A stretch of DNA of 64,000 nucleotides from Eikenella sp. GTDB taxonomy: Bacteria > Pseudomonadota > Gammaproteobacteria > Burkholderiales > Neisseriaceae. The notes below the pieces were generated by a model. The model did not search any database and had not been told where the DNA came from. It saw only the letters and a program-made list of their open reading frames with translations. This document shows positions 1 through 64,000 of this stretch, piece by piece. The translations under genes and the position numbers were made by a program. Every line of letters begins with the position of its first letter. Positions within the stretch are counted from its first letter, which is position 1. The stretch spans positions 1-64,000 of the forward strand of contig JAUMZB010000006.1 of the NCBI GenBank assembly GCA_030528345.1. Reading direction: 5' to 3'.

Positions 1-160
1 TGCTTCCTTCCATTCGGGGGAGAAAATTGAACCCTTAAAGTCTGGGACTATACATCTAGGGGCTTGTTGACAATTCACCCCGTGTAACAGACATCATCTT
101 GAAAAATAGCGGAATTCTGTATTGACGTTTCCTCCTCACACAAACCTGAAGGATTCCGCC

Positions 161-505
161 ATGCCCCGCATCATGCTCAATAATGAACTCTGTGCGAAGC
201 CATCTGCCGTGTTGCGGCAAAACGGCCTCTATGCCAAGCAAGCCATGCGTCTTGTTGTGGAAGGTATTTTCTACCGCATGCGTACAGACTGTCCGTGGCG
301 GGATTTACCCGCCATATTCGGGAAATCCGATACCGTCCGTCGGGCGCTTAACCGCTGGTCTGCGCATGACGAATTGGAAACCGAATTACTTCAATATATT
401 CATTACTACAATCACGATAGAGTTAAGTTGAAATTAAAAGGACTGAGTCCTGTGCAGCACAGAATTCAGTCCTTGAAAACCGATTGGTTCAACTGGCCGA
501 ATTTT
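161..505 (+). pseudogene. Hybrid transposase remnant (IS5-type N-terminus joined to IS3-type C-terminus)
   Basis: The frame opens at ATG 161 behind a GAAGGA ribosome site. About 73 codons resemble the N-terminus of IS5-family transposases: MPRIMLNNEL at the start, then a VEGIFYRMRT block followed by CPWRDLP. From about 380 the frame continues with the tail of an IS3-family (IS150-like) transposase: YIHYYNHDR, then KLKGLSPVQ. Neither half carries a full catalytic core. The open frame runs on to 742, but past about 505 it is only antisense to the next lipoprotein gene. Positions 482-516 look like an IS3-type right end. I read this as two nested, decayed insertion sequences fused by chance. A working short protein is unlikely. 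Confidence 0.7.
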
Positions 506-548
506 AAGGGCAGTCCAGTCTATGGGGCGGTTTTGCCAGTTGCCAGAA

Positions 549-1109
549 TTATTGGCGGCGGCGGTTGTTGCGTTGCTGCTGGCCGCGTTGGCGGGCAGGC
601 GCGGCGGTGCGCTCGACTGCACAGTCGCGCAAGAGTACGTTTTGCTGGCCGACCGGGGTGCCGTTGCTGTCCAAGCTTTGTGCCTGCAGCAGCACGTTGG
701 CGTTCACGCGGGAAACATCGTTGGGAGAAGCTTTGCCAGTGATCCAAGTGAGGCCTTCGCCGTAGAAGCTGTTTTGGCTGTTGCCGTTGGCATCATTCAG
801 TACGCGCCACAGACCGGGCGAGGCTTGGTTATTCACTTTCAGTTGCGCCACCACCAGGGTGCCGTCTTTCACACCGTACATGGCCGACATTTTCTGTTCG
901 CCGTTGGGGGAGGTGCATTTGTAAGATACTTCTACGGTTTTGTCGATGCTGTCCACTTGGGCGACCTGAATGGCCGGGGTGGTTGCCGGCACGGGCGTGG
1001 CGGCACCTTGTTGTCCTTGGGCGGGGGTGCTGCTTTTCGGGGCGCTGCTGCTGGCGCAGCCGGCCAATGACAACACCATCACGGCGGCAGGGATAAACAC
1101 TTTTTTCAT
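549..1109 (-). CDS. Lipoprotein resembling adhesin complex protein / MliC-type lysozyme inhibitors
   Basis: The 186-residue protein has a lipoprotein signal (lipobox LAGC, Cys18) and a Ser/Pro/Ala-rich linker to about residue 48. A small domain follows, with VSYKC at Cys65, a YG pair, an FYGEG block and a closing RDC at Cys163. That pattern, with two cysteines suited to one disulfide, recalls Neisseria adhesin complex protein (ACP), an MliC-fold lysozyme inhibitor; this is a remembered family resemblance, not an alignment. The last 20 or so residues are unusually rich in Arg and Gln. AGGAG precedes the start. The transposase remnant ends only about 30 bp past the stop, so the tail may have been altered by the insertion. 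An outer-membrane or periplasmic location is likely. Confidence 0.6.
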   Translation of the reverse strand: MKKVFIPAAVMVLSLAGCASSSAPKSSTPAQGQQGAATPVPATTPAIQVAQVDSIDKTVEVSYKCTSPNGEQKMSAMYGVKDGTLVVAQLKVNNQASPGLWRVLNDANGNSQNSFYGEGLTWITGKASPNDVSRVNANVLLQAQSLDSNGTPVGQQNVLLRDCAVERTAAPARQRGQQQRNNRRRQ

Positions 1110-1253
1110 GAAGTACTCCTAAAATAACGGGGAAAATCGGCACTGCCCGCAGACGGCAGCGGCGTACATTGTAACAAAAGCCTTACTGCACCGCTGCCGG
1201 GTTTACGTTCCGCAACATTCCGCACGGGCGGCCAGAGAACCAATCAGACAGCC

Positions 1254-2063
1254 TCAAAACCGTTTCGCCTGCTTGGAGGCTACCTGAAACACTTCGTCAT
1301 CATCCAGATTCAGGGCGGTGAGTTTGCCGCCCCACAGGGCGCCGGTGTCGATGCCGCAGGTTTGGTTTTCTGCGTGCAGACCCAAGGCAGACCAATGGCC
1401 GAACACGATGTGGTGGCTCAGATGCTGCCGGTTCGGCGCACGGAACCAGGGCAGCAGGTGCGCGGGCAGCTCGGCCAGGGTGGATTTGAAATCGAAATCC
1501 AAGCGGCCCTCGGTGGTGAGGGTGCGCATGCGGGTAAAGACATTGGTGGCGAAGCGCAGGCGCTCGGCGGCATCGGCGGGGCGATCGGTATCCGGCCGGT
1601 TGCCGTACATATGGGCGAAATAGGCGGCTGCGTCGTATTGGAGGGCGTGGGCCACTTCGTCGGCACGCTGTCGGGCTTCGGCCACTGTCCATTGCGGCCA
1701 CAGGCCGGCGTGCACCAGCACAAAGGTGTCGTCGTGCAGCATCAGCGGCTGGTGGCGCAGCCAGTCGAGCAGGGCGCGGCTGTCGGGGGCGGTGAGAATA
1801 TCGGATACGGTGTCCTGCCGCTTGAGCTGGGCGTGTCCGTGGGCGACGGCCAAGAGGTGCAGGTCGTGGTTGCCCAAAACGGTTTGGATGCTGTGCTCGT
1901 GCTGTTTGATGTAACGCAGGCAGGCCAGCGATTGCGGGCCGCGGTTGACGATGTCGCCCACCAGCCAGAGGGTGTCGCGGCCGTGGCAGAAGCCGATGCG
2001 GGCGAGCAGTTCTTGAAATTCTTCGAAGCAACCTTGTAGGTCGCCGATGGCGTAGCGGGTCAT
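1254..2063 (-). CDS. apaH: Bis(5'-nucleosyl)-tetraphosphatase, symmetrical
   Basis: ApaH hydrolyses Ap4A to two ADP in the cytoplasm, keeping alarmone-like dinucleotides low. The 269-residue length is normal. The calcineurin-type metal motifs are in order: GDLQGC (7-12), GDIVNRGP (36-43) and GNHD (64-67), followed by the HxG-type histidine region. A perfect uptake word (1277-1288) lies inside the 3' end and encodes part of FQVAS. The gene stands alone, with about 140 bp to the lipoprotein downstream and about 410 bp to ridA upstream. Confidence 0.95.
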   Translation of the reverse strand: MTRYAIGDLQGCFEEFQELLARIGFCHGRDTLWLVGDIVNRGPQSLACLRYIKQHEHSIQTVLGNHDLHLLAVAHGHAQLKRQDTVSDILTAPDSRALLDWLRHQPLMLHDDTFVLVHAGLWPQWTVAEARQRADEVAHALQYDAAAYFAHMYGNRPDTDRPADAAERLRFATNVFTRMRTLTTEGRLDFDFKSTLAELPAHLLPWFRAPNRQHLSHHIVFGHWSALGLHAENQTCGIDTGALWGGKLTALNLDDDEVFQVASKQAKRF

Positions 2064-2175
2064 GAAAAGCGTGGTTCGGTGTTTGCTGCGGGGAGCAGCG
2101 GGTGTCAGCTGCTGAGCTAAATGGGTACGGGTTATGCGTACGGACGGGATGATTGAGGCTGCAATTTTGTTCGGA

Positions 2176-2262
2176 TGGTGGACGCGACGGGATTCGAACC
2201 CGCAATAACAAAGACAACCCGGTCATTACTCGGGCTGAGAACATGGTTGGAAACGCGCGCCA
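2176..2262 (-). pseudogene. tRNA-like 3' portion (T-arm, acceptor strand and CCA only)
   Basis: On the minus strand the stretch ends with a convincing tRNA 3' half: a T-arm (GCGGG, TTCGAAT, CCCGT), acceptor strand CGCGTCC, discriminator A and CCA (2176-2178). No matching 5' acceptor GGACGCG and no GG-containing D-arm were found within 130 nt. A GGCGCG about 85 nt upstream could pair only with a bulged T, and the would-be anticodon loop has nine bases. I therefore call it a tRNA remnant, perhaps an old integration scar between apaH and ridA. The rest of 2064-2475 holds nothing else I can support. Confidence 0.35.
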
Positions 2263-2475
2263 GTAACAGACCCGTCATCGGAGCCTGCACCTGCATCCTC
2301 AACCTTACCCATGCCTCACTTTTCGCTGTCTTGTCTGCTGTTACACAGTCTGCCGGCGTGTACAAAACATTTTTGGCAGCGGCGCCCCCTGTGTGCCTGC
2401 GCGCCCTTTATCTGTTATGGATGGTTGCAGAAGGAAGGGGCTACCTGAAACGGTTTCAGGCAGCCTTTGTGCTGA

Positions 2476-2862
2476 TTAGGCGTTCAACACCACCACGCCT
2501 TCCACTTCTACCAGTACGCCTTTGGGCAGGGCGGATACCTGCACGGCGGCGCGGGCGGGGAAGGGTTGGCTGCAGTATTCGCCCATGATTTGGTTAAAGG
2601 TGGCGAAGTTGCCCAAGTCGGTGAGGTAGGCGTTCAGTTTCACCACATCGTCAAAGCTGCCGCCGGCCGCTTCGATCACGGCTTGCAGGTTTTTGAACAC
2701 TTGGTGGGTCTGTTCGGCAAAACCGCCGGCCACCACTTCCATGGTTTCCGGATTAAGCGGAATCTGGCCGCTCAGGTAAACGGTGTCGCCGGCGCGTACG
2801 GCTTGGGAATAGGCGCCGATGGCGGCAGGGGCTTTGTCGGTATGGATGATGGTTTTGGCCAT
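2476..2862 (-). CDS. ridA: RidA family reactive enamine/imine deaminase
   Basis: RidA hydrolyses reactive enamine and imine intermediates, such as 2-aminoacrylate released by PLP enzymes, and so protects enzymes like IlvE, which is also in this window. The 128-residue length is typical. Visible signatures are GAYSQAV near the N-terminus, SGQIPLNP, and the C-terminal PARAAVQV block carrying the substrate-carboxylate-binding arginine (Arg104). The start is preceded by GGAGCAAAC. The gene is monocistronic, with an uptake-word-like sequence near 2441 just past its stop. Confidence 0.95.
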
Positions 2863-3041
2863 ATTGTTTGCTCCGTTGTGCGGTGGATAAAAGAAAACGC
2901 GGATTATAGCGGAAGACGGCAGGGGATGACAGGCAGCGGCCGGAGGCAGGGGAAGACGGCAACAGGGCAGACGGAGGTTCTGCCCTGTTTGACTCTATCC
3001 GCGTTCAGGCTACCTGAAAAGCCGGCGCGGCTGCCGCAGAT

Positions 3042-4208
3042 TTATTTTGAAGATGCGGCCAGTTTGCCGGTGAGCAGGTATTCGACGGTTTCTTGCACGC
3101 TTTTCATGGTTTTGCCGAACGGCAGCGGGTCTTTGCCGCGGAAAAACAGTCCCTTGTCTACTTCGCCGCGGAAGGCGGCGGCCAGTTTGAGGTCGATGCA
3201 GAACTGCCCCACTTTTTCCAAACCGTCGCGCAAACCGCATACCGACAGACAGTTGATGCCTTGGGTGCAGCGGCGCGGGTCGGCTTTGGCATTGGCCTGC
3301 AGAATGCTTTCGCGTTTCAGGTAGCCGTCAAGGAATTTGGTGCGCACACCGCGGGCAGGGAGGCCGGCCACCGACATGAATTCCACGATTTGTTCGCCCT
3401 CGGCACCGGAGAGGGTTTTTTTGAAATTGATGTGGGCGTCGCCCTCGTGGGTGACGGCGAAAGCGGTGCCGATTTGTACGGCGGAGGCACCCCAGTCTTT
3501 GAGGGCGGTGGTGATTTTCTGGAAGTTGGCCATGCCGCCGGCCAATACCAGCGGGATTTTCTCGCTTTCCAAGCCCAGTTTTTTGAATACCTCAAAGGTC
3601 TCTTCGATCACGCGTTTAAATTCGAAGCGCTCGTCCCGGATACCGTCCACCGTGGCCGCGCCCAAGTGGCCGGCGGCGTGGGCGGGATGTTCGATCACAA
3701 TCGCGTCGGGCAGAATGCCTTTTTTCATCCAGCGTTTCAGCACGATGCCGATGCCGCGCGATTCCGACAAAATCGGGAACAGCGCCACGTCTTTGAAGCC
3801 TTCGGTCATGTCGGGCAGGTCGAGCGGCAGGCCGGCACCCATCACAATTGCGTCGGCACCGGATTCGCAGGCCTGGCGCACCAAAGCCGGATGGTCTTTT
3901 ACCGCCTTCATCACGTTGACGGCAATCATGCCGCGCCCTTCGGCCTGCTGTTTGGCGGCTTGGATTTCGCGGTCGAGTGCAATCAGGTTGAGGCGGGTAT
4001 ATTTTTCGTCGCTGGGATTGATTTTGGATTCGGCCAGCAAGTCTTCGTGCAGGTGGCGCAAATCCACGCTGGCGATGGTGCCGATGCCGTTTTCGCGGGC
4101 CACGGCGCTGGAGAGGCTGGAGGCGGAAATGCCCACACCCATGCCGCCTTGCACAATGGGAATCAGCTCGCGGCCGCGGATGGTGAGGGGGGCGAATGGA
4201 TGTTGCAT
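3042..4208 (-). CDS. Nitronate monooxygenase family FMN enzyme
   Basis: A 388-residue TIM-barrel flavoprotein of the NMO (2-nitropropane dioxygenase) family. It shows VQGGMGVGIS at 19-28, an AIVMGAGLP strand, an HPAHAAGHLG segment and a C-terminal phosphate-binding region around GGMANF and IGTAF. Members oxidise alkyl nitronates such as the poison 3-nitropropionate; the real substrate here cannot be read from sequence. The C-terminal third contains a cysteine cluster (CTQGINCLSVC). Transcription probably starts from the promoter at 4301-4329. A palindromic uptake word (3004-3018) lies just beyond the stop. Confidence 0.85.
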   Translation of the reverse strand: MQHPFAPLTIRGRELIPIVQGGMGVGISASSLSSAVARENGIGTIASVDLRHLHEDLLAESKINPSDEKYTRLNLIALDREIQAAKQQAEGRGMIAVNVMKAVKDHPALVRQACESGADAIVMGAGLPLDLPDMTEGFKDVALFPILSESRGIGIVLKRWMKKGILPDAIVIEHPAHAAGHLGAATVDGIRDERFEFKRVIEETFEVFKKLGLESEKIPLVLAGGMANFQKITTALKDWGASAVQIGTAFAVTHEGDAHINFKKTLSGAEGEQIVEFMSVAGLPARGVRTKFLDGYLKRESILQANAKADPRRCTQGINCLSVCGLRDGLEKVGQFCIDLKLAAAFRGEVDKGLFFRGKDPLPFGKTMKSVQETVEYLLTGKLAASSK

Positions 4209-4300
4209 GGGATGTCCTCTGCTGTGTTGTGTGTGTTTGAGCAGCCTGTTTTATGCCGGGTAAAGCAGGTATGCCGATTGGGTGTTTTATTGATTTTCAG

Positions 4301-4329
4301 ATTATAGAACCAACTATATTTAGTGTCTA
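4301..4329 (-). promoter_or_regulatory. Sigma70-type promoter of the nitronate monooxygenase gene
   Basis: On the minus strand a -35 box TAGACA (4324-4329, five of six consensus bases) and a -10 box TATAAT (4301-4306) are separated by 17 bp. They lie about 95 bp before the start codon at 4208. Confidence 0.65.
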
Positions 4330-4434
4330 GATTCTACTTTATTCTTTACGTTTCCAGTAAAGGGCTTCACACCAGCTTGCCGATAACACTCTGTTTTTGA
4401 TCGGCTGGCGGCAGGGCGGGCATCATTGGCGGAT

Positions 4435-4463
4435 AAAACAACACCCTGCATATGCAGGGTGTT
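4435..4463 (-). terminator. Intrinsic terminator of the repeat lipoprotein
   Basis: A perfect 24-bp palindrome (4440-4463; half-site AACACCCTGCAT) lies 17 bp past the stop at 4481 and is followed on the minus strand by GTTTT. Confidence 0.75.
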
Positions 4464-4480
4464 GGGTGTGCCGTGTCGGA

Positions 4481-4834
4481 TTATTTGCTGGCTTCGCTGG
4501 CGGCTTCGCTGATTTTGTCGGCAGCGCCTTGAACGGCTTCTTTGACTTCGGTAGCCGCGCCTTGAACCGCAGATTTGACTTCGGAAGCGGCATTCTCAAC
4601 GACCGGAGCGGCATTTTGAGCGGCTTCTTTCACTTCGGAGGCGGCGGCACCCACGGCTTCTTTTACTTCGGAAGCGGCATTGTCAACGGCATTGGCGGCA
4701 TCGGAAGCCGGAGTGTGTGCTTCGGAAGCGGCTGCGGCAGACGCATCGGAAGCAGCAGGCGCTTGGGCGGCTTGGTTGCCGCAAGCGGCCAGGAACAAAG
4801 ACAGGGCGGCAACAGCAATCAGATTGTGTTTCAT
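4481..4834 (-). CDS. Ala/Lys/Glu-repeat lipoprotein
   Basis: This 117-residue protein starts at ATG 4834, just after GAGG. It has a lipobox LAAC (Cys18). The mature part is almost only Ala, Ser, Glu, Val and Lys, in a repeating unit close to AASEVKEAVGA (about 11 residues) from roughly residue 50 to the end. That pattern predicts long amphipathic helices. No enzymatic motif is present. Similar low-complexity helical lipoproteins are common in Neisseriaceae, but their function is unknown to me. The run of near-identical GCTTCGGAAGCGG-like DNA repeats could let copy number change by slippage. Confidence 0.8.
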   Translation of the reverse strand: MKHNLIAVAALSLFLAACGNQAAQAPAASDASAAAASEAHTPASDAANAVDNAASEVKEAVGAAASEVKEAAQNAAPVVENAASEVKSAVQGAATEVKEAVQGAADKISEAASEASK

Positions 4835-5188
4835 GAGATTACCTCGTATGGATAATGATTGGATTGTGTGGAAATGTTTCGGCCCCAACGGTTAAGCCGC
4901 CAGGAGGCGTACATTCTTTCGGGTTGCAGCATCGGCGCGGATTATGCGCCGATTGGCAGGCCTTGGCAATTGCACTTCAACCGCCCGTCAACCGTTAATG
5001 GATGGTGGCGGGCATTATTTTTGCGGCGGCGCAGCATTTGAAGGGCGGAATATGGCGGATTGTCTGCACGATTTAGATGTTGGTTTTTAAATAATGATTA
5101 AATTGAATAACTTATATTATTTACACAGTCTTACTCGTTTTCAGGTAGCCTGCTGCAGAAAGTTGTTGCATTTTTGTCGTATTCTGCA

Positions 5189-5824
5189 TTATTCGATGCC
5201 GGCCCATTTATGGGTTTGTACCGAAAGCTGCCAGTGCGGGCAACCGGAACCGCGGGCGTTGAGCCGGCCGAGTTGGCGGATGGTGTGGTGGATATTCATT
5301 TGCCCGTTGCGTTCGCAGGGCGACAGATAATAGCGCTCGGCACGGATGCTTTGCTCGATTGCGGTGCAAAACGCCAACACGTCTCCGTCGGCCACAATGC
5401 GGACTTCGTCTGCCCGTTTGGTGCCGGCGGCGGCGTATTTCTCGGCGTAAGCGGCTTTGGGGCTGACGGCGGCGTAGTCGATTTGTTCGGGGATGGCTTG
5501 CAGGCCGTTGCTTTCCAGATGCAGGCGGTAGCCGCGTGCTTTGAGGGCGTCGAGCAGCCGGCCGAGGTGCGGCTGGATGGTGGGTTCGCCGCCGGTGAGG
5601 ATGATGTTGCGGCTGGCATAGGATGCCACGGTGTTCAGGATGTCGAGCAGGCTCATCGGACGGAAGTTGAGGTAGTCGGTGTCGCACCAAGTGCAGGCCA
5701 GATTGCATTTGCCCAAGCGGATAAACACGGCGGGCATGCCGGTGTGGTAGCCCTCGCCCTGCAGGCTTTCGAAGATTTCCACAATCCGGTAGCTCGGCTT
5801 GTCGGGCAGCAGGGGGAATCTCAT
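5189..5824 (-). CDS. queE: 7-carboxy-7-deazaguanine synthase
   Basis: QueE is the radical-SAM enzyme that turns 6-carboxytetrahydropterin into 7-carboxy-7-deazaguanine in queuosine biosynthesis. The [4Fe-4S] motif is visible as Cys40-x3-Cys44-x2-Cys47 (CNLACTWC), with LQGEG at 21-25 and TGGEPT around 78-82. I chose ATG 5824 (211 residues) because AGGAGACAGCGC precedes it and because it overlaps the queD stop as ATGA; a longer frame to 5869 lies inside queD. It is last in queC-queD-queE, so its translation is probably coupled to queD. An uptake word (5140-5151) lies downstream. Confidence 0.93.
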   Translation of the reverse strand: MRFPLLPDKPSYRIVEIFESLQGEGYHTGMPAVFIRLGKCNLACTWCDTDYLNFRPMSLLDILNTVASYASRNIILTGGEPTIQPHLGRLLDALKARGYRLHLESNGLQAIPEQIDYAAVSPKAAYAEKYAAAGTKRADEVRIVADGDVLAFCTAIEQSIRAERYYLSPCERNGQMNIHHTIRQLGRLNARGSGCPHWQLSVQTHKWAGIE

Positions 5825-6249
5825 GCGCTGTCTCCTGTGTATTCTACGCAGGAAGACGGCGTTTCCCACAGTTTGACGGCGGACACCGGCAGATGGTGCC
5901 GGCGGAGGCTGTCGAAAATGTGCACGGCCATGTTTTCGGCAGTGGTGCGGCAGGGCAGAGCCAAGGTTTTGCGGCCCCAGCCCTCCAGCAGCCGGCCCAG
6001 TTCGGCCTCATGAGGATTGCGGGCGTCGTAGAGGAAAGCATGGTCGAAGCGGCTGAGCACCCATTGCTGCACGCTGCTTTTGAGGTCGGCAAAATCGTAC
6101 ACCATGCCGTCTTTGGGGCCGCCCTGCAGCAGGCTGCCTGAAAGGGTGACTTCCAAACGGTAGGTGTGGCCGTGCAGATTGCGGCATTTGCCGTCGTGGG
6201 TGTCGAGCATGTGGGCGGCGTCGAATTCGAAAATTTTGCTGACCTTCAT
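5821..6249 (-). CDS. queD: 6-carboxy-5,6,7,8-tetrahydropterin synthase
   Basis: QueD converts 7,8-dihydroneopterin triphosphate to 6-carboxytetrahydropterin. The 142-residue protein starts [13 protein letters not shown] at ATG 6249, chosen because it overlaps the queC stop as ATGA; the upstream extension of the frame to 6543 lies inside queC. Zinc ligands are His13, His26 and His28 (HGH), and Cys22 in DGKCRN is the expected catalytic cysteine. It shares ATGA overlaps with both neighbours, the arrangement of a tightly coupled operon. Confidence 0.94.
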
Positions 6250-6914
6250 TGCGGCCGCTCCGCTTGCTGCGCCAGATATTCGGCCAAACCGCGCTCGCGC
6301 AGGAGGCAGGCGGGGCATGCGCCGCAGCCGCCGGCCACGCCCTGATAGCAGGTGTGGCTGTGTTGGCGCACATAGTTCAGGTAGCCCAATTCGTCGGCCA
6401 GCGCCCAGGTTTGCGCTTTGGTCAGCCACATCAGCGGGGTATGGATTTCGAAGGAGTAGTCCATGGCCAGATTCAGCGTGGCGTTCATGGATTGGACAAA
6501 CACATCGCGGCAGTCGGGGTAGCCGGAAAAATCGGTTTCGCACACGCCCAAAATAATGTGTCGGATGTTTTTCGATTTGGCAAAGATGGCGGCGTACAAC
6601 AGAAACAGAGCGTTGCGGCCGTCCACCAGGGTGTTCGGCACGGCATCGGGTGCGGCCTGTTCGATGGGCAGGGAAGCGTCGGTGAGGGCGTTGCGGCTCA
6701 GGGTGTTGAGCGGCGGCAGGGTGAATTCGGTGTGTGCCACGCCCAAATCTTGGGCGATCCAGCGGGCGCGTTCCAGCTCGATGGCGTGGCGTTGGCCGTA
6801 TTGGAAGGTGAGGGCGTGCACGGCCGCCCGCCCGTAGCGGGCAATGGCCTGAAGCAGACAGGTAGTGGAATCTTGGCCGCCTGAGAAGATAACCAAGGCT
6901 TGTGCTGGAGACAT
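6246..6914 (-). CDS. queC: 7-cyano-7-deazaguanine synthase
   Basis: QueC uses ATP and ammonia to make preQ0 from 7-carboxy-7-deazaguanine. The 222-residue protein has the ATP-pyrophosphatase loop SGGQDSTT (11-18) and a C-terminal zinc site of Cys189, Cys197, Cys200 and Cys203 (GGCGACPAC). It is first in queCDE and reads from behind the preQ1-like leader at 6919-6995, whose final stem includes the ribosome site. The order queC-queD-queE reverses the reaction order: QueD acts first, QueE second and QueC last. Confidence 0.95.
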
Positions 6915-6918
6915 GAAA

Positions 6919-6995
6919 GGTTCCTAGTTTTGGTTCTGCGGCTGAAAGGCAGGTGCCGTTCGGCCGGCAGCGCGGGAGGTTTGCGAACCGCGCGG
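6919..6995 (-). promoter_or_regulatory. Candidate preQ1-I riboswitch controlling queCDE
   Basis: On the minus strand a 6-bp stem GCGCGG/CCGCGC (6988-6993 with 6970-6975) encloses the loop TTCGCAAACCTC. The 3' tail reads AACCAAAACTAGGA and runs straight into the queC ribosome site, with TAGGAA at 6921-6926 and ATG at 6914. Stem, CGCA-AACC loop and A-rich tail ending in AGG match the preQ1-I pseudoknot plan, in which loop CCT pairs with tail AGG. Here that pairing would hide the ribosome site. Unlike the textbook form, about 38 nt separate stem and tail, and they contain a second hairpin (TGCCG/CGGCA). Confidence 0.6.
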
Positions 6996-7010
6996 TGGAA
7001 AAAAGGCGGC

Positions 7011-7016
7011 ATTATA
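7011..7016 (-). promoter_or_regulatory. -10 box of the queCDE promoter
   Basis: TATAAT on the minus strand sits about 20 bp upstream of the candidate riboswitch. No good -35 box was found at the right spacing. Confidence 0.45.
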
Positions 7017-7086
7017 CGCACAAAGGCAGGCTTGGGGTATCGGGTAGGCGCTGGGTCTATCTGCCGCTTGGTTGTTTGGATGATGA

Positions 7087-7125
7087 AAAAAGACTGAATC
7101 CGGCGGATGCGGGATGCAGTCTTTT
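7087..7125 (-). terminator. Intrinsic terminator of ilvE
   Basis: On the minus strand AAAAGACTGCATCC and GGATTCAGTCTTTT form a near-perfect 13-bp stem with a 10-nt loop, followed by a run of T. It lies about 60 bp beyond the ilvE stop. Confidence 0.8.
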
Positions 7126-7184
7126 GGCTTAGGGAGCTGATTTTATTGAGGCAGCGGGTTTTTCAGGTAGCCTTTGGGTACGTT

Positions 7185-8186
7185 TCAGCCCGCCACCGGC
7201 ACCAGCCAGCCGTGGCGGTCTTCGGCCAAGCCGTATTGGATGTCGGTGACGGCTTTGCGGATGGCGGTGCCGCGCTCTTGGCTGCGGACGGCGATTTCCC
7301 GGCCGTCGATGACAAAAGAGGTAACGGGCGAAATCACGGCGGCGGTGCCGGTGAGGATGGCTTCGGCGCCGTCTTCCACAGCGGCTTTCAGTTCGGCCAC
7401 GGTAAACGGGCGTTCGCTGACGGTGTAGCCGAGGTCGCGGGCGATGGTGAGCACGGAATCGCGGGTAACGCCGTGCAGAAATTCGTCGGTCAGCGGCTTG
7501 GTGATGATTTCATTGCCGTGGATCAGGGCGAAGTTGGACGCGCCGGTTTCCTGTACGTCGCCGTTGGGGCAGAACAGCACTTGATGTGCGCCGTGTTCGG
7601 CTTTGGCTTTCAATACCCACGGCAGGGCGGAGGCGTAGTTGCCGCCGCATTTGATGCGGCCCATGTGCGGTGCGCAGCGCATGTGTTCGGTTTCCACCAA
7701 AAGTTTCATCGGCGAACCGGTTTGGAAATAGTCGCCCACGGGCGAGGCCAAAATGTAGAGCAGGGCGCTTTCGGAAGGGGCGCCGGCTTTGCCGATCACG
7801 GGATCGGTGCCGATCAGGGTAGGGCGCAGATAGAGGGAGGCCGGGGCATCAGGCACCGATTCGGCCGCGCGAACCACCAGTTCGGTCAGCGCCTGCAGGA
7901 AGGCATCGGTTTCCGGCACCGGCAGGTAGAGCAGACGTGCACTTTGCTGCATGCGGGCGATGTTGGCTTGGGGGCGGAACAGAACGATTTTGCCGTCGGC
8001 TTGGCGGAAGGCTTTCAAGCCTTCGAAACATTCGCTGCCGTAATGCAGGGCGTGGGCGCCGGGCACCAAAGACAAATCTTGCGCGGATTGCCAGCGCACA
8101 GCTTGCCAGGCTTGGTTTTCATAAGCCAATACCGGCATTTCGGGGTGGAAAACGCTGCCGAAAACGGCAGGAACGGCTCTTGCCAT
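7185..8186 (-). CDS. ilvE: Branched-chain amino acid aminotransferase
   Basis: IlvE is the PLP-dependent fold-type IV aminotransferase that makes Leu, Ile and Val from their 2-oxoacids and glutamate. The start at 8186 (333 residues, MARAVPAVFG) is preceded by AAGGTG; the frame extends to 8300 without a ribosome site. Features are the HYGSECFEGLKAF block near residues 48-60, the RIKCGGNYA segment with the probable PLP lysine, and the late ETGASNFA and GTAAVISPV blocks that bind cofactor and substrate. A uptake word (7164-7175) follows the stop, then a strong terminator at 7087-7125. Confidence 0.92.
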   Translation of the reverse strand: MARAVPAVFGSVFHPEMPVLAYENQAWQAVRWQSAQDLSLVPGAHALHYGSECFEGLKAFRQADGKIVLFRPQANIARMQQSARLLYLPVPETDAFLQALTELVVRAAESVPDAPASLYLRPTLIGTDPVIGKAGAPSESALLYILASPVGDYFQTGSPMKLLVETEHMRCAPHMGRIKCGGNYASALPWVLKAKAEHGAHQVLFCPNGDVQETGASNFALIHGNEIITKPLTDEFLHGVTRDSVLTIARDLGYTVSERPFTVAELKAAVEDGAEAILTGTAAVISPVTSFVIDGREIAVRSQERGTAIRKAVTDIQYGLAEDRHGWLVPVAG

Positions 8187-8459
8187 GGTGTTCACCTTGT
8201 GGGGAGTGGAGTGTGAAAGAGGGCAAAGATACTCTTGCGCCGGGGGAATTGGCAAGTGTTTTGCCCGCTGTGCAAAAGTGCCCGCCGGAGAAGGCGGCAT
8301 CGGGGTAATCCTTTGGACGGAAGCCGTGGCTCTGCTTTATGATTAACACTCGCTTGCATATTTTAACGCTTTGTGCTGAAATGCGGCCTGTCTTTGTTCG
8401 GAGAATGGCCGGACATATCAATTCAATCAACTGATTTTCATCAATAAAGGATGACAGAA

Positions 8460-9905
8460 ATGGATGGACAAGAAATGACTTGGGTCCAGTCTCTGGACAA
8501 GATTGTCGGCGACATCGGCGGTCTGGTCTGGGGGCCTTATATGTTGGCCCTGCTGGTGGGCACCGGCCTGCTGCTGACCGTGCGCTTGGGCCTGCTGCAG
8601 TTCCGCATGCTGCCTTATGCGCTGAAACAGGCCTTTATGCCGCAAAAAAGAAATGCCGACGGCAGCGAGCCGGCCGGCGATGTGTCCCATTTCGGCGCCC
8701 TGATGACCGCACTGTCCGCCACCATCGGTACCGGTAATATTGCCGGCGTGGCCACCGCTGTGGCCTTGGGCGGGCCGGGCGCGGTGTTCTGGATGTGGAT
8801 GACCGCTTTGGTCGGCATGGCCACCAAATACGGCGAAGGCGTATTGGCGGTCAAATACCGTGAAGTGAACAGCAAAGGCGAAATGTCCGGCGGCCCGATG
8901 TATTACATCGAAAAAGGCCTGAAGCAGAAATGGCTGGCGGTGATGTTTGCCCTGTTTGCCGTGTTGGCTTCTTTCGGTATCGGCAGCTCCGTGCAGTCCA
9001 ACTCGGTGGCCGATGCGGTGTACCACAGCTTCCAGGTGGATCCTTTGGTAACCGGCCTCATTCTCACCCTGTTGACCGGGATTGTGGTATTGGGCGGCAT
9101 CAAATGGATTTCCACCGCCTCTTCCCTGATTGTTCCCTTAATGGCCATCGGCTATGTGCTGGGCGGTCTGACCATTATTCTGCTCAACCTGGATTTGGTG
9201 GTGCCGGCGGTAAAAATCATCCTGAATGATGCCTTCAGTGCCAGCGCGGTTGCCGGCGGCACCATCGGTTCCATGATCCGTTACGGTGTGGCCCGCGGCG
9301 TATTCTCGAACGAAGCCGGTATGGGTTCCGCTCCGATTGCCGCTGCCGCTGCCAAAACCGACCACCCCGTGCGTCAGGCCTTGGTGTCCATGACCGGTAC
9401 CTTCCTCGACACCATCGTGGTGTGCAGCATCACCGGCATCGTATTGGTGATGGGCCTGTTGAAAATGAACGCCATCGATGCCGGCACCGGCGCGTATCTG
9501 ACCGAAGTGGTGGGCGGCGCCCCGCTGACCGTCAGCACCTTCAACAATATGCTGCCCGGCGAAGGCGGCATGATTGTGACCGTGGGTTTGATTTTCTTTG
9601 CCTATTCCACCATTTTGGGCTGGTGTTACTACGGTGAAAAATGCGCTTCTTACCTGATGGGCGACCGCATGGTGCCGTTCTACCGTTTCATTTATGTGAT
9701 GACCGTGCTGCTGGGCTGCTTGGCGGTGCAAACCGGCGATGCGGCGGGAGATCAGGCCGGTGTCAAACTGGTGTGGAACATTGCCGACACCTTTAACGGT
9801 TTGATGGCTGCGCCCAACCTGATTGCTTTGCTGTTGCTTTCCGGCGTGATTGTGGCGGAAACCAAAGATTTTATTGCCAAACGCAAAGCGGGCGAGTTGC
9901 AGTAA
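8460..9905 (+). CDS. Sodium:alanine/glycine symporter (AgcS family)
   Basis: A 481-residue inner-membrane transporter of the AGCS family, importing alanine or glycine with Na+. It has about ten to eleven hydrophobic segments. Family blocks include [18 protein letters not shown], the [14 protein letters not shown] loop and [19 protein letters not shown] 8460 is preferred because AAAGGA (8446-8451) lies at the right distance; the in-frame ATG 8451 overlaps that site. The gene is a single unit closed by the hairpin at 9929-9958. Which amino acid is preferred cannot be told. Confidence 0.9.
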
Positions 9906-9928
9906 TCCCGTAGCCGTAGCCGATTCGT

Positions 9929-9958
9929 GCCCCTCCGTGTGCAGACAAACGGAGGGGC
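9929..9958 (+). terminator. Intrinsic terminator of the AgcS symporter gene
   Basis: A perfect 10-bp stem GCCCCTCCGT/ACGGAGGGGC with a 10-nt loop, followed by GCGATTTTGTTT. Confidence 0.85.
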
Positions 9959-10023
9959 GCGATTTTGTTTATGGTTTGGGAATATACGGTGTCGGCTCGG
10001 TATGAAAACGCGTTATTCACCGT

Positions 10024-10029
10024 TATAAT
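10024..10029 (+). promoter_or_regulatory. -10 box of uraA
   Basis: TATAAT lies 36 bp before the uraA start at 10066. The -35 region (TATGAA at 17 bp) is weak. Confidence 0.4.
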
Positions 10030-10065
10030 CCGTGCCGTTTGCTTGATGGAAAGATATTAAGAGAG

Positions 10066-11286
10066 ATGCAGCCATTGAAAACCGCCGTTGCCGGTGCCCA
10101 GATTTTGTTTGTGGCCTTTGGTGCCATGGTGTTGGTGCCTTTGCTGACCGGCCTCAATCCGGCCATGGCCTTATTGGGCGCAGGCATCGGCACCCTGTTG
10201 TTTCAAGCCCTGACCGGATTTAAGGTGCCGATTTTCCTCGGCTCTTCTTTTGCCTTTATCGCGCCGATTATTTATGCCATGGGCGAATGGGGCATGGGCG
10301 CGACCATGTTCGGCCTGTTTGCCGCCGGTTTTATGTATTTTGTGTTTGCCGCGCTGGTGAAATGGCGCGGCTTGGGCGCGGTACACCGCCTGCTGCCGGC
10401 GGTGGTGATCGGGCCGGTGATCATGGTGATCGGTTTGTCGGTGGCGGTGGTGGCCAGCAATATGGCGATGGGCCGCGCCGGCGATGCGCAGGTGACGGAC
10501 TACGACCAAGCCTTGCTGCTGTCGGGATTTACCTTCGCCGTTACCGTGATGGTGGCGGTGTTCGGCAGCAAAATGATGAAGCTTATCCCCATTCTCATCG
10601 GTGTGGCGGCCGGTTATGTGGCGGCACTGGCCATGGGTTTGGTGGACACGGCGAAAATCGCGGCGGCGCCGTGGTTTGCCGTGCCCGACTTCCACGCGCC
10701 CGAAGTGCATTGGCAGGCCGCGTTGTTTATGCTGCCGGTGGCGATTGCGCCGGCCATCGAGCACATCGGCGGCGTGATGGCCATCGGTAAGGTGACCGGA
10801 AAAGATTACGCGGCCGACCCCGGCCTGCACCGCACGCTGGCCGGCGACGGCTTGGGCGTGTGCGCGGCCGGTTTGATTGGCGGCCCGCCGGTAACGACTT
10901 ACGGCGAAGTCACCGGCGCGGTGATGCTCACCAAAAACAGCAATCCCTTTATCATGACTTGGGCGGCGGTGTTTGCCATCGGCATGGCTTTTTTCGGCAA
11001 ATTCAACGCCTTCTTGGCATCGATTCCGCTGCCGGTGATGGGCGGGGTGATGATTTTGCTGTTCGGCACCATTGCCTCTTTGGGTCTGAAAACCCTGATT
11101 GATGCCAAAGTGGATTTGATGCAGCCGAAAAATCTGGTCATCGTGAGCTCGGTGCTGACCGTCGGCGTGGGCGGCATGGAAATGAAATTCGGCGGCCTCA
11201 GCTTTGCCGGCGTGGGTTTGTGCGCAATTCTGGCGATTGTGCTCAATCTGCTGCTGCCCGAACGGGCATCGGCGCAACAAACATAA
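10066..11286 (+). CDS. uraA: Uracil permease, NCS2 family
   Basis: A 406-residue inner-membrane uracil:H+ symporter. The NCS2 signatures are present: the glutamate in AIAPAIEHIGGV (transport site), the GGPPVTTYGEVTGA block, and the short TM3 region IFLGSSFAFIAP. I start at ATG 10066 (MQPLKTAV), which lines up with family N-termini; the frame opens 27 bp earlier. Fourteen short membrane segments are expected for this fold. The gene stands alone and ends in a hairpin of paired uptake words. A second, longer NCS2 permease lies at 19312-20694. Confidence 0.9.
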   Translation: MQPLKTAVAGAQILFVAFGAMVLVPLLTGLNPAMALLGAGIGTLLFQALTGFKVPIFLGSSFAFIAPIIYAMGEWGMGATMFGLFAAGFMYFVFAALVKWRGLGAVHRLLPAVVIGPVIMVIGLSVAVVASNMAMGRAGDAQVTDYDQALLLSGFTFAVTVMVAVFGSKMMKLIPILIGVAAGYVAALAMGLVDTAKIAAAPWFAVPDFHAPEVHWQAALFMLPVAIAPAIEHIGGVMAIGKVTGKDYAADPGLHRTLAGDGLGVCAAGLIGGPPVTTYGEVTGAVMLTKNSNPFIMTWAAVFAIGMAFFGKFNAFLASIPLPVMGGVMILLFGTIASLGLKTLIDAKVDLMQPKNLVIVSSVLTVGVGGMEMKFGGLSFAGVGLCAILAIVLNLLLPERASAQQT

Positions 11287-11322
11287 GGCTACCTGAAAAC
11301 CGATTCGGCTTTCAGGTAGCCT
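11286..11322 (+). terminator. Terminator made of two inverted uptake words after uraA
   Basis: AGGCTACCTGAAA and TTTCAGGTAGCCT form a 13-bp stem around an 11-nt loop, starting at the last base of the uraA stop codon; GTTATTTTG follows. Confidence 0.75.
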
Positions 11323-11359
11323 GTTATTTTGATGAGTGTAATTAAAAAAGGAGCCAGTG

Positions 11360-11800
11360 ATGTGGAATAAAAGATTTGCCGGTTTGCTTCTGCCTTTGTT
11401 GGCGCTGCCTTTGCCGCTGTATGCCCATCCGAATGCGGGCGGGAGCGAAATCGAATTCTTAACCCCCAGCCGCAACATCTATTGCACGTCTTGGCAAAAC
11501 CGCAAAGCGGTTTCCTGCATGGCCATGAATCACAAATACAATCACACATTGCCGCGTCCCCCGGCCAGCTGTGATTTGGATTGGACACCAACGGTGGAGC
11601 TGGCGCGCACGGGCGCGGCCAAGCTCAGCGGTATGTGTCATGGCGATTTGCCCCACAACCCCGATGCCCCGGTGCTGGCCTACGGGCAAAGCGTGCGCGG
11701 CCGGGGCTGGCGCTGCCTCTTGGCCGAAAGCGGCTTGCGCTGCGAGAACGACAGCGGCCGCGGTTTCCGTTTGAATCGCAGAACCAGACAGTTGTTCTGA
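11360..11800 (+). CDS. Secreted cysteine-containing protein, DUF6636-like
   Basis: This 146-residue protein starts at ATG 11360, six bases after AGGAG (an in-frame GTG at 11357 is too close). A signal peptide ends near LPLYA. The mature part begins EIEFLTPSRNIYC and has six further cysteines, a GMCHGD motif, a VLAYGQS segment and a C-terminal GRGFRLNRRTRQ. That order fits DUF6636, exported proteins with paired disulfides and no established function. The assignment rests on pattern memory. The next gene is also exported, with an uptake word at 11816-11827 between them. Confidence 0.7.
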   Translation: MWNKRFAGLLLPLLALPLPLYAHPNAGGSEIEFLTPSRNIYCTSWQNRKAVSCMAMNHKYNHTLPRPPASCDLDWTPTVELARTGAAKLSGMCHGDLPHNPDAPVLAYGQSVRGRGWRCLLAESGLRCENDSGRGFRLNRRTRQLF

Positions 11801-11862
11801 TTGCGATGAGCCGGTTTCAGGTAGCCTGAAGCCGGCCGGTTTATAGAGCTGTGAATGGTTTG

Positions 11863-12321
11863 ATGAAAAAATCTTCTCTTTTGATCTTGCTGTTGTTGGC
11901 CGGCCTCGGCGTGGTGTTCAATCTGCCGCTCGGCCGCGAAACGGCGCCGGGCCGGCCGGCGGCTGAGGCATCTGCGGCGGCTGAGTCCGGCCACGATCTC
12001 ATCGCCCGTGCCTTTGCCGAGCAGCGCAGCGATGTGCAGGTGGCTGGCAGCGGGCGGGTGAAGCGCACGCTGCCCGATGACAACAAAGGCTCGCGCCATC
12101 AGCGTTTTATTTTGGAATTGGACAACGGCCACACGGTATTGGTGGCGCACAATATCGATTTGGCGCCCCGCATTCCCCGTTTGCAACGCGGCGAGCGCGT
12201 CGGCTTCTACGGTGAATACGAATACAATCCGCAGGGCGGGGTGATCCATTGGACCCACCGTGATCCGGCCGGCCGCCATGCCCACGGCTGGTTGGAACAC
12301 CAAGGCAAACGCTACCAATAA
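11863..12321 (+). CDS. DUF3465 exported protein
   Basis: The frame begins at GTG 11851, but ATG 11863 (MKKSSLL, 152 residues) gives a clean signal or anchor segment, so I prefer it; no strong ribosome site precedes either. After a Pro/Ala-rich linker, the domain reads DLIARAFAEQRS, GSGRVKRTLPDD, then HQRFILELDNGHTVLVAHN and GEYEYNPQGGVIHWTHRD. This OB-like fold is DUF3465, found in Neisseriaceae and other Proteobacteria; function unknown. The stop is 12 bp before the DUF1841 gene, so the two are probably co-transcribed. Confidence 0.75.
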   Translation: MKKSSLLILLLLAGLGVVFNLPLGRETAPGRPAAEASAAAESGHDLIARAFAEQRSDVQVAGSGRVKRTLPDDNKGSRHQRFILELDNGHTVLVAHNIDLAPRIPRLQRGERVGFYGEYEYNPQGGVIHWTHRDPAGRHAHGWLEHQGKRYQ

Positions 12322-12333
12322 AGGCTACCTGAA

Positions 12334-12840
12334 ATGTATGACGTGAACACCCAAGACGTGCGCCGCTTTTTCGCCCACGTTTGGCAGCAGCGCCTGAGCC
12401 CGCTGCAATTGGACGCCTTGCAGCAGAAAGCCCTGCGCATCATCGAAGCCCACCCCGAATACCATGTTTACTTAGAGCATATCGAGCGCTATATCGACCA
12501 CACTTGGACGCCGGAACAGGGCGAGACCAATCCTTTTCTGCATTTGTCGCTTCATTTGTCGATACAGGAGCAAAGCGGCATCGACCAGCCGCCGGGCATC
12601 CGCGCCATTCATCGGCAATTGCAGGGCAAATATGCCGGCGATTGGGTGAAGGCCGAACACGAGATGATGGAAGCCTTGGCGGAAACCATTTGGGAAGCCC
12701 AACGCCACGGCCGCGGCCTGGACGTGAACCAATACATGACCCGTCTGCGCAAACTGGTGGACTTGGGGCAGGAAGACCATGCCCGCCTCAATCCGCACGA
12801 AGTGGCACAGCAGCATCCGTCCAAACTGACGGAGCGCTGA
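12334..12840 (+). CDS. DUF1841 family protein
   Basis: A 168-residue soluble protein that matches DUF1841, a beta/gammaproteobacterial family with no known role. Recognisable parts are RRFFAHVWQQ at the N-terminus, an EHIERYIDHTWTPEQGE segment near residues 48-64, and NPFLHLSLHLSIQEQ followed by a long helix ending in HEMMEALAETIWEAQR. The start codon directly abuts an uptake word (12322-12333), whose AAAGG end also serves as the only visible ribosome site. Confidence 0.8.
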   Translation: MYDVNTQDVRRFFAHVWQQRLSPLQLDALQQKALRIIEAHPEYHVYLEHIERYIDHTWTPEQGETNPFLHLSLHLSIQEQSGIDQPPGIRAIHRQLQGKYAGDWVKAEHEMMEALAETIWEAQRHGRGLDVNQYMTRLRKLVDLGQEDHARLNPHEVAQQHPSKLTER

Positions 12841-13006
12841 ACGGAGTAGGCGGAGTCACCAGAATCCTATTGATATTATTGATGCGGTGAACGGCAAGGT
12901 GGTCGTCGAACGCCGCATGGAACTGAGCGGCAAGCGTGGGCGGCAGACCGCCGCCGGCCGCTCTACCGGCCGCATGGCGCACGACCACTCGATGACGACA
13001 CGCCCT

Positions 13007-13040
13007 AAGAGTAAGGCGGCTTGAAGAGTAAGGCAGCTTG
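13007..13040. repeat. 17-bp tandem duplication before recO
   Basis: AAGAGTAAGGCGGCTTG (13007-13023) is followed at once by a copy differing at one base (13024-13040). The surrounding 12841-13079 interval has no recognisable gene, although a frame of about 60 codons rich in Arg and Lys is open through it and stops in the first repeat. Confidence 0.8.
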
Positions 13041-13079
13041 GCGCAGGCCGCCGGTGCCGCCGAAACCGCGGCTTTCCGC

Positions 13080-13085
13080 TATAAT
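13080..13085 (+). promoter_or_regulatory. -10 box close to the recO start
   Basis: TATAAT lies only eight bases before ATG 13094, so a transcript starting at the usual distance would have almost no leader. No -35 box is evident. Confidence 0.45.
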
Positions 13086-13093
13086 CGCGCCCC

Positions 13094-13813
13094 ATGAGCC
13101 CAGCCAACCGCGTCGACCACCAACCCGCCTTCCTGCTTTCCGCCACGCCGTGGCGGGAAACCAGCCTGTTGGCGGAACTGTTCAGCCGCGATTACGGGCG
13201 GGTGGCGCTGGTGGCGCGCAGCGCGCGCAAACGGCAGAGCGAATTGCGCGGGGTGCTGGTGCCTTTTGTACCGGTTTGCGTGTCGTGGTACGGCAGGGAA
13301 GAACTGAAAACCCTGCACCGTGCCGAATGGCTGGGCGGCTGGCCGCAACCGCAAAACCGCGCCTTGTTCAGCGGCCTGTATGCCAATGAGTTGGTGGCCA
13401 AGCTGACCGCCCGCGAAGACCCCCATCCCGGCATTTATCACGAGCTGGCACAGCTTATGCATCGCATCGCCACCGAAGACAACCACGCTGCCGCTTTGCG
13501 GCATTTTGAGTGGGCGCTCTTGCAGCACAGCGGCTTGGCGCCCGACTTGCGGCAGGACGGTCACGGACGGCCGCTTGTGGCGGAACGGCATTATTATGTG
13601 CAGCCCGAACAGCCTGTGTGGCCGCGGCAGGCAGGCGGAAACGAAGGATTGGCAGTGAGCGGGGCGGCTTTGCAGGCTTTGGCCGGGCGCCGCTTAAGTG
13701 ATGCCGCGCATTTGCAGGAAGTCCTCCGCCTCAACCGCCTGCTGCTCGATTTCCGCCTGCCCGAAGGCATCAAAAGCCGGCAGGTGTTGCAGCAGCTGCA
13801 GCAGTTCAGGTAG
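13094..13813 (+). CDS. recO: DNA repair protein RecO
   Basis: RecO helps RecR load RecA onto SSB-coated single-stranded DNA in the RecFOR pathway. The 239-residue protein begins with the OB-fold region ([15 protein letters not shown], then [15 protein letters not shown], the basic DNA-binding stretch), followed by the helical C-terminal half. The four-cysteine zinc site of some RecO proteins is absent, as in many beta-proteobacteria. The reading frame ends within an uptake-word remnant (TTCAGGTAGCC) 20 bp before pdxJ, so recO and pdxJ form a likely operon. Confidence 0.9.
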
Positions 13814-13833
13814 CCCACACAGAAAGGAAGCCC

Positions 13834-14565
13834 ATGTTACTCGGTGTCAATATCGACCACGTTGCCACTTTGCGCAATGCGCGCGGCACGGCGTATCCCA
13901 GCCCGCTGGAAGCCGCCCTGCTGGCGGAAACCCACGGTGCGGATCTGATTACCCTGCATCTGCGCGAAGACCGCCGCCACATCAAAGACGCCGATGTGGC
14001 CGCCATCAAAAACGCTTTGCGCACGCGCATGAATCTGGAAATGGCCTTAACGCCCGATATGCTTGAGCATGCGCTGGCGGTGCAGCCGCACGATGTCTGT
14101 CTGGTGCCGGAGCGGCGCGAGGAAGTGACCACCGAAGGCGGGTTGGACGTGCTCGGCCAGCAGCAGAAAGTGGCCGACTACACCGCCCGCCTGCAAGCCG
14201 CCGGCATCCGCGTTTCCCTGTTTATCGATGCCGACGAAGCGCAGATTCAGGCCGCCCGCGATGTCGGCGCGCCGGTGATTGAGCTGCATACCGGCGCTTA
14301 TGCCGATGCGGCCGGCCACCATGCCCGGCTGAGCGAATGCCGCCGTTTGGAAGACGCTGCCTATTTCGCTTCCGAGCTGGGCTTGGTGGTGAACGCCGGC
14401 CACGGCCTCAACATCCACAATGTGGCGCCGATTGCGCGCATCCTGCCGATCCGCGAGCTCAATATCGGCCATGCCCTGATTGCGCAGGCGGTGTTCCTCG
14501 GCCTGCCCGCAGCCATCCGCCAAATGAAAGAAGCGATGTACCGCGCCCGCAGCCAACCGGATTAA
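13834..14565 (+). CDS. pdxJ: Pyridoxine 5'-phosphate synthase
   Basis: PdxJ condenses 1-deoxy-D-xylulose 5-phosphate with 3-amino-2-oxopropyl phosphate to make pyridoxine 5'-phosphate, the DXP-dependent route to PLP. The 243-residue TIM barrel shows [13 protein letters not shown] at the N-terminus, [11 protein letters not shown], and [11 protein letters not shown] near the C-terminus, all family-invariant blocks carrying phosphate and substrate contacts. AAAGGAAGCCC precedes the start. PLP made here would feed IlvE and MetY, also encoded in the window. Confidence 0.95.
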
Positions 14566-14589
14566 GGCGCGGCGGCCTGTATCCGGCTA

Positions 14590-14634
14590 CAGGCTACCTG
14601 AAAGCAAGGTTTCCGCTTTCAGGTAGCCTGTTTT
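14590..14634 (+). terminator. Uptake-word hairpin terminator after pdxJ
   Basis: CAGGCTACCTGAAAGC pairs with GCTTTCAGGTAGCCTG (stem of about 15 bp, 10-nt loop), followed by TTTT. Confidence 0.85.
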
Positions 14635-14722
14635 GGCTTCTTCATTTTTAATCCGCCTGCAAAACAATATTTTGCATGACGGCGGTCGGCAGCCGGCGGG
14701 AGGGCGTGGCAGAGCGGGGGCA

Positions 14723-14751
14723 TTTATATTTGACGCATTTTGGGTTATAAT
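14723..14751 (+). promoter_or_regulatory. Probable acnB promoter
   Basis: TATAAT (14746-14751) with TTTATA (14723-14728, four of six consensus) at 17-bp spacing, about 60 bp before the acnB start. Confidence 0.45.
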
Positions 14752-14813
14752 GCGCGGTGCTGTAAGAACCCGAATTAGAAAAATTTAACCTGCCCTGACA
14801 AAAGGAAACCACC

Positions 14814-17399
14814 ATGTTAGAAGCCTACCGCAAAGCCGCCGCAGAGCGCGAAGCCCTCGGTATCCCCGCTCTTCCCCTCTCCGCGCAGCAAACCGCCGAT
14901 TTGGTTGAACTGCTGAAAAATCCGCCCGCCGGCGAAGGCGAGTTTTTGGTTGAGCTGCTGGCCAACCGCGTGCCGCCCGGCGTAGACGACGCTTCCAAAG
15001 TCAAAGCCTCTTTCCTCGCAGCCGTGGCCGAAGGCAGCGTGCAAAGCCCGCTGATTTCCCCGGAATACGCCACCAAACTGCTGGGCACCATGCTCGGGGG
15101 CTACAATATCCACCCGCTGATTGAGTTGCTCGACAACGAGCAGCTGGCGCCGATTGCCGCCGAAGGTTTGAAACACACCCTGCTGATGTTCGACTCTTTC
15201 CACGACGTGCAGGAAAAAGCCGAAAAAGGCAATGCACACGCCAAAGCGGTATTGGAATCTTGGGCCAATGCCGAATGGTTCACTTCACGCGAAAAAGTGC
15301 CGGAAAAAATCACTGTTACCGTATTCAAAGTGGACGGCGAAACCAATACCGACGACCTCTCTCCCGCTCCCGACGCCTGGAGCCGCCCCGACATTCCGCT
15401 GCACGCATTGGCCATGCTGAAAAACCCGCGTGACGGCATCCACCCCGACCAACCGGGCGAAGTCGGCCCCATCAAACTGCTGGAAGAACTGAAAGCCAAA
15501 GGCCATCCGGTGGCTTATGTCGGCGACGTAGTGGGCACCGGTTCTTCCCGCAAATCCGCCACCAACTCCGTAATCTGGCATACCGGCTTGGACATTCCTT
15601 TCGTGCCGAACAAACGCTACGGCGGCGTATGCCTGGGCGGCAAAATCGCGCCGATTTTCTTCAACACCCAAGAAGACTCGGGCGCATTGCCGATTGAGGT
15701 TGACGTATCGCAACTGAAAATGGGCGATGTGGTCGACATTCTGCCTTACGAAGGCAAGATTGTGAAAAACGGCGAAACCGTGGCCGAATTCCAATTGAAA
15801 TCGCAAGTGTTGCTGGACGAAGTGCAAGCAGGCGGCCGCATCAACCTGATCATCGGCCGCGGCCTGACTGCCAAAGCCCGTGAAGCCTTGGGCTTGCCCG
15901 CTTCCACCGAGTTCCGCCTGCCGCAAGCGCCGGCCGAAAGCAAAGCCGGCTTTACCTTGGCGCAAAAAATGGTCGGCCGTGCCTGCGGCCTGCCCGAAGG
16001 CCAAGGCGTGCGTCCGGGTACTTACTGCGAACCGCGCATGACCACCGTCGGCTCGCAAGACACCACCGGCCCGATGACCCGCGACGAGCTGAAAGACTTG
16101 GCCTGCTTGGGCTTCTCCGCCGATTTGGTGATGCAGTCTTTCTGTCATACCGCGGCTTATCCGAAACCGGTTGACGTGAAAACCCATAAAGAACTGCCCG
16201 AATTCATTTCTACCCGTGGCGGGGTGTCTTTGCGCCCCGGTGACGGTGTGATCCACTCATGGCTGAACCGCCTGTTGCTGCCCGATACCGTGGGCACCGG
16301 CGGCGACTCGCACACCCGTTTCCCCTTAGGCATTTCCTTCCCCGCCGGTTCCGGTTTGGTGGCGTTTGCCGCCGCCACCGGCGTAATGCCTTTGGATATG
16401 CCCGAATCGGTGTTGGTGCGCTTCAGCGGCAAACTGCAACCGGGCGTCACCTTGCGTGATTTGGTGAATGCCATTCCGTTGTACGCCATCAAACAAGGTT
16501 TGCTGACCGTAGCCAAAGCCGGCAAGAAAAACATTTTCTCGGGCCGCATCTTGGAAATCGAAGGGCTGCCCGATTTGAAAGTGGAGCAAGCGTTTGAATT
16601 GTCGGATGCTTCTGCCGAACGTTCTGCCGCCGGCTGTACCGTGAAGCTCAACAAAGAGCCGATTATCGAATACATGAAGTCCAATGTGGTGTTGATGAAA
16701 AACATGATTGCCGACGGCTATAAAGACCCGCGCACGCTGGAGCGCCGCATCAAAGCCATGGAAGCGTGGCTGGCTGATCCGCAACTCTTGGAAGCCGATA
16801 AAGACGCCGAATACGCCGCCGTGATCGAAATCAATATGGACGACATCAAAGAGCCGATTATCGCCTGCCCGAATGATCCGGACGATGTGTGCTTCATGTC
16901 CGAAAAATCCGGCACCGTCATCGACGAAGTGTTTATCGGTTCGTGCATGACCAATATTGGCCACTTCCGCGCCGCTTCCAAGCTGTTGGAAGGCAAGAGC
17001 GATATTCCGGTACGCTTGTGGGTGGCGCCGCCGACCAAGATGGATGCCCAAGAGCTGACCAACGAAGGCCATTACGGCGTATTGGGCCGCGCCGGCGCGC
17101 GCATGGAAATGCCGGGCTGCTCCTTGTGTATGGGCAACCAGGCACAAGTACGCGAAGGCGCAACCGTGATGTCCACCTCCACCCGCAACTTCCCGAACCG
17201 TTTGGGCAAAAACACCAATGTGTTCCTGGGTTCTGCGGAATTGGCGGCCATCTGCTCCAAATTGGGCAAAATCCCCACTATTGAGGAATACCAAGCCAAT
17301 ATCGGCATCATCAACGAGCAGGGCGACCAAATCTACCGCTATATGAACTTCAACGAAATCGACAGCTACAACCAAGTGGCCGAAAGCGTGAATGTTTAA
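14814..17399 (+). CDS. acnB: Aconitate hydratase B
   Basis: AcnB isomerises citrate to isocitrate in the TCA cycle. The 861-residue length and domain order are those of AcnB: an N-terminal HEAT-like domain (1 to about 160), the swivel domain with the [12 protein letters not shown] block, then the Fe-S domains. The cluster ligands fall at Cys711 (FIGSCMTN), Cys769 and Cys772 (PGCSLCMGN), close to the E. coli positions 710, 769 and 772. AAAGGAAACCACC precedes the start. The neighbour icd, transcribed convergently, carries out the next step. AcnB mRNA and protein are often iron-responsive, but no site is visible here. Confidence 0.97.
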
Positions 17400-17444
17400 G
17401 CAGTAGGCATGTTTTCAGGTAGCCGCAAAAGCTGCCTGAACAGC

Positions 17445-17470
17445 AAAAAGCGGCATCAGCCGCTTTTTTT
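17445..17470 (+). terminator. Intrinsic terminator of acnB
   Basis: AAAAAGCGGC and GCCGCTTTTT form a 10-bp stem with loop ATCA and a following T-run, about 45 bp past the acnB stop. Confidence 0.9.
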
Positions 17471-17551
17471 GTTCCCGTGGAGGATGGGCAGAGCAATGCT
17501 TTTACAGTTCTCCATCCGTACCATCCGCCGGCAGGCGACAGCCGCAATAAA

Positions 17552-17609
17552 AGGCTACCTGAAACCTTTTGGCTTGGCGGAACCCCCCTTGCCCGCTTTC
17601 AGGTAGCCT
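17552..17609. terminator. Inverted uptake-word pair between acnB and icd
   Basis: AGGCTACCTGAA (17552-17563) and TTCAGGTAGCCT (17598-17609) face each other across a 34-nt spacer, just past the end of icd on the minus strand. The loop is long, so termination is less certain than for the tight pairs. Confidence 0.5.
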
Positions 17610-17633
17610 TGCGGCCGATTGGCCGTGCCGTGC

Positions 17634-18872
17634 TTACATGCGCGCGATCATGGCTTTGCCGAATTCGGAGCAGGATACTTCGTTGGCGCCGTCCATCAGG
17701 CGGGCGAAATCGTAAGTAACCTGTTTGTCGCCGATGGCTTTTTCCATCGCTTCAATCACCAAGTCGGCCGCTTCTTTCCAGCCCAGGTGGCGCAGCATCA
17801 TTTCGGCGGACAGAATCAGCGAACCGGGGTTCACTTTGTCTTGGCCGGCGTATTTCGGTGCGGTGCCGTGGGTAGCTTCGAAAATGGCGTATTGGTCGGA
17901 AATATTGGCGCCGGGAGCGATGCCGATGCCGCCCACTTGCGCGGCCAGCGCATCGGAGATGTAGTCGCCGTTCAGGTTGAGGGTGGCGATCACGCTGTAT
18001 TCGGCGGGGCGCAGCAGGATTTGCTGCAGGAAGGCGTCGGCAATGGCGTCTTTCACGATGATGTCTTTGCCGGTTTTCGGGTTTTTGAAGCTGCACCAGG
18101 GGCCGCCGTCAATCAGTTGGGCGCCGAATTCTTTTTGCGCCAGCTCGTAGCCCCAATCGCGGAAGCCGCCTTCGGTAAACTTCATGATGTTGCCTTTGTG
18201 TACCAAGGTCACGCTGGGCTTGTCGTTGTCGATGGCGTATTGAATGGCGGCACGCACCAAGCGTTGGGTGCCTTCTTTGGATACGGGTTTCACGCCGATG
18301 CCGGAGGTTTCGGGGAAGCGGATTTTTTTCACGCCCATTTCGTTTTGCAAAAAGTCGATGACTTTCTTGCCGTTTTCGCTTTCGGCTTCCCACTCGATGC
18401 CGGCGTAGATGTCTTCGGTGTTTTCACGGAAGATGACCATATCGGTTTTGCTCGGGTCTTTCAGCGGCGAGGGTACGCCGTTGAAGTAGCGCACGGGGCG
18501 CACGCATTGGTAAAGGTCCAGCTCTTGGCGCAAGGCCACGTTCAGGGAACGGATGCCGCCGCCCACGGGGGTGGTCATCGGGCCTTTGATGGAGACGGAG
18601 AATTCTTTCAGGGCCTCCAGGGTTTCTTCGGGCAGCCAAACGTTATCGCCGTAAACGCGGGTGGCTTTTTCGCCGGCGTACACTTCCATCCAGTGGATTT
18701 TTTTCGCGCCGCCGTAGGCTTTGGCCACGGCCGCGTCGATCACATCAATCATGACCGGGGTGATGTCCACACCGATGCCGTCGCCTTCGATGAAGGGAAT
18801 GATGGGGTTGTTGGGAACGGCTTGGCCGGGAACGATTTTTTGGCCTTCGGCAGGCACTTTGATGTGACTCAT
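17634..18872 (-). CDS. icd: Isocitrate dehydrogenase (NADP+)
   Basis: Icd oxidatively decarboxylates isocitrate to 2-oxoglutarate, making NADPH. The 412-residue, E. coli-type enzyme starts at ATG 18872, after AGGAGACGCC; the frame extends 48 bp further without a ribosome site. Motifs in order are [24 protein letters not shown] with the regulatory serine, the [10 protein letters not shown] loop, [27 protein letters not shown] with the catalytic lysine, and [13 protein letters not shown] plus [10 protein letters not shown] in the metal and NADP regions. With acnB and sucCD it covers a large part of the oxidative TCA branch in one window. Confidence 0.96.
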
Positions 18873-19016
18873 GGCGTCTCCTGTGATGGGTTGCTTGTTC
18901 TGAATCGGAGTTTCGGGCAAACGCTCGAAACGGACGGCGCATTATCCTAGATTTCGCGGGCAAATGCCAGCGTTTTGCGCCGGGTAGGGCGGGTTTCAGG
19001 TAGCCCGCCGGGCAGC

Positions 19017-19223
19017 TTAAACCACGTCGAAACCGCCGTCTTCCACCGCTTCGGCCAAGGCCTGTGCAGAGGTTTGGGCGGGGTCAAACACAATAAGGGC
19101 CTGCTTGGTTTCGTAACTTACTTCGGCCTGCTGCACGCCGGGCACGGCTTGCAAAATGCCGGCCACGCTTTTGGCGCAGCCGCCGCAGCTCATGCCTTCG
19201 ATGTTTAGGCTTAGGGTTTGCAT
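19017..19223 (-). CDS. Copper chaperone / heavy-metal-associated domain protein
   Basis: A 68-residue stand-alone HMA domain. The metal site is GMSCGGC with Cys13 and Cys16, and the beta-alpha-beta-beta-alpha-beta pattern (VAGILQAVPGV, then QAEVSYETKQALIVFD) is complete. Such proteins (CopZ type) bind Cu(I) and hand it to P-type ATPases; a CcoI-like copper ATPase lies in this window at 54715-57177 but is not adjacent. AAAAAGGAGCC precedes the start. It sits downstream of the NCS2 gene, separated by an uptake-word hairpin, so probably has its own promoter. Confidence 0.9.
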   Translation of the reverse strand: MQTLSLNIEGMSCGGCAKSVAGILQAVPGVQQAEVSYETKQALIVFDPAQTSAQALAEAVEDGGFDVV

Positions 19224-19270
19224 ACACGGCTCCTTTTTCGATGGGCGGGGAAATCAAGATTGAGGCGTTC

Positions 19271-19301
19271 AGGCTGCCTGAAAGCCGGTTTCAGGTAGCC
19301 T
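19271..19301 (-). terminator. Uptake-word hairpin after the NCS2 permease
   Basis: AGGCTGCCTGAAA (one base different from the main word) pairs with TTTCAGGTAGCCT with a single mismatch and a 5-nt loop, between the NCS2 stop and the copper-chaperone gene. Confidence 0.6.
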
Positions 19302-19311
19302 GGGGCATACT

Positions 19312-20694
19312 TTAAAGCTCTTCGCTCAGGAATACCGGCTTGTCCTGTTTGTCGCGCGGCAAAATCAGGTTCAGCAGCACGGCGGTGATGCCGCCGGCGG
19401 CAATGGCGTTGCGAAACACTTCGGGCAGCATTTTGAACACTTCCGGCTCGAATGCCACGCCCAAGCCGATGCCCACGGCGGTGGCGGCAATCACGGCTTC
19501 GCGGCGGTTGATGCCGTGGGTCATGATGATGCGCACGCCGGCAATGGCAATTAAGCCGAACATCAGCACCATGGCGCCGCCCAATACCGGCGAGGGAATG
19601 GTGGTAAAGGCGCGGCCGACCACCGGAAACAGGCCGAACAGCACCAAAATGGCGGCGATGAATTTGCCCACATGGCGCGAAGCCACGCCGGTCATTTGGA
19701 TTACGCCGTTATTTTGGGCAAAGGTGGTCAGCGGCAGCGAGCCGAGCGCGGTGGCAATCACCGACACCAAGCCGTCGGCAAACACGCCGCCGCGCAGCCG
19801 TTTTTGAAAGGTTTCGCCTTCGTAAGGCTGGCCGGATACCATGGCGGTGGCGGTGAGGTCGCCCACGGCTTCAAACACGCTGAGAAGGTAAATGGTGCCG
19901 GCCACCAAAAAAGCCGCCCAGTCAAAAGCAAAACCGTATTTGAACGGTGTGGGAATGGTGACCACCGGCACGTCTTTCAAAGCGGAAAAGTCCACCATGC
20001 CCATGGCCAGCGCGGCAATATAGCCGGCAATCAGGCCCACGGCGATGCCGCTCATACGCAAAAAAGGATTGCGCATGCAGTTAAACAGCAATACCACCAC
20101 TAACACAAAAGCCGCCAGGCCGATATTGCGCAGCGAGCCGAAGTCTTCTGTGCCTTTGGCGCCGAAGCCGCCGCCGAAATCGATGATGCCGATGTGGATC
20201 AGGCTCAGGCCGATTAAAAGCACCACCACGCCGCTGACGGTGGGTGTGATCACCCGCTTCAGATAAGGCAGCACCCAAGCCGCGCCGCACACCAAAAACG
20301 CGCCCACGAAAGACACCCCCAACAGGGTGGAAATCATCGCATTTTCGTCCAAACCATCTTCGCGCATCGACACGCCCAAGGAAATCATCACGCCGACAAA
20401 AGAAAAGTTGACCGACTGGATCGACAGCATGCCCGAGCCCACCGGCCCGAAACGGTTGACCTGCAAAAATGTGCCGATGCCCGAAGCCACCATCGCCATC
20501 GACACCAGATAAGCCGTCATTTCCACCGGCAGTTGCAGGGCGCCGCCCACAATCAGCGCCGGCGTAACCATGGGCACAAAAATCGCCAGCAGGTGGGTAA
20601 CGGCACTGACGAAGGCATTCAAAAAAGGCGGCTTGTCTTCCAAGCGGTAAACCAAATCTGCTTCTGCGGCAGACTGTATTTCGGCTTCGGTCAT
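19312..20694 (-). CDS. NCS2-family purine (xanthine/uric acid) permease
   Basis: A 460-residue nucleobase:cation symporter-2 protein with about twelve to fourteen hydrophobic segments. It belongs to the purine branch: the motif NNGVIQMTGVASRHVGK is the counterpart of the QN-x-GxxxxTGxxSR block of XanQ/XanP/UacT, and SVFEAVGDLTATA carries the conserved glutamate. This differs from the uracil permease at 10066, which has the HIGGV/PPVTTYGE form. The exact substrate (xanthine, hypoxanthine or urate) is not decidable by eye. GGAACGCATC precedes the start, a poor ribosome site. Confidence 0.85.
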   Translation of the reverse strand: MTEAEIQSAAEADLVYRLEDKPPFLNAFVSAVTHLLAIFVPMVTPALIVGGALQLPVEMTAYLVSMAMVASGIGTFLQVNRFGPVGSGMLSIQSVNFSFVGVMISLGVSMREDGLDENAMISTLLGVSFVGAFLVCGAAWVLPYLKRVITPTVSGVVVLLIGLSLIHIGIIDFGGGFGAKGTEDFGSLRNIGLAAFVLVVVLLFNCMRNPFLRMSGIAVGLIAGYIAALAMGMVDFSALKDVPVVTIPTPFKYGFAFDWAAFLVAGTIYLLSVFEAVGDLTATAMVSGQPYEGETFQKRLRGGVFADGLVSVIATALGSLPLTTFAQNNGVIQMTGVASRHVGKFIAAILVLFGLFPVVGRAFTTIPSPVLGGAMVLMFGLIAIAGVRIIMTHGINRREAVIAATAVGIGLGVAFEPEVFKMLPEVFRNAIAAGGITAVLLNLILPRDKQDKPVFLSEEL

Positions 20695-20833
20695 GATGCG
20701 TTCCGGTAAAGAAGTGTGAAAATTAAGGCGTTGTATTTTACAGAATCTTTTGGCTGATTAGAAGCAATCTATTCGTTTGCAGGGAAGCTATTGAAAATAA
20801 TGGATGTGTGGATTTTGAGTATTCACTTTTATA

Positions 20834-20852
20834 AATAAGAATAATTATCTTT
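20834..20852. promoter_or_regulatory. Putative Fur box upstream of the TonB-dependent receptor
   Basis: AAGAATAATTATCTT is nearly palindromic (13 of 15 bases equal its reverse complement) and resembles the AT-rich Fur consensus. It lies in the AT-rich divergent gap, about 25 bp before a TACAAT (20873-20878) that may be the receptor's -10 box. Between 20880 and 21027 there is a leader of about 150 nt with a hairpin (GCCCGA/TCGGGC) but no gene I can support. Confidence 0.45.
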
Positions 20853-21027
20853 AATTTTATTTAAGCTGTCTGTACAATGCGCGCCGCTTTGAACCGCCTG
20901 ATCCGCGGCCGTTATGAAGGGCGTGCGCCCGTGATTTCGATGCGGTGGTCGGCAGGGTGCCCAAAGCCTGCCCGACTGGATCGGGCGTTGGAATGTATTA
21001 GCTGTTTCATTGGAGTGAGGGAAATTC

Positions 21028-23277
21028 ATGCCGTTTCATCTGCCGACGCCGCTTTCTGCCGTTTACCTGTCTACCGCATCCGCTTTGCTTCTGCTGTCTG
21101 CGCCTGTTGTTGCCGCAGGGCAGGAAACAGGCCTCCGTTCCACGGTATTGCCCGATATCGAGGTATCGGCTGCCGCCAATTTTCCCGTCGGGCAATCGCG
21201 TCTGAACCGGGAAAACATTGATCGGCAGCAGGCAGATAATCTGGCGGCTTTGCTGGATTTGCTGCCGGGCGCCAATATGTCCGGCTCGCCGAGGCCGGGC
21301 GGCCAGACGCTGAATATTTGGGGGATGGGCGAAACCGAAGACGTGAAGGTGTCTGTGGATGGTGCCGCCAAGAACTTCGAACGCTACCGCCAAGGTTCGG
21401 TGTTCATCGAGCCGGAGCTGCTCAAACAGATTACGGTGGACAAAGGGGCTTTCGATCCCTCGCGAGGCAACGGCGGTTTTGGCGGGGCGGTCAAACTGGA
21501 AAGCCGTGACGCAGCGGATCTGTTGGCAGCGGATCGCCGTTTGGGCGCTTTGCTGAAAAGCAGTTACCACAGCAACGACGAGCAGTGGCAGCACAGCGGG
21601 GCGGTATACGGCCGCAATGCCGACGGCAGCCTGGACGGACTGCTCTATGCTTCCGTGCGCAGGGGACACGACATCGAGCAGCCCGACGGCAACCGCTTCG
21701 CTTTTTCGGCCAACCGCCAGCAAAGCTTTTTGCTGAAAGCCAACTATTCCCCGTCCGTAAGCCACCGTTTCACACTCTCGGCCATTTACGGCAAACGCAA
21801 CGGTTGGGAGCCTTTTGCCGCCAAACGCGGCGACATCACCCCGCCGAGCCTGCGCGAAATCGAGCGTTACGGTTTGGATGAGGCATGGAAGCGCAAACTG
21901 CTGTACCGCAGACAAAACGATCAAAGCTACACCTTGCGTTACCGCTATACGCCCGACCATCCCTGGCTCGACATCCAAGCCAAACTGAGTCATGCGCAAA
22001 CCGGGCAGCACGACCGCCGCCCCGATAACGGAGCCGGCATCTCCATCGGCACCATGGGCAACGAAAGCCAAACCACCTACCGCGACAGCGGCATCGAGCT
22101 CAGCAATACCGCCCGTTTTTCTGCCGGAGCGGCGGCCCATACCTTGCAAGCAGGCCTCCAATTCAACCGCAATGCCCGCGAAGTTTGGATATATGTCCGG
22201 CGCGAGCGCAACAATGCCGATTATAACTACGGCCGTTTCCAACCTTATTACATGCCGTCCGGGCGTCAATACCAATACAGCTTCTATTTGCAAGACGACA
22301 TCCGTCTGGGCAACTGGATCCTGTCTCCCGCCCTGCGTTTTGACCGCATCCGAAACCAAGGCGTGCCCAACGCCGCTCCCATCTACAACACCCCGGCTGC
22401 CGGCCATGATTACCGCAGCCGGACCTACGGCGGCTGGTCGCCGTTTTTCGGCATCAGCTGGCAGCCCAGTCCGGCAGTCTTGCTGTTTGCCAATGTCTCG
22501 CGCACTTGGCGGGCACCGCTGATTGACGAGCAGTACGAAGTCCAATCCCGCAGCAGCAGCGTTTCCGGCTCGGCTCCGCATTTGAAACCGGAACGCATCA
22601 CTTCTGTGCGCGTGGGCGGACAATTCGATTTCCGCAATCTGTTACAGCCCGAAGACCGCCTCCGGCTGCGCGCCACTTTGTTCCGTTTGCGCGGCCAAGA
22701 TGAAATTTTCAAAAACCGCGGCGTTTTCTGCGAAGAGCAGGCTGCCCAAGGCGGCGGCAGCGCGGCCTGCAGCCATCTCAAACCCCTGCCCAACAACCGC
22801 AATCTGCCCGCCTACACCATCAAAGGCGGCGAATTGGAGGCTTATTATGAATCGGCCAACTGGTTCGGCAGCCTGTCCTATTCCTTCCTCAGCGGTAAAC
22901 GGCGCGGCTCGATGGTCAATCCCTGGTTTCCGGAAGATACCTGGCTGACCGATATTCCGCCGCGCAAAGCCACGGCCGTACTCGGCTGGCGTCATCCGCA
23001 CACCGGATTCAGCGTCGGCTGGCGCGGCGAATTCGTCCGCCGTCAAGACCGCTCGCCGGCCGATATCGACCCCAAAGCCGGTTTCTGGGCGCTGCCGAAA
23101 TCCGGCGGTTACGCGTTGCACGGCTTATTTGCCGCCTGGCAGCCGCGGCAGCGGCCGCAACTGACGGTGCGCCTGAGTGCCGACAATATCTTCAACCGCC
23201 GTTACGCGCCTTATCTGGGCGAAGCGGTTAGCGGAGTAGGACGCAACATCAAGGCATCCGCAGCTTGGCGCTTCTGA
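21028..23277 (+). CDS. TonB-dependent outer-membrane receptor, heme/hemoglobin type
   Basis: A 749-residue receptor with a signal peptide ending near VVAAGQ, a plug domain (about residues 35-160, with LPDIEVSAA, LLDLLPGANMSG and VDKGAFDPSRGNGGFGGAV) and a 22-strand barrel ending in aromatic Phe (AAWRF). The barrel contains TWRAP followed by PHLKPER, variants of the FRAP/NPNL motifs of heme receptors. Its class (hemoglobin/transferrin/lactoferrin-type TonB receptor) is well supported; heme as ligand is inference. A Cys pair in an extracellular loop (VFCEEQ, then AACSHL) could form a disulfide. A Fur-like site upstream points to iron control. No TonB or permease gene is nearby. Confidence 0.8.
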   Translation: MPFHLPTPLSAVYLSTASALLLLSAPVVAAGQETGLRSTVLPDIEVSAAANFPVGQSRLNRENIDRQQADNLAALLDLLPGANMSGSPRPGGQTLNIWGMGETEDVKVSVDGAAKNFERYRQGSVFIEPELLKQITVDKGAFDPSRGNGGFGGAVKLESRDAADLLAADRRLGALLKSSYHSNDEQWQHSGAVYGRNADGSLDGLLYASVRRGHDIEQPDGNRFAFSANRQQSFLLKANYSPSVSHRFTLSAIYGKRNGWEPFAAKRGDITPPSLREIERYGLDEAWKRKLLYRRQNDQSYTLRYRYTPDHPWLDIQAKLSHAQTGQHDRRPDNGAGISIGTMGNESQTTYRDSGIELSNTARFSAGAAAHTLQAGLQFNRNAREVWIYVRRERNNADYNYGRFQPYYMPSGRQYQYSFYLQDDIRLGNWILSPALRFDRIRNQGVPNAAPIYNTPAAGHDYRSRTYGGWSPFFGISWQPSPAVLLFANVSRTWRAPLIDEQYEVQSRSSSVSGSAPHLKPERITSVRVGGQFDFRNLLQPEDRLRLRATLFRLRGQDEIFKNRGVFCEEQAAQGGGSAACSHLKPLPNNRNLPAYTIKGGELEAYYESANWFGSLSYSFLSGKRRGSMVNPWFPEDTWLTDIPPRKATAVLGWRHPHTGFSVGWRGEFVRRQDRSPADIDPKAGFWALPKSGGYALHGLFAAWQPRQRPQLTVRLSADNIFNRRYAPYLGEAVSGVGRNIKASAAWRF

Positions 23278-23301
23278 CGGCATCCCTGCGGATGTCCCCG
23301 C

Positions 23302-23342
23302 AGGCTACCTGAAAACCGTTGCCGGCGGCTTTCTGGTAGCCT
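23302..23342 (+). terminator. Uptake-word hairpin after the receptor, one arm mutated
   Basis: AGGCTACCTGAAA and the facing TTTCTGGTAGCCT (A to T in the middle) can still form most of a 13-bp stem. Confidence 0.6.
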
Positions 23343-23450
23343 GCTTGCTTCACCATATCTTTACCCGGCCGATATTGCGCACAAACAGCAAAAATAAGCT
23401 ACAATCGCGCCGTTTTATTGGACCGCTACCGAGAAATAAAGGTTGAAGCT

Positions 23451-24332
23451 ATGCTGACAGGCAGTTTGGTTGCCATCGTTACCCCGATGAAAGACGACGG
23501 CAGCATCGACTACGAACGATTCGGCCAACTGATCGATTGGCACATTGAAAGCGGCACCGATGCCATTGTGGCCGCCGGCACCACCGGCGAAAGTGCCACC
23601 TTGAGCATGGGGGAACACATGGCGGTGATCGAAGCCGCTGTGGATCATGCAGCCGGCCGCATTCCGGTGATTGCCGGTGCCGGAGCCAACAGCACCCGCG
23701 AAGCCGTCGAACTTTCCCAAGCCGCCCGCCGCGCCGGCGCAGACGCCACCCTGTCGGTGGTTCCCTACTACAACAAACCCTCCCAAGAAGGCATTTACCG
23801 CCATTTCAAAACCATAGCCGAAGCGGTTGATATTCCGATGATTGTCTATAACGTGCCCGGCCGCACCGTGGTGGACATGAACAACGACACCGTGCTGCGT
23901 TTGGCCGAATTGCCCAATATCATCGGCGTGAAAGAAGCCAGCGGCGACATCGCCCGCGAAATCGAACTGATCAACCAGGCGCCGGAAGGCTTCGCCGTTT
24001 ATTCCGGCGACGACCCCACCGGCATGGCCTTTATGCTCAGCGGCGGCCACGGCGTGATTACGGTGGCGGCCAATGTGGCGCCCAAGCTGTTTGCCGATAT
24101 GTGCCGTGCCGCTTTGGCCGGCGACATCGCCGCCGCCCGCGAACTCAACCGCCGTCTGATTCCGGTGTATAACGTGATGTTCTGCGAACCCAGCCCGGCC
24201 GCGCCCAAATGGGCCTTGTCCCGATTAAACCGTTGCGGCGCATTTTCCCGTCTGCCCATCATCGAGCTTTCCGAAGCCGCACAACAACAAGTTAGTGCAG
24301 CCCTACGCGCAGCACAACTGATCCAACCGTGA
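23451..24332 (+). CDS. dapA: 4-hydroxy-tetrahydrodipicolinate synthase
   Basis: DapA condenses pyruvate with aspartate semialdehyde, the first committed step to diaminopimelate and lysine. The start at ATG 23451 (293 residues) follows AAAGG; the frame opens 33 bp earlier. Active-site residues are in place: Thr44 and Thr45 (GTTGE), Tyr133 (IVYNVPGRT), Arg138 and the Schiff-base Lys161 (GVKEASGD). It starts a run with bamC (gap 11 bp), a small membrane protein and rdgB. The dapA-bamC pair is a common proteobacterial arrangement. Confidence 0.95.
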
Positions 24333-24343
24333 AGGAATTCTGA

Positions 24344-25465
24344 ATGAAATCGTTGAAACTGCCTTTTGTTTTGCTGCTCAGCGGCACATTAACCGCCTGT
24401 GCCTCCGACGGCGAACAGCCAAAATTGGATTACCAAACCAATAACCAACGTGTGGTCAGCTTGGATGTGCCGCCTGATTTGACCAACCCCAACCAAGGCG
24501 ACCGTTACGCCCTGCCGGCCGGCAGCGGCGCCGTGCGCGCCAGCGATCTGGCCCGCGCCCGCCAAGCCTCCGCCGCCAACGCCGACAGCCCGGTATTGGC
24601 CGAAGTGCGCAATATCCGCATCCAGCGGGAAGGCGGCGAGCGCTGGCTGAACGTGGGAAACAAAACCCCGGCCCAAATCTGGCCGCTGCTGCATGCTTTT
24701 TGGCAGGAGCAGGGCTTTGTGATCGCCCGCGAAGAGCCCGGCATCGGCCTGATGGAAACCGATTGGGCGGAAAACCGTGCCAAACTGCCGCAAGACGGCT
24801 TGCGCCGTCTGTTTGACCGCATCGGTTTGGGCAGCGTGTATTCCACCGGCGAGCGCGACAAGTTCACCATCCGTTTGGAGCGCAACAGCAAAGGCGGCAC
24901 CGATATTTTCTTCTCCCACCGCGGCATGAAGGAAACCTATGCCGACCGCAACAAAGACACCACCATGTGGCAGCCCGCTCCGCGCGATGCCGATTTGGAA
25001 GCCGCCTTTCTCGGCCGTTTCATGCAGTATCTGGGTGCCGACGAACAGCAGATCGAGCGCGAACTCAGCCGCCGCAGCGCTGCCCAGGCCGGCGAGCTGG
25101 CCACCCTGCAGGGCAATCAGGTTTTGGTGCGCGGCGAACAGTCGCGCAACTGGCGCCGCGTCAGCCTGGCGCTCGACCGCATCGGCCTGAACATCACCGG
25201 CGAAAACCCGCAGCGCCATGCTTATTTGGTTCAGGTAGCCCCGGCCGAAGGCGAGGCGGTGCGCAATGAGCAACCCGGCTTCTTTGCCCGTTTATTCGGC
25301 AGCCGCCGCCCCGCCGAGCCGGAAAAACTGCCCGAATTCGTGGTGGTGGTAGAGCCTCAAGCCAATAATACCAGCCGCATTTTCCTGTCGAATAAAGACG
25401 GCAGCGCCTATCAGGGCAATGACGCCCAAACTTGGCTGCGCCGCCTGTATCAAGAGTTGCGCTGA
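24344..25465 (+). CDS. bamC: Outer membrane protein assembly factor BamC
   Basis: BamC is a lipoprotein of the BAM complex that folds beta-barrel proteins into the outer membrane. The 373-residue precursor has a lipobox (LTAC, Cys19), an extended segment with DVPPDLTNP that contacts BamD in E. coli, and two helix-grip domains (about 85-200 and 225-373). AAGGAATTCTGA precedes the start. An uptake word without its last base (25224-25234) is embedded in the coding region. Placement next to dapA is conserved among proteobacteria. Confidence 0.9.
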   Translation: MKSLKLPFVLLLSGTLTACASDGEQPKLDYQTNNQRVVSLDVPPDLTNPNQGDRYALPAGSGAVRASDLARARQASAANADSPVLAEVRNIRIQREGGERWLNVGNKTPAQIWPLLHAFWQEQGFVIAREEPGIGLMETDWAENRAKLPQDGLRRLFDRIGLGSVYSTGERDKFTIRLERNSKGGTDIFFSHRGMKETYADRNKDTTMWQPAPRDADLEAAFLGRFMQYLGADEQQIERELSRRSAAQAGELATLQGNQVLVRGEQSRNWRRVSLALDRIGLNITGENPQRHAYLVQVAPAEGEAVRNEQPGFFARLFGSRRPAEPEKLPEFVVVVEPQANNTSRIFLSNKDGSAYQGNDAQTWLRRLYQELR

Positions 25466-25481
25466 TGTATTCTGTTTGCCG

Positions 25482-25510
25482 ACAGCCTTTAATGCATTAA
25501 AGGCTGTTTT
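25482..25510 (+). terminator. Intrinsic terminator of bamC
   Basis: A perfect 26-bp palindrome (25482-25507, half-site ACAGCCTTTAATG) followed by TTTGTTTT. It separates dapA-bamC from the next gene pair. Confidence 0.8.
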
Positions 25511-25540
25511 GTTTTGACTGTTTCTTTTCAGGTAGCCCGT

Positions 25541-25780
25541 ATGTCTCCCGCCCGCCGTTATTTGTGGCTGACTGCCTTGTGTACATTATTGTTTCTGCTT
25601 CTTTTGCTCATCGGCAGCCGGCTGTTGCTGGAAAAACAGGCTGCTTTGGCAGCGCTGTCTTTTATCGCCGCCTTTTGCAGCGTGGGCGGTCAGATGGCCT
25701 CGCTGGCGCTGTTTTTGAAACACAAACACCGCCAAGCCCTGATGAAGGCGCAGAAGGCGGAACAGGAGCAGCGGTCGTGA
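25541..25780 (+). CDS. Small two-helix membrane protein
   Basis: I start at ATG 25541 (MSPARRYLW, 79 residues); the frame opens at 25514 within an uptake-word-like sequence. The protein is two hydrophobic helices (about 6-30 and 34-62) joined by a short charged turn, with a basic and glutamine-rich cytosolic tail. No family is recognised. Its TGA overlaps the GTG start of rdgB, so translation of the two is probably coupled. It follows a terminator and has no clear promoter of its own. Confidence 0.65.
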   Translation: MSPARRYLWLTALCTLLFLLLLLIGSRLLLEKQAALAALSFIAAFCSVGGQMASLALFLKHKHRQALMKAQKAEQEQRS

Positions 25781-26364
25781 AATCGGTGGTTCTGGCCAGC
25801 AACAACAGCGGCAAAATCCGCGAATTCAACGCTTTGTTGGCACAGGCGGGCTATCGGGTGCGTCCGCAGGCGGATTTCGGGGTGCCGGAATGCCCCGAAC
25901 CGCACCCGAGCTTTATTGAAAACGCTTTGGGCAAAGCCCGCCATGCCGCACGCCACAGCGGTTTGCCGGCTTTGGCCGACGACTCCGGTATCTGCGCGCC
26001 GGCCTTAAACGGTGCGCCCGGCATTTACTCGGCCCGTTATGCCGGCGAACCGAAATCGGATGCGGCCAACAATGCCAAACTGGCCGCAGATTTGGCCGGC
26101 TGTGCCGACCCAAGCGTGTATTACGTGTGCGTCTTGGTTTGGCTGCAGCATGCCGACGACCCGACCCCGGTGATTGCCGAAGGCCGCTGGTACGGCCAAT
26201 GGCTGCCTGAAGCCAGAGGCGGGCACGGTTTCGGCTACGACCCGCATTTTTACGTGCCCGAATACGGCCAGACCGCCGCCCAGTTGGCACCGGAGGTGAA
26301 AAACCGCATCAGCCACCGGGCACAGGCTTTGCAACTGCTGTTGGAAAAAATCCGACGGCCGTAG
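25777..26364 (+). CDS. rdgB: XTP/dITP diphosphatase (RdgB/HAM1)
   Basis: RdgB hydrolyses non-canonical purine nucleotides (dITP, XTP) and keeps them out of DNA. The GTG start at 25777 gives 195 residues beginning MKSVVLASNNSGKIREF, the family's SxNxxKxxEF motif; AGGAG (25764-25768) is eight bases upstream. Further signatures are FIENALGKARHAA, ADDSGICAPAL with the catalytic aspartate, and GGHGFGYDPHFYVP. The start overlaps the preceding small membrane gene. After the stop, 26365-26640 has no gene; a hairpin TTTGCCGG/CCGGCAAA sits at 26400-26419. Confidence 0.94.
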   Translation: MKSVVLASNNSGKIREFNALLAQAGYRVRPQADFGVPECPEPHPSFIENALGKARHAARHSGLPALADDSGICAPALNGAPGIYSARYAGEPKSDAANNAKLAADLAGCADPSVYYVCVLVWLQHADDPTPVIAEGRWYGQWLPEARGGHGFGYDPHFYVPEYGQTAAQLAPEVKNRISHRAQALQLLLEKIRRP

Positions 26365-26702
26365 AGATCAACTGCCGGATCGGGGAGTGGTTGGAAACTT
26401 TTGCCGGATTGCCGGCAAAGGCTGTGTTGGGCGCCGGCCCAAATAATCAAAGCAGCGGGCAGTCGGGGGAAGCCTGCCCGGCAGCATGTCGGCATGGCTG
26501 TCGGCAACCGGCCCGCCGATATTTCATTTTCAAGATCTGTCATTTTCTAACAAATCTATACATTATCTTGATTCTTAGCCCGTCCGCTTGGCATCCTGAG
26601 AAAATTTTTCCGGAAAGACTGCCTATCTAATAGCAAAACTTGCCGATAAATAAGAATAAAATTCTTTTTGCATTGCAATATAGAAATAATATTGTTACCT
26701 GT

Positions 26703-26730
26703 TTGCATCTTAACTTTATTTAACTATAAT
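26703..26730 (+). promoter_or_regulatory. Promoter of the nicotinamidase-like gene
   Basis: TTGCAT (26703-26708) and TATAAT (26725-26730) with a 16-bp spacer, in an AT-rich stretch (26530-26762) that also holds the inverted repeats AAGAAT/ATTCTT (26650-26664) and TTGCA/TGCAA. Confidence 0.5.
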
Positions 26731-26762
26731 AATGTCTGCTATAACCTTCTATAGAAACAATC

Positions 26763-27551
26763 ATGTCGATTATCTCCATTGATATCAGTGCCCAACGTGC
26801 TTTTTCTCCTTTGTGCCCGGATGAGTTGCCGGTGGCCGGCGGCGATTTGATTGCCCCCGAATTGAACCGCAATGCGGCATTGGCCCATTGGCGTGTTTTG
26901 ACCCGCGATGCACACGGCCCCAATGCCGTTTGGGCGGTGGACGACCCCGAAAAAATGGGCCGCCGGTTGGATTACCCGAATGCGGACCAGACTTGGGTGC
27001 GCCATGCCGAAGTCGGCACCCCGGGCTTCCTGCCGCTGCCCGGTCTGCCGGCGCCGGAAGAGTATGATTTTCTGGTACATCAGGGTTTGGATATGAATAT
27101 GCATCCTTACGGCTGCTGTTTTCACGATACCGCCGAAACCCTGAGTACCGGTCTGCTGGAATGGCTGCAAGTGCGCCAGGCAGACTGCCTGATTGTCGGC
27201 GGTCTGGCTACCGACTATTCGGTCAAAGAAACCGTGGTGCAGCTGTGCCGTTACGGCAACTGGCAGGTGTTGGTGAATTTGGCTGCCTGTCGCGGTATTG
27301 CGGAAGAAACTTCTGTTGCCGCCCTGCAAAAAATGCGCGAAGTCGGAGCGTATTTGCTGGAAGATGCCAACGGCGTTGCCGATTGGCTCAAACACCATCA
27401 CTGTCCCACTTCATTACGCCATCTGAATGACGCGCACCGTTTTGTGCCGCATATTCCGTGCAACAAGCATGCCCCGAACCATCCTGAAAAATGCACCCAC
27501 CGCATCAGCGGTTGTACCGGCGCGGGATGTTCCGGAGCCGGCTTGGTGTGA
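26763..27551 (+). CDS. Nicotinamidase-like protein lacking catalytic residues, Cys/His-rich tail
   Basis: The first 205 or so residues are homologous to nicotinamidase PncA: SIDISAQRAF with Asp7, RDAH with metal-site Asp49 and His51, WVRHAEVGTPG with His81, and GLATDYSVKET. In active family members the last motif reads DYC, and a lysine-glycine pair supplies the second catalytic residue. Here the cysteine is Ser153 and the lysine position reads HQG (106-108). Two of three catalytic positions are therefore changed. A tail of about 55 residues follows, rich in Cys and His (HHHC, PCNKH, EKCTH, GCTGAGC), and is not part of the usual 180-210-residue family. Either it is a non-enzymatic binding protein or a decaying copy. 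Confidence 0.7.
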   Translation: MSIISIDISAQRAFSPLCPDELPVAGGDLIAPELNRNAALAHWRVLTRDAHGPNAVWAVDDPEKMGRRLDYPNADQTWVRHAEVGTPGFLPLPGLPAPEEYDFLVHQGLDMNMHPYGCCFHDTAETLSTGLLEWLQVRQADCLIVGGLATDYSVKETVVQLCRYGNWQVLVNLAACRGIAEETSVAALQKMREVGAYLLEDANGVADWLKHHHCPTSLRHLNDAHRFVPHIPCNKHAPNHPEKCTHRISGCTGAGCSGAGLV

Positions 27552-27683
27552 TGCGCAGACTGCACGATTGATCAAGCCCGATGCGGGAGGCAAGCAGGCA
27601 GCCGGCCCGGTTTGCGCTGCCTGCTTGCTGTCGGCGGATGCCGTGCGCTAAAGTACAGAGCAACACCCTCACGGCACGCGGTA

Positions 27684-27689
27684 TATAAT
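27684..27689 (+). promoter_or_regulatory. -10 box of metY
   Basis: TATAAT 46 bp before the metY start. No convincing -35 box. Confidence 0.4.
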
Positions 27690-27735
27690 GCCGTTTTTCA
27701 GATACGGTTCCCCATTGATTGAGCAGGAGAAATTG

Positions 27736-29007
27736 ATGAAACTCGAAACCCAAGCCATCCACGCCGGCTACCGGCCGGACCCCACCACCAAGGCGGTGGC
27801 GGTGCCGATTTACCAAACCACCAGCTACGCCTTCGACAACACCCGGCACGGCGCCGATTTGTTCAACCTCAACGTCGCCGGCAATATCTACACCCGCATC
27901 ATGAACCCCACCACCGCCGTTTTGGAAGCGCGTTTGGCCGCCATCGAAGGCGGCATCGCCGCATTGTGCGTGGCCAGCGGCATGGCGGCGATTAGCTACG
28001 CCGTCCAAACCATCGCCGAAGCGGGCGACAACATCATCGCCACCAAAACCCTTTACGGCGGCACCTACAACCTGTTCGCCCACACCCTGCCCAAGCAGGG
28101 CATCGAAGTGCGCTTTATCGACCCCGCCAAGCCGGAAGACATCGCCGCCCACACCGACGCGCGCACCAAACTGGTTTACTGCGAAAGCATCGGCAATCCC
28201 GCCGTCAATGTGGTGGACATCCCCGCCTTTGCCGAAGCCGCCCACGCGCAAGGCCTGCCGCTGGTGGTGGACAACACCGTCGCCTCGCCCGCGCTGTGCC
28301 GCCCGCTGGAGCTGGGCGCCGACATCGTGGTGGAGTCGCTGACCAAATACATCGGCGGCCACGGCACCAGCATCGGCGGCGCGATTATCGACGGCGGGCG
28401 TTTCGACTGGACCCAGGGCGAGCGTTTCAAAGTGCTGACCACGCCCGACGTGTCTTACCACGGCGTCAATTACAGCGAACACTTCGGTGCCGCCGCCTAC
28501 ATCGCCCGCGCCCGCGTGGTGCCGCTGCGCAATACCGGCGCCGCCATCAGCCCGATGAATGTGTTTTTAATCCTGCAAGGCCTGGAAACCCTGGCGCTGC
28601 GCATGGAACGGCACAGCGACAACGCGCTGAAAGTGGCCGAGTTTTTGCAAAACCATCCGCAAGTGGCCTGGGTCAACTACCCCGGTCTTTCAGGTAGCCC
28701 TTACAAGGCTCTGATTGAGCGCGATTTCGCCGGCCAAGCTTCCGGCCTGCTCAGCTTCGGCATCAAAGGCGGTATCGAGGCGGGCGGCAAATTTATCGAT
28801 GCCTTGCAACTGTTTACCCGTCTGGTCAACATCGGCGACGCCAAATCACTGGCCACCCATCCGGCCAGCACCACCCACCGCCAGCTCAATGCCGAAGAGT
28901 TGGCGCAAGCCGGCGTGAGCGAAGACATGGTGCGCCTCTCCGTCGGTATTGAGCACATCGACGATTTGCTGGCCGATTTGGCACAGGCTTTGGCTGCCGC
29001 CCGATAA
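27736..29007 (+). CDS. metY: O-acetylhomoserine sulfhydrylase / aminocarboxypropyltransferase
   Basis: MetY makes homocysteine directly from O-acetylhomoserine and sulfide (PLP, Cys/Met metabolism family). The start at ATG 27736 (423 residues, MKLETQAIHAG) follows AGGAG; an upstream ATG 27688 overlaps the probable -10 box. Blocks in order are YQTTSYAF, the long-insert form NLNVAGNIYTRIMNPT, ASGMAAISYA, DNTVASPALCRP, SLTKYIGGHG with PLP Lys204, and the C-terminal ATHPASTTHRQL. Long size and the NLN-x-YTRIMNPT form favour MetY over MetZ or MetB. An uptake word lacking its last base lies inside the gene (28690-28700). Confidence 0.9.
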   Translation: MKLETQAIHAGYRPDPTTKAVAVPIYQTTSYAFDNTRHGADLFNLNVAGNIYTRIMNPTTAVLEARLAAIEGGIAALCVASGMAAISYAVQTIAEAGDNIIATKTLYGGTYNLFAHTLPKQGIEVRFIDPAKPEDIAAHTDARTKLVYCESIGNPAVNVVDIPAFAEAAHAQGLPLVVDNTVASPALCRPLELGADIVVESLTKYIGGHGTSIGGAIIDGGRFDWTQGERFKVLTTPDVSYHGVNYSEHFGAAAYIARARVVPLRNTGAAISPMNVFLILQGLETLALRMERHSDNALKVAEFLQNHPQVAWVNYPGLSGSPYKALIERDFAGQASGLLSFGIKGGIEAGGKFIDALQLFTRLVNIGDAKSLATHPASTTHRQLNAEELAQAGVSEDMVRLSVGIEHIDDLLADLAQALAAAR

Positions 29008-29035
29008 ACACCGCTTGCGTTGAGAATAGAAAAAC

Positions 29036-29062
29036 ACCGCTTTCAGGCTACCTGAAAGCGGT
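29036..29062. terminator. Hairpin from a single uptake word between metY and the SIMPL gene
   Basis: ACCGCTTTCAGG and CCTGAAAGCGGT form a perfect 12-bp stem with a CTA loop. The uptake word AGGCTACCTGAA supplies the loop and right arm, and neighbouring bases complete the left arm. It lies between two convergent genes. Confidence 0.7.
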
Positions 29063-29088
29063 ATTGTGGTTCTGGAGAGCGGTGCAGG

Positions 29089-29790
29089 CTATTGGTATTG
29101 CACCCGGCCGCTGGCGGTTTGGCTGACGGTGGTTTGCCCCGGGGTATCGAAAGCCTGCTCGGGGGCGGGCGGTGTGGCGGCGGCATAAGCCATGTCTTGC
29201 GCACGGTAGGCCCGGCTGCCGGCCTGCATGGTCTGCACCAAGTCCACCTCCACCACTTTGTAGCCGCTGCCGCCCATGGTTTGGCTGAGGGCTTGCGCCC
29301 GTTCTTGAAAGCGGCGCAGGGCTTCGGTGCTCAGGCTTTCCACTACCTGTCGGCGGGTGGCCGGTTTGAGCGAAAAACTAACGTTATCCACCACCGCTTC
29401 GCCGCTGCTTTGTGCCAGCAGCTTGCCCAAGACCTGAAAGTCGGCGCCGGACACGCTCAGTACCGCTTCGTCCTGCCAGATGCGCCGCGCACGGCCGTTT
29501 TGCCCGTCTTCGCTGCTTGGGTAAGCAGAGCGGTATTGGAGTTGGCTTTCGATGCCGCTGAGGGCGCGCAGGCGGTTTTGCAGGATGTTGAGTTTGCGGG
29601 TGGTGCCGGCTGCGGCTTGGGCGGCATCGGCATGACGGGTCTGCACCCGCAGGCGTAAGGTCATCCAGTCGTTGGGCACGTCGCGGCTGACGGTTTCGCT
29701 GAAGCGCAGGATTTGGTAGTGGAGCGGCTCGGCCGCGGCGGGCAGGCTGAGAACGGCGGAGAGAAGGAGTAGGACGGCGGTTTTCTTCAT
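29089..29790 (-). CDS. SIMPL domain (DUF541) periplasmic protein
   Basis: A 233-residue exported protein with a signal peptide ending at PAAAEP and one SIMPL/DUF541 domain. Characteristic parts are VSRDVPNDWMTLRLRVQT, a tyrosine-rich strand, VDNVSFSLKP and the EALRRFQERAQALSQTMG helix near the C-terminus, then a proline-containing tail. Members such as YggE and BP26 are periplasmic and linked to oxidative stress or channel-like assemblies, but biochemical function is unsettled. AAGGAGAACCTT precedes the start. Confidence 0.85.
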   Translation of the reverse strand: MKKTAVLLLLSAVLSLPAAAEPLHYQILRFSETVSRDVPNDWMTLRLRVQTRHADAAQAAAGTTRKLNILQNRLRALSGIESQLQYRSAYPSSEDGQNGRARRIWQDEAVLSVSGADFQVLGKLLAQSSGEAVVDNVSFSLKPATRRQVVESLSTEALRRFQERAQALSQTMGGSGYKVVEVDLVQTMQAGSRAYRAQDMAYAAATPPAPEQAFDTPGQTTVSQTASGRVQYQ

Positions 29791-29852
29791 AAGGTTCTCC
29801 TTGTGGTAGGAACGCTGGAAGGGGAAACGGAAGGGCAGGCAATAAGCCGAAA

Positions 29853-29913
29853 CAGGCTACCTGAAAACAGCCGGTTTCGCAAAATATTGCCCGACCGGTT
29901 TTCAGGTAGCCTG
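29853..29913 (-). terminator. Inverted uptake words after the amino-acid ABC ATPase
   Basis: CAGGCTACCTGAAAA faces TTTTCAGGTAGCCTG, with an extra inner pairing CCGG/CCGG and an A/T-rich loop. Confidence 0.55.
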
Positions 29914-29942
29914 TATTCATTTAAGCGGAGCTCCAAGCGGGC

Positions 29943-30671
29943 TTAGTGCGTCATCACCTGATTGAGGAATTGGCGGGCGCGTTCGCTTTGCGGGTTGGTG
30001 AAGAAGGTGTCGGGGTCGGCCATTTCCACAATTTGGCCGTGATCGACGAAGATCACGCGGTCGGCCACTTCGCGGGCAAAGCCCATTTCGTGGGTCACGC
30101 ACATCATGGTCATGCCGCTCATGGCCAAGTCTTTCATCACTTTCAATACCTCGCCCACCATTTCGGGGTCGAGCGCGGAAGTGGGTTCGTCAAACAGCAT
30201 CACATTGGGCTCCATCGCCAAGCCGCGGGCAATGGCCACGCGCTGCTGCTGGCCGCCGGAAAGCTGCCCGGGCATGGCGTCTTTTTTATGCGCCAAGCCC
30301 ACGCGCTCCAGCAGTTCCAGGGCTTTCTTTTCCGCCTGCTCGCGCGATTGTTTTTTCACTTTGATCGGGGAGAGCATGATGTTTTCCAGCACGCTCAGGT
30401 GGGGGTAGAGGTTGAAGTGCTGGAACACGAAGCCCACTTCGGCGCGCACTTGGTTCAAATCGGTTTTGGGGTCGGCCACATTGACGCCGTCCACCCAGAT
30501 TTCGCCCTCCTGAATGCGTTCGAGCTGGTTGACGGTGCGGATCAGGGTGGATTTGCCGCTGCCCGACGGGCCGCACACCACCACTACTTCGCCTTTGTTG
30601 ATTTCGAGATCGACGCCGTTGATGACGTGCAGGTCTTTAAACCATTTGTGTACGTTTTTGAATTTAATCAT
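29943..30671 (-). CDS. Polar amino acid ABC transporter ATP-binding protein
   Basis: A 242-residue cytoplasmic ATPase of the GlnQ/GltL/ArtP class. Walker [10 protein letters not shown] is at 34-42, signature LSGGQQQR near 137-144 and Walker [13 protein letters not shown] near 157-168, with the H-loop in CVTHEMGFA. The family signature [17 protein letters not shown] supports amino-acid import. No permease or binding protein gene is next to it, so its partners must be elsewhere. Its start overlaps the end of rsmA by 8 bp, so it is translated from the same transcript. Confidence 0.88.
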
Positions 30672-31485
30672 CTGTTTGCTCCTCTGTGATTGCGGTTTTG
30701 GCTTTATGGCTTGTGTTTCGGCAGAGATGGTTGCTCAAGGCGACATACTGCCCGGGGGGAATGTGTTCGGCCCGCTGCTGCGGATCGATGCCGACGGCGG
30801 CGAAATCGGCCTCGCCGGCCAGGTCTTTCAGATTATTGCGCAGGGTTTTGCGGCGCTGGCGGAAGGCCTGTTTCACCAGTTGCGAAAAATGCCCGAAATC
30901 CAAGGCTTCGCCGAGGCGGTGGCGCAGCGGAATCATGCGTACCACGGCGGAATCCACTTTCGGCGCGGGCATAAATGCTTCTGGCGGCACTTCAAACAGC
31001 ATTTCCATGTCGAAAAAATACTGCAGCATCACGCTGAGGCGGCCGTAGTCATTGCTGCCGGGCGCGGCCACCATGCGCTCCACCACTTCTTTCTGCAGCA
31101 TAAAATGCATGTCTTCCACCTCTTCCGACACTTCGCTCAAACGGAACAGCAGCGGGGTGGAAATATTGTAGGGCAGGTTGCCGACGATTTTTTTGCGGCC
31201 GGGCACGCTGTGGAAATCAAACTGCAGCACGTCGCCTTCGTGAACCACCAATTTGCCGGCAAAAGGCAGGGTTTTCAGGCGGGCGATGATGTCGCGGTCG
31301 ATCTCGCACACATGCAGGGTGTTCAGCTTCGCGGCCAGAGGCTCGGTGATGGCCGCCAGGCCGGGGCCGATTTCGATGACGGTATCGTCCGGCTGCGGCC
31401 GCACGGCTGCCACAATGTCGCGGATGATGCGGCTGTCTTGCAGAAAATTCTGCCCGAAGCGTTTGCGGGCTTTGTGTTCTTTCAT
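30664..31485 (-). CDS. rsmA: 16S rRNA (adenine1518/1519-N6)-dimethyltransferase
   Basis: RsmA (KsgA) dimethylates A1518 and A1519 of 16S rRNA late in 30S assembly. I start at ATG 31485 (273 residues, [17 protein letters not shown]); the frame extends 30 bp upstream. Motif I reads [10 protein letters not shown], motif IV is NLPYNIS, and the C-terminal helical domain ends with [14 protein letters not shown]. The usual Gly-x-Gly of motif I is GPGLAA here, a mild change. The downstream ABC ATPase overlaps it. Confidence 0.94.
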
Positions 31486-31563
31486 GTGTGGCGGAATAAT
31501 GGGAAGCCGGCTCAAATGCGGCGGATTGTAACAGATTCATCGGTGCTGTGAAGTCCGCTTGCG

Positions 31564-31971
31564 TCAGGAAAACAGCTGCCAGCCGCCGATCAGGAGGGCA
31601 TAGCGCAAGGTTTTGCCGACCAGCAGCATCAGGGCGCACAGCCAGGCGTTCATCCTCAACCAGCCCGCCGCCACCGGCAGGGCATCGCCGATAACAGGCA
31701 CCCAAGCCAGCAGCAGGCAGACGCTGCCGTAGCGTTTCAGGTAGCCTGCGGCACGGCCGGGGCGCCGCTTGGGCGGGAGCAGGCGGCCGAGGGCATAAGA
31801 TATTAAGCTGCCGGCAGTATTGGCCGCGGTGGCCACGCCCCAGGCGGCGAGGGCGAGATCGGCCCGGCTGTGCACCACCGCCAGCAGGGCGGCTTCGGAC
31901 GTGCCGGGCAAGAGGGTGGCGGAAGTCAAGGCCGAGAAAGCCAGGCCGGCAAGCAGCCAGAATGTATCCAT
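31564..31971 (-). CDS. YqaA-like small membrane protein (SNARE-associated/DedA type)
   Basis: A 135-residue inner-membrane protein with four hydrophobic stretches. It opens WLLAGLAFSALTSATLLPGTSE, and the tail has WVPVIGDALPVAAGWLRMN, the G-D-x-x-x-x-xG pattern of the SNARE-associated (DedA/YqaA) family. Members of the wider family move lipids or affect membrane homeostasis; YqaA function is unknown. An uptake word (31737-31748) is part of the reading frame and encodes AGYLK. It reads away from the SDR gene start and towards rsmA. Confidence 0.8.
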   Translation of the reverse strand: MDTFWLLAGLAFSALTSATLLPGTSEAALLAVVHSRADLALAAWGVATAANTAGSLISYALGRLLPPKRRPGRAAGYLKRYGSVCLLLAWVPVIGDALPVAAGWLRMNAWLCALMLLVGKTLRYALLIGGWQLFS

Positions 31972-32092
31972 ATCAACAGGGTGTTCGGCGGCAGGCTACC
32001 TGAAAACAGGCGGCAGCGGACAGATTGGGGGCGATGGCAGCGGCGTGCGCACGGCATTATAATACGCGGCTTCGGAAAGATAAGGATACATC

Positions 32093-32920
32093 ATGAAATC
32101 CGTATTGATTACCGGCTGTTCCAGCGGCATCGGTTTGGATACTGCTCTGCAGATGAAGGCGCGGGGTTGGCGGGTGTTCGCCTCCTGCCGCAAAGAGGCG
32201 GATGTGCGCCGTTTGCAGGCGCAGGGTTTGGAAACTTTGCTGCTGGATGTGGACGACAGCGCGCAGATCAGGGCGGCATTTGCCGCCGTGGCCGGGCAGA
32301 CCGGCGGCACTTTGGATGCCTTGTTCTGCAATGCCGGCTACGGCCAAACGGGGGCGGTGGAAGATGTGCCGCGCGCAGCCTTGCGCGCCCAGTTTGAAAC
32401 CAATGTATTCGGCACTTGGGAGTGCATTGCCGAGGCGATGAAGCTGTTCCGCCGGCAGGGGCACGGACGGATTGTGGTGAACAGCAGCATTCTGGGCTTT
32501 GCCGCCATGCCTTGGCGCGGGGCATATAACAGCACCAAATTTGCTTTGGAAGGCCTGTGCGACACCCTGCGCCAGGAAACGGCCGGCAGCGGCATTGAGG
32601 TGGTGCTGGTGGAGCCCGGGCCGGTGGCCACCCGTTTCCGCCCCAATGCTTTGGCGAAATTCCGCCAATACATCGATATGGAGGCCAGCGTACACCGCGA
32701 GGCTTATCAGGCCCAGCTCGACCGTTTGCAGAAAGAAGGGGACGCGGCGCCGTTTACCGTGTCTTCCGCCGCCTGTGCCGCGGTGTGCGTGACCGCGCTG
32801 ACTGCGCCGAAGCCGCGCCGCCGTTATTTGGTGACGGTGCCGACGGTGTTGTTTTGGTATCTGAAACGGATATTGCCCACTGCGGTGTTCGACCGTTTGC
32901 TGCGCGGTGCGGCTAAATAG
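32093..32920 (+). CDS. Short-chain dehydrogenase/reductase
   Basis: A 275-residue classical SDR. The cofactor loop is TGCSSGIG (7-14), followed by CNAGYG, the catalytic serine in NSSILG, and the YNSTK motif that supplies Tyr and Lys. Arg in ASCRKEA after the second strand suggests NADPH preference. The C-terminal region ends in a hydrophobic segment (LFWYLKRILPTAVFDRLL) that may touch the membrane. Substrate unknown. TATAAT (32058-32063) 30 bp upstream is a likely -10 box. Confidence 0.88.
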   Translation: MKSVLITGCSSGIGLDTALQMKARGWRVFASCRKEADVRRLQAQGLETLLLDVDDSAQIRAAFAAVAGQTGGTLDALFCNAGYGQTGAVEDVPRAALRAQFETNVFGTWECIAEAMKLFRRQGHGRIVVNSSILGFAAMPWRGAYNSTKFALEGLCDTLRQETAGSGIEVVLVEPGPVATRFRPNALAKFRQYIDMEASVHREAYQAQLDRLQKEGDAAPFTVSSAACAAVCVTALTAPKPRRRYLVTVPTVLFWYLKRILPTAVFDRLLRGAAK

Positions 32921-33018
32921 CCGGCGGCGTTTTCTGCGGATTCGACCGGTTTTGCAGGCTACCTGAACAGCAGGGTGCGGCGGCAACGGTTTTGTCCGCA
33001 TAAAGCCGATACCTGCTT

Positions 33019-33903
33019 TCAGGTAGCCTGTTTGCCGAAAGCGGAGCCCAAATAAATGGCGGCCAGGGTTAAGGCCGCACCGGCCCATTGCCAGGCATCA
33101 ATCGCTTTGCCGAGCACCCAGGCGTCAATCACCAGAGCGGCCACCGGCTCGGACAGCAGCAGCAGGCCGGTGAGCGCCAGCGACAGTTTCGGAATCGCAT
33201 AGGCAATCAAGCCCCAAGCCAGGCATTGCATCACCGCGCCGTAAATCAGAATCAGGCCGATGTCGCGTGCCTGGGTGGGATAAAGCCGTCCTTGGTCGAA
33301 CCACCAGGCCGGCAGCAGCATGGCCGCCATGCCGCCGAGGCTGACCAGCAGCATCAGCGGCAGCAGGGGCGTGGGCTCGGCTTCGTGGGTTTTGCGTACA
33401 AAAGTCATGGAAGCGGCCAGCATGCCGCCGGAAACCATGCCGCTGATGAGGCCCCAAGCCGCGTGTGGGTTGCGCCCGAACTCGGGGCTGGCAATCAGAG
33501 CCACGCCCGCCACGGCCAGCAGCAGGCTGAACAGTTGCAGGCGGCTTTGCCGCTCGCCGAACCATATAAAGCCGATGGCGGCCAGAAAGAAAATCTGCAG
33601 GCTGTTGAGCAGGGTGGCGATGCCGGGGCCCACCGCATAAATGCTTTCGTGCCACAAAGCCAAATCCACGCCCAAAAACGCGCCCGACAAGAGGGCAAAC
33701 ATGCGGGCGCGGCGCTTGGCCGGCAGCCGCCGCCGCTGCAGCCGCAACAGCAGGTAAAACACCGCCGCCGCCACCGCCAGCCGCCAAAAAGCGATGGCAT
33801 ACGCCCCCACCGGCACTGCGGCCACAATCAGGCTGCCGAGGCCGAAAATAATGCAGCCGGCAATCAGGCCGAATGCGGCGGGTCGGGTGGAATAAGCATT
33901 CAT
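33019..33903 (-). CDS. EamA/DMT-family transporter
   Basis: A 294-residue protein with ten predicted membrane helices in two EamA repeats: the first covers AFGLIAGCIIFGLGSL to about residue 130, the second begins HAAWGLISGMVSGG and ends LTLAAIYLGSAF. Drug/metabolite transporters export amino acids, metabolites or drugs; substrate unknown. ATG 33903 (MNAYSTRPAAF) gives a standard N-terminus; a start at 33936 adds eleven unsupported residues. Uptake words flank the gene (33020-33031 and 33949-33960). Confidence 0.85.
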   Translation of the reverse strand: MNAYSTRPAAFGLIAGCIIFGLGSLIVAAVPVGAYAIAFWRLAVAAAVFYLLLRLQRRRLPAKRRARMFALLSGAFLGVDLALWHESIYAVGPGIATLLNSLQIFFLAAIGFIWFGERQSRLQLFSLLLAVAGVALIASPEFGRNPHAAWGLISGMVSGGMLAASMTFVRKTHEAEPTPLLPLMLLVSLGGMAAMLLPAWWFDQGRLYPTQARDIGLILIYGAVMQCLAWGLIAYAIPKLSLALTGLLLLSEPVAALVIDAWVLGKAIDAWQWAGAALTLAAIYLGSAFGKQAT

Positions 33904-34080
33904 GGCATCGGCAATGCAAACAAAGATGGGGGGCACAAAAGGGCGCCAAGGCTACCTGAAAGCCCTGCTTCGGTAAAGCGCTGCTATGGGTGCCTTTGAA
34001 TTTGAAAATGCCCGTGCCCGCCTGTGCCATTTATAGGCTACAATGCCGCCTGTTTTGAATCTGCGGTGGTGCAGGCAGTG

Positions 34081-34707
34081 ATGGCGGTGCGTTCCAAATC
34101 TTCCAAAGCGTGGCTGCACGAGCACGTGAACGATCCTTATGTGCATCAGGCGCAGAAAGACGGCTACCGTGCACGTGCCGCATACAAGCTGCTGGAAATC
34201 AACGAAAAAGACAAATTAATCAAGCCGGGTACGGTGGTGGCCGATTTGGGCAGCGCCCCGGGCAGCTGGTCGCAGGTGGCGGCCAAATTGGCAGGCAAAA
34301 GCGGACGCGTGTTCGCTTTGGACATTCTGCCGATGGCGCCGGTGGAAGGCGTATCGTTTATTCAGGGCGACTTCCGCGAGGATGCGGTGTTGGCCGAATT
34401 GGAAGCTTTGTTGGACGGCCGCAGTTTGGATCTTGTAATTTGCGACATGGCACCCAATATGTCGGGCCACGCCGTCAGCGATCAGGCGCGCAGCTATCAT
34501 TTGTGCGAGTTGGCTTTGGACTTTGCCGCCAACCATCTGAAACCCGGCGGCCATCTGCTGGTGAAGGTGTTTCAGGGCGCGGGTTATCGGGAATATGTGC
34601 AGGCCATGCGCGCAGTATTCGCCCAAGTGCAGGTGCGTAAGCCCAAGGCCTCGCGCGACCGTTCCAGCGAAACCTATTTGTTGGGGCGCAACAAATTCGA
34701 GGAATAA
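34081..34707 (+). CDS. rlmE: 23S rRNA (uridine2552-2'-O)-methyltransferase
   Basis: RlmE (FtsJ/RrmJ) methylates U2552 in the A-loop of 23S rRNA. ATG 34081 gives the usual 208 residues starting [11 protein letters not shown]; the frame extends 57 bp further to no benefit. Motifs are [11 protein letters not shown], the SAM site [20 protein letters not shown] with the catalytic aspartate, and LLVKVFQG with the catalytic lysine. rlmE followed by ftsH is a gene order conserved from E. coli to Neisseria. Confidence 0.95.
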
Positions 34708-34713
34708 CATTAA

Positions 34714-34752
34714 GGCTGCCTGAGAACAGGCAATGCGGATTTTCAGGCAGCC
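34714..34752 (+). terminator. Variant uptake-word hairpin after rlmE
   Basis: GGCTGCCTGA pairs exactly with TCAGGCAGCC. The arms carry the AGGCTGCCTGA form of the word, so the pair has drifted together to another dialect while keeping its base pairing. Confidence 0.6.
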
Positions 34753-34811
34753 AAAGCCCAACCGCACAATAATTTTTCTGTTCCACTTTACATCAATAGG
34801 AGCTTGTTACC

Positions 34812-36809
34812 GTGCGTAACACTGTAAGAACGCTTTTGGTCTGGCTGGTTTTGGCCGGGGTTATTTTCGCCTCGGCCCAAGCCTTGTTGGGCGAGAAGGA
34901 AAACAAACAGCAAATCAATTACTCGCAGTTTATCCAGCAGGTAAACAAAGGCGAAATCAGCAGCGTGCACATCGAAGGCTCGGTGGTGACCGGTTATGTG
35001 ATCAAAGGCGAGCGCACCGACAAAACCCAATTCTTCACCAACGCCCCGCTGGACGACAAGCTGATTGAAACCCTGCTGGGCAAAAACGTGGACGTGAAGG
35101 TGGTTCCCGAAGAGAAGCCCAGCATGTTGGGCAGCCTCTTTTTCAGCCTGCTGCCCGTGCTGCTGCTGATTGCCGCCTGGTTTTATTTCATGCGCATGCA
35201 GGCCGGCGGCGGCGGCAAAGGCGGCGCCTTCTCCTTCGGCAAAAGCCGCGCCAAGCTATTGGACAAAGACGCCAACAAAGTTACGTTTGCCGATGTGGCC
35301 GGCTGCGACGAAGCCAAAGAAGAAGTGCAGGAAATCGTGGACTACCTGAAAGCGCCCAACCGCTACCAAAGCTTGGGCGGACGTGTGCCGCGCGGCATTT
35401 TGCTGGCCGGCAGCCCCGGTACCGGCAAAACCCTGCTCGCCAAAGCGATTGCCGGCGAAGCGGGCGTGCCCTTTTTCAGCATTTCCGGTTCCGATTTTGT
35501 GGAAATGTTTGTCGGCGTGGGCGCTTCCCGCGTGCGCGATATGTTTGAGCAGGCCAAGAAAAACGCCCCCTGCATCATCTTTATCGACGAAATCGATGCG
35601 GTCGGCCGCCAGCGCGGCGCCGGTTTGGGCGGCGGCAACGACGAACGCGAGCAAACCCTCAACCAGCTGTTGGTGGAAATGGACGGCTTCGAAAGCAACC
35701 AAACCGTGATTGTGATTGCGGCCACCAACCGCCCCGATGTGCTGGATCCCGCCTTGCAGCGCCCCGGCCGTTTCGACCGCCAAGTGGTGGTGCCGCTGCC
35801 CGACATCCGCGGCCGCGAACAGATTTTGAAAGTACATGCCAAAAAAGTGCCGCTGGATGCCTCGGTGGATTTGGTGTCCTTGGCGCGCGGCACACCCGGC
35901 TTTTCCGGTGCCGACTTGGCCAACCTGGTCAACGAGGCGGCGCTGTTTGCCGGACGCCGCAACAAAACCAAAGTCGATCAGAGCGACTTTGAAGATGCCA
36001 AAGACAAAATCTATATGGGTCCCGAGCGCCGCAGCATGGTGATGCACGAAGACGAAAAACGCGCCACCGCCTACCACGAATCCGGCCACGCCATCGTGGC
36101 GGAAAGCTTGGAAGGCACCGATCCGGTGCACAAAGTCACCATCATGCCGCGCGGCCGCGCCTTGGGTCTGACCTGGCAGCTGCCGGAGCGCGACCGCATC
36201 AGTATGTATAAAGACCAGATGCTGAACCAGATTTCGATTCTGTACGGCGGCCGGATTGCCGAAGACATCTATGTCGGCCGCATTTCCACCGGCGCTTCCA
36301 ACGATTTCGAGCGCGCCACCCAAATCGCCCGCGAAATGGTTACCCGCTACGGCATGAGCGACAAAATGGGCGCCATGGTGTACGCCGAAAACGAGGGTGA
36401 AGTGTTCCTCGGCCGCAGCATCACCCGCTCGCAGCATATTTCGGAAAAAACCCAGCAGGAAGTGGATGCCGAAGTGCGCCGCATTCTCGACGAGCAATAC
36501 GCGGTGGCCTACAAAATCTTGGACGAAAACCGCGACAAAATGGAGACCATGTGCCGGGCATTGATGGAGTGGGAAACCATAGACCGCGACCAAGTGCTGG
36601 AAATCATGGCCGGCAAACAGCCCAGTCCGCCGAAAGACTACAGCCACAACATCCGCAAAGAAGACGGCGAAACGGCCGAACCTGCCGAATCCCCGGCCTT
36701 GCCGGCGGAGCAGCAGCAAAACGCCGCACAGCCGGCGGAGGTCTCCGCCGCAGAAGAGCGTGCGGCCATTCTGCCGCAGTATTCCGGGCAGAACAAACAC
36801 GAATCCTAA
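34812..36809 (+). CDS. ftsH: ATP-dependent zinc metalloprotease FtsH
   Basis: FtsH is the membrane-anchored AAA+ protease that degrades misfolded membrane proteins and short-lived regulators. The GTG start at 34812 follows AGGAG (34798-34802). The 665 residues contain two membrane helices (about 5-22 and 103-122) around a periplasmic domain, Walker A GSPGTGKT (200-207), Walker [12 protein letters not shown], the second-region-of-homology arginine fingers in [11 protein letters not shown], and the zinc site HESGH (422-426). The acidic, Pro/Ala/Gln-rich tail after residue 610 is species-variable. Confidence 0.97.
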
Positions 36810-36827
36810 GGGTTTTCGTCGTCATGA

Positions 36828-36889
36828 AAGGGCTACCTGAAAACTTCGGCTGCACAGCAACCCGCAGCCAAAGTTTTCAGGTAGCCCTT
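36828..36889 (+). terminator. Long uptake-word hairpin terminator of ftsH
   Basis: AAGGGCTACCTGAAAACTT pairs with AAGTTTTCAGGTAGCCCTT over 19 bp, extended inward by GGCTGC/GCAGCC, and is followed by ATTTG. Confidence 0.85.
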
Positions 36890-36943
36890 ATTTGATGTTT
36901 GCCGAAGGCGCCGATGGTTGGCGGATGGGATGGGGCAGTTAGA

Positions 36944-37960
36944 TTAGAGCGGAAAGGCCACCGCGGCAGCGCCCTGATAGCGGACGCCCAGGCGTTGTCC
37001 GATGTCGAGGTGTTCGGCGGAGTGGGCGGGGAGCAGGCTGCCGTCGGTCAGGCGCAGGGTATAGAGGAAATGGCCGCCTTTGAAATCCTGCTCCAAAACT
37101 TCGGCCTGTTCGGCGGCTGAGGGGTCGAAAACAATGTCGTCCGGCCGGATCAGCACGCGCACGGCCTGGCCGGAGGCAAAGGCGGCGGCGTCAGCCGCGG
37201 GCAGCAGACCGAGGCCGGTTTGAATACCCCCGCCGGCCGCTTGGCCGCTAATCAGGGCGCCGCTGCCGATGAAACAGGCGGTTTCGGCATCGGCCGGCCG
37301 CCGGTAGAGGGTGTAGGGGTCGCTCCACTGCACCAACCGCCCTTGGCGGAGCACACCGATTTTGTCGGCCATCACAAAGGCTTCCTGTTGGTCGTGGGTC
37401 ACCATGATGGCGGCGGTGTTTTGCTGTTTCAGCAGTTGGCGCACTTCTTTGGATAGGCGGGTACGCAGATCGGCATCCAGATTGGAAAACGGCTCGTCCA
37501 ACAGAATCAGATCCGGCTTCGGCGCCAGCGCGCGCGCCAGCGCCACCCTTTGCTGCTGGCCGCCGGAGAGCTGGTGGGGATACTGTTTGGCCTGCGTATC
37601 GAGGCCGGTGAGGGCGAGCAGTTCCGCCACCCGCTGTCGGCGTTCGCTGCGTGGGCGGCGGTGCAGGCCGAAGGCGATGTTGTCGGCGACGTTTAAATGG
37701 GGAAACAGGGCGTAGTCTTGAAACACCATGCCGATTTGGCGCCGGTGGGCGGGCGTGTCGTTGAGCAGGCGGCCGTGTAGGGAAACGGTGCCGGAGGACG
37801 GGGTTTCGAAGCCGGCAATCGCGCGCAGGGCGGTGGTTTTGCCGCAGCCGGAATGGCCGAGCAGACAGGCGGTTTCACCCTGTTCCAAGGTCAAACCGAA
37901 ATTTTGCAGGACGGTTTTGTCGCCGAAGGCTACGCTGAGGTTTTGAACGTGCAGGGTCAT
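36944..37960 (-). CDS. fbpC: Ferric iron ABC transporter ATP-binding protein
   Basis: FbpC powers periplasmic ferric iron import. The 338-residue protein (ATG 37960) has Walker A GHSGCGKTT (35-43), signature [15 protein letters not shown], Walker B LILLDEPFSNLD and a C-terminal TOBE-like domain, as in FbpC/AfuC. Its start overlaps the fbpB stop as ATGA, so the permease and ATPase are translationally coupled. The binding-protein gene fbpA lies on the other strand beyond fbpB. Confidence 0.88.
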   Translation of the reverse strand: MTLHVQNLSVAFGDKTVLQNFGLTLEQGETACLLGHSGCGKTTALRAIAGFETPSSGTVSLHGRLLNDTPAHRRQIGMVFQDYALFPHLNVADNIAFGLHRRPRSERRQRVAELLALTGLDTQAKQYPHQLSGGQQQRVALARALAPKPDLILLDEPFSNLDADLRTRLSKEVRQLLKQQNTAAIMVTHDQQEAFVMADKIGVLRQGRLVQWSDPYTLYRRPADAETACFIGSGALISGQAAGGGIQTGLGLLPAADAAAFASGQAVRVLIRPDDIVFDPSAAEQAEVLEQDFKGGHFLYTLRLTDGSLLPAHSAEHLDIGQRLGVRYQGAAAVAFPL

Positions 37961-39570
37961 GGTTGGGACTCGGTGCGGGAAAACAGGATAACGGGCAGGA
38001 GGCCGGTGGCCACCATCAGCAGGGCGGGCAGGGCGGCTTGGGCATATTGGCCCTCGATGGTGAAGGCGTAAACGCGTACCGAGAGGGTGTCCCAGTCGTA
38101 AGGACGGGTCATCAGGGTGATCGGCATTTCTTTCATCACGTCCACAAACACCATCAGCATGGCGGTGCCGACCGAACCCTTGAGCAGCGGCAGGTAAATG
38201 CGGCGCAGCACGCCCATGCCGTTGCAGCCCAAAGAACGGGCGGCTTCGGCCTGAGACGGGCTGATGCGCTCCAAACCGGCTTCGACGGCGGCGAAGGCTA
38301 CGGCCAGAAAACGCAGGGCAAAGGCCGCCAGCATCACGGCCAAAGTGCCTTTGAAGACGGCAGTAGCGCCTTCCGGCAAGCCGAGATGGGCGATCAGTTG
38401 ATTGTCCAACCAAGCCACCGGCACGAAAATGCCCACGGCCAAGACGGTGCCGGGAACGGCGTAACCCAATGTGGCGGTGCGGGCGGCGACGGCGGCAAAG
38501 CGGCTGCGGTCGGCCCGTTTGGCCAAGGCCAGCAGCAGGGCAATGACGGCGGTGAGCAAAGCGGCGGCCAAGGAGCCGGCCAGAGAATGCCAGGCCTGCT
38601 CCCATAAAGAAGTATTGAAGCGGTCGTGGAAGGTTTCGTAAGCCCAAATGACGAGCTGGATCACCGGCACGATAAAAGCGGCCAGCAGAATCAGGGCGCA
38701 ATAGCCGCAAGCCAGCCATTTGAGGCTACCTGAAAGCGGGATGCGGCGTTGCTTGGCGGTTTTGCCGGAGGGATTGAAGCGGCGGTTGCCGCGCGAAAGC
38801 TGTTCCAGCACCAACAACACAAACACGCCGAAAATCAGCAGCGCCGCCAGTTGCTTGGCGGTTTCCAGCGAGTAGAAATCAAACCAAGCCTGATAAATGG
38901 CGGTGGTAAAGGTATCGTAGCTGAATACGGACACCGTGCCGAAGTCGGCCAGGGTTTCCATCAGCGCCAGAATGGTGCCGCCCGCAATCCACGGCCGCGC
39001 CATCGGCAGCGCAATGCGCCGGAAAGACTGCCACGGCGACAGCCCCAAGGAAGCGCCGGCCTCCAGCGCGCGTTGGCCCATGCTGCCGAAAGCGTTGCGT
39101 GCCAACAGATACACATAAGGATAAAACGTGAGGCTCATGACCGCCGCCAAGCCGAAGCCGTTGCGCACATCGGGCAGGCCCTGTTCCCAGCCTTGGTTTT
39201 CGCGCAGCCAGGTGCTGATGGGGCCGGTGTAGTCGAACAGGCCGAGTTGGGTAAAAGCCAGTACATAGGCCGGCACCGCCAAGGGCAGCATCATGGCCCA
39301 GAAGAAGAAACGCCGCAGCGGAAAGTCGTACATGGCGGTCAGCCAAGCGGCGGATGTGCCCAGCAGCGCCACCCCGAAGCCGACGCCCAATACCAGACAG
39401 ACGGTGTTTTTGATCAGTACCGGCAATTGGTATTCCAGCAGAAACGCCCACAATTCGGCATCGAAGTCGCCCAGCGCCGCTACGATGACCGACAGCGGCA
39501 ACAGCAAGGCGGCCAAGCACAACAGCAGCCAAAAACGCGGCAGCAGGCGGGAAGCGGAAAAGGAGGCCAT
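37957..39570 (-). CDS. fbpB: Ferric iron ABC transporter permease
   Basis: A 537-residue inner-membrane permease made of two fused BPD transmembrane domains with about twelve helices. Each half has the EAA-type cytoplasmic loop: ALEAGASLGLSPWQSFRRI in the first and AEAARSLGCNGMGVLRRI in the second. This is the FbpB/SfuB architecture for Fe3+ transport. An uptake word (38724-38735) is read in frame near the junction of the halves. Transcribed with fbpC and divergent from fbpA over a 180-bp gap containing a Fur-like site. Confidence 0.9.
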   Translation of the reverse strand: MASFSASRLLPRFWLLLCLAALLLPLSVIVAALGDFDAELWAFLLEYQLPVLIKNTVCLVLGVGFGVALLGTSAAWLTAMYDFPLRRFFFWAMMLPLAVPAYVLAFTQLGLFDYTGPISTWLRENQGWEQGLPDVRNGFGLAAVMSLTFYPYVYLLARNAFGSMGQRALEAGASLGLSPWQSFRRIALPMARPWIAGGTILALMETLADFGTVSVFSYDTFTTAIYQAWFDFYSLETAKQLAALLIFGVFVLLVLEQLSRGNRRFNPSGKTAKQRRIPLSGSLKWLACGYCALILLAAFIVPVIQLVIWAYETFHDRFNTSLWEQAWHSLAGSLAAALLTAVIALLLALAKRADRSRFAAVAARTATLGYAVPGTVLAVGIFVPVAWLDNQLIAHLGLPEGATAVFKGTLAVMLAAFALRFLAVAFAAVEAGLERISPSQAEAARSLGCNGMGVLRRIYLPLLKGSVGTAMLMVFVDVMKEMPITLMTRPYDWDTLSVRVYAFTIEGQYAQAALPALLMVATGLLPVILFSRTESQP

Positions 39571-39645
39571 AGGTTTTCAGGTAGCCTGAGTGGATAAAGC
39601 CGCAGATTATCTTAGAGTCGGGATACGGATGCAAGCCGCCCAAGA

Positions 39646-39672
39646 AAATAAATGATATTCGATATTGTTTGC
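39646..39672. promoter_or_regulatory. Putative Fur-regulated divergent region between fbpB and fbpA
   Basis: AAATGATATTCGATATTG (about 39650-39668) resembles overlapping NATWAT hexamers of a Fur site, in the only AT-rich part of the gap. One site could control both directions. Confidence 0.35.
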
Positions 39673-39752
39673 AAACAAAGAACAATGCTAAGATGCGGCC
39701 TGACTTTAACCGAGGCATTCCGGCCTACCACCCTGTAACAGGAGAAAATCTG

Positions 39753-40748
39753 ATGTTGAAAAAAAGTCTGTTTTTAGCTTTGACCGCCATCGGTGCGACC
39801 GCACCGTCCTTCGCCCAAGAACTGGTGGTGTATTCCTCCCGGGCAGACAATCTGCTCAGACCGATTGCGCAAGCCTACCAACAGAAAACCGGCATCACCG
39901 TCAAACTGGTCAACGACAAAGCCGGCCCCCTGATGGAGCGTATGCGTGCAGAGGGTGCCAACAGCCCGGCCGACGTTTTGATTACCGTAGACGGCGGCAA
40001 TTTGTGGCAGGCTACCCAGATGGACTTGCTGCGTACCGTCAACTCCAACACCTTGCGCACCAACATCCCCGCCCACCTGCGCGACCCGGGCAACAAATGG
40101 TTCGGCCTCTCCGTGCGCGCCCGCACCATCTTCTACAATACCAATAAAGTACAACCCAACCAGCTCTCCAGCTACGCCGATTTGGCCGATCCCAAATGGC
40201 GCGGCCGCCTCTGCCTGCGCACTTCCAATAATGTGTACAACCAGTCGCTGGTCGGCACCATGATTGCCAATGCCGGCAATGCCCGCACCAAACAAATCGT
40301 ACAGGGCTGGGTAGCCAATTTGGCGGCCGAACCGTTTGCCAACGACACCGCCATGCTGGAAGCCATCGGCGCCGGCCGTTGTGATGTCGGCATCGCCAAC
40401 ACCTACTACTACGGCCGCCTGATGGAGAAACAGCCCAATCTGCCCATCGGCATCTTCTTTGCCGACCAACAGGGTCGCGGTACCCACGTGAACGTATCCG
40501 GTGCCGGCGTGGCCAAACACAGCCGCCAGCCGGCAGAAGCGCAGAAGTTCATCGAGTGGCTCTCCGGCAGCGAAGCGCAAAACCTGTTTGCCGACCTCAA
40601 CCACGAATACCCCGCCAACCCGCGCGTGAATCCCGACCCGAAAGTGGCGCGTTGGGGTCGCTTCAAGCAAGACGTGATCAACGTATCCGTCGCCGGCCGC
40701 AACCAACGCAAAGCCGTGATGCTGATGCAGCAGGCCGGTTACAAATAA
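39753..40748 (+). CDS. fbpA: Periplasmic ferric iron-binding protein
   Basis: ATG 39753 follows AGGAG and gives 331 residues with a signal peptide cleaved near PSFAQE. The mature protein is a class II periplasmic binding protein: [24 protein letters not shown], a hinge, and NTYYYGRLM carrying the adjacent tyrosines that bind Fe3+. In gonococcal FbpA the start reads VYNGQHKE, where the His is an iron ligand; here that stretch is VYSSRADN, without His or Glu. It therefore belongs to the His-lacking branch of the family. The gene is alone on its strand with its own terminator. Confidence 0.88.
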
Positions 40749-40772
40749 ACCCCGAACGGGTTTCCCTCATCG

Positions 40773-40802
40773 CCGGAGCAGCGCCCCTGCTCCGGTTTTT
40801 TT
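40773..40802 (+). terminator. Intrinsic terminator of fbpA
   Basis: CCGGAGCAG/CTGCTCCGG stem (9 bp), 5-nt loop, then seven T. Confidence 0.95.
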
Positions 40803-40900
40803 GCATCCGTTTGGCTGCTATGCCCCGGCTGCCTGCAAACCGGTCGCGCGAGCCTCGGGTCGCCCAAACCCAAAACACCAACGGCGGCCGGCGGCGCATC

Positions 40901-40909
40901 TGCTATAAT
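40901..40909 (+). promoter_or_regulatory. Extended -10 promoter of tsaD
   Basis: TGCTATAAT matches the TGnTATAAT extended -10 form; the start codon is 32 bp further on. Confidence 0.55.
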
Positions 40910-40941
40910 TGCCTCTTTTTTCACGGCCTCACCCCCTGATT

Positions 40942-41988
40942 ATGCTTGTTCTCGGTATTGAATCCTCTTGTGATGAAACCGGCGTGGCGCTGTACGACAC
41001 CGAACACGGTTTGGTGGGCAACCAGCTGCACACCCAAATGGCGATGCATGCCGAATACGGCGGCGTGGTGCCCGAGCTGGCCAGCCGCGACCACATCCGC
41101 CGTCTGGTGCCGCTCACCCAAGCCTGCCTGGCCGAAGCGGGCAAAAACTATGCCGACATCGATGCCGTGGCCTACACCCAAGGCCCGGGTTTGGGCGGGG
41201 CCTTGTTGGCGGGCACGGCTTACGCCAATGCGCTGGCGTTCGCTTTGGGCAAACCGGTGGTGCCAGTGCACCATCTCGAAGGCCACTTGCTGTCGCCCCT
41301 GCTGGCGGAAGACAAGCCGGCGTTTCCCTTTGTCGCCCTCTTGGTTTCCGGCGGCCACACCCAATTGATGGCCGTGCGCGGCATCGGCGACTACACCTTA
41401 TTAGGCGAGAGCGTGGACGATGCGGCCGGCGAAGCCTTCGACAAAACCGCCAAGCTGCTGGGGCTGCCGTATCCGGGCGGCGCCAAGCTGTCGGAGTTGG
41501 CCAAGGCCGGCGAAGCCGGACGGTTTGAATTTCCACGGCCGATGCTGCATTCGGGCGATTTGCAGATGAGCTTTTCCGGCCTGAAGACCTCGGTACTGAC
41601 CGCAGTGGAAAAAGCCCGTGCCGAATACGGCGGCAGGCTACCTGAAAACGTGCGCAACAGCATTTGCCACGCCTTTCAAGAGGCGGTAGTGGACGTGCTG
41701 ACCGCCAAGGCGAAAGCGGCTTTGCTGCAAACCGGTTTCCGCCGCTTGGTGGTGGCCGGCGGGGTGGGCGCCAACTGGCAGTTGCGCCGGGCTTTGTCGC
41801 AGCTGAGCATCCGCTTTGAGCCCAAGGCATCTGCCGAGGCGGTGCAAACGTATTTTCCGCCGCTGTCTTTGTGCACCGACAATGGCGCCATGATTGCCTT
41901 TGCCGGCGCCATGCGGGTACGGAGTGCCGAAACGGCGGCTGCGTTCGGCGTGCGCCCGCGCTGGCCGCTGACGGAAATTTGCGGCTGA
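40942..41988 (+). CDS. tsaD: tRNA N6-adenosine threonylcarbamoyltransferase
   Basis: TsaD transfers threonylcarbamoyl to A37 of ANN-decoding tRNAs (t6A), working with TsaB, TsaC and TsaE. The 348-residue ASKHA protein starts [14 protein letters not shown]. His111 and His115 ([10 protein letters not shown]) bind the metal, and [27 protein letters not shown] and [11 protein letters not shown] form the nucleotide site. A perfect uptake word (41637-41648) lies within the gene. Copy 1 of the miniature element is inserted 24 bp past the stop. Confidence 0.96.
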
Positions 41989-42012
41989 GTCGTGACAGCA
42001 TGTAAACAGGCT

Positions 42013-42196
42013 GAGACCTTTGTCAAACCCTCAGATGTGGATGCAGTTCAAGGCGTAGCAGCGCAGCGAGCGTGAACGCCGGGAATCCCTGTGGGACAGA
42101 CATATCATGAAGATAGGCAAGCGAGCGAGCAGTACCCATAGGGCATAAACGCACAACGCAGAAATGCGCCGCAGATGGGGGTTTTGCAAAGGTCTC
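42013..42196 (+). mobile_element. 184-bp miniature inverted-repeat element, copy 1
   Basis: The ends GAGACCTTTG and CAAAGGTCTC are inverted; the full ends match for about 16 bp in copy 2, while copy 1 has one variant base run in its left end (TTTGTCAAAC). AGGCT occurs directly on both sides (42008-42012 and 42197-42201), a 5-bp target duplication. On the right, AGGCT is the start of a perfect uptake word. It carries no reading frame of note. The ends look like those of Neisseria IS5-family elements (IS1106 type, from memory), so it is probably mobilised by such a transposase. Confidence 0.85.
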
Positions 42197-42229
42197 AGGC
42201 TACCTGAAGGTTTCAGGTAGCCTGTTTTT
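42196..42229 (+). terminator. Uptake-word hairpin beyond copy 1
   Basis: CAGGCTACCTGAA and TTCAGGTAGCCTG form a 13-bp stem with a 3-nt loop, then TTTTT. It would stop tsaD transcripts that read through the element. Confidence 0.8.
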
Positions 42230-42248
42230 CTGTGGCACGCAAAAGCGC

Positions 42249-43715
42249 TTATTTGCCGCTGTCGGCCTTGGCCGGTCGGCGGGCGGCCTGGCCGAGAGAA
42301 GCCTGCCATTGCTGGGGCGATTTCACCAGTTCCAGCGCGCGGCGCAACTGGTCGTCTTTTTCCGGATTCGGAATGTGGCGGGCAGACAAGGCTTCTTCTT
42401 CGTTTTTGCCGCTCTCGGCTTCGGAAGCGGTTCTGCTTTGCGCTGTTTCGTCCGGGTCTGCCTGATGCTGCAGGGTGCGGCCTTTCACTTCGTTGCCGCC
42501 TTTGGGGTTGCCGATGTGGCCGGAGAGGTCTGCTTCGCGGCTTTCGAAGCGGCGGTTTTTATCGGCCACTTCCACATCGGGCACAATGCCTTGTGCTTGA
42601 ATGGAGCGGTCATTGGGGGTGTAGTAAAGCTGGGTGGTGAGCTTGACGGCACCGCCGTTGGACAGCGGCATCACGGTTTGCACCGAGCCTTTGCCGAAAC
42701 TCTGGGTGCCCACAATCACCGCGCGTTTGTGGTCTTGCAGGGCGCCGGCCACGATTTCGGAAGCCGAAGCGGAGCCGGAGTTGATCAACACGGTAAGCGG
42801 AATGTTTTTCAGTTCGGGCGGCAGGTCGGCCAGCGGGTCGTTGCCCAAGCCCAAACGGTAATCTTGCGGCCGGGCTTTCAGGCTCATGCTGGCGCGGCCG
42901 TCGCGGCCTTTGGTGCTCACCACGGCCTGACCGGGCTGCAGGAAGGCTGCGGAGACACCTACTGCACCGTTCAACAGGCCGCCGGGGTCGTCGCGCAAAT
43001 CCAGAATCACGCCTTTGAGCGGGGCGCCGTTTTGACGGCGCAGGGCTTTCACCGCATCGGCCAGCGCCGGCACGGTGCGTTCTTGGAACTGGCTGATGCG
43101 CACATAGCCGTAGCCGGGCTCAATCAGGTGGTGGCGCACGCTGCGCACCTTGATGATGGCGCGGGTGAGGTGCACCACAATGGGTTTGGCTTCGTCTTTA
43201 CGGGTGAGGGTGAGGGTGATTTTGGTGCCCGGCTCGCCGCGCATGCGTTTGACGGCATCGGTGACGCTCATGCCGCGGGTGGAGTCGTCTTCGATTTTGA
43301 TGATGTAGTCGCCGCTGCGGATGCCGGCCCGCTCGGCCGGGGTGTCTTCAATCGGCGACACCACTTTGATGAAGCCGTCTTCCGAGCCGATTTCCATTCC
43401 CAAACCGCCGAATTCGCCTTTGGTGGATTCCTGCAGGTCGGCATAGTCTTTCACCGTCATGTATTCGGAATGCGGGTCTAGGTTCGACACCATGCCTTTG
43501 AGGGCGCCTTCGAGGATTTCGTCGTCGTTTTTGTTTTCGTAATAGTTGGCTTTGATCTGGCCGTACACTTCGGCCATGGTGCGCAGCGAGTCCACAGGCA
43601 GAGCCTGTTTGCCGCCGCGGCTCTCGGCAAAGCTTTGTACGCTCAGACTCACGGCAATGCCGGTGAAGGTGCCTAAGGTGTAGAGGGCGATTTTTTTGAA
43701 GGTTTGTCGGGACAT
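42249..43715 (-). CDS. Carboxy-terminal processing protease (S41, CtpA type)
   Basis: A 488-residue periplasmic serine protease with an N-terminal signal or anchor (ALYTLGTFTGIAVSLSV). A PDZ domain (about 95-180, with GLGMEIGSEDGFIKVV) precedes the S41 catalytic domain. NSGSASASEIVAGAL holds the nucleophilic serine and LQDHKRAVIVG is followed by GKGSVQT, giving the Ser/Lys dyad region. CtpA proteases trim C-termini and in other species control murein hydrolases. The 90-residue C-terminal tail is charged and low-complexity. It lies between miniature-element copies 1 and 2 together with the LD-carboxypeptidase-like gene. Confidence 0.88.
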   Translation of the reverse strand: MSRQTFKKIALYTLGTFTGIAVSLSVQSFAESRGGKQALPVDSLRTMAEVYGQIKANYYENKNDDEILEGALKGMVSNLDPHSEYMTVKDYADLQESTKGEFGGLGMEIGSEDGFIKVVSPIEDTPAERAGIRSGDYIIKIEDDSTRGMSVTDAVKRMRGEPGTKITLTLTRKDEAKPIVVHLTRAIIKVRSVRHHLIEPGYGYVRISQFQERTVPALADAVKALRRQNGAPLKGVILDLRDDPGGLLNGAVGVSAAFLQPGQAVVSTKGRDGRASMSLKARPQDYRLGLGNDPLADLPPELKNIPLTVLINSGSASASEIVAGALQDHKRAVIVGTQSFGKGSVQTVMPLSNGGAVKLTTQLYYTPNDRSIQAQGIVPDVEVADKNRRFESREADLSGHIGNPKGGNEVKGRTLQHQADPDETAQSRTASEAESGKNEEEALSARHIPNPEKDDQLRRALELVKSPQQWQASLGQAARRPAKADSGK

Positions 43716-43931
43716 CTTGTGTGTTTTCCAAATAAGGGGTGCAGGCGGAATAGGGGGCGTCCGGCCCGAAACGGCCGGGCGGGGCAGCGCACTTTAAGGC
43801 AAAGGCATGAGGGCAATCAAGTATCGGGCGGTAAAAAATGGCAAAACCGTTTGCACGGCGGCTGTGGGCCTCATCCAAATCTGCGTTGCTGTTTTCAGGC
43901 AGCCTGTTGTGCGGGTTTCGGCGGGGCGGGT

Positions 43932-45113
43932 TTATTCGGATTCCCCGCCGCCGTCATCGCCGGCCACGGGCGCGGCGCTTATCGGTGTAACCAGGCTGGC
44001 GAGATTTAAAGCGGCCGGATTCAGGGTGGGGTAGCCGCTGAACACCGCCTGATAGCCGCCGCTGCCGTTGGGACGGATTTTGGCGTGGGCGCCGAGCGGG
44101 AAAGTGGCTTTGTTGGCTACGTGCCCGAAGGGGAAGCCGGTGAGAATCGGGATGCCGGTGACGCGGCGCATGGTGTGGGCGACGGAAGAAAAATCATAGC
44201 TGCTGTCGTAAACGTCGCGGATATTGCCCATGCGGAAGTCGCCCAGCACCACTGCCTGCTGTTTTTTCAGGATGCCGGCCAGATGCAGGGTTTGCAGCAT
44301 GCGCTCGATGCGGTAGGGCTGCTCGCTGACGTCTTCGAGAAACAGAATGCCGCCCTCGATATCGGGCAGATAAGGGGTGCCGGCCAAAGAGGCGATCACG
44401 CTCAGATTGCCGCCCCACAAAGTGCCTTCCAGCGGACGGAAGTTCTGCGCCTGCACCGCATACACATCAACGGTATGGTGATTGCGGGTGCTGCCGTCGA
44501 TAAACGACTGCATGGTGTAGGCCGTCGGCTGGATTTTGCCGAATTCGCTGTAGAGCATGGGGCCGGCAAAGCTGGGGCAGTTGCCGCGGGCGAGCAGTGC
44601 CAATTGGGCGGCGCAAACGTCGCTGAAGCCGAAAAACAGGGTGCCGTGCTCGCGCATGCGGCTGCCCAATGAGGCCCAGTCGATGTGCGGCAGCAGGCGC
44701 ACGGCACCGTAGCCGCCGCGCAAACCCATCAAAACTTTCGGTGTCGCCACGTGGCCGGCGGCAACCTCTTGGAAGTCGGCAATTCTTTCGGCATCGCTGC
44801 CGGCAAAACGCTGGTAGCGGCGCGACGCCGCGTGCTGGTTGGTGATGACGAAGCCGGCATCATACAGACGGCGCAAGCCGCGTTCCGCTTGCTCCGGGCG
44901 GGGAGCGAAACCCGACGTGGCCACCACGCGCAAAGTGTTTTCTTCCCCGCTTCCGCGGTTAGAAACAGGCCGGCCGGCCGGCAGCACCGGGCGGGCGGCG
45001 CGGCCCGAAGGAGCAGGGGTGGCGCCGGTGCCGCAGGCCTGCAGAATGCCGGCGCCGGCTATGGCGGCTGAGGCTTGCAGGAAATGGCGGCGGGAAGGAT
45101 TGTGTGTTTGCAT
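43932..45113 (-). CDS. LD-carboxypeptidase-like (S66) lipoprotein
   Basis: A 393-residue protein whose N-terminus carries a twin-arginine-like RRHFLQAS and a lipobox LQAC, so it is exported and perhaps lipidated, unlike the cytoplasmic E. coli LdcA. The S66 fold is visible in GLRGGYGAVRLLPHIDW, FFGFSDVCAA (nucleophilic serine), LWGGNLSVIASLAGTPYLPD and the C-terminal GFPFGHVANKATFPLGA with the catalytic His. The family cleaves the D-Ala from murein tetrapeptides. With the neighbouring Ctp protease it may take part in cell-wall turnover. Confidence 0.82.
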   Translation of the reverse strand: MQTHNPSRRHFLQASAAIAGAGILQACGTGATPAPSGRAARPVLPAGRPVSNRGSGEENTLRVVATSGFAPRPEQAERGLRRLYDAGFVITNQHAASRRYQRFAGSDAERIADFQEVAAGHVATPKVLMGLRGGYGAVRLLPHIDWASLGSRMREHGTLFFGFSDVCAAQLALLARGNCPSFAGPMLYSEFGKIQPTAYTMQSFIDGSTRNHHTVDVYAVQAQNFRPLEGTLWGGNLSVIASLAGTPYLPDIEGGILFLEDVSEQPYRIERMLQTLHLAGILKKQQAVVLGDFRMGNIRDVYDSSYDFSSVAHTMRRVTGIPILTGFPFGHVANKATFPLGAHAKIRPNGSGGYQAVFSGYPTLNPAALNLASLVTPISAAPVAGDDGGGESE

Positions 45114-45148
45114 GGGTATTCTCGGTAATACAGGATTTCAGGTAGCCT

Positions 45149-45332
45149 GAGACCTTTGCAAAACCTCCAGATGTGAATGCCGTTCAAGGCGTAGCAGCAC
45201 AGCGAGTGTGAACGCCGGGAATCCCTGTGGGACGGACATATCAGATACAAGGCTAAGCGAGCGGGCAGTACCCCTAGGGCATCAACGTGCAACGCAGAAA
45301 TGCGCCGCAGATGGGAGTTTTGCAAAGGTCTC
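45149..45332 (+). mobile_element. 184-bp miniature inverted-repeat element, copy 2
   Basis: Same length and orientation as copy 1 and roughly 85 to 90% identical by eye. Its ends GAGACCTTTGCAAAAC and GTTTTGCAAAGGTCTC are a perfect 16-bp inverted repeat. AGCCT flanks both sides (45144-45148 and 45333-45337). The left flank is the end of a perfect uptake word in reverse orientation, TTCAGGTAGCCT, so the element has entered the word at the same bases as copy 1. Confidence 0.88.
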
Positions 45333-45407
45333 AGCCTACGGTGCAGGGGAAGACAGCGGCCAACCATACCAGTTTTCCCCCTGTTTTGTTAAGGCTGTTG
45401 AAACAAT

Positions 45408-45839
45408 TTAACCGTTCGGCCCGTTGCCGGCCAGATAGGCAGCCAGCTGTTGCTGCCAGTCTTCGGGCAGCGCGGGCGTGCGCTTGTGTTTGGGTGCCGC
45501 CCAAATCGGCGCGGGGAAGTGGGCGTCGTCTTCGAAGCGGGCGATCACATGCCAGTGCAGGTGCGGCACCATATTGCCCAAACTGGCCAGATTGATTTTG
45601 CTCGGCCGCAGGATTTGGCGCATACCGGCTTCCACCCGGAACACCGCCTCCATCAGCGCTTGGCGCTCGGCAGGGGTCAGATCGGTCATTTCGGCAACAT
45701 GCGCCTGCCAGATGACGCGGCAGAAAGCCGGTACGCCGGGCTCGTTGCCAACCGCAATTACGCGCCAGCGCGGGGTTTGCCAAAGTACGGTTTCGCCGGT
45801 GGGGCGGCACAGGGGGCAGGAAGGGAAAGAGTGGCTCAT
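45408..45839 (-). CDS. HIT-family nucleotide hydrolase
   Basis: A 143-residue histidine-triad protein starting at ATG 45839 (MSHSFPSCPLC). The triad is PHLHWHVI, with the HxHxH core near residues 101-105. A CPLC pair near the N-terminus could bind zinc, as in Fhit/HinT relatives of this class. HIT proteins hydrolyse nucleoside phosphoramidates or dinucleoside polyphosphates; the substrate is unknown. The upstream frame extension to 46100 has no ribosome site. Confidence 0.88.
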   Translation of the reverse strand: MSHSFPSCPLCRPTGETVLWQTPRWRVIAVGNEPGVPAFCRVIWQAHVAEMTDLTPAERQALMEAVFRVEAGMRQILRPSKINLASLGNMVPHLHWHVIARFEDDAHFPAPIWAAPKHKRTPALPEDWQQQLAAYLAGNGPNG

Positions 45840-46087
45840 GGTGGGCAATGCTCGGTAAGGAATGGAAAATAGCCGGGACAAGGGGCTTTTTTTACGCCGG
45901 AAAACGGGCATAATGTGGCGCTTTTTCTGCCGGCCGGGCTCGGGACGTTTGTGCGTTTCAGGTAGCCTGCCGGCCCAAGCCGATGAGGCGGGATCATACC
46001 AGCCGCCGCAGGCTGTCTGAAACCCGGATAGACCGGATACCGCATTTTGATCCGGCCTGCCCGCATATTTTTCAACGGGAATAAACC

Positions 46088-47497
46088 ATGAACGCCACAT
46101 CCGACAAAGAACCCGCAGCCCCCTCTCCCTTACGCGAGCTTTTCAGCCTGCACCACGACCAAGCCCACCCCGACAAAGTGGATGCGGCCATCCGCAACAA
46201 TGTGCGCGTTTCCGGCACCAATCTGTGGGTATTGATGTTTGCGATTGCGATTGCCAGCATCGGCCTGAATGTGAACAGCACCGCCGTCATTATCGGCGCC
46301 ATGCTGATTTCGCCCTTGATGGGACCGATTGTGGGCATGGGCTATGGCGCGGCGGTGGGGGATGTCCGTCTGATCCGTTTGGCGGCGCGCAATATGCTGG
46401 TGTTTATCCTCATCAGCCTGTTGACCGCCACGCTGTATTTCCTGATCACACCGCTGGAGCAGGCGCAAAGCGAGCTCTTGGCGCGCACGCAGCCCACGCT
46501 GTGGGACGTGCTGATTGCATTTTTCGGCGGCAGTGCCGGCATTGTGGCCATCACGCGCAAAGACGGCGGCAATGTGATTCCCGGCGTAGCCATCGCCACC
46601 GCGCTGATGCCGCCCTTGTGCACGGCCGGTTTCGGCTTGGCACACGGCAATTGGGGCTATTTTTTCGGCGCCTCGTATCTGTTTGCCATCAATTGCGTGT
46701 TCATTGCCTTTGCCACCCTGATTTTTTCTCGGCTGCTGAAACTGCCGCGCCGCGGCTTGGTCACGGAATCCACCCGTCGGATGCATCGGGCAGTGATTTT
46801 TTTGGTGGTGGTGGCGGTGATGCTGCCCAGCAGCTACCTGGCCATGCGCTTGGTGCAAAAGGAGATTTTCAATACCCATGTGGCTGCGGTGGTGAAAGCG
46901 GCCCAGCAGGAAGAGGGCTTTTTTGTGCTGCGCAGCCATACCGACGACCGTCAGAAACTGGTGCGTCTGATCATCAATGGTGCGGGCAATGCCGAACAGA
47001 TCAGCCGCCGCCTGCACGACAAACTGGAAGCGGCCGGCATCCGCCAACCCCAGGTGCAGGTGCTGTATGCGGGCGGCAATGCCGATAATCTGGATGCGGT
47101 ACGCAAAGAAATCGCCGCCAGCCAAAGCGATTCGCTGCGTCTGCAGGACCAGCTCAAACAGCAGGCCGACTACATCCATACCCTGCAAACCGGTTTGAAC
47201 GAGCAGAGCCGGAATGATGCCGCCGTTTTGAAAGAAATCCGGGCGCAGTATCCCGAAGTGCGGCAATTGGCGGTCGGGCGCGGCCTGGTTTGGGAACAGG
47301 CCGGACAGGCCGAGGCAGCGGCCGATGCTTCCGCAGCCGTTGCGGAGGCCGGGGAGGGCGAGCAGACCGTTTTCGTTTGGATGTTGCTGCCGGAACCTTT
47401 GCCGGAAAAAGAAAGCCAGCGTTTATCGGCCTGGCTGTCGCAGCGGATGGCGGGCGAGCGGGTGCGCTTGGTGGTGAAGTCGGCCGCCGGGCGTTAA
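46088..47497 (+). CDS. DUF389 membrane protein
   Basis: A 469-residue protein with a membrane domain of about six helices (residues 45-260) of the DUF389 / TIGR00341 type. Signatures are IASIGLNVNSTAVIIGAMLISPLMGP, then GNVIPGVAIATALMPPLCTAGFGLA. The C-terminal third (about 265-469) is a soluble domain with a coiled stretch (DQLKQQADYIHTLQTGL). Transport or storage roles have been suggested for relatives, without proof. ATG 46088 follows GGGAATAAACC. Beyond it, 47498-47655 holds only a loose inverted repeat (GACACC/GGTGTC). Confidence 0.85.
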   Translation: MNATSDKEPAAPSPLRELFSLHHDQAHPDKVDAAIRNNVRVSGTNLWVLMFAIAIASIGLNVNSTAVIIGAMLISPLMGPIVGMGYGAAVGDVRLIRLAARNMLVFILISLLTATLYFLITPLEQAQSELLARTQPTLWDVLIAFFGGSAGIVAITRKDGGNVIPGVAIATALMPPLCTAGFGLAHGNWGYFFGASYLFAINCVFIAFATLIFSRLLKLPRRGLVTESTRRMHRAVIFLVVVAVMLPSSYLAMRLVQKEIFNTHVAAVVKAAQQEEGFFVLRSHTDDRQKLVRLIINGAGNAEQISRRLHDKLEAAGIRQPQVQVLYAGGNADNLDAVRKEIAASQSDSLRLQDQLKQQADYIHTLQTGLNEQSRNDAAVLKEIRAQYPEVRQLAVGRGLVWEQAGQAEAAADASAAVAEAGEGEQTVFVWMLLPEPLPEKESQRLSAWLSQRMAGERVRLVVKSAAGR

Positions 47498-47654
47498 GAC
47501 ACCATCGGCCAAAGGGTTGCGCGCAGCCGCACTTGGCGCGGCAGTCAGCGGTGGTGTCGGGATAAGCGGTGCCGCAAAACCAAAGTCGGCGTTTGATTTT
47601 CTGTTGATGCAAATCGATTCGATCGCTTGATTTGCCGTATCAGGAGATAAACGG

Positions 47655-47684
47655 CAGGCTACCTGAAAGCTTTCAGGTAGCCTG
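47655..47684. terminator. Perfect 30-bp uptake-word palindrome
   Basis: Two uptake words back to back (CAGGCTACCTGAAAG mirrored exactly) after the DUF389 gene. Copy 3 of the miniature element begins directly at its right end. Confidence 0.7.
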
Positions 47685-47861
47685 TAATCTTTACAAAGCC
47701 CCATCTGCGGCGCATTTCTACATTGTACGTTGATGTCCTAAGGATACTGCCTGCCCGCTTACCTATCGTGTGATATGTTTATCTTACAGAAATTTCCGGT
47801 AATCATGCCCGCGACACGGTTATGGCTTGAACGGCATCCGCATCCGGGAGGCCAAGCTCTC
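47684..47861 (-). mobile_element. Miniature element, copy 3 (decayed, reverse orientation)
   Basis: On the minus strand the interval follows the whole length of copies 1 and 2 with many substitutions: GATGCCGTTCAAG, GACATATCA-like, AAGCGGGCAG, then GAAATGCGCCGCAGATGGG. One end (GTAATCTTTACAAAG) directly abuts an uptake word, as in the other copies, and the other end has decayed to GAGAGCTTGG. The low identity marks it as the oldest of the three. Confidence 0.7.
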
Positions 47862-47952
47862 AAGCCGGATCCCAAATAGGCTACCTGAAAACTTTGGCCG
47901 GGCGGACATCTGTACTGCCGGTTTTCAGGTAGCCCGTTGCGTGGCCGCCGCT

Positions 47953-49485
47953 TTAATGCGCCGCTTCGCTGTTCAGTTTTTGTGCGCCGCTTTGCAAAGG
48001 GAAACGCTTTTCCAGATGCTGCATATAGAGGGCGTAAAACGATTCGGCGGTCCGTTGGCCGGCCAATTCCCGCATGTGCGCCAACTTGCTCTCGCTGTCG
48101 GCGGGCAGTTCGACGGCCTGTACTTCAAGCAGCAATGAGGCTTCCGGCAAATTGACAACGGCGTAGGCCGGTTTGCCGGTTTGCGGACGGGCTTTCAAAA
48201 TGGCGGAGAAATTCTCCATGCCCAAGTTCTGCTGCAGTTGCAGCGAGCCGATTTTTTCCACCGCCGACCAAGCCAAGCCGGCCTGATTACCGTTATCGGC
48301 TCTGCCCAAAGCCTCTGCGGCGGCGGCTTGGGCCAGTTTGAGGCTTTCGGCAGCAATATAATCTTTGCGCACCGCCGCTTTGGCTTCTTCAAAAGTCTGT
48401 TCGCGCGCCTGGCTCACGTCGCTGGCCCGCAGTACGCGCAACACACCGTTGCCCATGTCCAAAACGTCGGAATTGTGGCGGCGCACCACCACGTCGTCGC
48501 CAAACATGGCCGCCAATACCGGTGCCGGCAGCCGGCTGGCCTCCGCTTCCGGACGGCTGAGCCAGGTTTCATGTTTCTGCAGCGGCAGCTTCATTTGTTC
48601 GGCCACTGTTTGCAGGCTGTCCGGATGTTCGAAAGCCAGTTGCGACAACTTTTCGCGTTCGGTAATCAGGCTTTGTGAAGCTTTCCGGTTGCGCAGATCC
48701 GCTTCCAAATCCGCTTTGGCGGTTTCGAAATCCGGTTTTTCCTGCCCGGCCGGCGGCGCCATATTCTGGTAAGCCTGCTGCAACTCTTCCGCGCTCACGC
48801 TTTGCTGTTTGGCCAGCTCCTCGATGCTCAGCTCAACGTACTCCAGTTTTACTGCCAAGGGCAGGGCATAGTCTGCCTTGCGGGCATCAAAATATTTTTG
48901 CAGTTGTGCATCGTCCGCCTGCACCTTGTCGGCGAATGCTTTGGCTTCAAATGCCACGCTGCGCAAACTGCGTTCGGCATCCAGCACGGCCAACAGGCGC
49001 CGGGCCTGAACGTCGCTCACGATGTGGCCGCCGGCCAGCAGGCTGAACATGGTTTGGCGGCGGTATTGATTGCGCATTTCTTCAATGAATTGGTCTTCAT
49101 TCAAACCGCGCTGGCGCAGATAGTTTTCGAAAGCCGCTTTGCTGAATTGGCTGTCTATCTGAAACTGCGGGTCTTTCATCAACTCCTGCTGAATGTGCTC
49201 CAGAGAAGGCTCGCCCACTTTTGCCTCACGGGCACCGGCTTCCAGATAGGCTTGTTGGACCAAGGCTTGGTAAATGGCCTGCTCGTCAACCGGATTGCCG
49301 TTGGCACGGGCTGCGCGGGCCAATTCGTTGATTTGGAAGGTATTGATTTTGACATCGCCCACTTTGGCAATGTAGTCGCTGCCGGGCGCAGCCAAAGTAC
49401 CGACACCGAACCCCACAAGAGTAACGGCAATCAGACCGAGTAAGACTTGGGCGGCAGTACGGTGTTTTTCGACGATTTCAAACAT
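47953..49485 (-). CDS. PpiD-like periplasmic folding factor without a visible parvulin domain
   Basis: A 510-residue protein from ATG 49485 (MFEIVEKHRTAAQVLLGL), with one N-terminal membrane anchor (13-33) and a SurA-N/PpiD-like helical region (about 35-230, with INTFQINELARAARANG). E. coli PpiD has a parvulin-like domain in its centre. Here the frame passes from KLEYVELSIEEL almost directly to the dimer-like C-terminal part, and the typical parvulin GGDLGW-type motif is not seen; the protein is about 110 residues shorter. It would be a membrane-anchored chaperone. Whether this shorter form is common in Neisseriaceae I cannot verify. Confidence 0.75.
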   Translation of the reverse strand: MFEIVEKHRTAAQVLLGLIAVTLVGFGVGTLAAPGSDYIAKVGDVKINTFQINELARAARANGNPVDEQAIYQALVQQAYLEAGAREAKVGEPSLEHIQQELMKDPQFQIDSQFSKAAFENYLRQRGLNEDQFIEEMRNQYRRQTMFSLLAGGHIVSDVQARRLLAVLDAERSLRSVAFEAKAFADKVQADDAQLQKYFDARKADYALPLAVKLEYVELSIEELAKQQSVSAEELQQAYQNMAPPAGQEKPDFETAKADLEADLRNRKASQSLITEREKLSQLAFEHPDSLQTVAEQMKLPLQKHETWLSRPEAEASRLPAPVLAAMFGDDVVVRRHNSDVLDMGNGVLRVLRASDVSQAREQTFEEAKAAVRKDYIAAESLKLAQAAAAEALGRADNGNQAGLAWSAVEKIGSLQLQQNLGMENFSAILKARPQTGKPAYAVVNLPEASLLLEVQAVELPADSESKLAHMRELAGQRTAESFYALYMQHLEKRFPLQSGAQKLNSEAAH

Positions 49486-49696
49486 AATGCTCAGGATGGG
49501 GGAGAATACGGGAAAGCGGCATTGTAACGGCTTTGGCTGGTGCTGACAAAGCCGGAAAAGTGCCTGTTTCGGGCAAAACAATCTGATCGCCGCATGCAGT
49601 CCCAAGGCTTTGCCGGCACCGGATGAATCAGCGGCGCATCAGGCTGCCTGAAACCTTGGCGCGCATTTTCGCTTTGTGTCTGTGGCTTTTGCCTCG

Positions 49697-49728
49697 CAAA
49701 ACCGCTGCGCAAGAAGACTGTGAACGGG
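49697..49728 (+). repeat. Inverted repeat flank A (with 52655-52686)
   Basis: About 28 of 32 bases match the reverse complement of 52655-52686; the core is CGCTGCGCAAGAAGAC here and CGCTGTGCAAGAAGAC there. The two copies lie just outside the S24-regulator-to-recD block. Confidence 0.6.
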
Positions 49729-49731
49729 TTC

Positions 49732-50421
49732 TTAAATCTGCCTGCCGAACCATTCCACTTTGCCGATGACCGCAAAATCGTCTTCCGTTTGGTTTAAATG
49801 AATCTGGAAGGCCGGATAGGATTCGTTGGCCGAAATCACATTGACCACCCCGCCGGGCACCAGCTGCAGGCGCTTAACCAGCAGGTTTTCATTAATCCGC
49901 AGCACATACAGGCCGTCTCGCGGCATGGTTTCGCGCAGATTCACCAAAATCAGGTCGCCGTCGTTCAATACGCCTTCCATAGAATCTCCTTTCACCGCGA
50001 TCACGGCCAGTTGGGAGGCGTCTCCCCCAATCAGGCGCTCGATGGCGTGGCGTTGGAAAGGCACCGCATGGACGGGGGTTTCGTCACCCACCAAACGGCC
50101 GTGGCCGGCGGCGGCCTGAATGTCGTATTGGGGGATAAACACAAAGTCTTCAATGTCATACTGATTGTCCAGCGTATCGCTCACGGTTTGCACCGGATGC
50201 TCCTGTTCCGCAGCAAAAACCTCGCCCTCGCCGGTAAGCAGCCAGTCGAGGGAGCATTGTTTCAATTCTTTGATTTTCAACAGGGTTTCTGCTTTGGGTA
50301 GGCCGTCCTCTTTCCAGATGCGGCTGAATCCGGCCAAAGTCATACCGATTTCCGCCGCAATTTTTGACGGGGTGGCGTGTGCGCCCCATAGGAAAAGCAG
50401 CCTGTCTTTAAAGTTTTCCAT
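49732..50421 (-). CDS. XRE/CI-type repressor with S24 (LexA-like) self-cleavage domain
   Basis: A 229-residue regulator starting at ATG 50421 (MENFKDRLLF) behind GAGG. Residues 16-50 form a CI-type helix-turn-helix (PSKIAAEIGMTLAGFSRIW). The C-terminal S24 peptidase fold has a candidate cleavage bond Ala105-Gly106 (QAAAGHG), nucleophile Ser147 (VKGDSMEG) and general base Lys183 (LLVKRLQL). That set suggests RecA-triggered inactivation after DNA damage, as for LexA or lambda CI. No phage genes are near. It faces a small secreted protein across a 170-bp AT-rich gap. Confidence 0.88.
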   Translation of the reverse strand: MENFKDRLLFLWGAHATPSKIAAEIGMTLAGFSRIWKEDGLPKAETLLKIKELKQCSLDWLLTGEGEVFAAEQEHPVQTVSDTLDNQYDIEDFVFIPQYDIQAAAGHGRLVGDETPVHAVPFQRHAIERLIGGDASQLAVIAVKGDSMEGVLNDGDLILVNLRETMPRDGLYVLRINENLLVKRLQLVPGGVVNVISANESYPAFQIHLNQTEDDFAVIGKVEWFGRQI

Positions 50422-50454
50422 CGTGAATGCCTCAAACATGCTTTGATTTGTATT

Positions 50455-50570
50455 TAATCTTGAGCGGATTTTAACTTTTTATTTTATAAAAAGCAATATC
50501 TTGATTAAATCTTAAGAAACCTGACTTGATATATTTACTTTTTCTTAGTAAATTCCAAGAAAATCTTAGT
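50455..50570. promoter_or_regulatory. Candidate operators between the S24 regulator and the secreted-protein gene
   Basis: The gap holds an inverted repeat TTTCTTAG-6-CCAAGAAA (50541-50562, one mismatch) and four near-copies of wATCTTrA/G at 50456, 50497, 50508 and 50562. AT content is far above the neighbours. Binding by the S24 protein is inference. Confidence 0.45.
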
Positions 50571-50591
50571 TTGGGTTTATGGGGTAAGCAA

Positions 50592-50867
50592 ATGTATCGC
50601 ATTCGGTTATTGGTCTTGGCAGGCATGATTTTGATGGGTGTTTCTGCATTTTCCGACAGGGATCAGGTGATGGCTTCGCCGGCACAAGCAGCACCTGCCG
50701 GCTGTGCAGAAATTTCGGCGCTGTCCTCCGCTCAGATACAAGACGGGCGGGAGAAGGTCTTCCAATTGCAATGCCAGGCAGAATGGGAAGTGGATATCCG
50801 TGCCGAGTGGTATGAAGAAATGAATCATCTGGAAAGCATGGCCGGTATTGTTTATGATCCGATATGA
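50592..50867 (+). CDS. Small secreted protein of unknown family
   Basis: From ATG 50592 (MYRIRLLVLAGM) the product is 91 residues: a signal peptide cleaved perhaps near SAFS or AQAA, then a mature part with two cysteines (AGCAEIS and QLQCQAEW) that could form one disulfide. The rest is acidic, with a short helix EEMNHLESMAG. I do not recognise the family. It is divergent from the S24 regulator and 31 bp upstream of recD, so the three may form one regulated set. Confidence 0.55.
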   Translation: MYRIRLLVLAGMILMGVSAFSDRDQVMASPAQAAPAGCAEISALSSAQIQDGREKVFQLQCQAEWEVDIRAEWYEEMNHLESMAGIVYDPI

Positions 50868-50898
50868 TCCGACATAACCGCCTCCCGGCTTTGGCTTG

Positions 50899-52647
50899 AT
50901 GATGAACCCTAGTCCCGATTTTTCCCCCCGGCATCCCGCCACTCCGACCATTTTGAGCGCTTTGCAGGTGCGGGCACCGGCCGCTGCCGAAGCAGTCGCG
51001 CCTTATTTGGACGGACTGCTCTATGCTCAAGATGCGGGGCACAGCTTTGTCTGTGTTGGGAAGGTGCAGGCTGCGGTGCTGAAAAAAGCCCGTCCGGTGG
51101 TGGGGGACGGGTCTGAAGCCACGCCTTTGGTGTTGCAGGGAAACCGTTTGTACAGCGGCAGGCTGTTTGCCTGTGAGCGGGAAATTGCCGAACAGCTGTA
51201 CCGTTTGTCCCGCTCGCCGGTGAAGCTGCCTGAAAGCGGATACATAGCACAGCGTTTGTGCGAATGGTTTCCCGACCCGGCATCACAAGAACAGAAAGCC
51301 GCCGCTGCCTTGGCGCTGTTGCAGCCTTTCATCTGGATCAGCGGCGGGCCGGGAACAGGCAAAACCACCACCGTAGCCAAACTATTGGCTTTACTGTGCG
51401 GCGAAGCCGCGCCTTTGCCGCGTATCGCTTTGGCCGCACCAACCGGAAAGGCCGCCGCCCACATGACCCGCTCCCTGCACCGGGCTTTGGCCACCTTTTC
51501 GGTGTCTGATGCCGTCCGTGCCCACCTGGACGCTTTGGAGGGTCAGACGGTTCACCGTTTATTGCGTCTGCATCCGCTGGATGCAACGCCAAAATACGAT
51601 GCGGAGCAGTCCTTGCCTTACGACATCGTGATTCTGGACGAAGCCTCGATGCTGGATTTTTCTTTGCTGCTGAAAATCTTGCGTGCCGTACCGGAAGGCG
51701 GGCGCCTGATTCTGCTGGGCGATGAAGAGCAACTGCCTCCGGTGGGCATCGGCGCTTTGCTGCCGGCTTTGGCACAGCCCACCGGCTTGAGCAGGGCGCA
51801 GGCAGAAGTTTTATCTGCCTGGCTACCTGAAGGCATACCGTTTGCCGTCAACGACGAGCCGCCCCCGTTGTCTGCCCATGTGGTCAAGCTCACGCGCAGC
51901 CACCGCTTTGACCCGGAACGGGGCGTGGGTGCACTCGCGCAAGCCATTGTATCCGGTCTTCCTGAGCAGGCGGTGGCGGCTTTTTCCCATTTTGAAAACG
52001 ACTTGTGCTGGCAAACTTCGCCATTACCGCAATTGGCCAAGGCGTTTTTCGTGCAGCAGCAGACGTATTGGGCAGCCGTTGCCGAAGGCGATCCGGCCGC
52101 TTGCTTGGCGGCACAGCAGCATTGTGTGGTGCTGACGGCTTTGCGTGCCGATGCGGAGGCCTTCAATCAGGAATACCGCCGCTTATTGGTAAAAGCGGGC
52201 AAAGCCGGCCAAGCGGGCTGGTTTGCCGGCCAAATTTTGATGGCGGCAGAGAACGATTATGCGGTCAACATTTTCAACGGCGACATCGGTATTGTTTTGC
52301 CGCATGGGGGCGGATTGGCCGCTTTTTTTCCGCACGGTACAGGATACCGTCCGGTGGCGCTCAGCCGCCTGCCGCTGTGCGACACCGCATTTGCAATGAC
52401 GGTACACAAAAGCCAAGGCTCGGAATATAAAAGGGTGTGGTTGGTGCCGCCGCAGGCGCCTTCAGCCCAGGCGGCGGCTTTATTTGACCGCACGCTGCTT
52501 TACACCGCCGTGACGCGGGCGAAAAAAACATTTGTTTATGCCGGAGATGCAGAGGGACTGAAGCAGGCGGTAGCGCGGAAAAGCGTCCGCCACAGCGGCT
52601 TGAAAGAAGCCATCGCCAAGCAGTTTGCTCAAGCCGACAAGGCCTAA
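50899..52647 (+). CDS. recD: Exodeoxyribonuclease V alpha subunit
   Basis: RecD is the fast 5'-3' helicase subunit of RecBCD, which processes DNA double-strand ends. The 582-residue protein has Walker A GGPGTGKTTT, motif Ia APTGKAAAHM, the DEASMLD Walker B, GDEEQLPPVG, and late motifs FAMTVHKSQGSEY and YTAVTRAKK, in the SF1B order. The start could also be ATG 50902. recB and recC are not in the window. A uptake-word-like stretch (51821-51831) lies in the coding region. Confidence 0.92.
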   Translation: MMNPSPDFSPRHPATPTILSALQVRAPAAAEAVAPYLDGLLYAQDAGHSFVCVGKVQAAVLKKARPVVGDGSEATPLVLQGNRLYSGRLFACEREIAEQLYRLSRSPVKLPESGYIAQRLCEWFPDPASQEQKAAAALALLQPFIWISGGPGTGKTTTVAKLLALLCGEAAPLPRIALAAPTGKAAAHMTRSLHRALATFSVSDAVRAHLDALEGQTVHRLLRLHPLDATPKYDAEQSLPYDIVILDEASMLDFSLLLKILRAVPEGGRLILLGDEEQLPPVGIGALLPALAQPTGLSRAQAEVLSAWLPEGIPFAVNDEPPPLSAHVVKLTRSHRFDPERGVGALAQAIVSGLPEQAVAAFSHFENDLCWQTSPLPQLAKAFFVQQQTYWAAVAEGDPAACLAAQQHCVVLTALRADAEAFNQEYRRLLVKAGKAGQAGWFAGQILMAAENDYAVNIFNGDIGIVLPHGGGLAAFFPHGTGYRPVALSRLPLCDTAFAMTVHKSQGSEYKRVWLVPPQAPSAQAAALFDRTLLYTAVTRAKKTFVYAGDAEGLKQAVARKSVRHSGLKEAIAKQFAQADKA

Positions 52648-52654
52648 AAGCCTG

Positions 52655-52686
52655 TTCAAAGTCTTCTTGCACAGCGGTTTTTTAGC
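52655..52686 (-). repeat. Inverted repeat flank B (with 49697-49728)
   Basis: Matches flank A in inverted orientation, beginning eight bases past the recD stop. Beyond it lies a sequence containing two nearby CGCCCTAG motifs that I cannot assign. Confidence 0.6.
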
Positions 52687-52750
52687 TTCGCAAGCATTAT
52701 GACGGCACGCCCTAGCGCCCTAGAAAGAAGACCGTGATAAACAAAAGACG

Positions 52751-52806
52751 GAAAATATCGGATTGCGGTGGCCTCTTGATCAAGAGGGTCCATCACAATC
52801 CGATAT
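52751..52806 (-). terminator. Large hairpin terminator of phhA-phhB
   Basis: ATATCGGATTG pairs with CAATCCGATAT (11 bp), and inside it CCTCTTGATCAAGAGG is a 16-bp palindrome. On the minus strand TTTTCCGTC follows. It lies 42 bp beyond phhB and may also stop recD transcripts. Confidence 0.75.
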
Positions 52807-52847
52807 CTGCATCCGGCACTCTCAAGTAAAACGCTCCGGAAGCTTGC

Positions 52848-53192
52848 TTACTCCGTCAGCAGGGCATCGGTTTTGGCTGCCATAATGAAATCGTTGCGGT
52901 GCAGGCCTTGGATGCTGTGCGACCACCAGGTTACGGTTACTTTGCCCCATTCGGTGAAGATGCCCGGATGGTGGCCTTCGGCTTCGGCCAAGTCGGCCAG
53001 GCGGTTGCTGAACGCCATGGCCTGTTTGAAGTTTTTGAAGGTAAACACACGCTTCAGCTGCAAGATGCCTTCAATGACCACGGGCTGCCAGTCCGGAATC
53101 AGGCGCATCAGTTCGGGCAGTTCGGCATCGCTCACTTTGGGGGCGTCGGCACAGCAGGCTTCGCAGTGTTGGCGGGCTAATTCGGTGCTCAT
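52848..53192 (-). CDS. phhB: 4a-hydroxytetrahydrobiopterin dehydratase
   Basis: PhhB recycles the pterin cofactor of phenylalanine hydroxylase by dehydrating 4a-carbinolamine. The 114-residue protein shows [27 protein letters not shown], with the catalytic histidines in EGHHP, and [16 protein letters not shown]. Its ATG overlaps the phhA stop (ATGA), so the pair is translationally coupled. DCoH proteins can also act as transcription cofactors in animals; nothing here suggests that. Confidence 0.95.
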
Positions 53193-54001
53193 ACAGTTTC
53201 CTTTTCAGTTTCCGTCAAACTCGGGTGCGGTGCGAACAGGCCTTTTTGCATGGCGCGGCGCACCTCCAGCATGATGTCGGTATCGGCAATCTCGAACAGG
53301 CTGTCCATGTTGTCGATGACGTAATAAATCGGTTGGATGCGGTCGATGCGGTAAGGGGTGCGCAGCACATCGGCGATATTGAATTCGCGGTGTTCGGGTG
53401 TCGGGCTCAAAGCATAGCGGGTCTCTGCAGGCGAACTCAAAATGCCGCCGCCGTAAATGCGCCGCCCGTTCGTTTCGCGGCCGAGCAGGCCGAATTCTAC
53501 GGTAAACCAATACAGTCGCGCCAAAAACACCCGCTCTTCTTTGGAGGCTTCAAGGCCGAGTTTGCCGTAGGTTTGGTTGAATGCGGCGAAGGCCGGATGG
53601 GTGAGCAGGGGGCAGTGGCCGACGATTTCGTGAAAAATATCCGGCTCTTGGATGTATTGGAAATCTTCACGGCGGCGGATAAAAGTGGCTACCGGAAAAG
53701 CTTTGTCGGCCAGCAAGCCGAAAAAGCGGCTGAACGAAATCAGCGCCGGCACCGCGGCTGTGCGCCAGCCGGTGGTTTCCTGCAGCACCGCATCTATTTC
53801 TGCCAGTTGGGGAATCCGATCCTTGGGCAGTTGCAGTCTGGCCAAGCCGTCCAGGTATTCCCGGCAGGCCCGGCCGGGCAGGGCGGGTTGTTGTTGGGCC
53901 ATCAAATCCTGCCATACCCGGTTTTCTTCTCCGGCATAGCGGATCAGGCCGTCGGCATCGGCTTCGCGGGCGATGTAGGGTGCTTTCACAGCCGGCTCCA
54001 T
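53189..54001 (-). CDS. phhA: Phenylalanine-4-hydroxylase
   Basis: PhhA is the pterin-dependent, non-heme iron enzyme that hydroxylates phenylalanine to tyrosine. ATG 54001 follows AAGGAG and gives 270 residues, the bacterial size without the regulatory domain. Iron ligands are the two His of HEIVGHCP and the Glu in WFTVEFGLL. The block [39 protein letters not shown] is cut here only for description; its key parts are FIRR and QEPDIFHE. It is the first gene of phhA-phhB. Confidence 0.95.
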
Positions 54002-54099
54002 GTGTGTCTCCTTGTGGTTCGGGTTGTTTTTATTGTGGCGGCGGCCGCTGCCTGCATTTTGCGGCAGCCGGCCTGTTCCGATTGGGGCGCAGCGGTGCG

Positions 54100-54525
54100 T
54101 TAGCGCACGGCCTGCAGGCGGGGCAGGGCGGCGGTAAGGTCGATGCCGGCGGCAGCCGCGGTTTGTAGCAACTGCTGCGGGTCGGCGCCGTCTGCCGCTG
54201 CGGCCATCGCCCACAGAATCGAGCTGCGGGTGCCGGTGCGGCAGAAAGCCAGCACGGGGGTGTGGCTTTGGGCCACGGTGTCGGCAAAAGTGCGCGCGTC
54301 GCTCAGTTGGATGTGCGGCGCGACCACCGGCTGGTGGACGAAGTGCTCGATGCCGGCTTCGGCGGCCCAACGGCGCAGCTGGTCGCTTGTCGGCTGGTCG
54401 GGCTCTTCGCCATCGGGACGGTTGCAGATGAGGGTGCGGATGCCTTGTGCGGCGGCGGCTTCGATTTCGGCACGGCCGATTTGCGGGGAAACAAACAGTT
54501 TGGGGCTGAGTGGGCCGAATGACAT
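54100..54525 (-). CDS. DUF442 / beta-lactamase-hydrolase-like phosphatase domain protein
   Basis: A 141-residue single-domain protein with the BLH_phosphatase (DUF442, TIGR01244) fold. The P-loop is CRTGTRS (CX5R), preceded by VLAF, and the N-terminus reads LFVSPQIGRAEI, then RTLICNRPDGEE. In other bacteria the domain is fused to a persulfide dioxygenase and may act as a sulfur transferase or phosphatase. Here it stands alone. Its start at 54525 lacks a strong ribosome site but has AGGATCC nearby. Confidence 0.8.
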   Translation of the reverse strand: MSFGPLSPKLFVSPQIGRAEIEAAAAQGIRTLICNRPDGEEPDQPTSDQLRRWAAEAGIEHFVHQPVVAPHIQLSDARTFADTVAQSHTPVLAFCRTGTRSSILWAMAAAADGADPQQLLQTAAAAGIDLTAALPRLQAVR

Positions 54526-54699
54526 GCTGTGGATCCTTTCATATCGGGTTCGGGAGGGCTTTCAGGCAGCCTGAACAGACGCATGGTAACGGAAAGTGGC
54601 TGTTGAGGCTACCTGAAAGCCGGCAAAGCAGTGCGCAATCCTGCCAAGCCGTGCCATCTGCCGTTTTGCCGACAGCCAGCGCACAAGCCGGCCATCGGC

Positions 54700-54705
54700 T
54701 ATAAT
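54700..54705 (+). promoter_or_regulatory. -10 box close to the copper ATPase start
   Basis: TATAAT nine bases before ATG 54715, so the transcript would be nearly leaderless; no ribosome site is seen between them. Confidence 0.45.
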
Positions 54706-54714
54706 CCGCCCGCT

Positions 54715-57177
54715 ATGAAAAACCAAACCGAACACACTCCCCCCGCCTGCTTCCATTGCGGCCTGGATGTGCCCGCCTCGGTGGATTTGCCGGTGGCCTT
54801 CGAAGGGGAAAACCGCCCGACCTGCTGCGCCGGCTGCCAAGCGGTGGCCGAAAGCATTATCGCCGCCGGTCTGGGCAGCTATTACCACCGCCGCACGGCC
54901 GATGCCCGACGCGCCGCCCTGCCGCCGCCCGATGTGCTGGCGCAGCTTAAACTCTACGACCTGCCCGATGTGCAGGCCGAGTTTGTAGAAACCCGCTCCG
55001 AGCACGAGCGCGAAGCGGTACTGATGTTGGGCGGGGTCACTTGCGCCGCCTGCGTGTGGCTGATCGAGCAGCAGCTGCTGCGCTTGGACGGCGTGCTGCG
55101 GGCCGAAGTGAATTACAGCACGCTGCGTGCGCGGGTGGCTTGGGACAACAGCCGTGCGGCCTTGTCGGATATTCTGCTGTGCGTGCGCCGTACCGGCTAC
55201 GAGGCCGCACCTTACGATGCCAACAAGCTGGAGGTGCAGGCACAGGCGGAGAGGCGGCAGGCGCTGACCCGTTTGTGGGTGGCCGGTTTGGCGATGATGC
55301 AGGTGATGATGTACATCATCCCGGTGTATCTCTACGGCGGTGAAATCGAGCCGTGGTTTTTGTGGATACTGCATTGGGCCAATATGATTCTCACCCTGCC
55401 GGTGATGTGTTATTCGGCGGTGCCGTTTTTCAAAGGTGCCTGGCGCGACATCAAAAACCGCCGCTTGGGCATGGATACGCCGGTGGCGCTGGCCATCTCG
55501 GCAGCCTTCGGCGCCAGTTTTGTGGCGCTGGTGCTGGGCTACGAGCGCGGCATTTATTTCGATTCGGTGTCGATGTTTGTGTTTCTGTTGCTGGGCGGCC
55601 GCTATTTGGAGCAGATGGCGCGGCGCAAAGCGGGCGATGCCGCCGAACGTTTGGTGAAACTGGTGCCGGCATTCTGCCACCGCCTGCCCGCCTATCCCGA
55701 TACTGCAAGGATGGAAGAAGCGGTGGTGGCGCGGCTGCAGAACGGCGAAGTGGTGTTGGTGAAAGCCGGAGAAGTGGTGCCGGTGGACGGCGAAGTACTG
55801 TCCGGCGAGAGTGAGGTGAACGAAGCCATTCTCACCGGCGAAAGCCTGCCGGTGGCGAAGTATGCCGGCTCGGCCGTTACCGCCGGCACCCTGAACATCG
55901 GCAGCCCGCTGGTGGTGCGGGTGTCGGAGACCGGTTCGGCCACCCGTTTGGGCCACATCGTGCGCCTGCTCGACCGTGCTTTGGCGGAAAAGCCGCGCAT
56001 GGTGGAATTGGCCGACCGCCACGCTTCTTCCTTTGTATTGGGGCTGCTGCTGCTCAGTGCGGCAGTGTTCGGCGTGTGGCTGTATCTGGCCGACTTTGAA
56101 ACGGCTTGGTGGATTACGGTGTCGCTGCTGGTGGTGACTTGCCCATGCGCTTTGTCGCTGGCCACGCCGGCGGCTTTGGCGGCCAGCACCGGCCGTTTGG
56201 CGGGCGAGGGCGTGTTGATTGGGCGCGGCCACAGCTTGGAAACCCTGGCTCAGGTGGATACCGTGGTGCTGGACAAAACCGGCACCCTCACCGAAGGCCG
56301 CCTGGCGGTGGCGGACATACTGTTGGCCGAGGGCATCGGCCGCGAACAGGCGGTGGCGGTGGCGCAGGCCTTGGAGCGGCAGTCGGAACATCCGGTGGCG
56401 CAAGCCTTGATGGCGCTGCCGGCAACAAACGTTTCAGGCCGCCCGCAGCCGCGGCAAACCCTCAACCGCATCGGTCACGGCATGGCGGCGGTATTTGACG
56501 GCGACGGGCAGGAAGAGTGGCGCATCGGCCGTTTGGCCTATGTGGCCGAAATTGCCGGCCGGCTACCTGAAAGCCTGCACACCGAACATGCCGGCACCGC
56601 GGTTTATTTGGGTTGCCGCCGCGGTTTCGCCGCCGTTTTTCTGCTGCAGGATCAAATCAAAAGCGGTGTGGCCGATATGGTGGCCGCCCTGCACGCACAG
56701 GGCTTGCGTCTGCATCTGCTCAGCGGCGACCGCGAAGCGGCGGTGGAAAGCGTGGCCCGGCGGCTCGGTTTGGACGCCTTTCGCGCCGAAGCCGCGCCGG
56801 AAGACAAGCTGGCCTATGTGCAGGATTTGCAGGCGCAAGGCCGCTGTGTGCTGATGGTGGGCGACGGCATCAATGACGCGCCGGTACTGGCGCAAGCCGA
56901 TGTGTCGGTGGCGGTGGCCGAAGGGGCGGATGTGGCGCGCGAAGGCGCGGACGTGTTGCTGATCAACAGCGATATGCGCATTTTGCCCCAGCTTACCGCC
57001 GCCGCCCGCCGCACCCGCCGCATCATCCGCGAAAACCTGTGGTGGGCGACCACCTACAATCTGATTGCGGTGCCGCTGGCCGCTTTCGGCTACGTGACGC
57101 CTTTTGTGGCCGCCTTGGGCATGAGCCTGAGCTCGCTGTTGGTCTCCGCCAATGCCCTGCGCCTGTTGCGCAAATAG
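54715..57177 (+). CDS. CcoI/FixI-type copper-transporting P1B ATPase
   Basis: An 820-residue P1B ATPase. The N-terminus has an unusual Cys-rich region (CFHCGLDV, then CCAGC) before an HMA domain with GVTCAACVW, as in CcoI/FixI, which supply copper to cbb3 oxidase; CopA lacks this form. The core has eight membrane helices, the metal site TCPCALS in the sixth, actuator LTGESLPV, phosphorylation site DKTGTLTEG and hinge GDGINDAPVL. No ccoNOPQ genes are nearby. An uptake word missing its first A (56563-56573) is read inside the gene. ATG 54715 fixes the start; an earlier frame to 54631 is not needed. Confidence 0.85.
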   Translation: MKNQTEHTPPACFHCGLDVPASVDLPVAFEGENRPTCCAGCQAVAESIIAAGLGSYYHRRTADARRAALPPPDVLAQLKLYDLPDVQAEFVETRSEHEREAVLMLGGVTCAACVWLIEQQLLRLDGVLRAEVNYSTLRARVAWDNSRAALSDILLCVRRTGYEAAPYDANKLEVQAQAERRQALTRLWVAGLAMMQVMMYIIPVYLYGGEIEPWFLWILHWANMILTLPVMCYSAVPFFKGAWRDIKNRRLGMDTPVALAISAAFGASFVALVLGYERGIYFDSVSMFVFLLLGGRYLEQMARRKAGDAAERLVKLVPAFCHRLPAYPDTARMEEAVVARLQNGEVVLVKAGEVVPVDGEVLSGESEVNEAILTGESLPVAKYAGSAVTAGTLNIGSPLVVRVSETGSATRLGHIVRLLDRALAEKPRMVELADRHASSFVLGLLLLSAAVFGVWLYLADFETAWWITVSLLVVTCPCALSLATPAALAASTGRLAGEGVLIGRGHSLETLAQVDTVVLDKTGTLTEGRLAVADILLAEGIGREQAVAVAQALERQSEHPVAQALMALPATNVSGRPQPRQTLNRIGHGMAAVFDGDGQEEWRIGRLAYVAEIAGRLPESLHTEHAGTAVYLGCRRGFAAVFLLQDQIKSGVADMVAALHAQGLRLHLLSGDREAAVESVARRLGLDAFRAEAAPEDKLAYVQDLQAQGRCVLMVGDGINDAPVLAQADVSVAVAEGADVAREGADVLLINSDMRILPQLTAAARRTRRIIRENLWWATTYNLIAVPLAAFGYVTPFVAALGMSLSSLLVSANALRLLRK

Positions 57178-57275
57178 TGCACGGTTTTCGCTTCGCAAAA
57201 AGGCCGACGGCCTGCTTTCAGGTAGCCTGTTGCCGTGCCGGCATCGCATCAACACTCCATCGTTAAAGGACATTC

Positions 57276-57728
57276 ATGAACCCCGTTGTCGAACTGAAAA
57301 TCCTCCGCCCTCAAATGCAAAATGCGCTGCCGGAGTACGCCACGCCTGGCTCGGCTGGCTTAGACCTGCGCGCTTGTCTGGACGAGGCCGTTATCCTGCC
57401 GCCCGGGGGCACGCTTCTGGTGCCCACCGGCATGGCCGTACATTTGGCTGACCCCCGTTACGCCGCCATGCTGCTGCCGCGTTCCGGCCTCGGCCATAAA
57501 AACGGCATCGTGCTGGGCAATCTGGTGGGCTTGATCGACTCCGATTATCAGGGCGAGTTGAAAGTGTCGCTGTGGAACCGCGGCTCGGAGCCGTTTGTGG
57601 TGGAGCCGATGGCGCGGATTGCGCAGATGGTGATTGTGCCGGTGTTGCAGGCCTCGTTTCGGGTGGTGGACGAATTTGCCGCCAGCCTGCGCGGCGAAGG
57701 CGGCTTCGGCAGCACCGGCCGCATCTAG
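57276..57728 (+). CDS. dut: dUTP diphosphatase
   Basis: Dut hydrolyses dUTP to dUMP, keeping uracil out of DNA and supplying thymidylate synthesis. The 150-residue trimeric enzyme has all five motifs: [36 protein letters not shown] with the catalytic Asp, ARIAQMVI, and the C-terminal [11 protein letters not shown] that closes over the substrate. AAAGGACATTC precedes the start. A short gap with an uptake word separates it from the copper ATPase. Confidence 0.97.
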
Positions 57729-57805
57729 AATCGTCGGAAGGCTACCTGAAACCTGCCGCCGATTCGGGTATCATGCTGTTTATTGTGTCCGCCAGAAAGC
57801 CCGAT

Positions 57806-58351
57806 ATGAATCTGAGCAACCATTTTCTCATCGCCATGCCCGATATGCGGGATCCGTTTTTTTCCGGCAGCGTGGTGTATGTTTGCGACTACTCCGACGA
57901 AGGCGCCACCGGCGTGGTGATCAACAAGCCTTCTCCCCTGCCGGTGCGGCAGGTGCTGGAATCCATGCAACACCGCGTGCCGCCGTATTTCGCCGAAGGC
58001 TATGTTTTGGTGGGCGGGCCGGTGCAGACCGACCGCGGCTTTCTGCTGCACACGCCGGCCGGCAATTGGAAAAGCAGTTTGGCGGTGAACAACGACATTG
58101 CGCTGACCTCTTCCGACGACATTCTGGCCCATCTGGAAGACGGGGAGCGGGTGCATAAGGCGCTGCTGTTTATGGGGTATTCCGGTTGGATCCCCGGCCA
58201 GCTGGAACAGGAATTGGCCGACAACAGTTGGCTCACCGTACCGGCAGATCCGGACATCATCTTCGACCTGCCGCACGAAGCGCGCTACGATGCCGCCATC
58301 AAGCTCTTGAATATCGTGCCCGAGCAGCTGGGAGTCGGCGGCCATGCTTAA
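57806..58351 (+). CDS. YqgE/AlgH family protein
   Basis: A 181-residue protein from ATG 57806 ([14 protein letters not shown]). The family blocks are [37 protein letters not shown] and [18 protein letters not shown]. YqgE is soluble, of unknown biochemical role, and its gene almost always precedes ruvX, as here. The stop overlaps ruvX by 8 bp. An upstream ATG 57773 would add eleven residues and cannot be excluded. Confidence 0.9.
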
Positions 58352-58802
58352 ACCGATGCACGGCACCACACTGGCTTTCGACTTCGGCGAAACCCGCATC
58401 GGCGTAGCGCAGGGCGATGCGGAAATCGGCATCGCCCACCCGCTGGTCACGGTAACGGGGGAGGGCAATGAAGTGAAATTTGCCGCCATCGCCAAGCTGG
58501 TGGGGCAATGGCAGCCGGTACAGCTGGTGGTCGGGCTGCCGGTGCATGCCGACGGCAGCGAACACGAACTTACCCGCCTGGCGCGCAAATTCGGCCGCCG
58601 CCTGCACGGCCGCTTCGGCCTGCCCGTGTATTGGGTGGACGAGCGGTTGACTTCGCTGTATGCCGAAAGCCTGCTGGCCGAAGCCGGCCTGCGCGGGCGC
58701 AAACAAAAGCCGGTGCTCGACCAAGTGGCGGCGCAGGCCATTTTGCAGGGCTTTTTTGAAAGCGGTTGGGTGGCGCTGTTTAATGGTCGGACGGAGAATT
58801 AG
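58344..58802 (+). CDS. ruvX: Holliday junction resolvase-like protein YqgF/RuvX
   Basis: A 152-residue RNase H-fold nuclease. [15 protein letters not shown] carries the first catalytic Asp, [10 protein letters not shown] the middle motif, and [11 protein letters not shown] and [10 protein letters not shown] the later Glu and Asp. In E. coli YqgF is linked to pre-16S rRNA 5'-end processing. It overlaps yqgE and is followed by a symmetrical terminator shared with sucD. Confidence 0.93.
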
Positions 58803-58827
58803 GCTGTTGCCGCAGCCGCACAATAAT

Positions 58828-58859
58828 AAAGGCTACCTGAAACCTTTCAGGTAGCCTTT
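58828..58859. terminator. Bidirectional uptake-word terminator between ruvX and sucD
   Basis: AAAGGCTACCTGAAA and TTTCAGGTAGCCTTT form a 15-bp stem with a 2-nt remainder between the arms; A and T tracts at both sides suit both directions. Confidence 0.85.
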
Positions 58860-58877
58860 GCCGTTTGCGTTGATGCT

Positions 58878-59768
58878 TTACAGCATGCCTTTGGCTTTCA
58901 ACACTTCCAGCATGGTGCTGCCCAACTCGGCCGGGCTGCGGGTGTAGGCCATGCCGGCTTTTTCAAAGGCGCGGAATTTCTCTTCGGCCGTGCCTTTGCC
59001 GCCGGAAATAATCGCACCGGCATGGCCCATGCGTTTGCCCTTGGGTGCGGTCACGCCGGCGATATAGCCCACCACCGGTTTGCTGACGTTGCTTTGGATA
59101 AATTCGGCCGCTTCTTCCTCGGCGGTGCCGCCGATTTCACCGATCATGATGATGGCGTCGGTGTCCGGGTCATCTTGGAACAGCTTGAGGGCGTCGATTT
59201 GGTTCATGCCCGGAATCGGGTCGCCGCCGATGCCGATACAGGTGGATTGGCCCAAGCCCAGCTTGGTGGTTTGCGCCACCGCTTCATAGGTCAGCGTGCC
59301 GGAGCGGGAGATAATGCCGATGCGGCCGGGCTGGTGGATGTGGCCGGGCATGATGCCGATTTTGCATTCGCCGGGGGTAATCACGCCGGGGCAGTTGGGG
59401 CCGACCAGGCGGGTGCCGTTGCCGTTGGTTTCCAGATAGCGTTTGGCTTTGAGCATGTCCAGCGTGGGCACACCCTCGGTAATCACCACCACCAGGCGCA
59501 CGCCGGAATCCACCGCTTCCACGATGGAATCGAGCACGAACGGGGCAGGCACGTAGATGACCGAAGCATCGGCGCCGGTTTCTTTCACCGCTTCTTTCAT
59601 GGTGTTGAACACCGGCAGGTTGAGATGGGTTTGGCCGCCTTTGCCGGGGGTCACGCCGCCCACCACTTGGGTGCCGTAGGCAATGGCCTGCTCGGAATGG
59701 AAAGTACCGTTTTTGCCGGTAAAGCCCTGTACCAGTACTTTGGTGTCTTTATTGATCAATACGCTCAT
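58878..59768 (-). CDS. sucD: Succinyl-CoA synthetase alpha subunit
   Basis: SucD, with SucC, converts succinyl-CoA to succinate with substrate-level phosphorylation. The 296-residue protein shows [17 protein letters not shown] (CoA-binding Rossmann loop), [21 protein letters not shown], and [17 protein letters not shown] with the phosphorylated histidine. AAGGAGAACACA precedes the start. It lies 10 bp behind sucC in one transcript. Confidence 0.97.
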
Positions 59769-59778
59769 TGTGTTCTCC

Positions 59779-60945
59779 TTAGGCTTTTACGGCGGCGACG
59801 ATTTTTTCGGCGGCATCGTTCAAGCCGTCGGCAGAAGTCAGTTTCAAACCGGATTCGTTCAAGATTTTGGCACCCAATTCAGCATTGTTGCCTTCCAATC
59901 GTACCACCACCGGCACGGTGACGTTCACTTCTTTCACCGCCGCCACAATGGCCTCGGCAATCATGTCGCAGCGCACGATGCCGCCGAAGATGTTGATCAG
60001 CACGCCTTGCACCGATTTGTCTTCCAAAATCAGTTTGAAGGCTTCCACCACGCGCTCTTTGGTGGCGCCGCCGCCCACATCGAGGAAGTTGGCCGGTTGG
60101 CCGCCTTTCAGTTTGATGATGTCCATGGTGGCCATGGCCAAGCCGGCGCCGTTCACCATACAGCCGATATTGCCTTCCAGAGCCACATAGTTGAGGTCGA
60201 ATTCGGAGGCTTTCAGTTCGCGCTCGTTTTCTTGCGATTTGTCGCGCAGGGCGGCGATTTTCGGCAGGCGGTAGAGCGCATTGCCGTCGATGCCGATTTT
60301 GCCGTCCACGCAGGCCAGCTCGCCGTTTTCGCGCACCGCCAGCGGATTTACTTCAAACAGGGCGAAGTCGTTTTCCACAAAAGCTTGATAGGCGCCGGTC
60401 ATCAGTTTCACAAAGGCGTTGATTTGTTTGTCTTTCAAGCCCAATTGAAACGCCACTTCGCGCGCCTGGCAGGGTTGCAGGCCCACCAGAGGGTCAACGA
60501 CGGTTTTGAAGATTTTTTCCGGCGTTTCTTCGGCCACTTTCTCAATTTCCACGCCGCCTTCGGTGGAAGCCATAAACACCACGCGGCGGGCGGAACGGTC
60601 CACCACCGCACCCAAATAGAGCTCGGTTTGCACCGGATACATGTCTTCGCACACCAAGACGCTGTTCACCGGCTGGCCGTTGGCATCGGTTTGGTAGGTA
60701 ACCAAATGGGTGCCGATCAGGCTGTCGGCCACTTCTTTGGCCTCTTCGCGGCTTTTCACCACTTTCACGCCGCCGGCTTTGCCGCGGCCGCCGGCATGCA
60801 CCTGGGCTTTGATCACGGCAAATTTTCCGCCCAATTTGTCGTAAGCCGCAGCGGCTTCTTCGCCGTTGGCCGCCAAAATACCGCCTTGAACCGGCAGGCC
60901 GTAAGCGGTCAGCAGTTCTTTTGCCTGATACTCATGTAAATTCAT
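59779..60945 (-). CDS. sucC: Succinyl-CoA synthetase beta subunit (ADP-forming)
   Basis: The 388-residue ATP-grasp subunit starts at ATG 60945 ([12 protein letters not shown]) after AGAGGAAG; the frame opens far upstream at 61233 without support. ATP-grasp elements are [24 protein letters not shown], and [18 protein letters not shown], with CoA-side [10 protein letters not shown] and [12 protein letters not shown]. It is the first gene of sucCD. The 495-bp gap to 61440 has no other gene; it carries a forward TATAAT at 61241 with nothing obvious to serve except the small lipoprotein gene. Confidence 0.97.
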
Positions 60946-61440
60946 CAGAGCTTCCTCTAAGGTTTCGGTTGAACACAAACGCGCGGCCGTCATGCGGCGG
61001 CCGCACCAATCTGATACAAGACACAATATTTCAATGCGCAGCGCAGTATAGACCAAAAAGCGGGCGATTTCACGCCCGAATCGGCGCAGCTTTCCCTGCA
61101 AAGCCGGCCAAACAAGCAACACAATGTTTTCACTTGAAAAGCTGTTGGATCGCCAAATCCATCGCCAACCACCATCTTCGCTTGTGCCGCACGCCCCCGC
61201 CCGCTTATCCAAGCGCCTGTTCATGCCATACAAGAATGCGTATAATCCGCCCGCCCCTGTTTGATGCCGTCCGGTTCGGCACCACCGCTGTATCCCCAGG
61301 CGGCTGCAGCCATTTTTACCGTGATGTTTCCATCAACAACTGACTGCCATTGAGGCCGCACCGTTTTTCAGGCTACCTTGAAAAACGTTTCGCACCTGAC
61401 AACGGATTTATCCGCTTGGCTTTTTCAGAAAGGTATAACG

Positions 61441-61584
61441 ATGAATCATTTATTCCATCAGTTATCTATGAAACCGTTTTCTCCTGCCTCCGCAAAACTA
61501 TTTGCGTATATCGCCTTGGCCATTGCTTTGGCCGTGTTATTGGGCGGCTGCGTCAGCTCAGGAGATATTTTCACCCATCCCTAA
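61441..61584 (+). CDS. Tiny lipoprotein
   Basis: A 47-residue product from ATG 61441, with AAAGG nine bases upstream. A hydrophobic run (LFAYIALAIALAVLLGGC) ends in the lipobox LGGC at Cys37, leaving only about ten mature residues (VSSGDIFTHP). Small lipoproteins of this size exist in many proteobacteria (LptM/YifL-like), but the sequence does not match those I know. It lies 120 bp before miaB, with a variant uptake word between. Confidence 0.5.
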   Translation: MNHLFHQLSMKPFSPASAKLFAYIALAIALAVLLGGCVSSGDIFTHP

Positions 61585-61704
61585 ACACGCTGTGAGGCTC
61601 AATAACGGTTTTCAGGCTGCCGCATCATCGGGCAGCCTGAATGTATTCTGTTCGCCACGCCCATCAGCCCCGCGATTACGGGTTACCTGAAAGAAAACCA
61701 CACC

Positions 61705-63036
61705 ATGAAAAAAGTATTTATCCGCACTTTCGGCTGCCAAATGAACGAATACGACAGCGAAAAAATGCTGTCGGTGCTGGCCGAAGGCGACGAACTCATG
61801 CAAGTGAGCGAAGCCGGAGAAGCCGACATCATTCTATTCAACACTTGCTCCGTGCGCGAAAAAGCACAGGAAAAAGTGTTTTCCGATTTGGGGCGCGTGA
61901 AAAACCTCAAACAGAAAAACCCCAAGCTGATTATCGGCGTGGGCGGCTGCGTGGCTTCCCAAGAAGGCGAAGAAATCGTGAAACGCGCGCCCTATGTGGA
62001 CGTGGTGTTCGGCCCGCAAACCCTGCACCGCCTGCCGCAAATGATTGCGGATAAAGAAACCACCGGCCTCTCGCAAGTGGATATTTCCTTCCCCGAAATC
62101 GAAAAGTTCGACCACCTGCCGCCCGCCCGCGTGGAAGGCGGCTCCGCTTTCGTTTCCATTATGGAAGGCTGCTCGAAATACTGCAGCTTCTGCGTGGTGC
62201 CCTACACGCGCGGCGAAGAGTTTTCCCGCCCCTTAAACGACGTACTCACCGAAATCGCCAACCTTGCCCAGCAAGGCGTGAAAGAAATCAACCTGTTGGG
62301 GCAGAACGTCAATGCCTACCGCGGCACCATGGATGACGGCGGCATCTGCGACTTCGCCACCCTGCTGCGCATCGTGCACGAAATACCCGGCATCGAGCGC
62401 ATGCGCTTCACCACCAGCCACCCGCGCGAGTTTTCCGATGCCATCATCGAATGCTACCGCGACCTGCCCAAGCTGGTATCGCACCTGCATTTGCCGGTGC
62501 AAAGCGGTTCCGACCGCGTATTGAGCGCGATGAAACGCGGCTATACCGCGCTGGAATACAAATCCATCATCCGCAAGCTGCGTGCCATCCGCCCCGATTT
62601 GTGCCTGAGCTCCGACTTTATCGTCGGCTTTCCCGGCGAGACCGAACGCGAATTCGAGCAAACGCTGAAGCTGGTGAAAGACGTGGCCTTCGACTTGAGC
62701 TTCGTCTTTATTTACAGCCCGCGCCCCGGCACGCCGGCCGCCAATCTGCCCGACGACACCCCGCATGAAGAAAAAGTGCGCCGCCTGGAAGCCTTGAACG
62801 AAGTGATCGAAGCCGAAACCGCCCGCATCAATCAAGGTATGCTCGGCACGGTGCAACGCTGTTTGGTGGAAGGCATTTCCAAAAAAGACCCCGACCAACT
62901 GCAGGCGCGCACCGCCAACAACCGCGTGGTGAACTTCACCGGCCATCCGCGCCTGATCAACCAAATGGTGGATGTGGAAATCACCGAAGCCTTCACCTTC
63001 TCCTTGCGCGGGAAAATCGTCACCCGGGACGAATAA
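61705..63036 (+). CDS. miaB: tRNA-2-methylthio-N6-dimethylallyladenosine synthase
   Basis: MiaB is the radical-SAM methylthiotransferase that converts i6A37 to ms2i6A37 in tRNAs. The 443 residues contain the N-terminal MTTase domain with [22 protein letters not shown] and GVGGCVAS (three cysteines for the auxiliary cluster), the SAM motif CSKYCSFC (CX3CX2C) with [16 protein letters not shown], and a C-terminal TRAM domain. The nucleotide before the start has no strong ribosome site. Together with tsaD and queCDE it forms a tRNA-modification theme. Confidence 0.97.
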
Positions 63037-63060
63037 ACCCGCCTCAGGCAATGGAAGACA

Positions 63061-63106
63061 GCACGGGCTACCTGAAAGAGATGCTTTCAGGTAGCCCGTG
63101 CTTTAT
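63061..63106 (+). terminator. Uptake-word terminator of miaB
   Basis: GCACGGGCTACCTGAAAG pairs with CTTTCAGGTAGCCCGTGC over 18 bp with a 5-nt loop, then TTTATT. Confidence 0.9.
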
Positions 63107-63166
63107 TAACCGCTTAATGGAGATTTGGCTTGGTTCCCCCTTTTTTCTCCTGCTGGAATATTTATT

Positions 63167-63685
63167 TTAAATGATAAAAACAACAGACAGAATAAAATAG
63201 GCCAAGCAAAGCACTAACGGAAAAATTTGGGCATAAAAATCCAAGCTATTTTTATGCTTATTGGATTCAGGCAAAAAAGCTTCCATATCATTTTTTAAAT
63301 CCGTATCGGGAGACAAATAAAAATATGATTTATTTTTGTCCAGTATTCTTATCATAAATACTTTTCTAGAATGATAGTGATACAAATTGTAATGAAATTT
63401 TTCATCTAACTTTATTTCAATATTGTTCCCATCTTTTATCAAAATATTTTCACCGTATTTTATAAGACAAACTTCCTTCATCGTACTTTTCATCACGATG
63501 ATCAAAAAACCAAATATTATAGAAAGCAATAAAATGATGAATCGTGTTTGACTTGCCGTGTTGTCAATATTCATCAATTTGAATATTGACAATGCAGTTG
63601 GAAAAAGAATAAAAACAGTGAAAATACTTGCCCAGAAAGAATATTTTACATTAAAGCTGTCAATTTTGATTTCCGTATCTTTCAT
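63167..63685 (-). CDS. AT-rich hypothetical membrane protein
   Basis: A 172-residue protein from ATG 63685 (MKDTEIKID); a TTG five codons earlier is possible. Three hydrophobic helices are visible: FWASIFTVFILFPTALSIF (about 17-35), FIILLLSIIFGFLIIVM (about 47-63) and a C-terminal IFPLVLCLAYFILSVVFII. The middle is charged and rich in Lys, Asn and Asp. Base composition is very AT-rich and Lys codons are AAA, unlike every neighbour, suggesting recent acquisition. No family recognised. 63686-63939 has no gene I can support. Confidence 0.6.
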   Translation of the reverse strand: MKDTEIKIDSFNVKYSFWASIFTVFILFPTALSIFKLMNIDNTASQTRFIILLLSIIFGFLIIVMKSTMKEVCLIKYGENILIKDGNNIEIKLDEKFHYNLYHYHSRKVFMIRILDKNKSYFYLSPDTDLKNDMEAFLPESNKHKNSLDFYAQIFPLVLCLAYFILSVVFII

Positions 63686-63939
63686 TTTTAACTTATTCAA
63701 GGCTTATGGCACAAATTCATTGGGATTTCACGCAATAGTTTCAACAGCACTTTTTGCAAATCATCATGGCGTTGATTGAGGGCAAACGAATGCTTTAACA
63801 AATATGGGTAAAAACTCTGAAGCCCTTGTATGGTAATGATGACAGCAGCTTATACCAACCCCAATGCCCATGAAGTCTGATTGACAGCCTGCCGCCGCCG
63901 CAAAGAAAAAGCCAGCTTCCCCAGCCCTGCCGCAACAGC

Positions 63940-64000
63940 CTACAAAAACAAGGCCAACAAATCGTTTAAAAACCGCCGCCCCAAAGCAGTCGGCCGCAAT
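63940..64000 (-). CDS. hemW: C-terminal end of a probable HemW (coproporphyrinogen oxidase-like)
   Basis: The gene runs in from the right edge on the minus strand and stops at TAG 63940. Only about 20 codons are seen, reading LRPTALGRRFLNDLLALFL. The pattern RPTxxGxRFLNDLLxxF is the typical ending of HemW, a radical-SAM heme chaperone related to HemN. The call rests on that tail alone. Confidence 0.5.
   Translation of the reverse strand, partial: LRPTALGRRFLNDLLALFL

Follow-up and report, generated by a model that had tools for sequence, protein, structure and literature searches.

MITEs, IS1106, and ISs that target short repeats are already known (PMC1525189, PMC3898611). The small MITEs of the Neisseriaceae include the Correia elements of Neisseria (CREE/NEMIS), which are bounded by 26-bp inverted repeats and duplicate a TA target, and mobilization of these elements by the IS1106 transposase has been suggested (PMC3898611). 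IS1106 itself was reported near REP sequences in N. meningitidis (PMC1525189). Several other ISs (ISPsy8, ISPa11, ISPpu9/10, ISRm22, and ISRm19) occupy a fixed position in an abundant short intergenic repeat, and these REP-targeting ISs hit REP palindromes in 100% of copies (PMC1525189). The genome analyzed here (G000) is a 2.13-Mb draft of a member of the Neisseriaceae, assembled in 105 contigs. Its abundant short repeat is the 12-letter uptake word AGGCTACCTGAA, of the 'eikDUS' dialect known in Eikenella corrodens and N. shayeganii (PMC3630211), with 1282 exact copies in the draft.

The window, by which we mean the whole stretch of 64,000 nucleotides analyzed, carries three copies of a 184-bp unit, each next to such a word. 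Copy 1 (42013-42196, plus strand) has the ends GAGACCTTTG...CAAAGGTCTC and no transposase, and it is flanked by the target duplication AGGCT, read from the sequence at 42008-42012 on its left and found again at 42197-42201 on its right (both plus strand). The right duplication forms bases 1-5 of an exact uptake word (42197-42208, plus strand) that is still intact after the insertion, and a facing word on the minus strand (42212-42223) completes a terminator-like hairpin. Copy 2 (45149-45332, plus strand) is 89% identical to copy 1. To its left lies the minus-strand uptake word TTCAGGTAGCCT (45137-45148), the last five bases of which are the left AGCCT duplication, and the right AGCCT follows at 45333-45337 (plus strand). 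In both copies the 184-bp unit is intact, bounded by GAGACC...GGTCTC and with AGGCT or AGCCT duplications on both sides, and copy 1 folds as a single long imperfect hairpin (z -7.3). Copy 3 (47684-47861, minus strand) is decayed and lies in reverse orientation with its ends largely lost; its core, delimited by BLAST at 47695-47844, retains ~76% identity to the unit, and it adjoins another minus-strand word TTCAGGTAGCCT (47672-47683). The initial annotation had proposed a miniature element, with ends of the IS5-family type, that inserts exactly at uptake words. Exact insertion with 5-bp duplications was confirmed for copies 1 and 2, the word beside copy 3 was found where it had been placed, and the ends together with the 5-bp duplications support the assignment as a mobile element.

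Searches of the whole draft returned 43 matches to the 184-bp unit, as well as shorter subfamilies of ~70-143 bp with the same ends. The matches and their shorter relatives were reduced to 40 distinct end-bounded copies, with a consensus element length of 184 bp. The family has the properties of a MITE: it is short and multicopy (n=40), has terminal inverted repeats and a 5-bp target-site duplication, contains no transposase gene within its 184 bp, and has autonomous counterparts with the same ends in the IS1106-type elements of other Neisseriaceae. Although it resembles the Correia elements in being a small MITE of this family, it is not one of them, since it has GAGACC ends and a 5-bp duplication in place of the 26-bp repeats and TA duplication, and Correia termini were not found.

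A perfect 5-bp duplication flanked 27 of the 40 copies, and in 21 of these 27 it was AGGCT/AGCCT. An uptake word adjoined 25 of the 40 copies (20 exact words and five with one mismatch), so that most copies lie on words and not away from them, the latter being the outcome that would have refuted the annotation. The duplication corresponds to word bases 1-5 in the word-adjoining copies, with the element in either orientation; the one exception is a copy (L046) in which two bases separate the word end from the element. No word occurs inside the element itself. With the first five bases of the word duplicated, one complete word survives at the junction. Exact words in the insertion register make up ~0.26% of intergenic positions in a background of G000 stretches totaling 460 kb, window included, and the presence of 20 of 40 copies on exact words is therefore not due to chance. 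A type 1 REP-like association, with every copy at the same repeat position, was rejected on the count of 25 of 40; in contrast to REP-targeting ISs, the MITE uses uptake words partially and in a dialect-dependent manner.

Other Neisseriaceae carry IS1106-type ISs (PF05598 + PF01609) that share the 15-bp tips of the MITE and likewise make 5-bp duplications. Their transposase falls in the IS5 family, scoring 262 bits with NF033581 (NCBIfam) against a cut-off of 140, with PF01609 and PF05598 also above cut-off. IS1106 and its relatives (IS5 family, DUF772 + DDE transposase) are like the MITE in their identical terminal GAGACCTTTGCAAAA, their 5-bp duplications, and their word-register targets in AG-dialect genomes. 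They differ in that IS1106 is ~1.2 kb long and carries a transposase whereas the MITE is 184 bp long and carries none, and the MITE interior is unlike the IS, the common sequence being confined to the terminal ~15 bases. No IS1106-type transposase was found in the draft G000 assembly, which gave no PF05598 hit and only a 31% partial match. The common tips and the equal duplication length suggest that an IS1106-type enzyme, since lost from this genome or missing from its assembly, may have cross-mobilized the MITE. The sole DDE_Tnp_1 transposase of G000 (contig C75) was considered as the parent of the MITE and rejected; it belongs to a different IS5-type element with other ends, nested in a MITE copy. 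Other ISs are likewise nested in or lie beside MITE copies at an internal CCCTAGG (L042 on C75, L050-L053, L126, and L347), and several contigs terminate at this site inside MITE copies. The ends CTAGGTGTWTAGTCCC recur in ten stretches, some of them overlapping.

The explanation that we favor, with a probability of roughly 0.7, is that the MITE is moved in trans by an IS1106-type transposase preferring a short 5-bp target that happens to begin the host word. The 184-bp unit, a MITE with long inverted ends (GAGACCTTTGCAAAACC...), 5-bp target duplications, and no transposase, would be mobilized by the IS5-family enzyme of elements that have the same 15-bp tips. This machinery would favor a near-palindromic 5-bp target, AGGCT/AGCCT here and AGGCC in Neisseria of the AG dialect. 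Where the host word begins with the target letters, most of the suitable intergenic targets would be words, and elements would accumulate there. Since it is the first five bases of the word itself that are duplicated, each insertion leaves a complete word behind, in many cases together with its hairpin. We infer that the target motif is the cause of the word association and that insertions at words are nearly neutral.

A comparison among Neisseriaceae genomes revealed that landing on words depends on the host dialect. In AG-dialect genomes, IS copies lay in register on AGGCC-GTCTGAA in 10 of 15 cases in G052, 10 of 13 in G021, two of six in G049, and one of six in G011. None lay in register on the local word in the muc-dialect G014 (0/14), the AT-dialect G027 (0/13) and G026 (0/8; its grouping is uncertain because its sample holds few words), or the eik-dialect G003 (0/5). 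Pooled, the AG-dialect samples gave 23/40 and the AT-, muc-, and eik-dialect samples 0/40 (Fisher P about 3e-9); the counts for G052, G021, G014, G027, and G003 include words with one mismatch. Across G003, G014, G021, G027, and G052, transposases from different genomes share 84-97% identity. The first letters of the host word thus predict whether elements land on words. The dialect rule is a bias because of a counter-example in G031, where an IS sits on a muc-type word (L112), and with only one of six ISs on words in the AG-dialect G011 it is not absolute. G003 uses the same word as G000, yet none of its five IS1106-type copies is in the AGGCT register. One IS1106-type copy of G003 (L142; G003:C1:734200-737200) lies inside a word with the duplication TACCT, which corresponds to word bases 5-9, a register unlike that of the MITEs.

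MITEs of related genera with sim/king-type words were often found on AGGCT-GCCTGAA, and those of the AG-dialect genomes G018/G019 and G053 were often off words. Two MITE insertions with identical flanks (L063 in G019 and L184 in G018, two related genomes) have duplicated CTGAA, the 3' end of a word of the AG type, and thus represent an orthologous insertion at the opposite end of the word. In the wad-dialect G036 (L191-L195), 143-bp MITEs occupy AT-rich 5-mers off words. A genome-collection scan for the junction returned Neisseria hosts, including N. weixii, N. dentiae, N. iguanae, N. bergeri, and others; as these results were mixed with chance matches and the organism of the window may be missing from the collection, no counts were taken from the scan.

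How much of the word is read can be gauged from the same 460-kb background. Words account for 22.5% of all AGGCT sites, and for 47-53% of intergenic AGGCT sites depending on the way of gene calling (57% if one mismatch is allowed). Since about half of the intergenic AGGCT sites are already words, a 5-bp preference combined with intergenic location explains most of the association. Perfect AGGCT/AGCCT duplications fell on exact words in 15 of 21 cases (P 0.02-0.07 against the intergenic background) and on words with at most one mismatch in 17 of 21 (P about 0.02), which suggests that the rest of the word beyond bases 1-5 may add a two- to three-fold effect at most. The proposal that the element targets uptake words consequently needs qualification: the insertions are exactly into words, but the preference is mostly for the short AGGCT/AGCCT motif that starts the word.

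This modest excess bears on an alternative in which the transposase, or a host factor that it uses, recognizes the entire uptake word and not just bases 1-5. Besides the 15/21 and 17/21 set against about 50% and 57% of intergenic sites, it can draw on the ISs of G052 and G021, whose perfect AGGCC/GGCCT duplications are words in all 14 cases where 83-86% would be expected, and on one G021 insertion at the AT variant ATGCC-GTCTGAA. However, AT and muc words have bases 6-12 in common with the AG word and were ignored in G027 and G014 (0/27), copies off words keep the same 5-bp motif, and the whole-word excess above background is small. We regard recognition of the entire word as unlikely, though it is the strongest competitor. 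We hold equally tentative the related view that this IS/MITE lineage now uses the word as its main landing site by reading past base 5, so that the elements would stay joined to the uptake sequence and the AT and muc dialects, in which the start of the word is changed, would escape.

The initial annotation had also suggested that the elements spread by riding natural transformation. Insertion could then occur anywhere, and word-adjoining copies would be enriched since transformation favors word-bearing DNA. Hosts in the Neisseriaceae do use such words for DNA uptake (PMC3630211), and an element that has inserted into a word is still bordered by an intact one. An uptake bias would, however, favor any nearby word and not one exact register, and the exact register points to an insertion preference rather than to selection for any nearby word. 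A word is present in 22% of random 500-bp fragments, 68% of 2-kb fragments, and 93% of 5-kb fragments; with words this dense in the longer fragments, any advantage in uptake could apply only to short ones. Word-adjacent copies in G000 were no closer to the consensus than the others (median 0.916 vs 0.935, P 0.66), and a greater youth of these copies, as judged by distance to consensus, was not supported. Moreover, the AT and muc dialects, which are also used for uptake, do not have the association. Spread by transformation received no positive support here; enrichment by uptake is, in our assessment, very improbable.

Still less probable is a preference for the terminator hairpin that paired words form, analogous to the use of REP hairpins by some ISs. 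Several copies, copy 1 among them, do lie at the foot of a word pair, and the location of IS1106 near REP sequences noted above fits such a preference, but a facing word was present in only seven of 19 word insertions, against a background of 41% of all words.

The congener G003 contains no copy of this MITE. The gene to the right of copy 1 has an ortholog in G003 (L221), and the same word pair is present at the 3' end of that ortholog with no MITE. For a second copy (C30:7453), homology extends as far as the word into which the MITE inserted, and there G003 (L380) again shows the word alone. Because the words occur in G003 at these two sites and the element does not, those words are older than the insertions; G003 is the sole congener compared, the comparison is limited by intergenic DNA that is scarcely alignable and often rearranged, and the two loci are clear as half-sites, with the other flank not syntenic. 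That words appeared only after insertion, for instance carried or made by the element, is contradicted at both sites and has a negligible probability.

What is new here is the dialect-dependent landing preference of an IS and its MITEs for uptake words. No earlier report of uptake words as an IS or MITE target, or of dialect dependence, was found in a literature search that covered few subscription journals, and no mention of uptake words as an IS1106 target was found in the published work searched. Uptake words, of which each genome has >1000, gate gene exchange in the Neisseriaceae. If the preference holds across a widespread IS family and the associated MITEs, then the first letters of the word would set both the DNA that is taken up and the sites at which transposons land. 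Landing would be largely outside genes and would not destroy the word, giving mobile elements a low-damage niche. It would also raise the question of whether dialects changed partly under the load of transposons.
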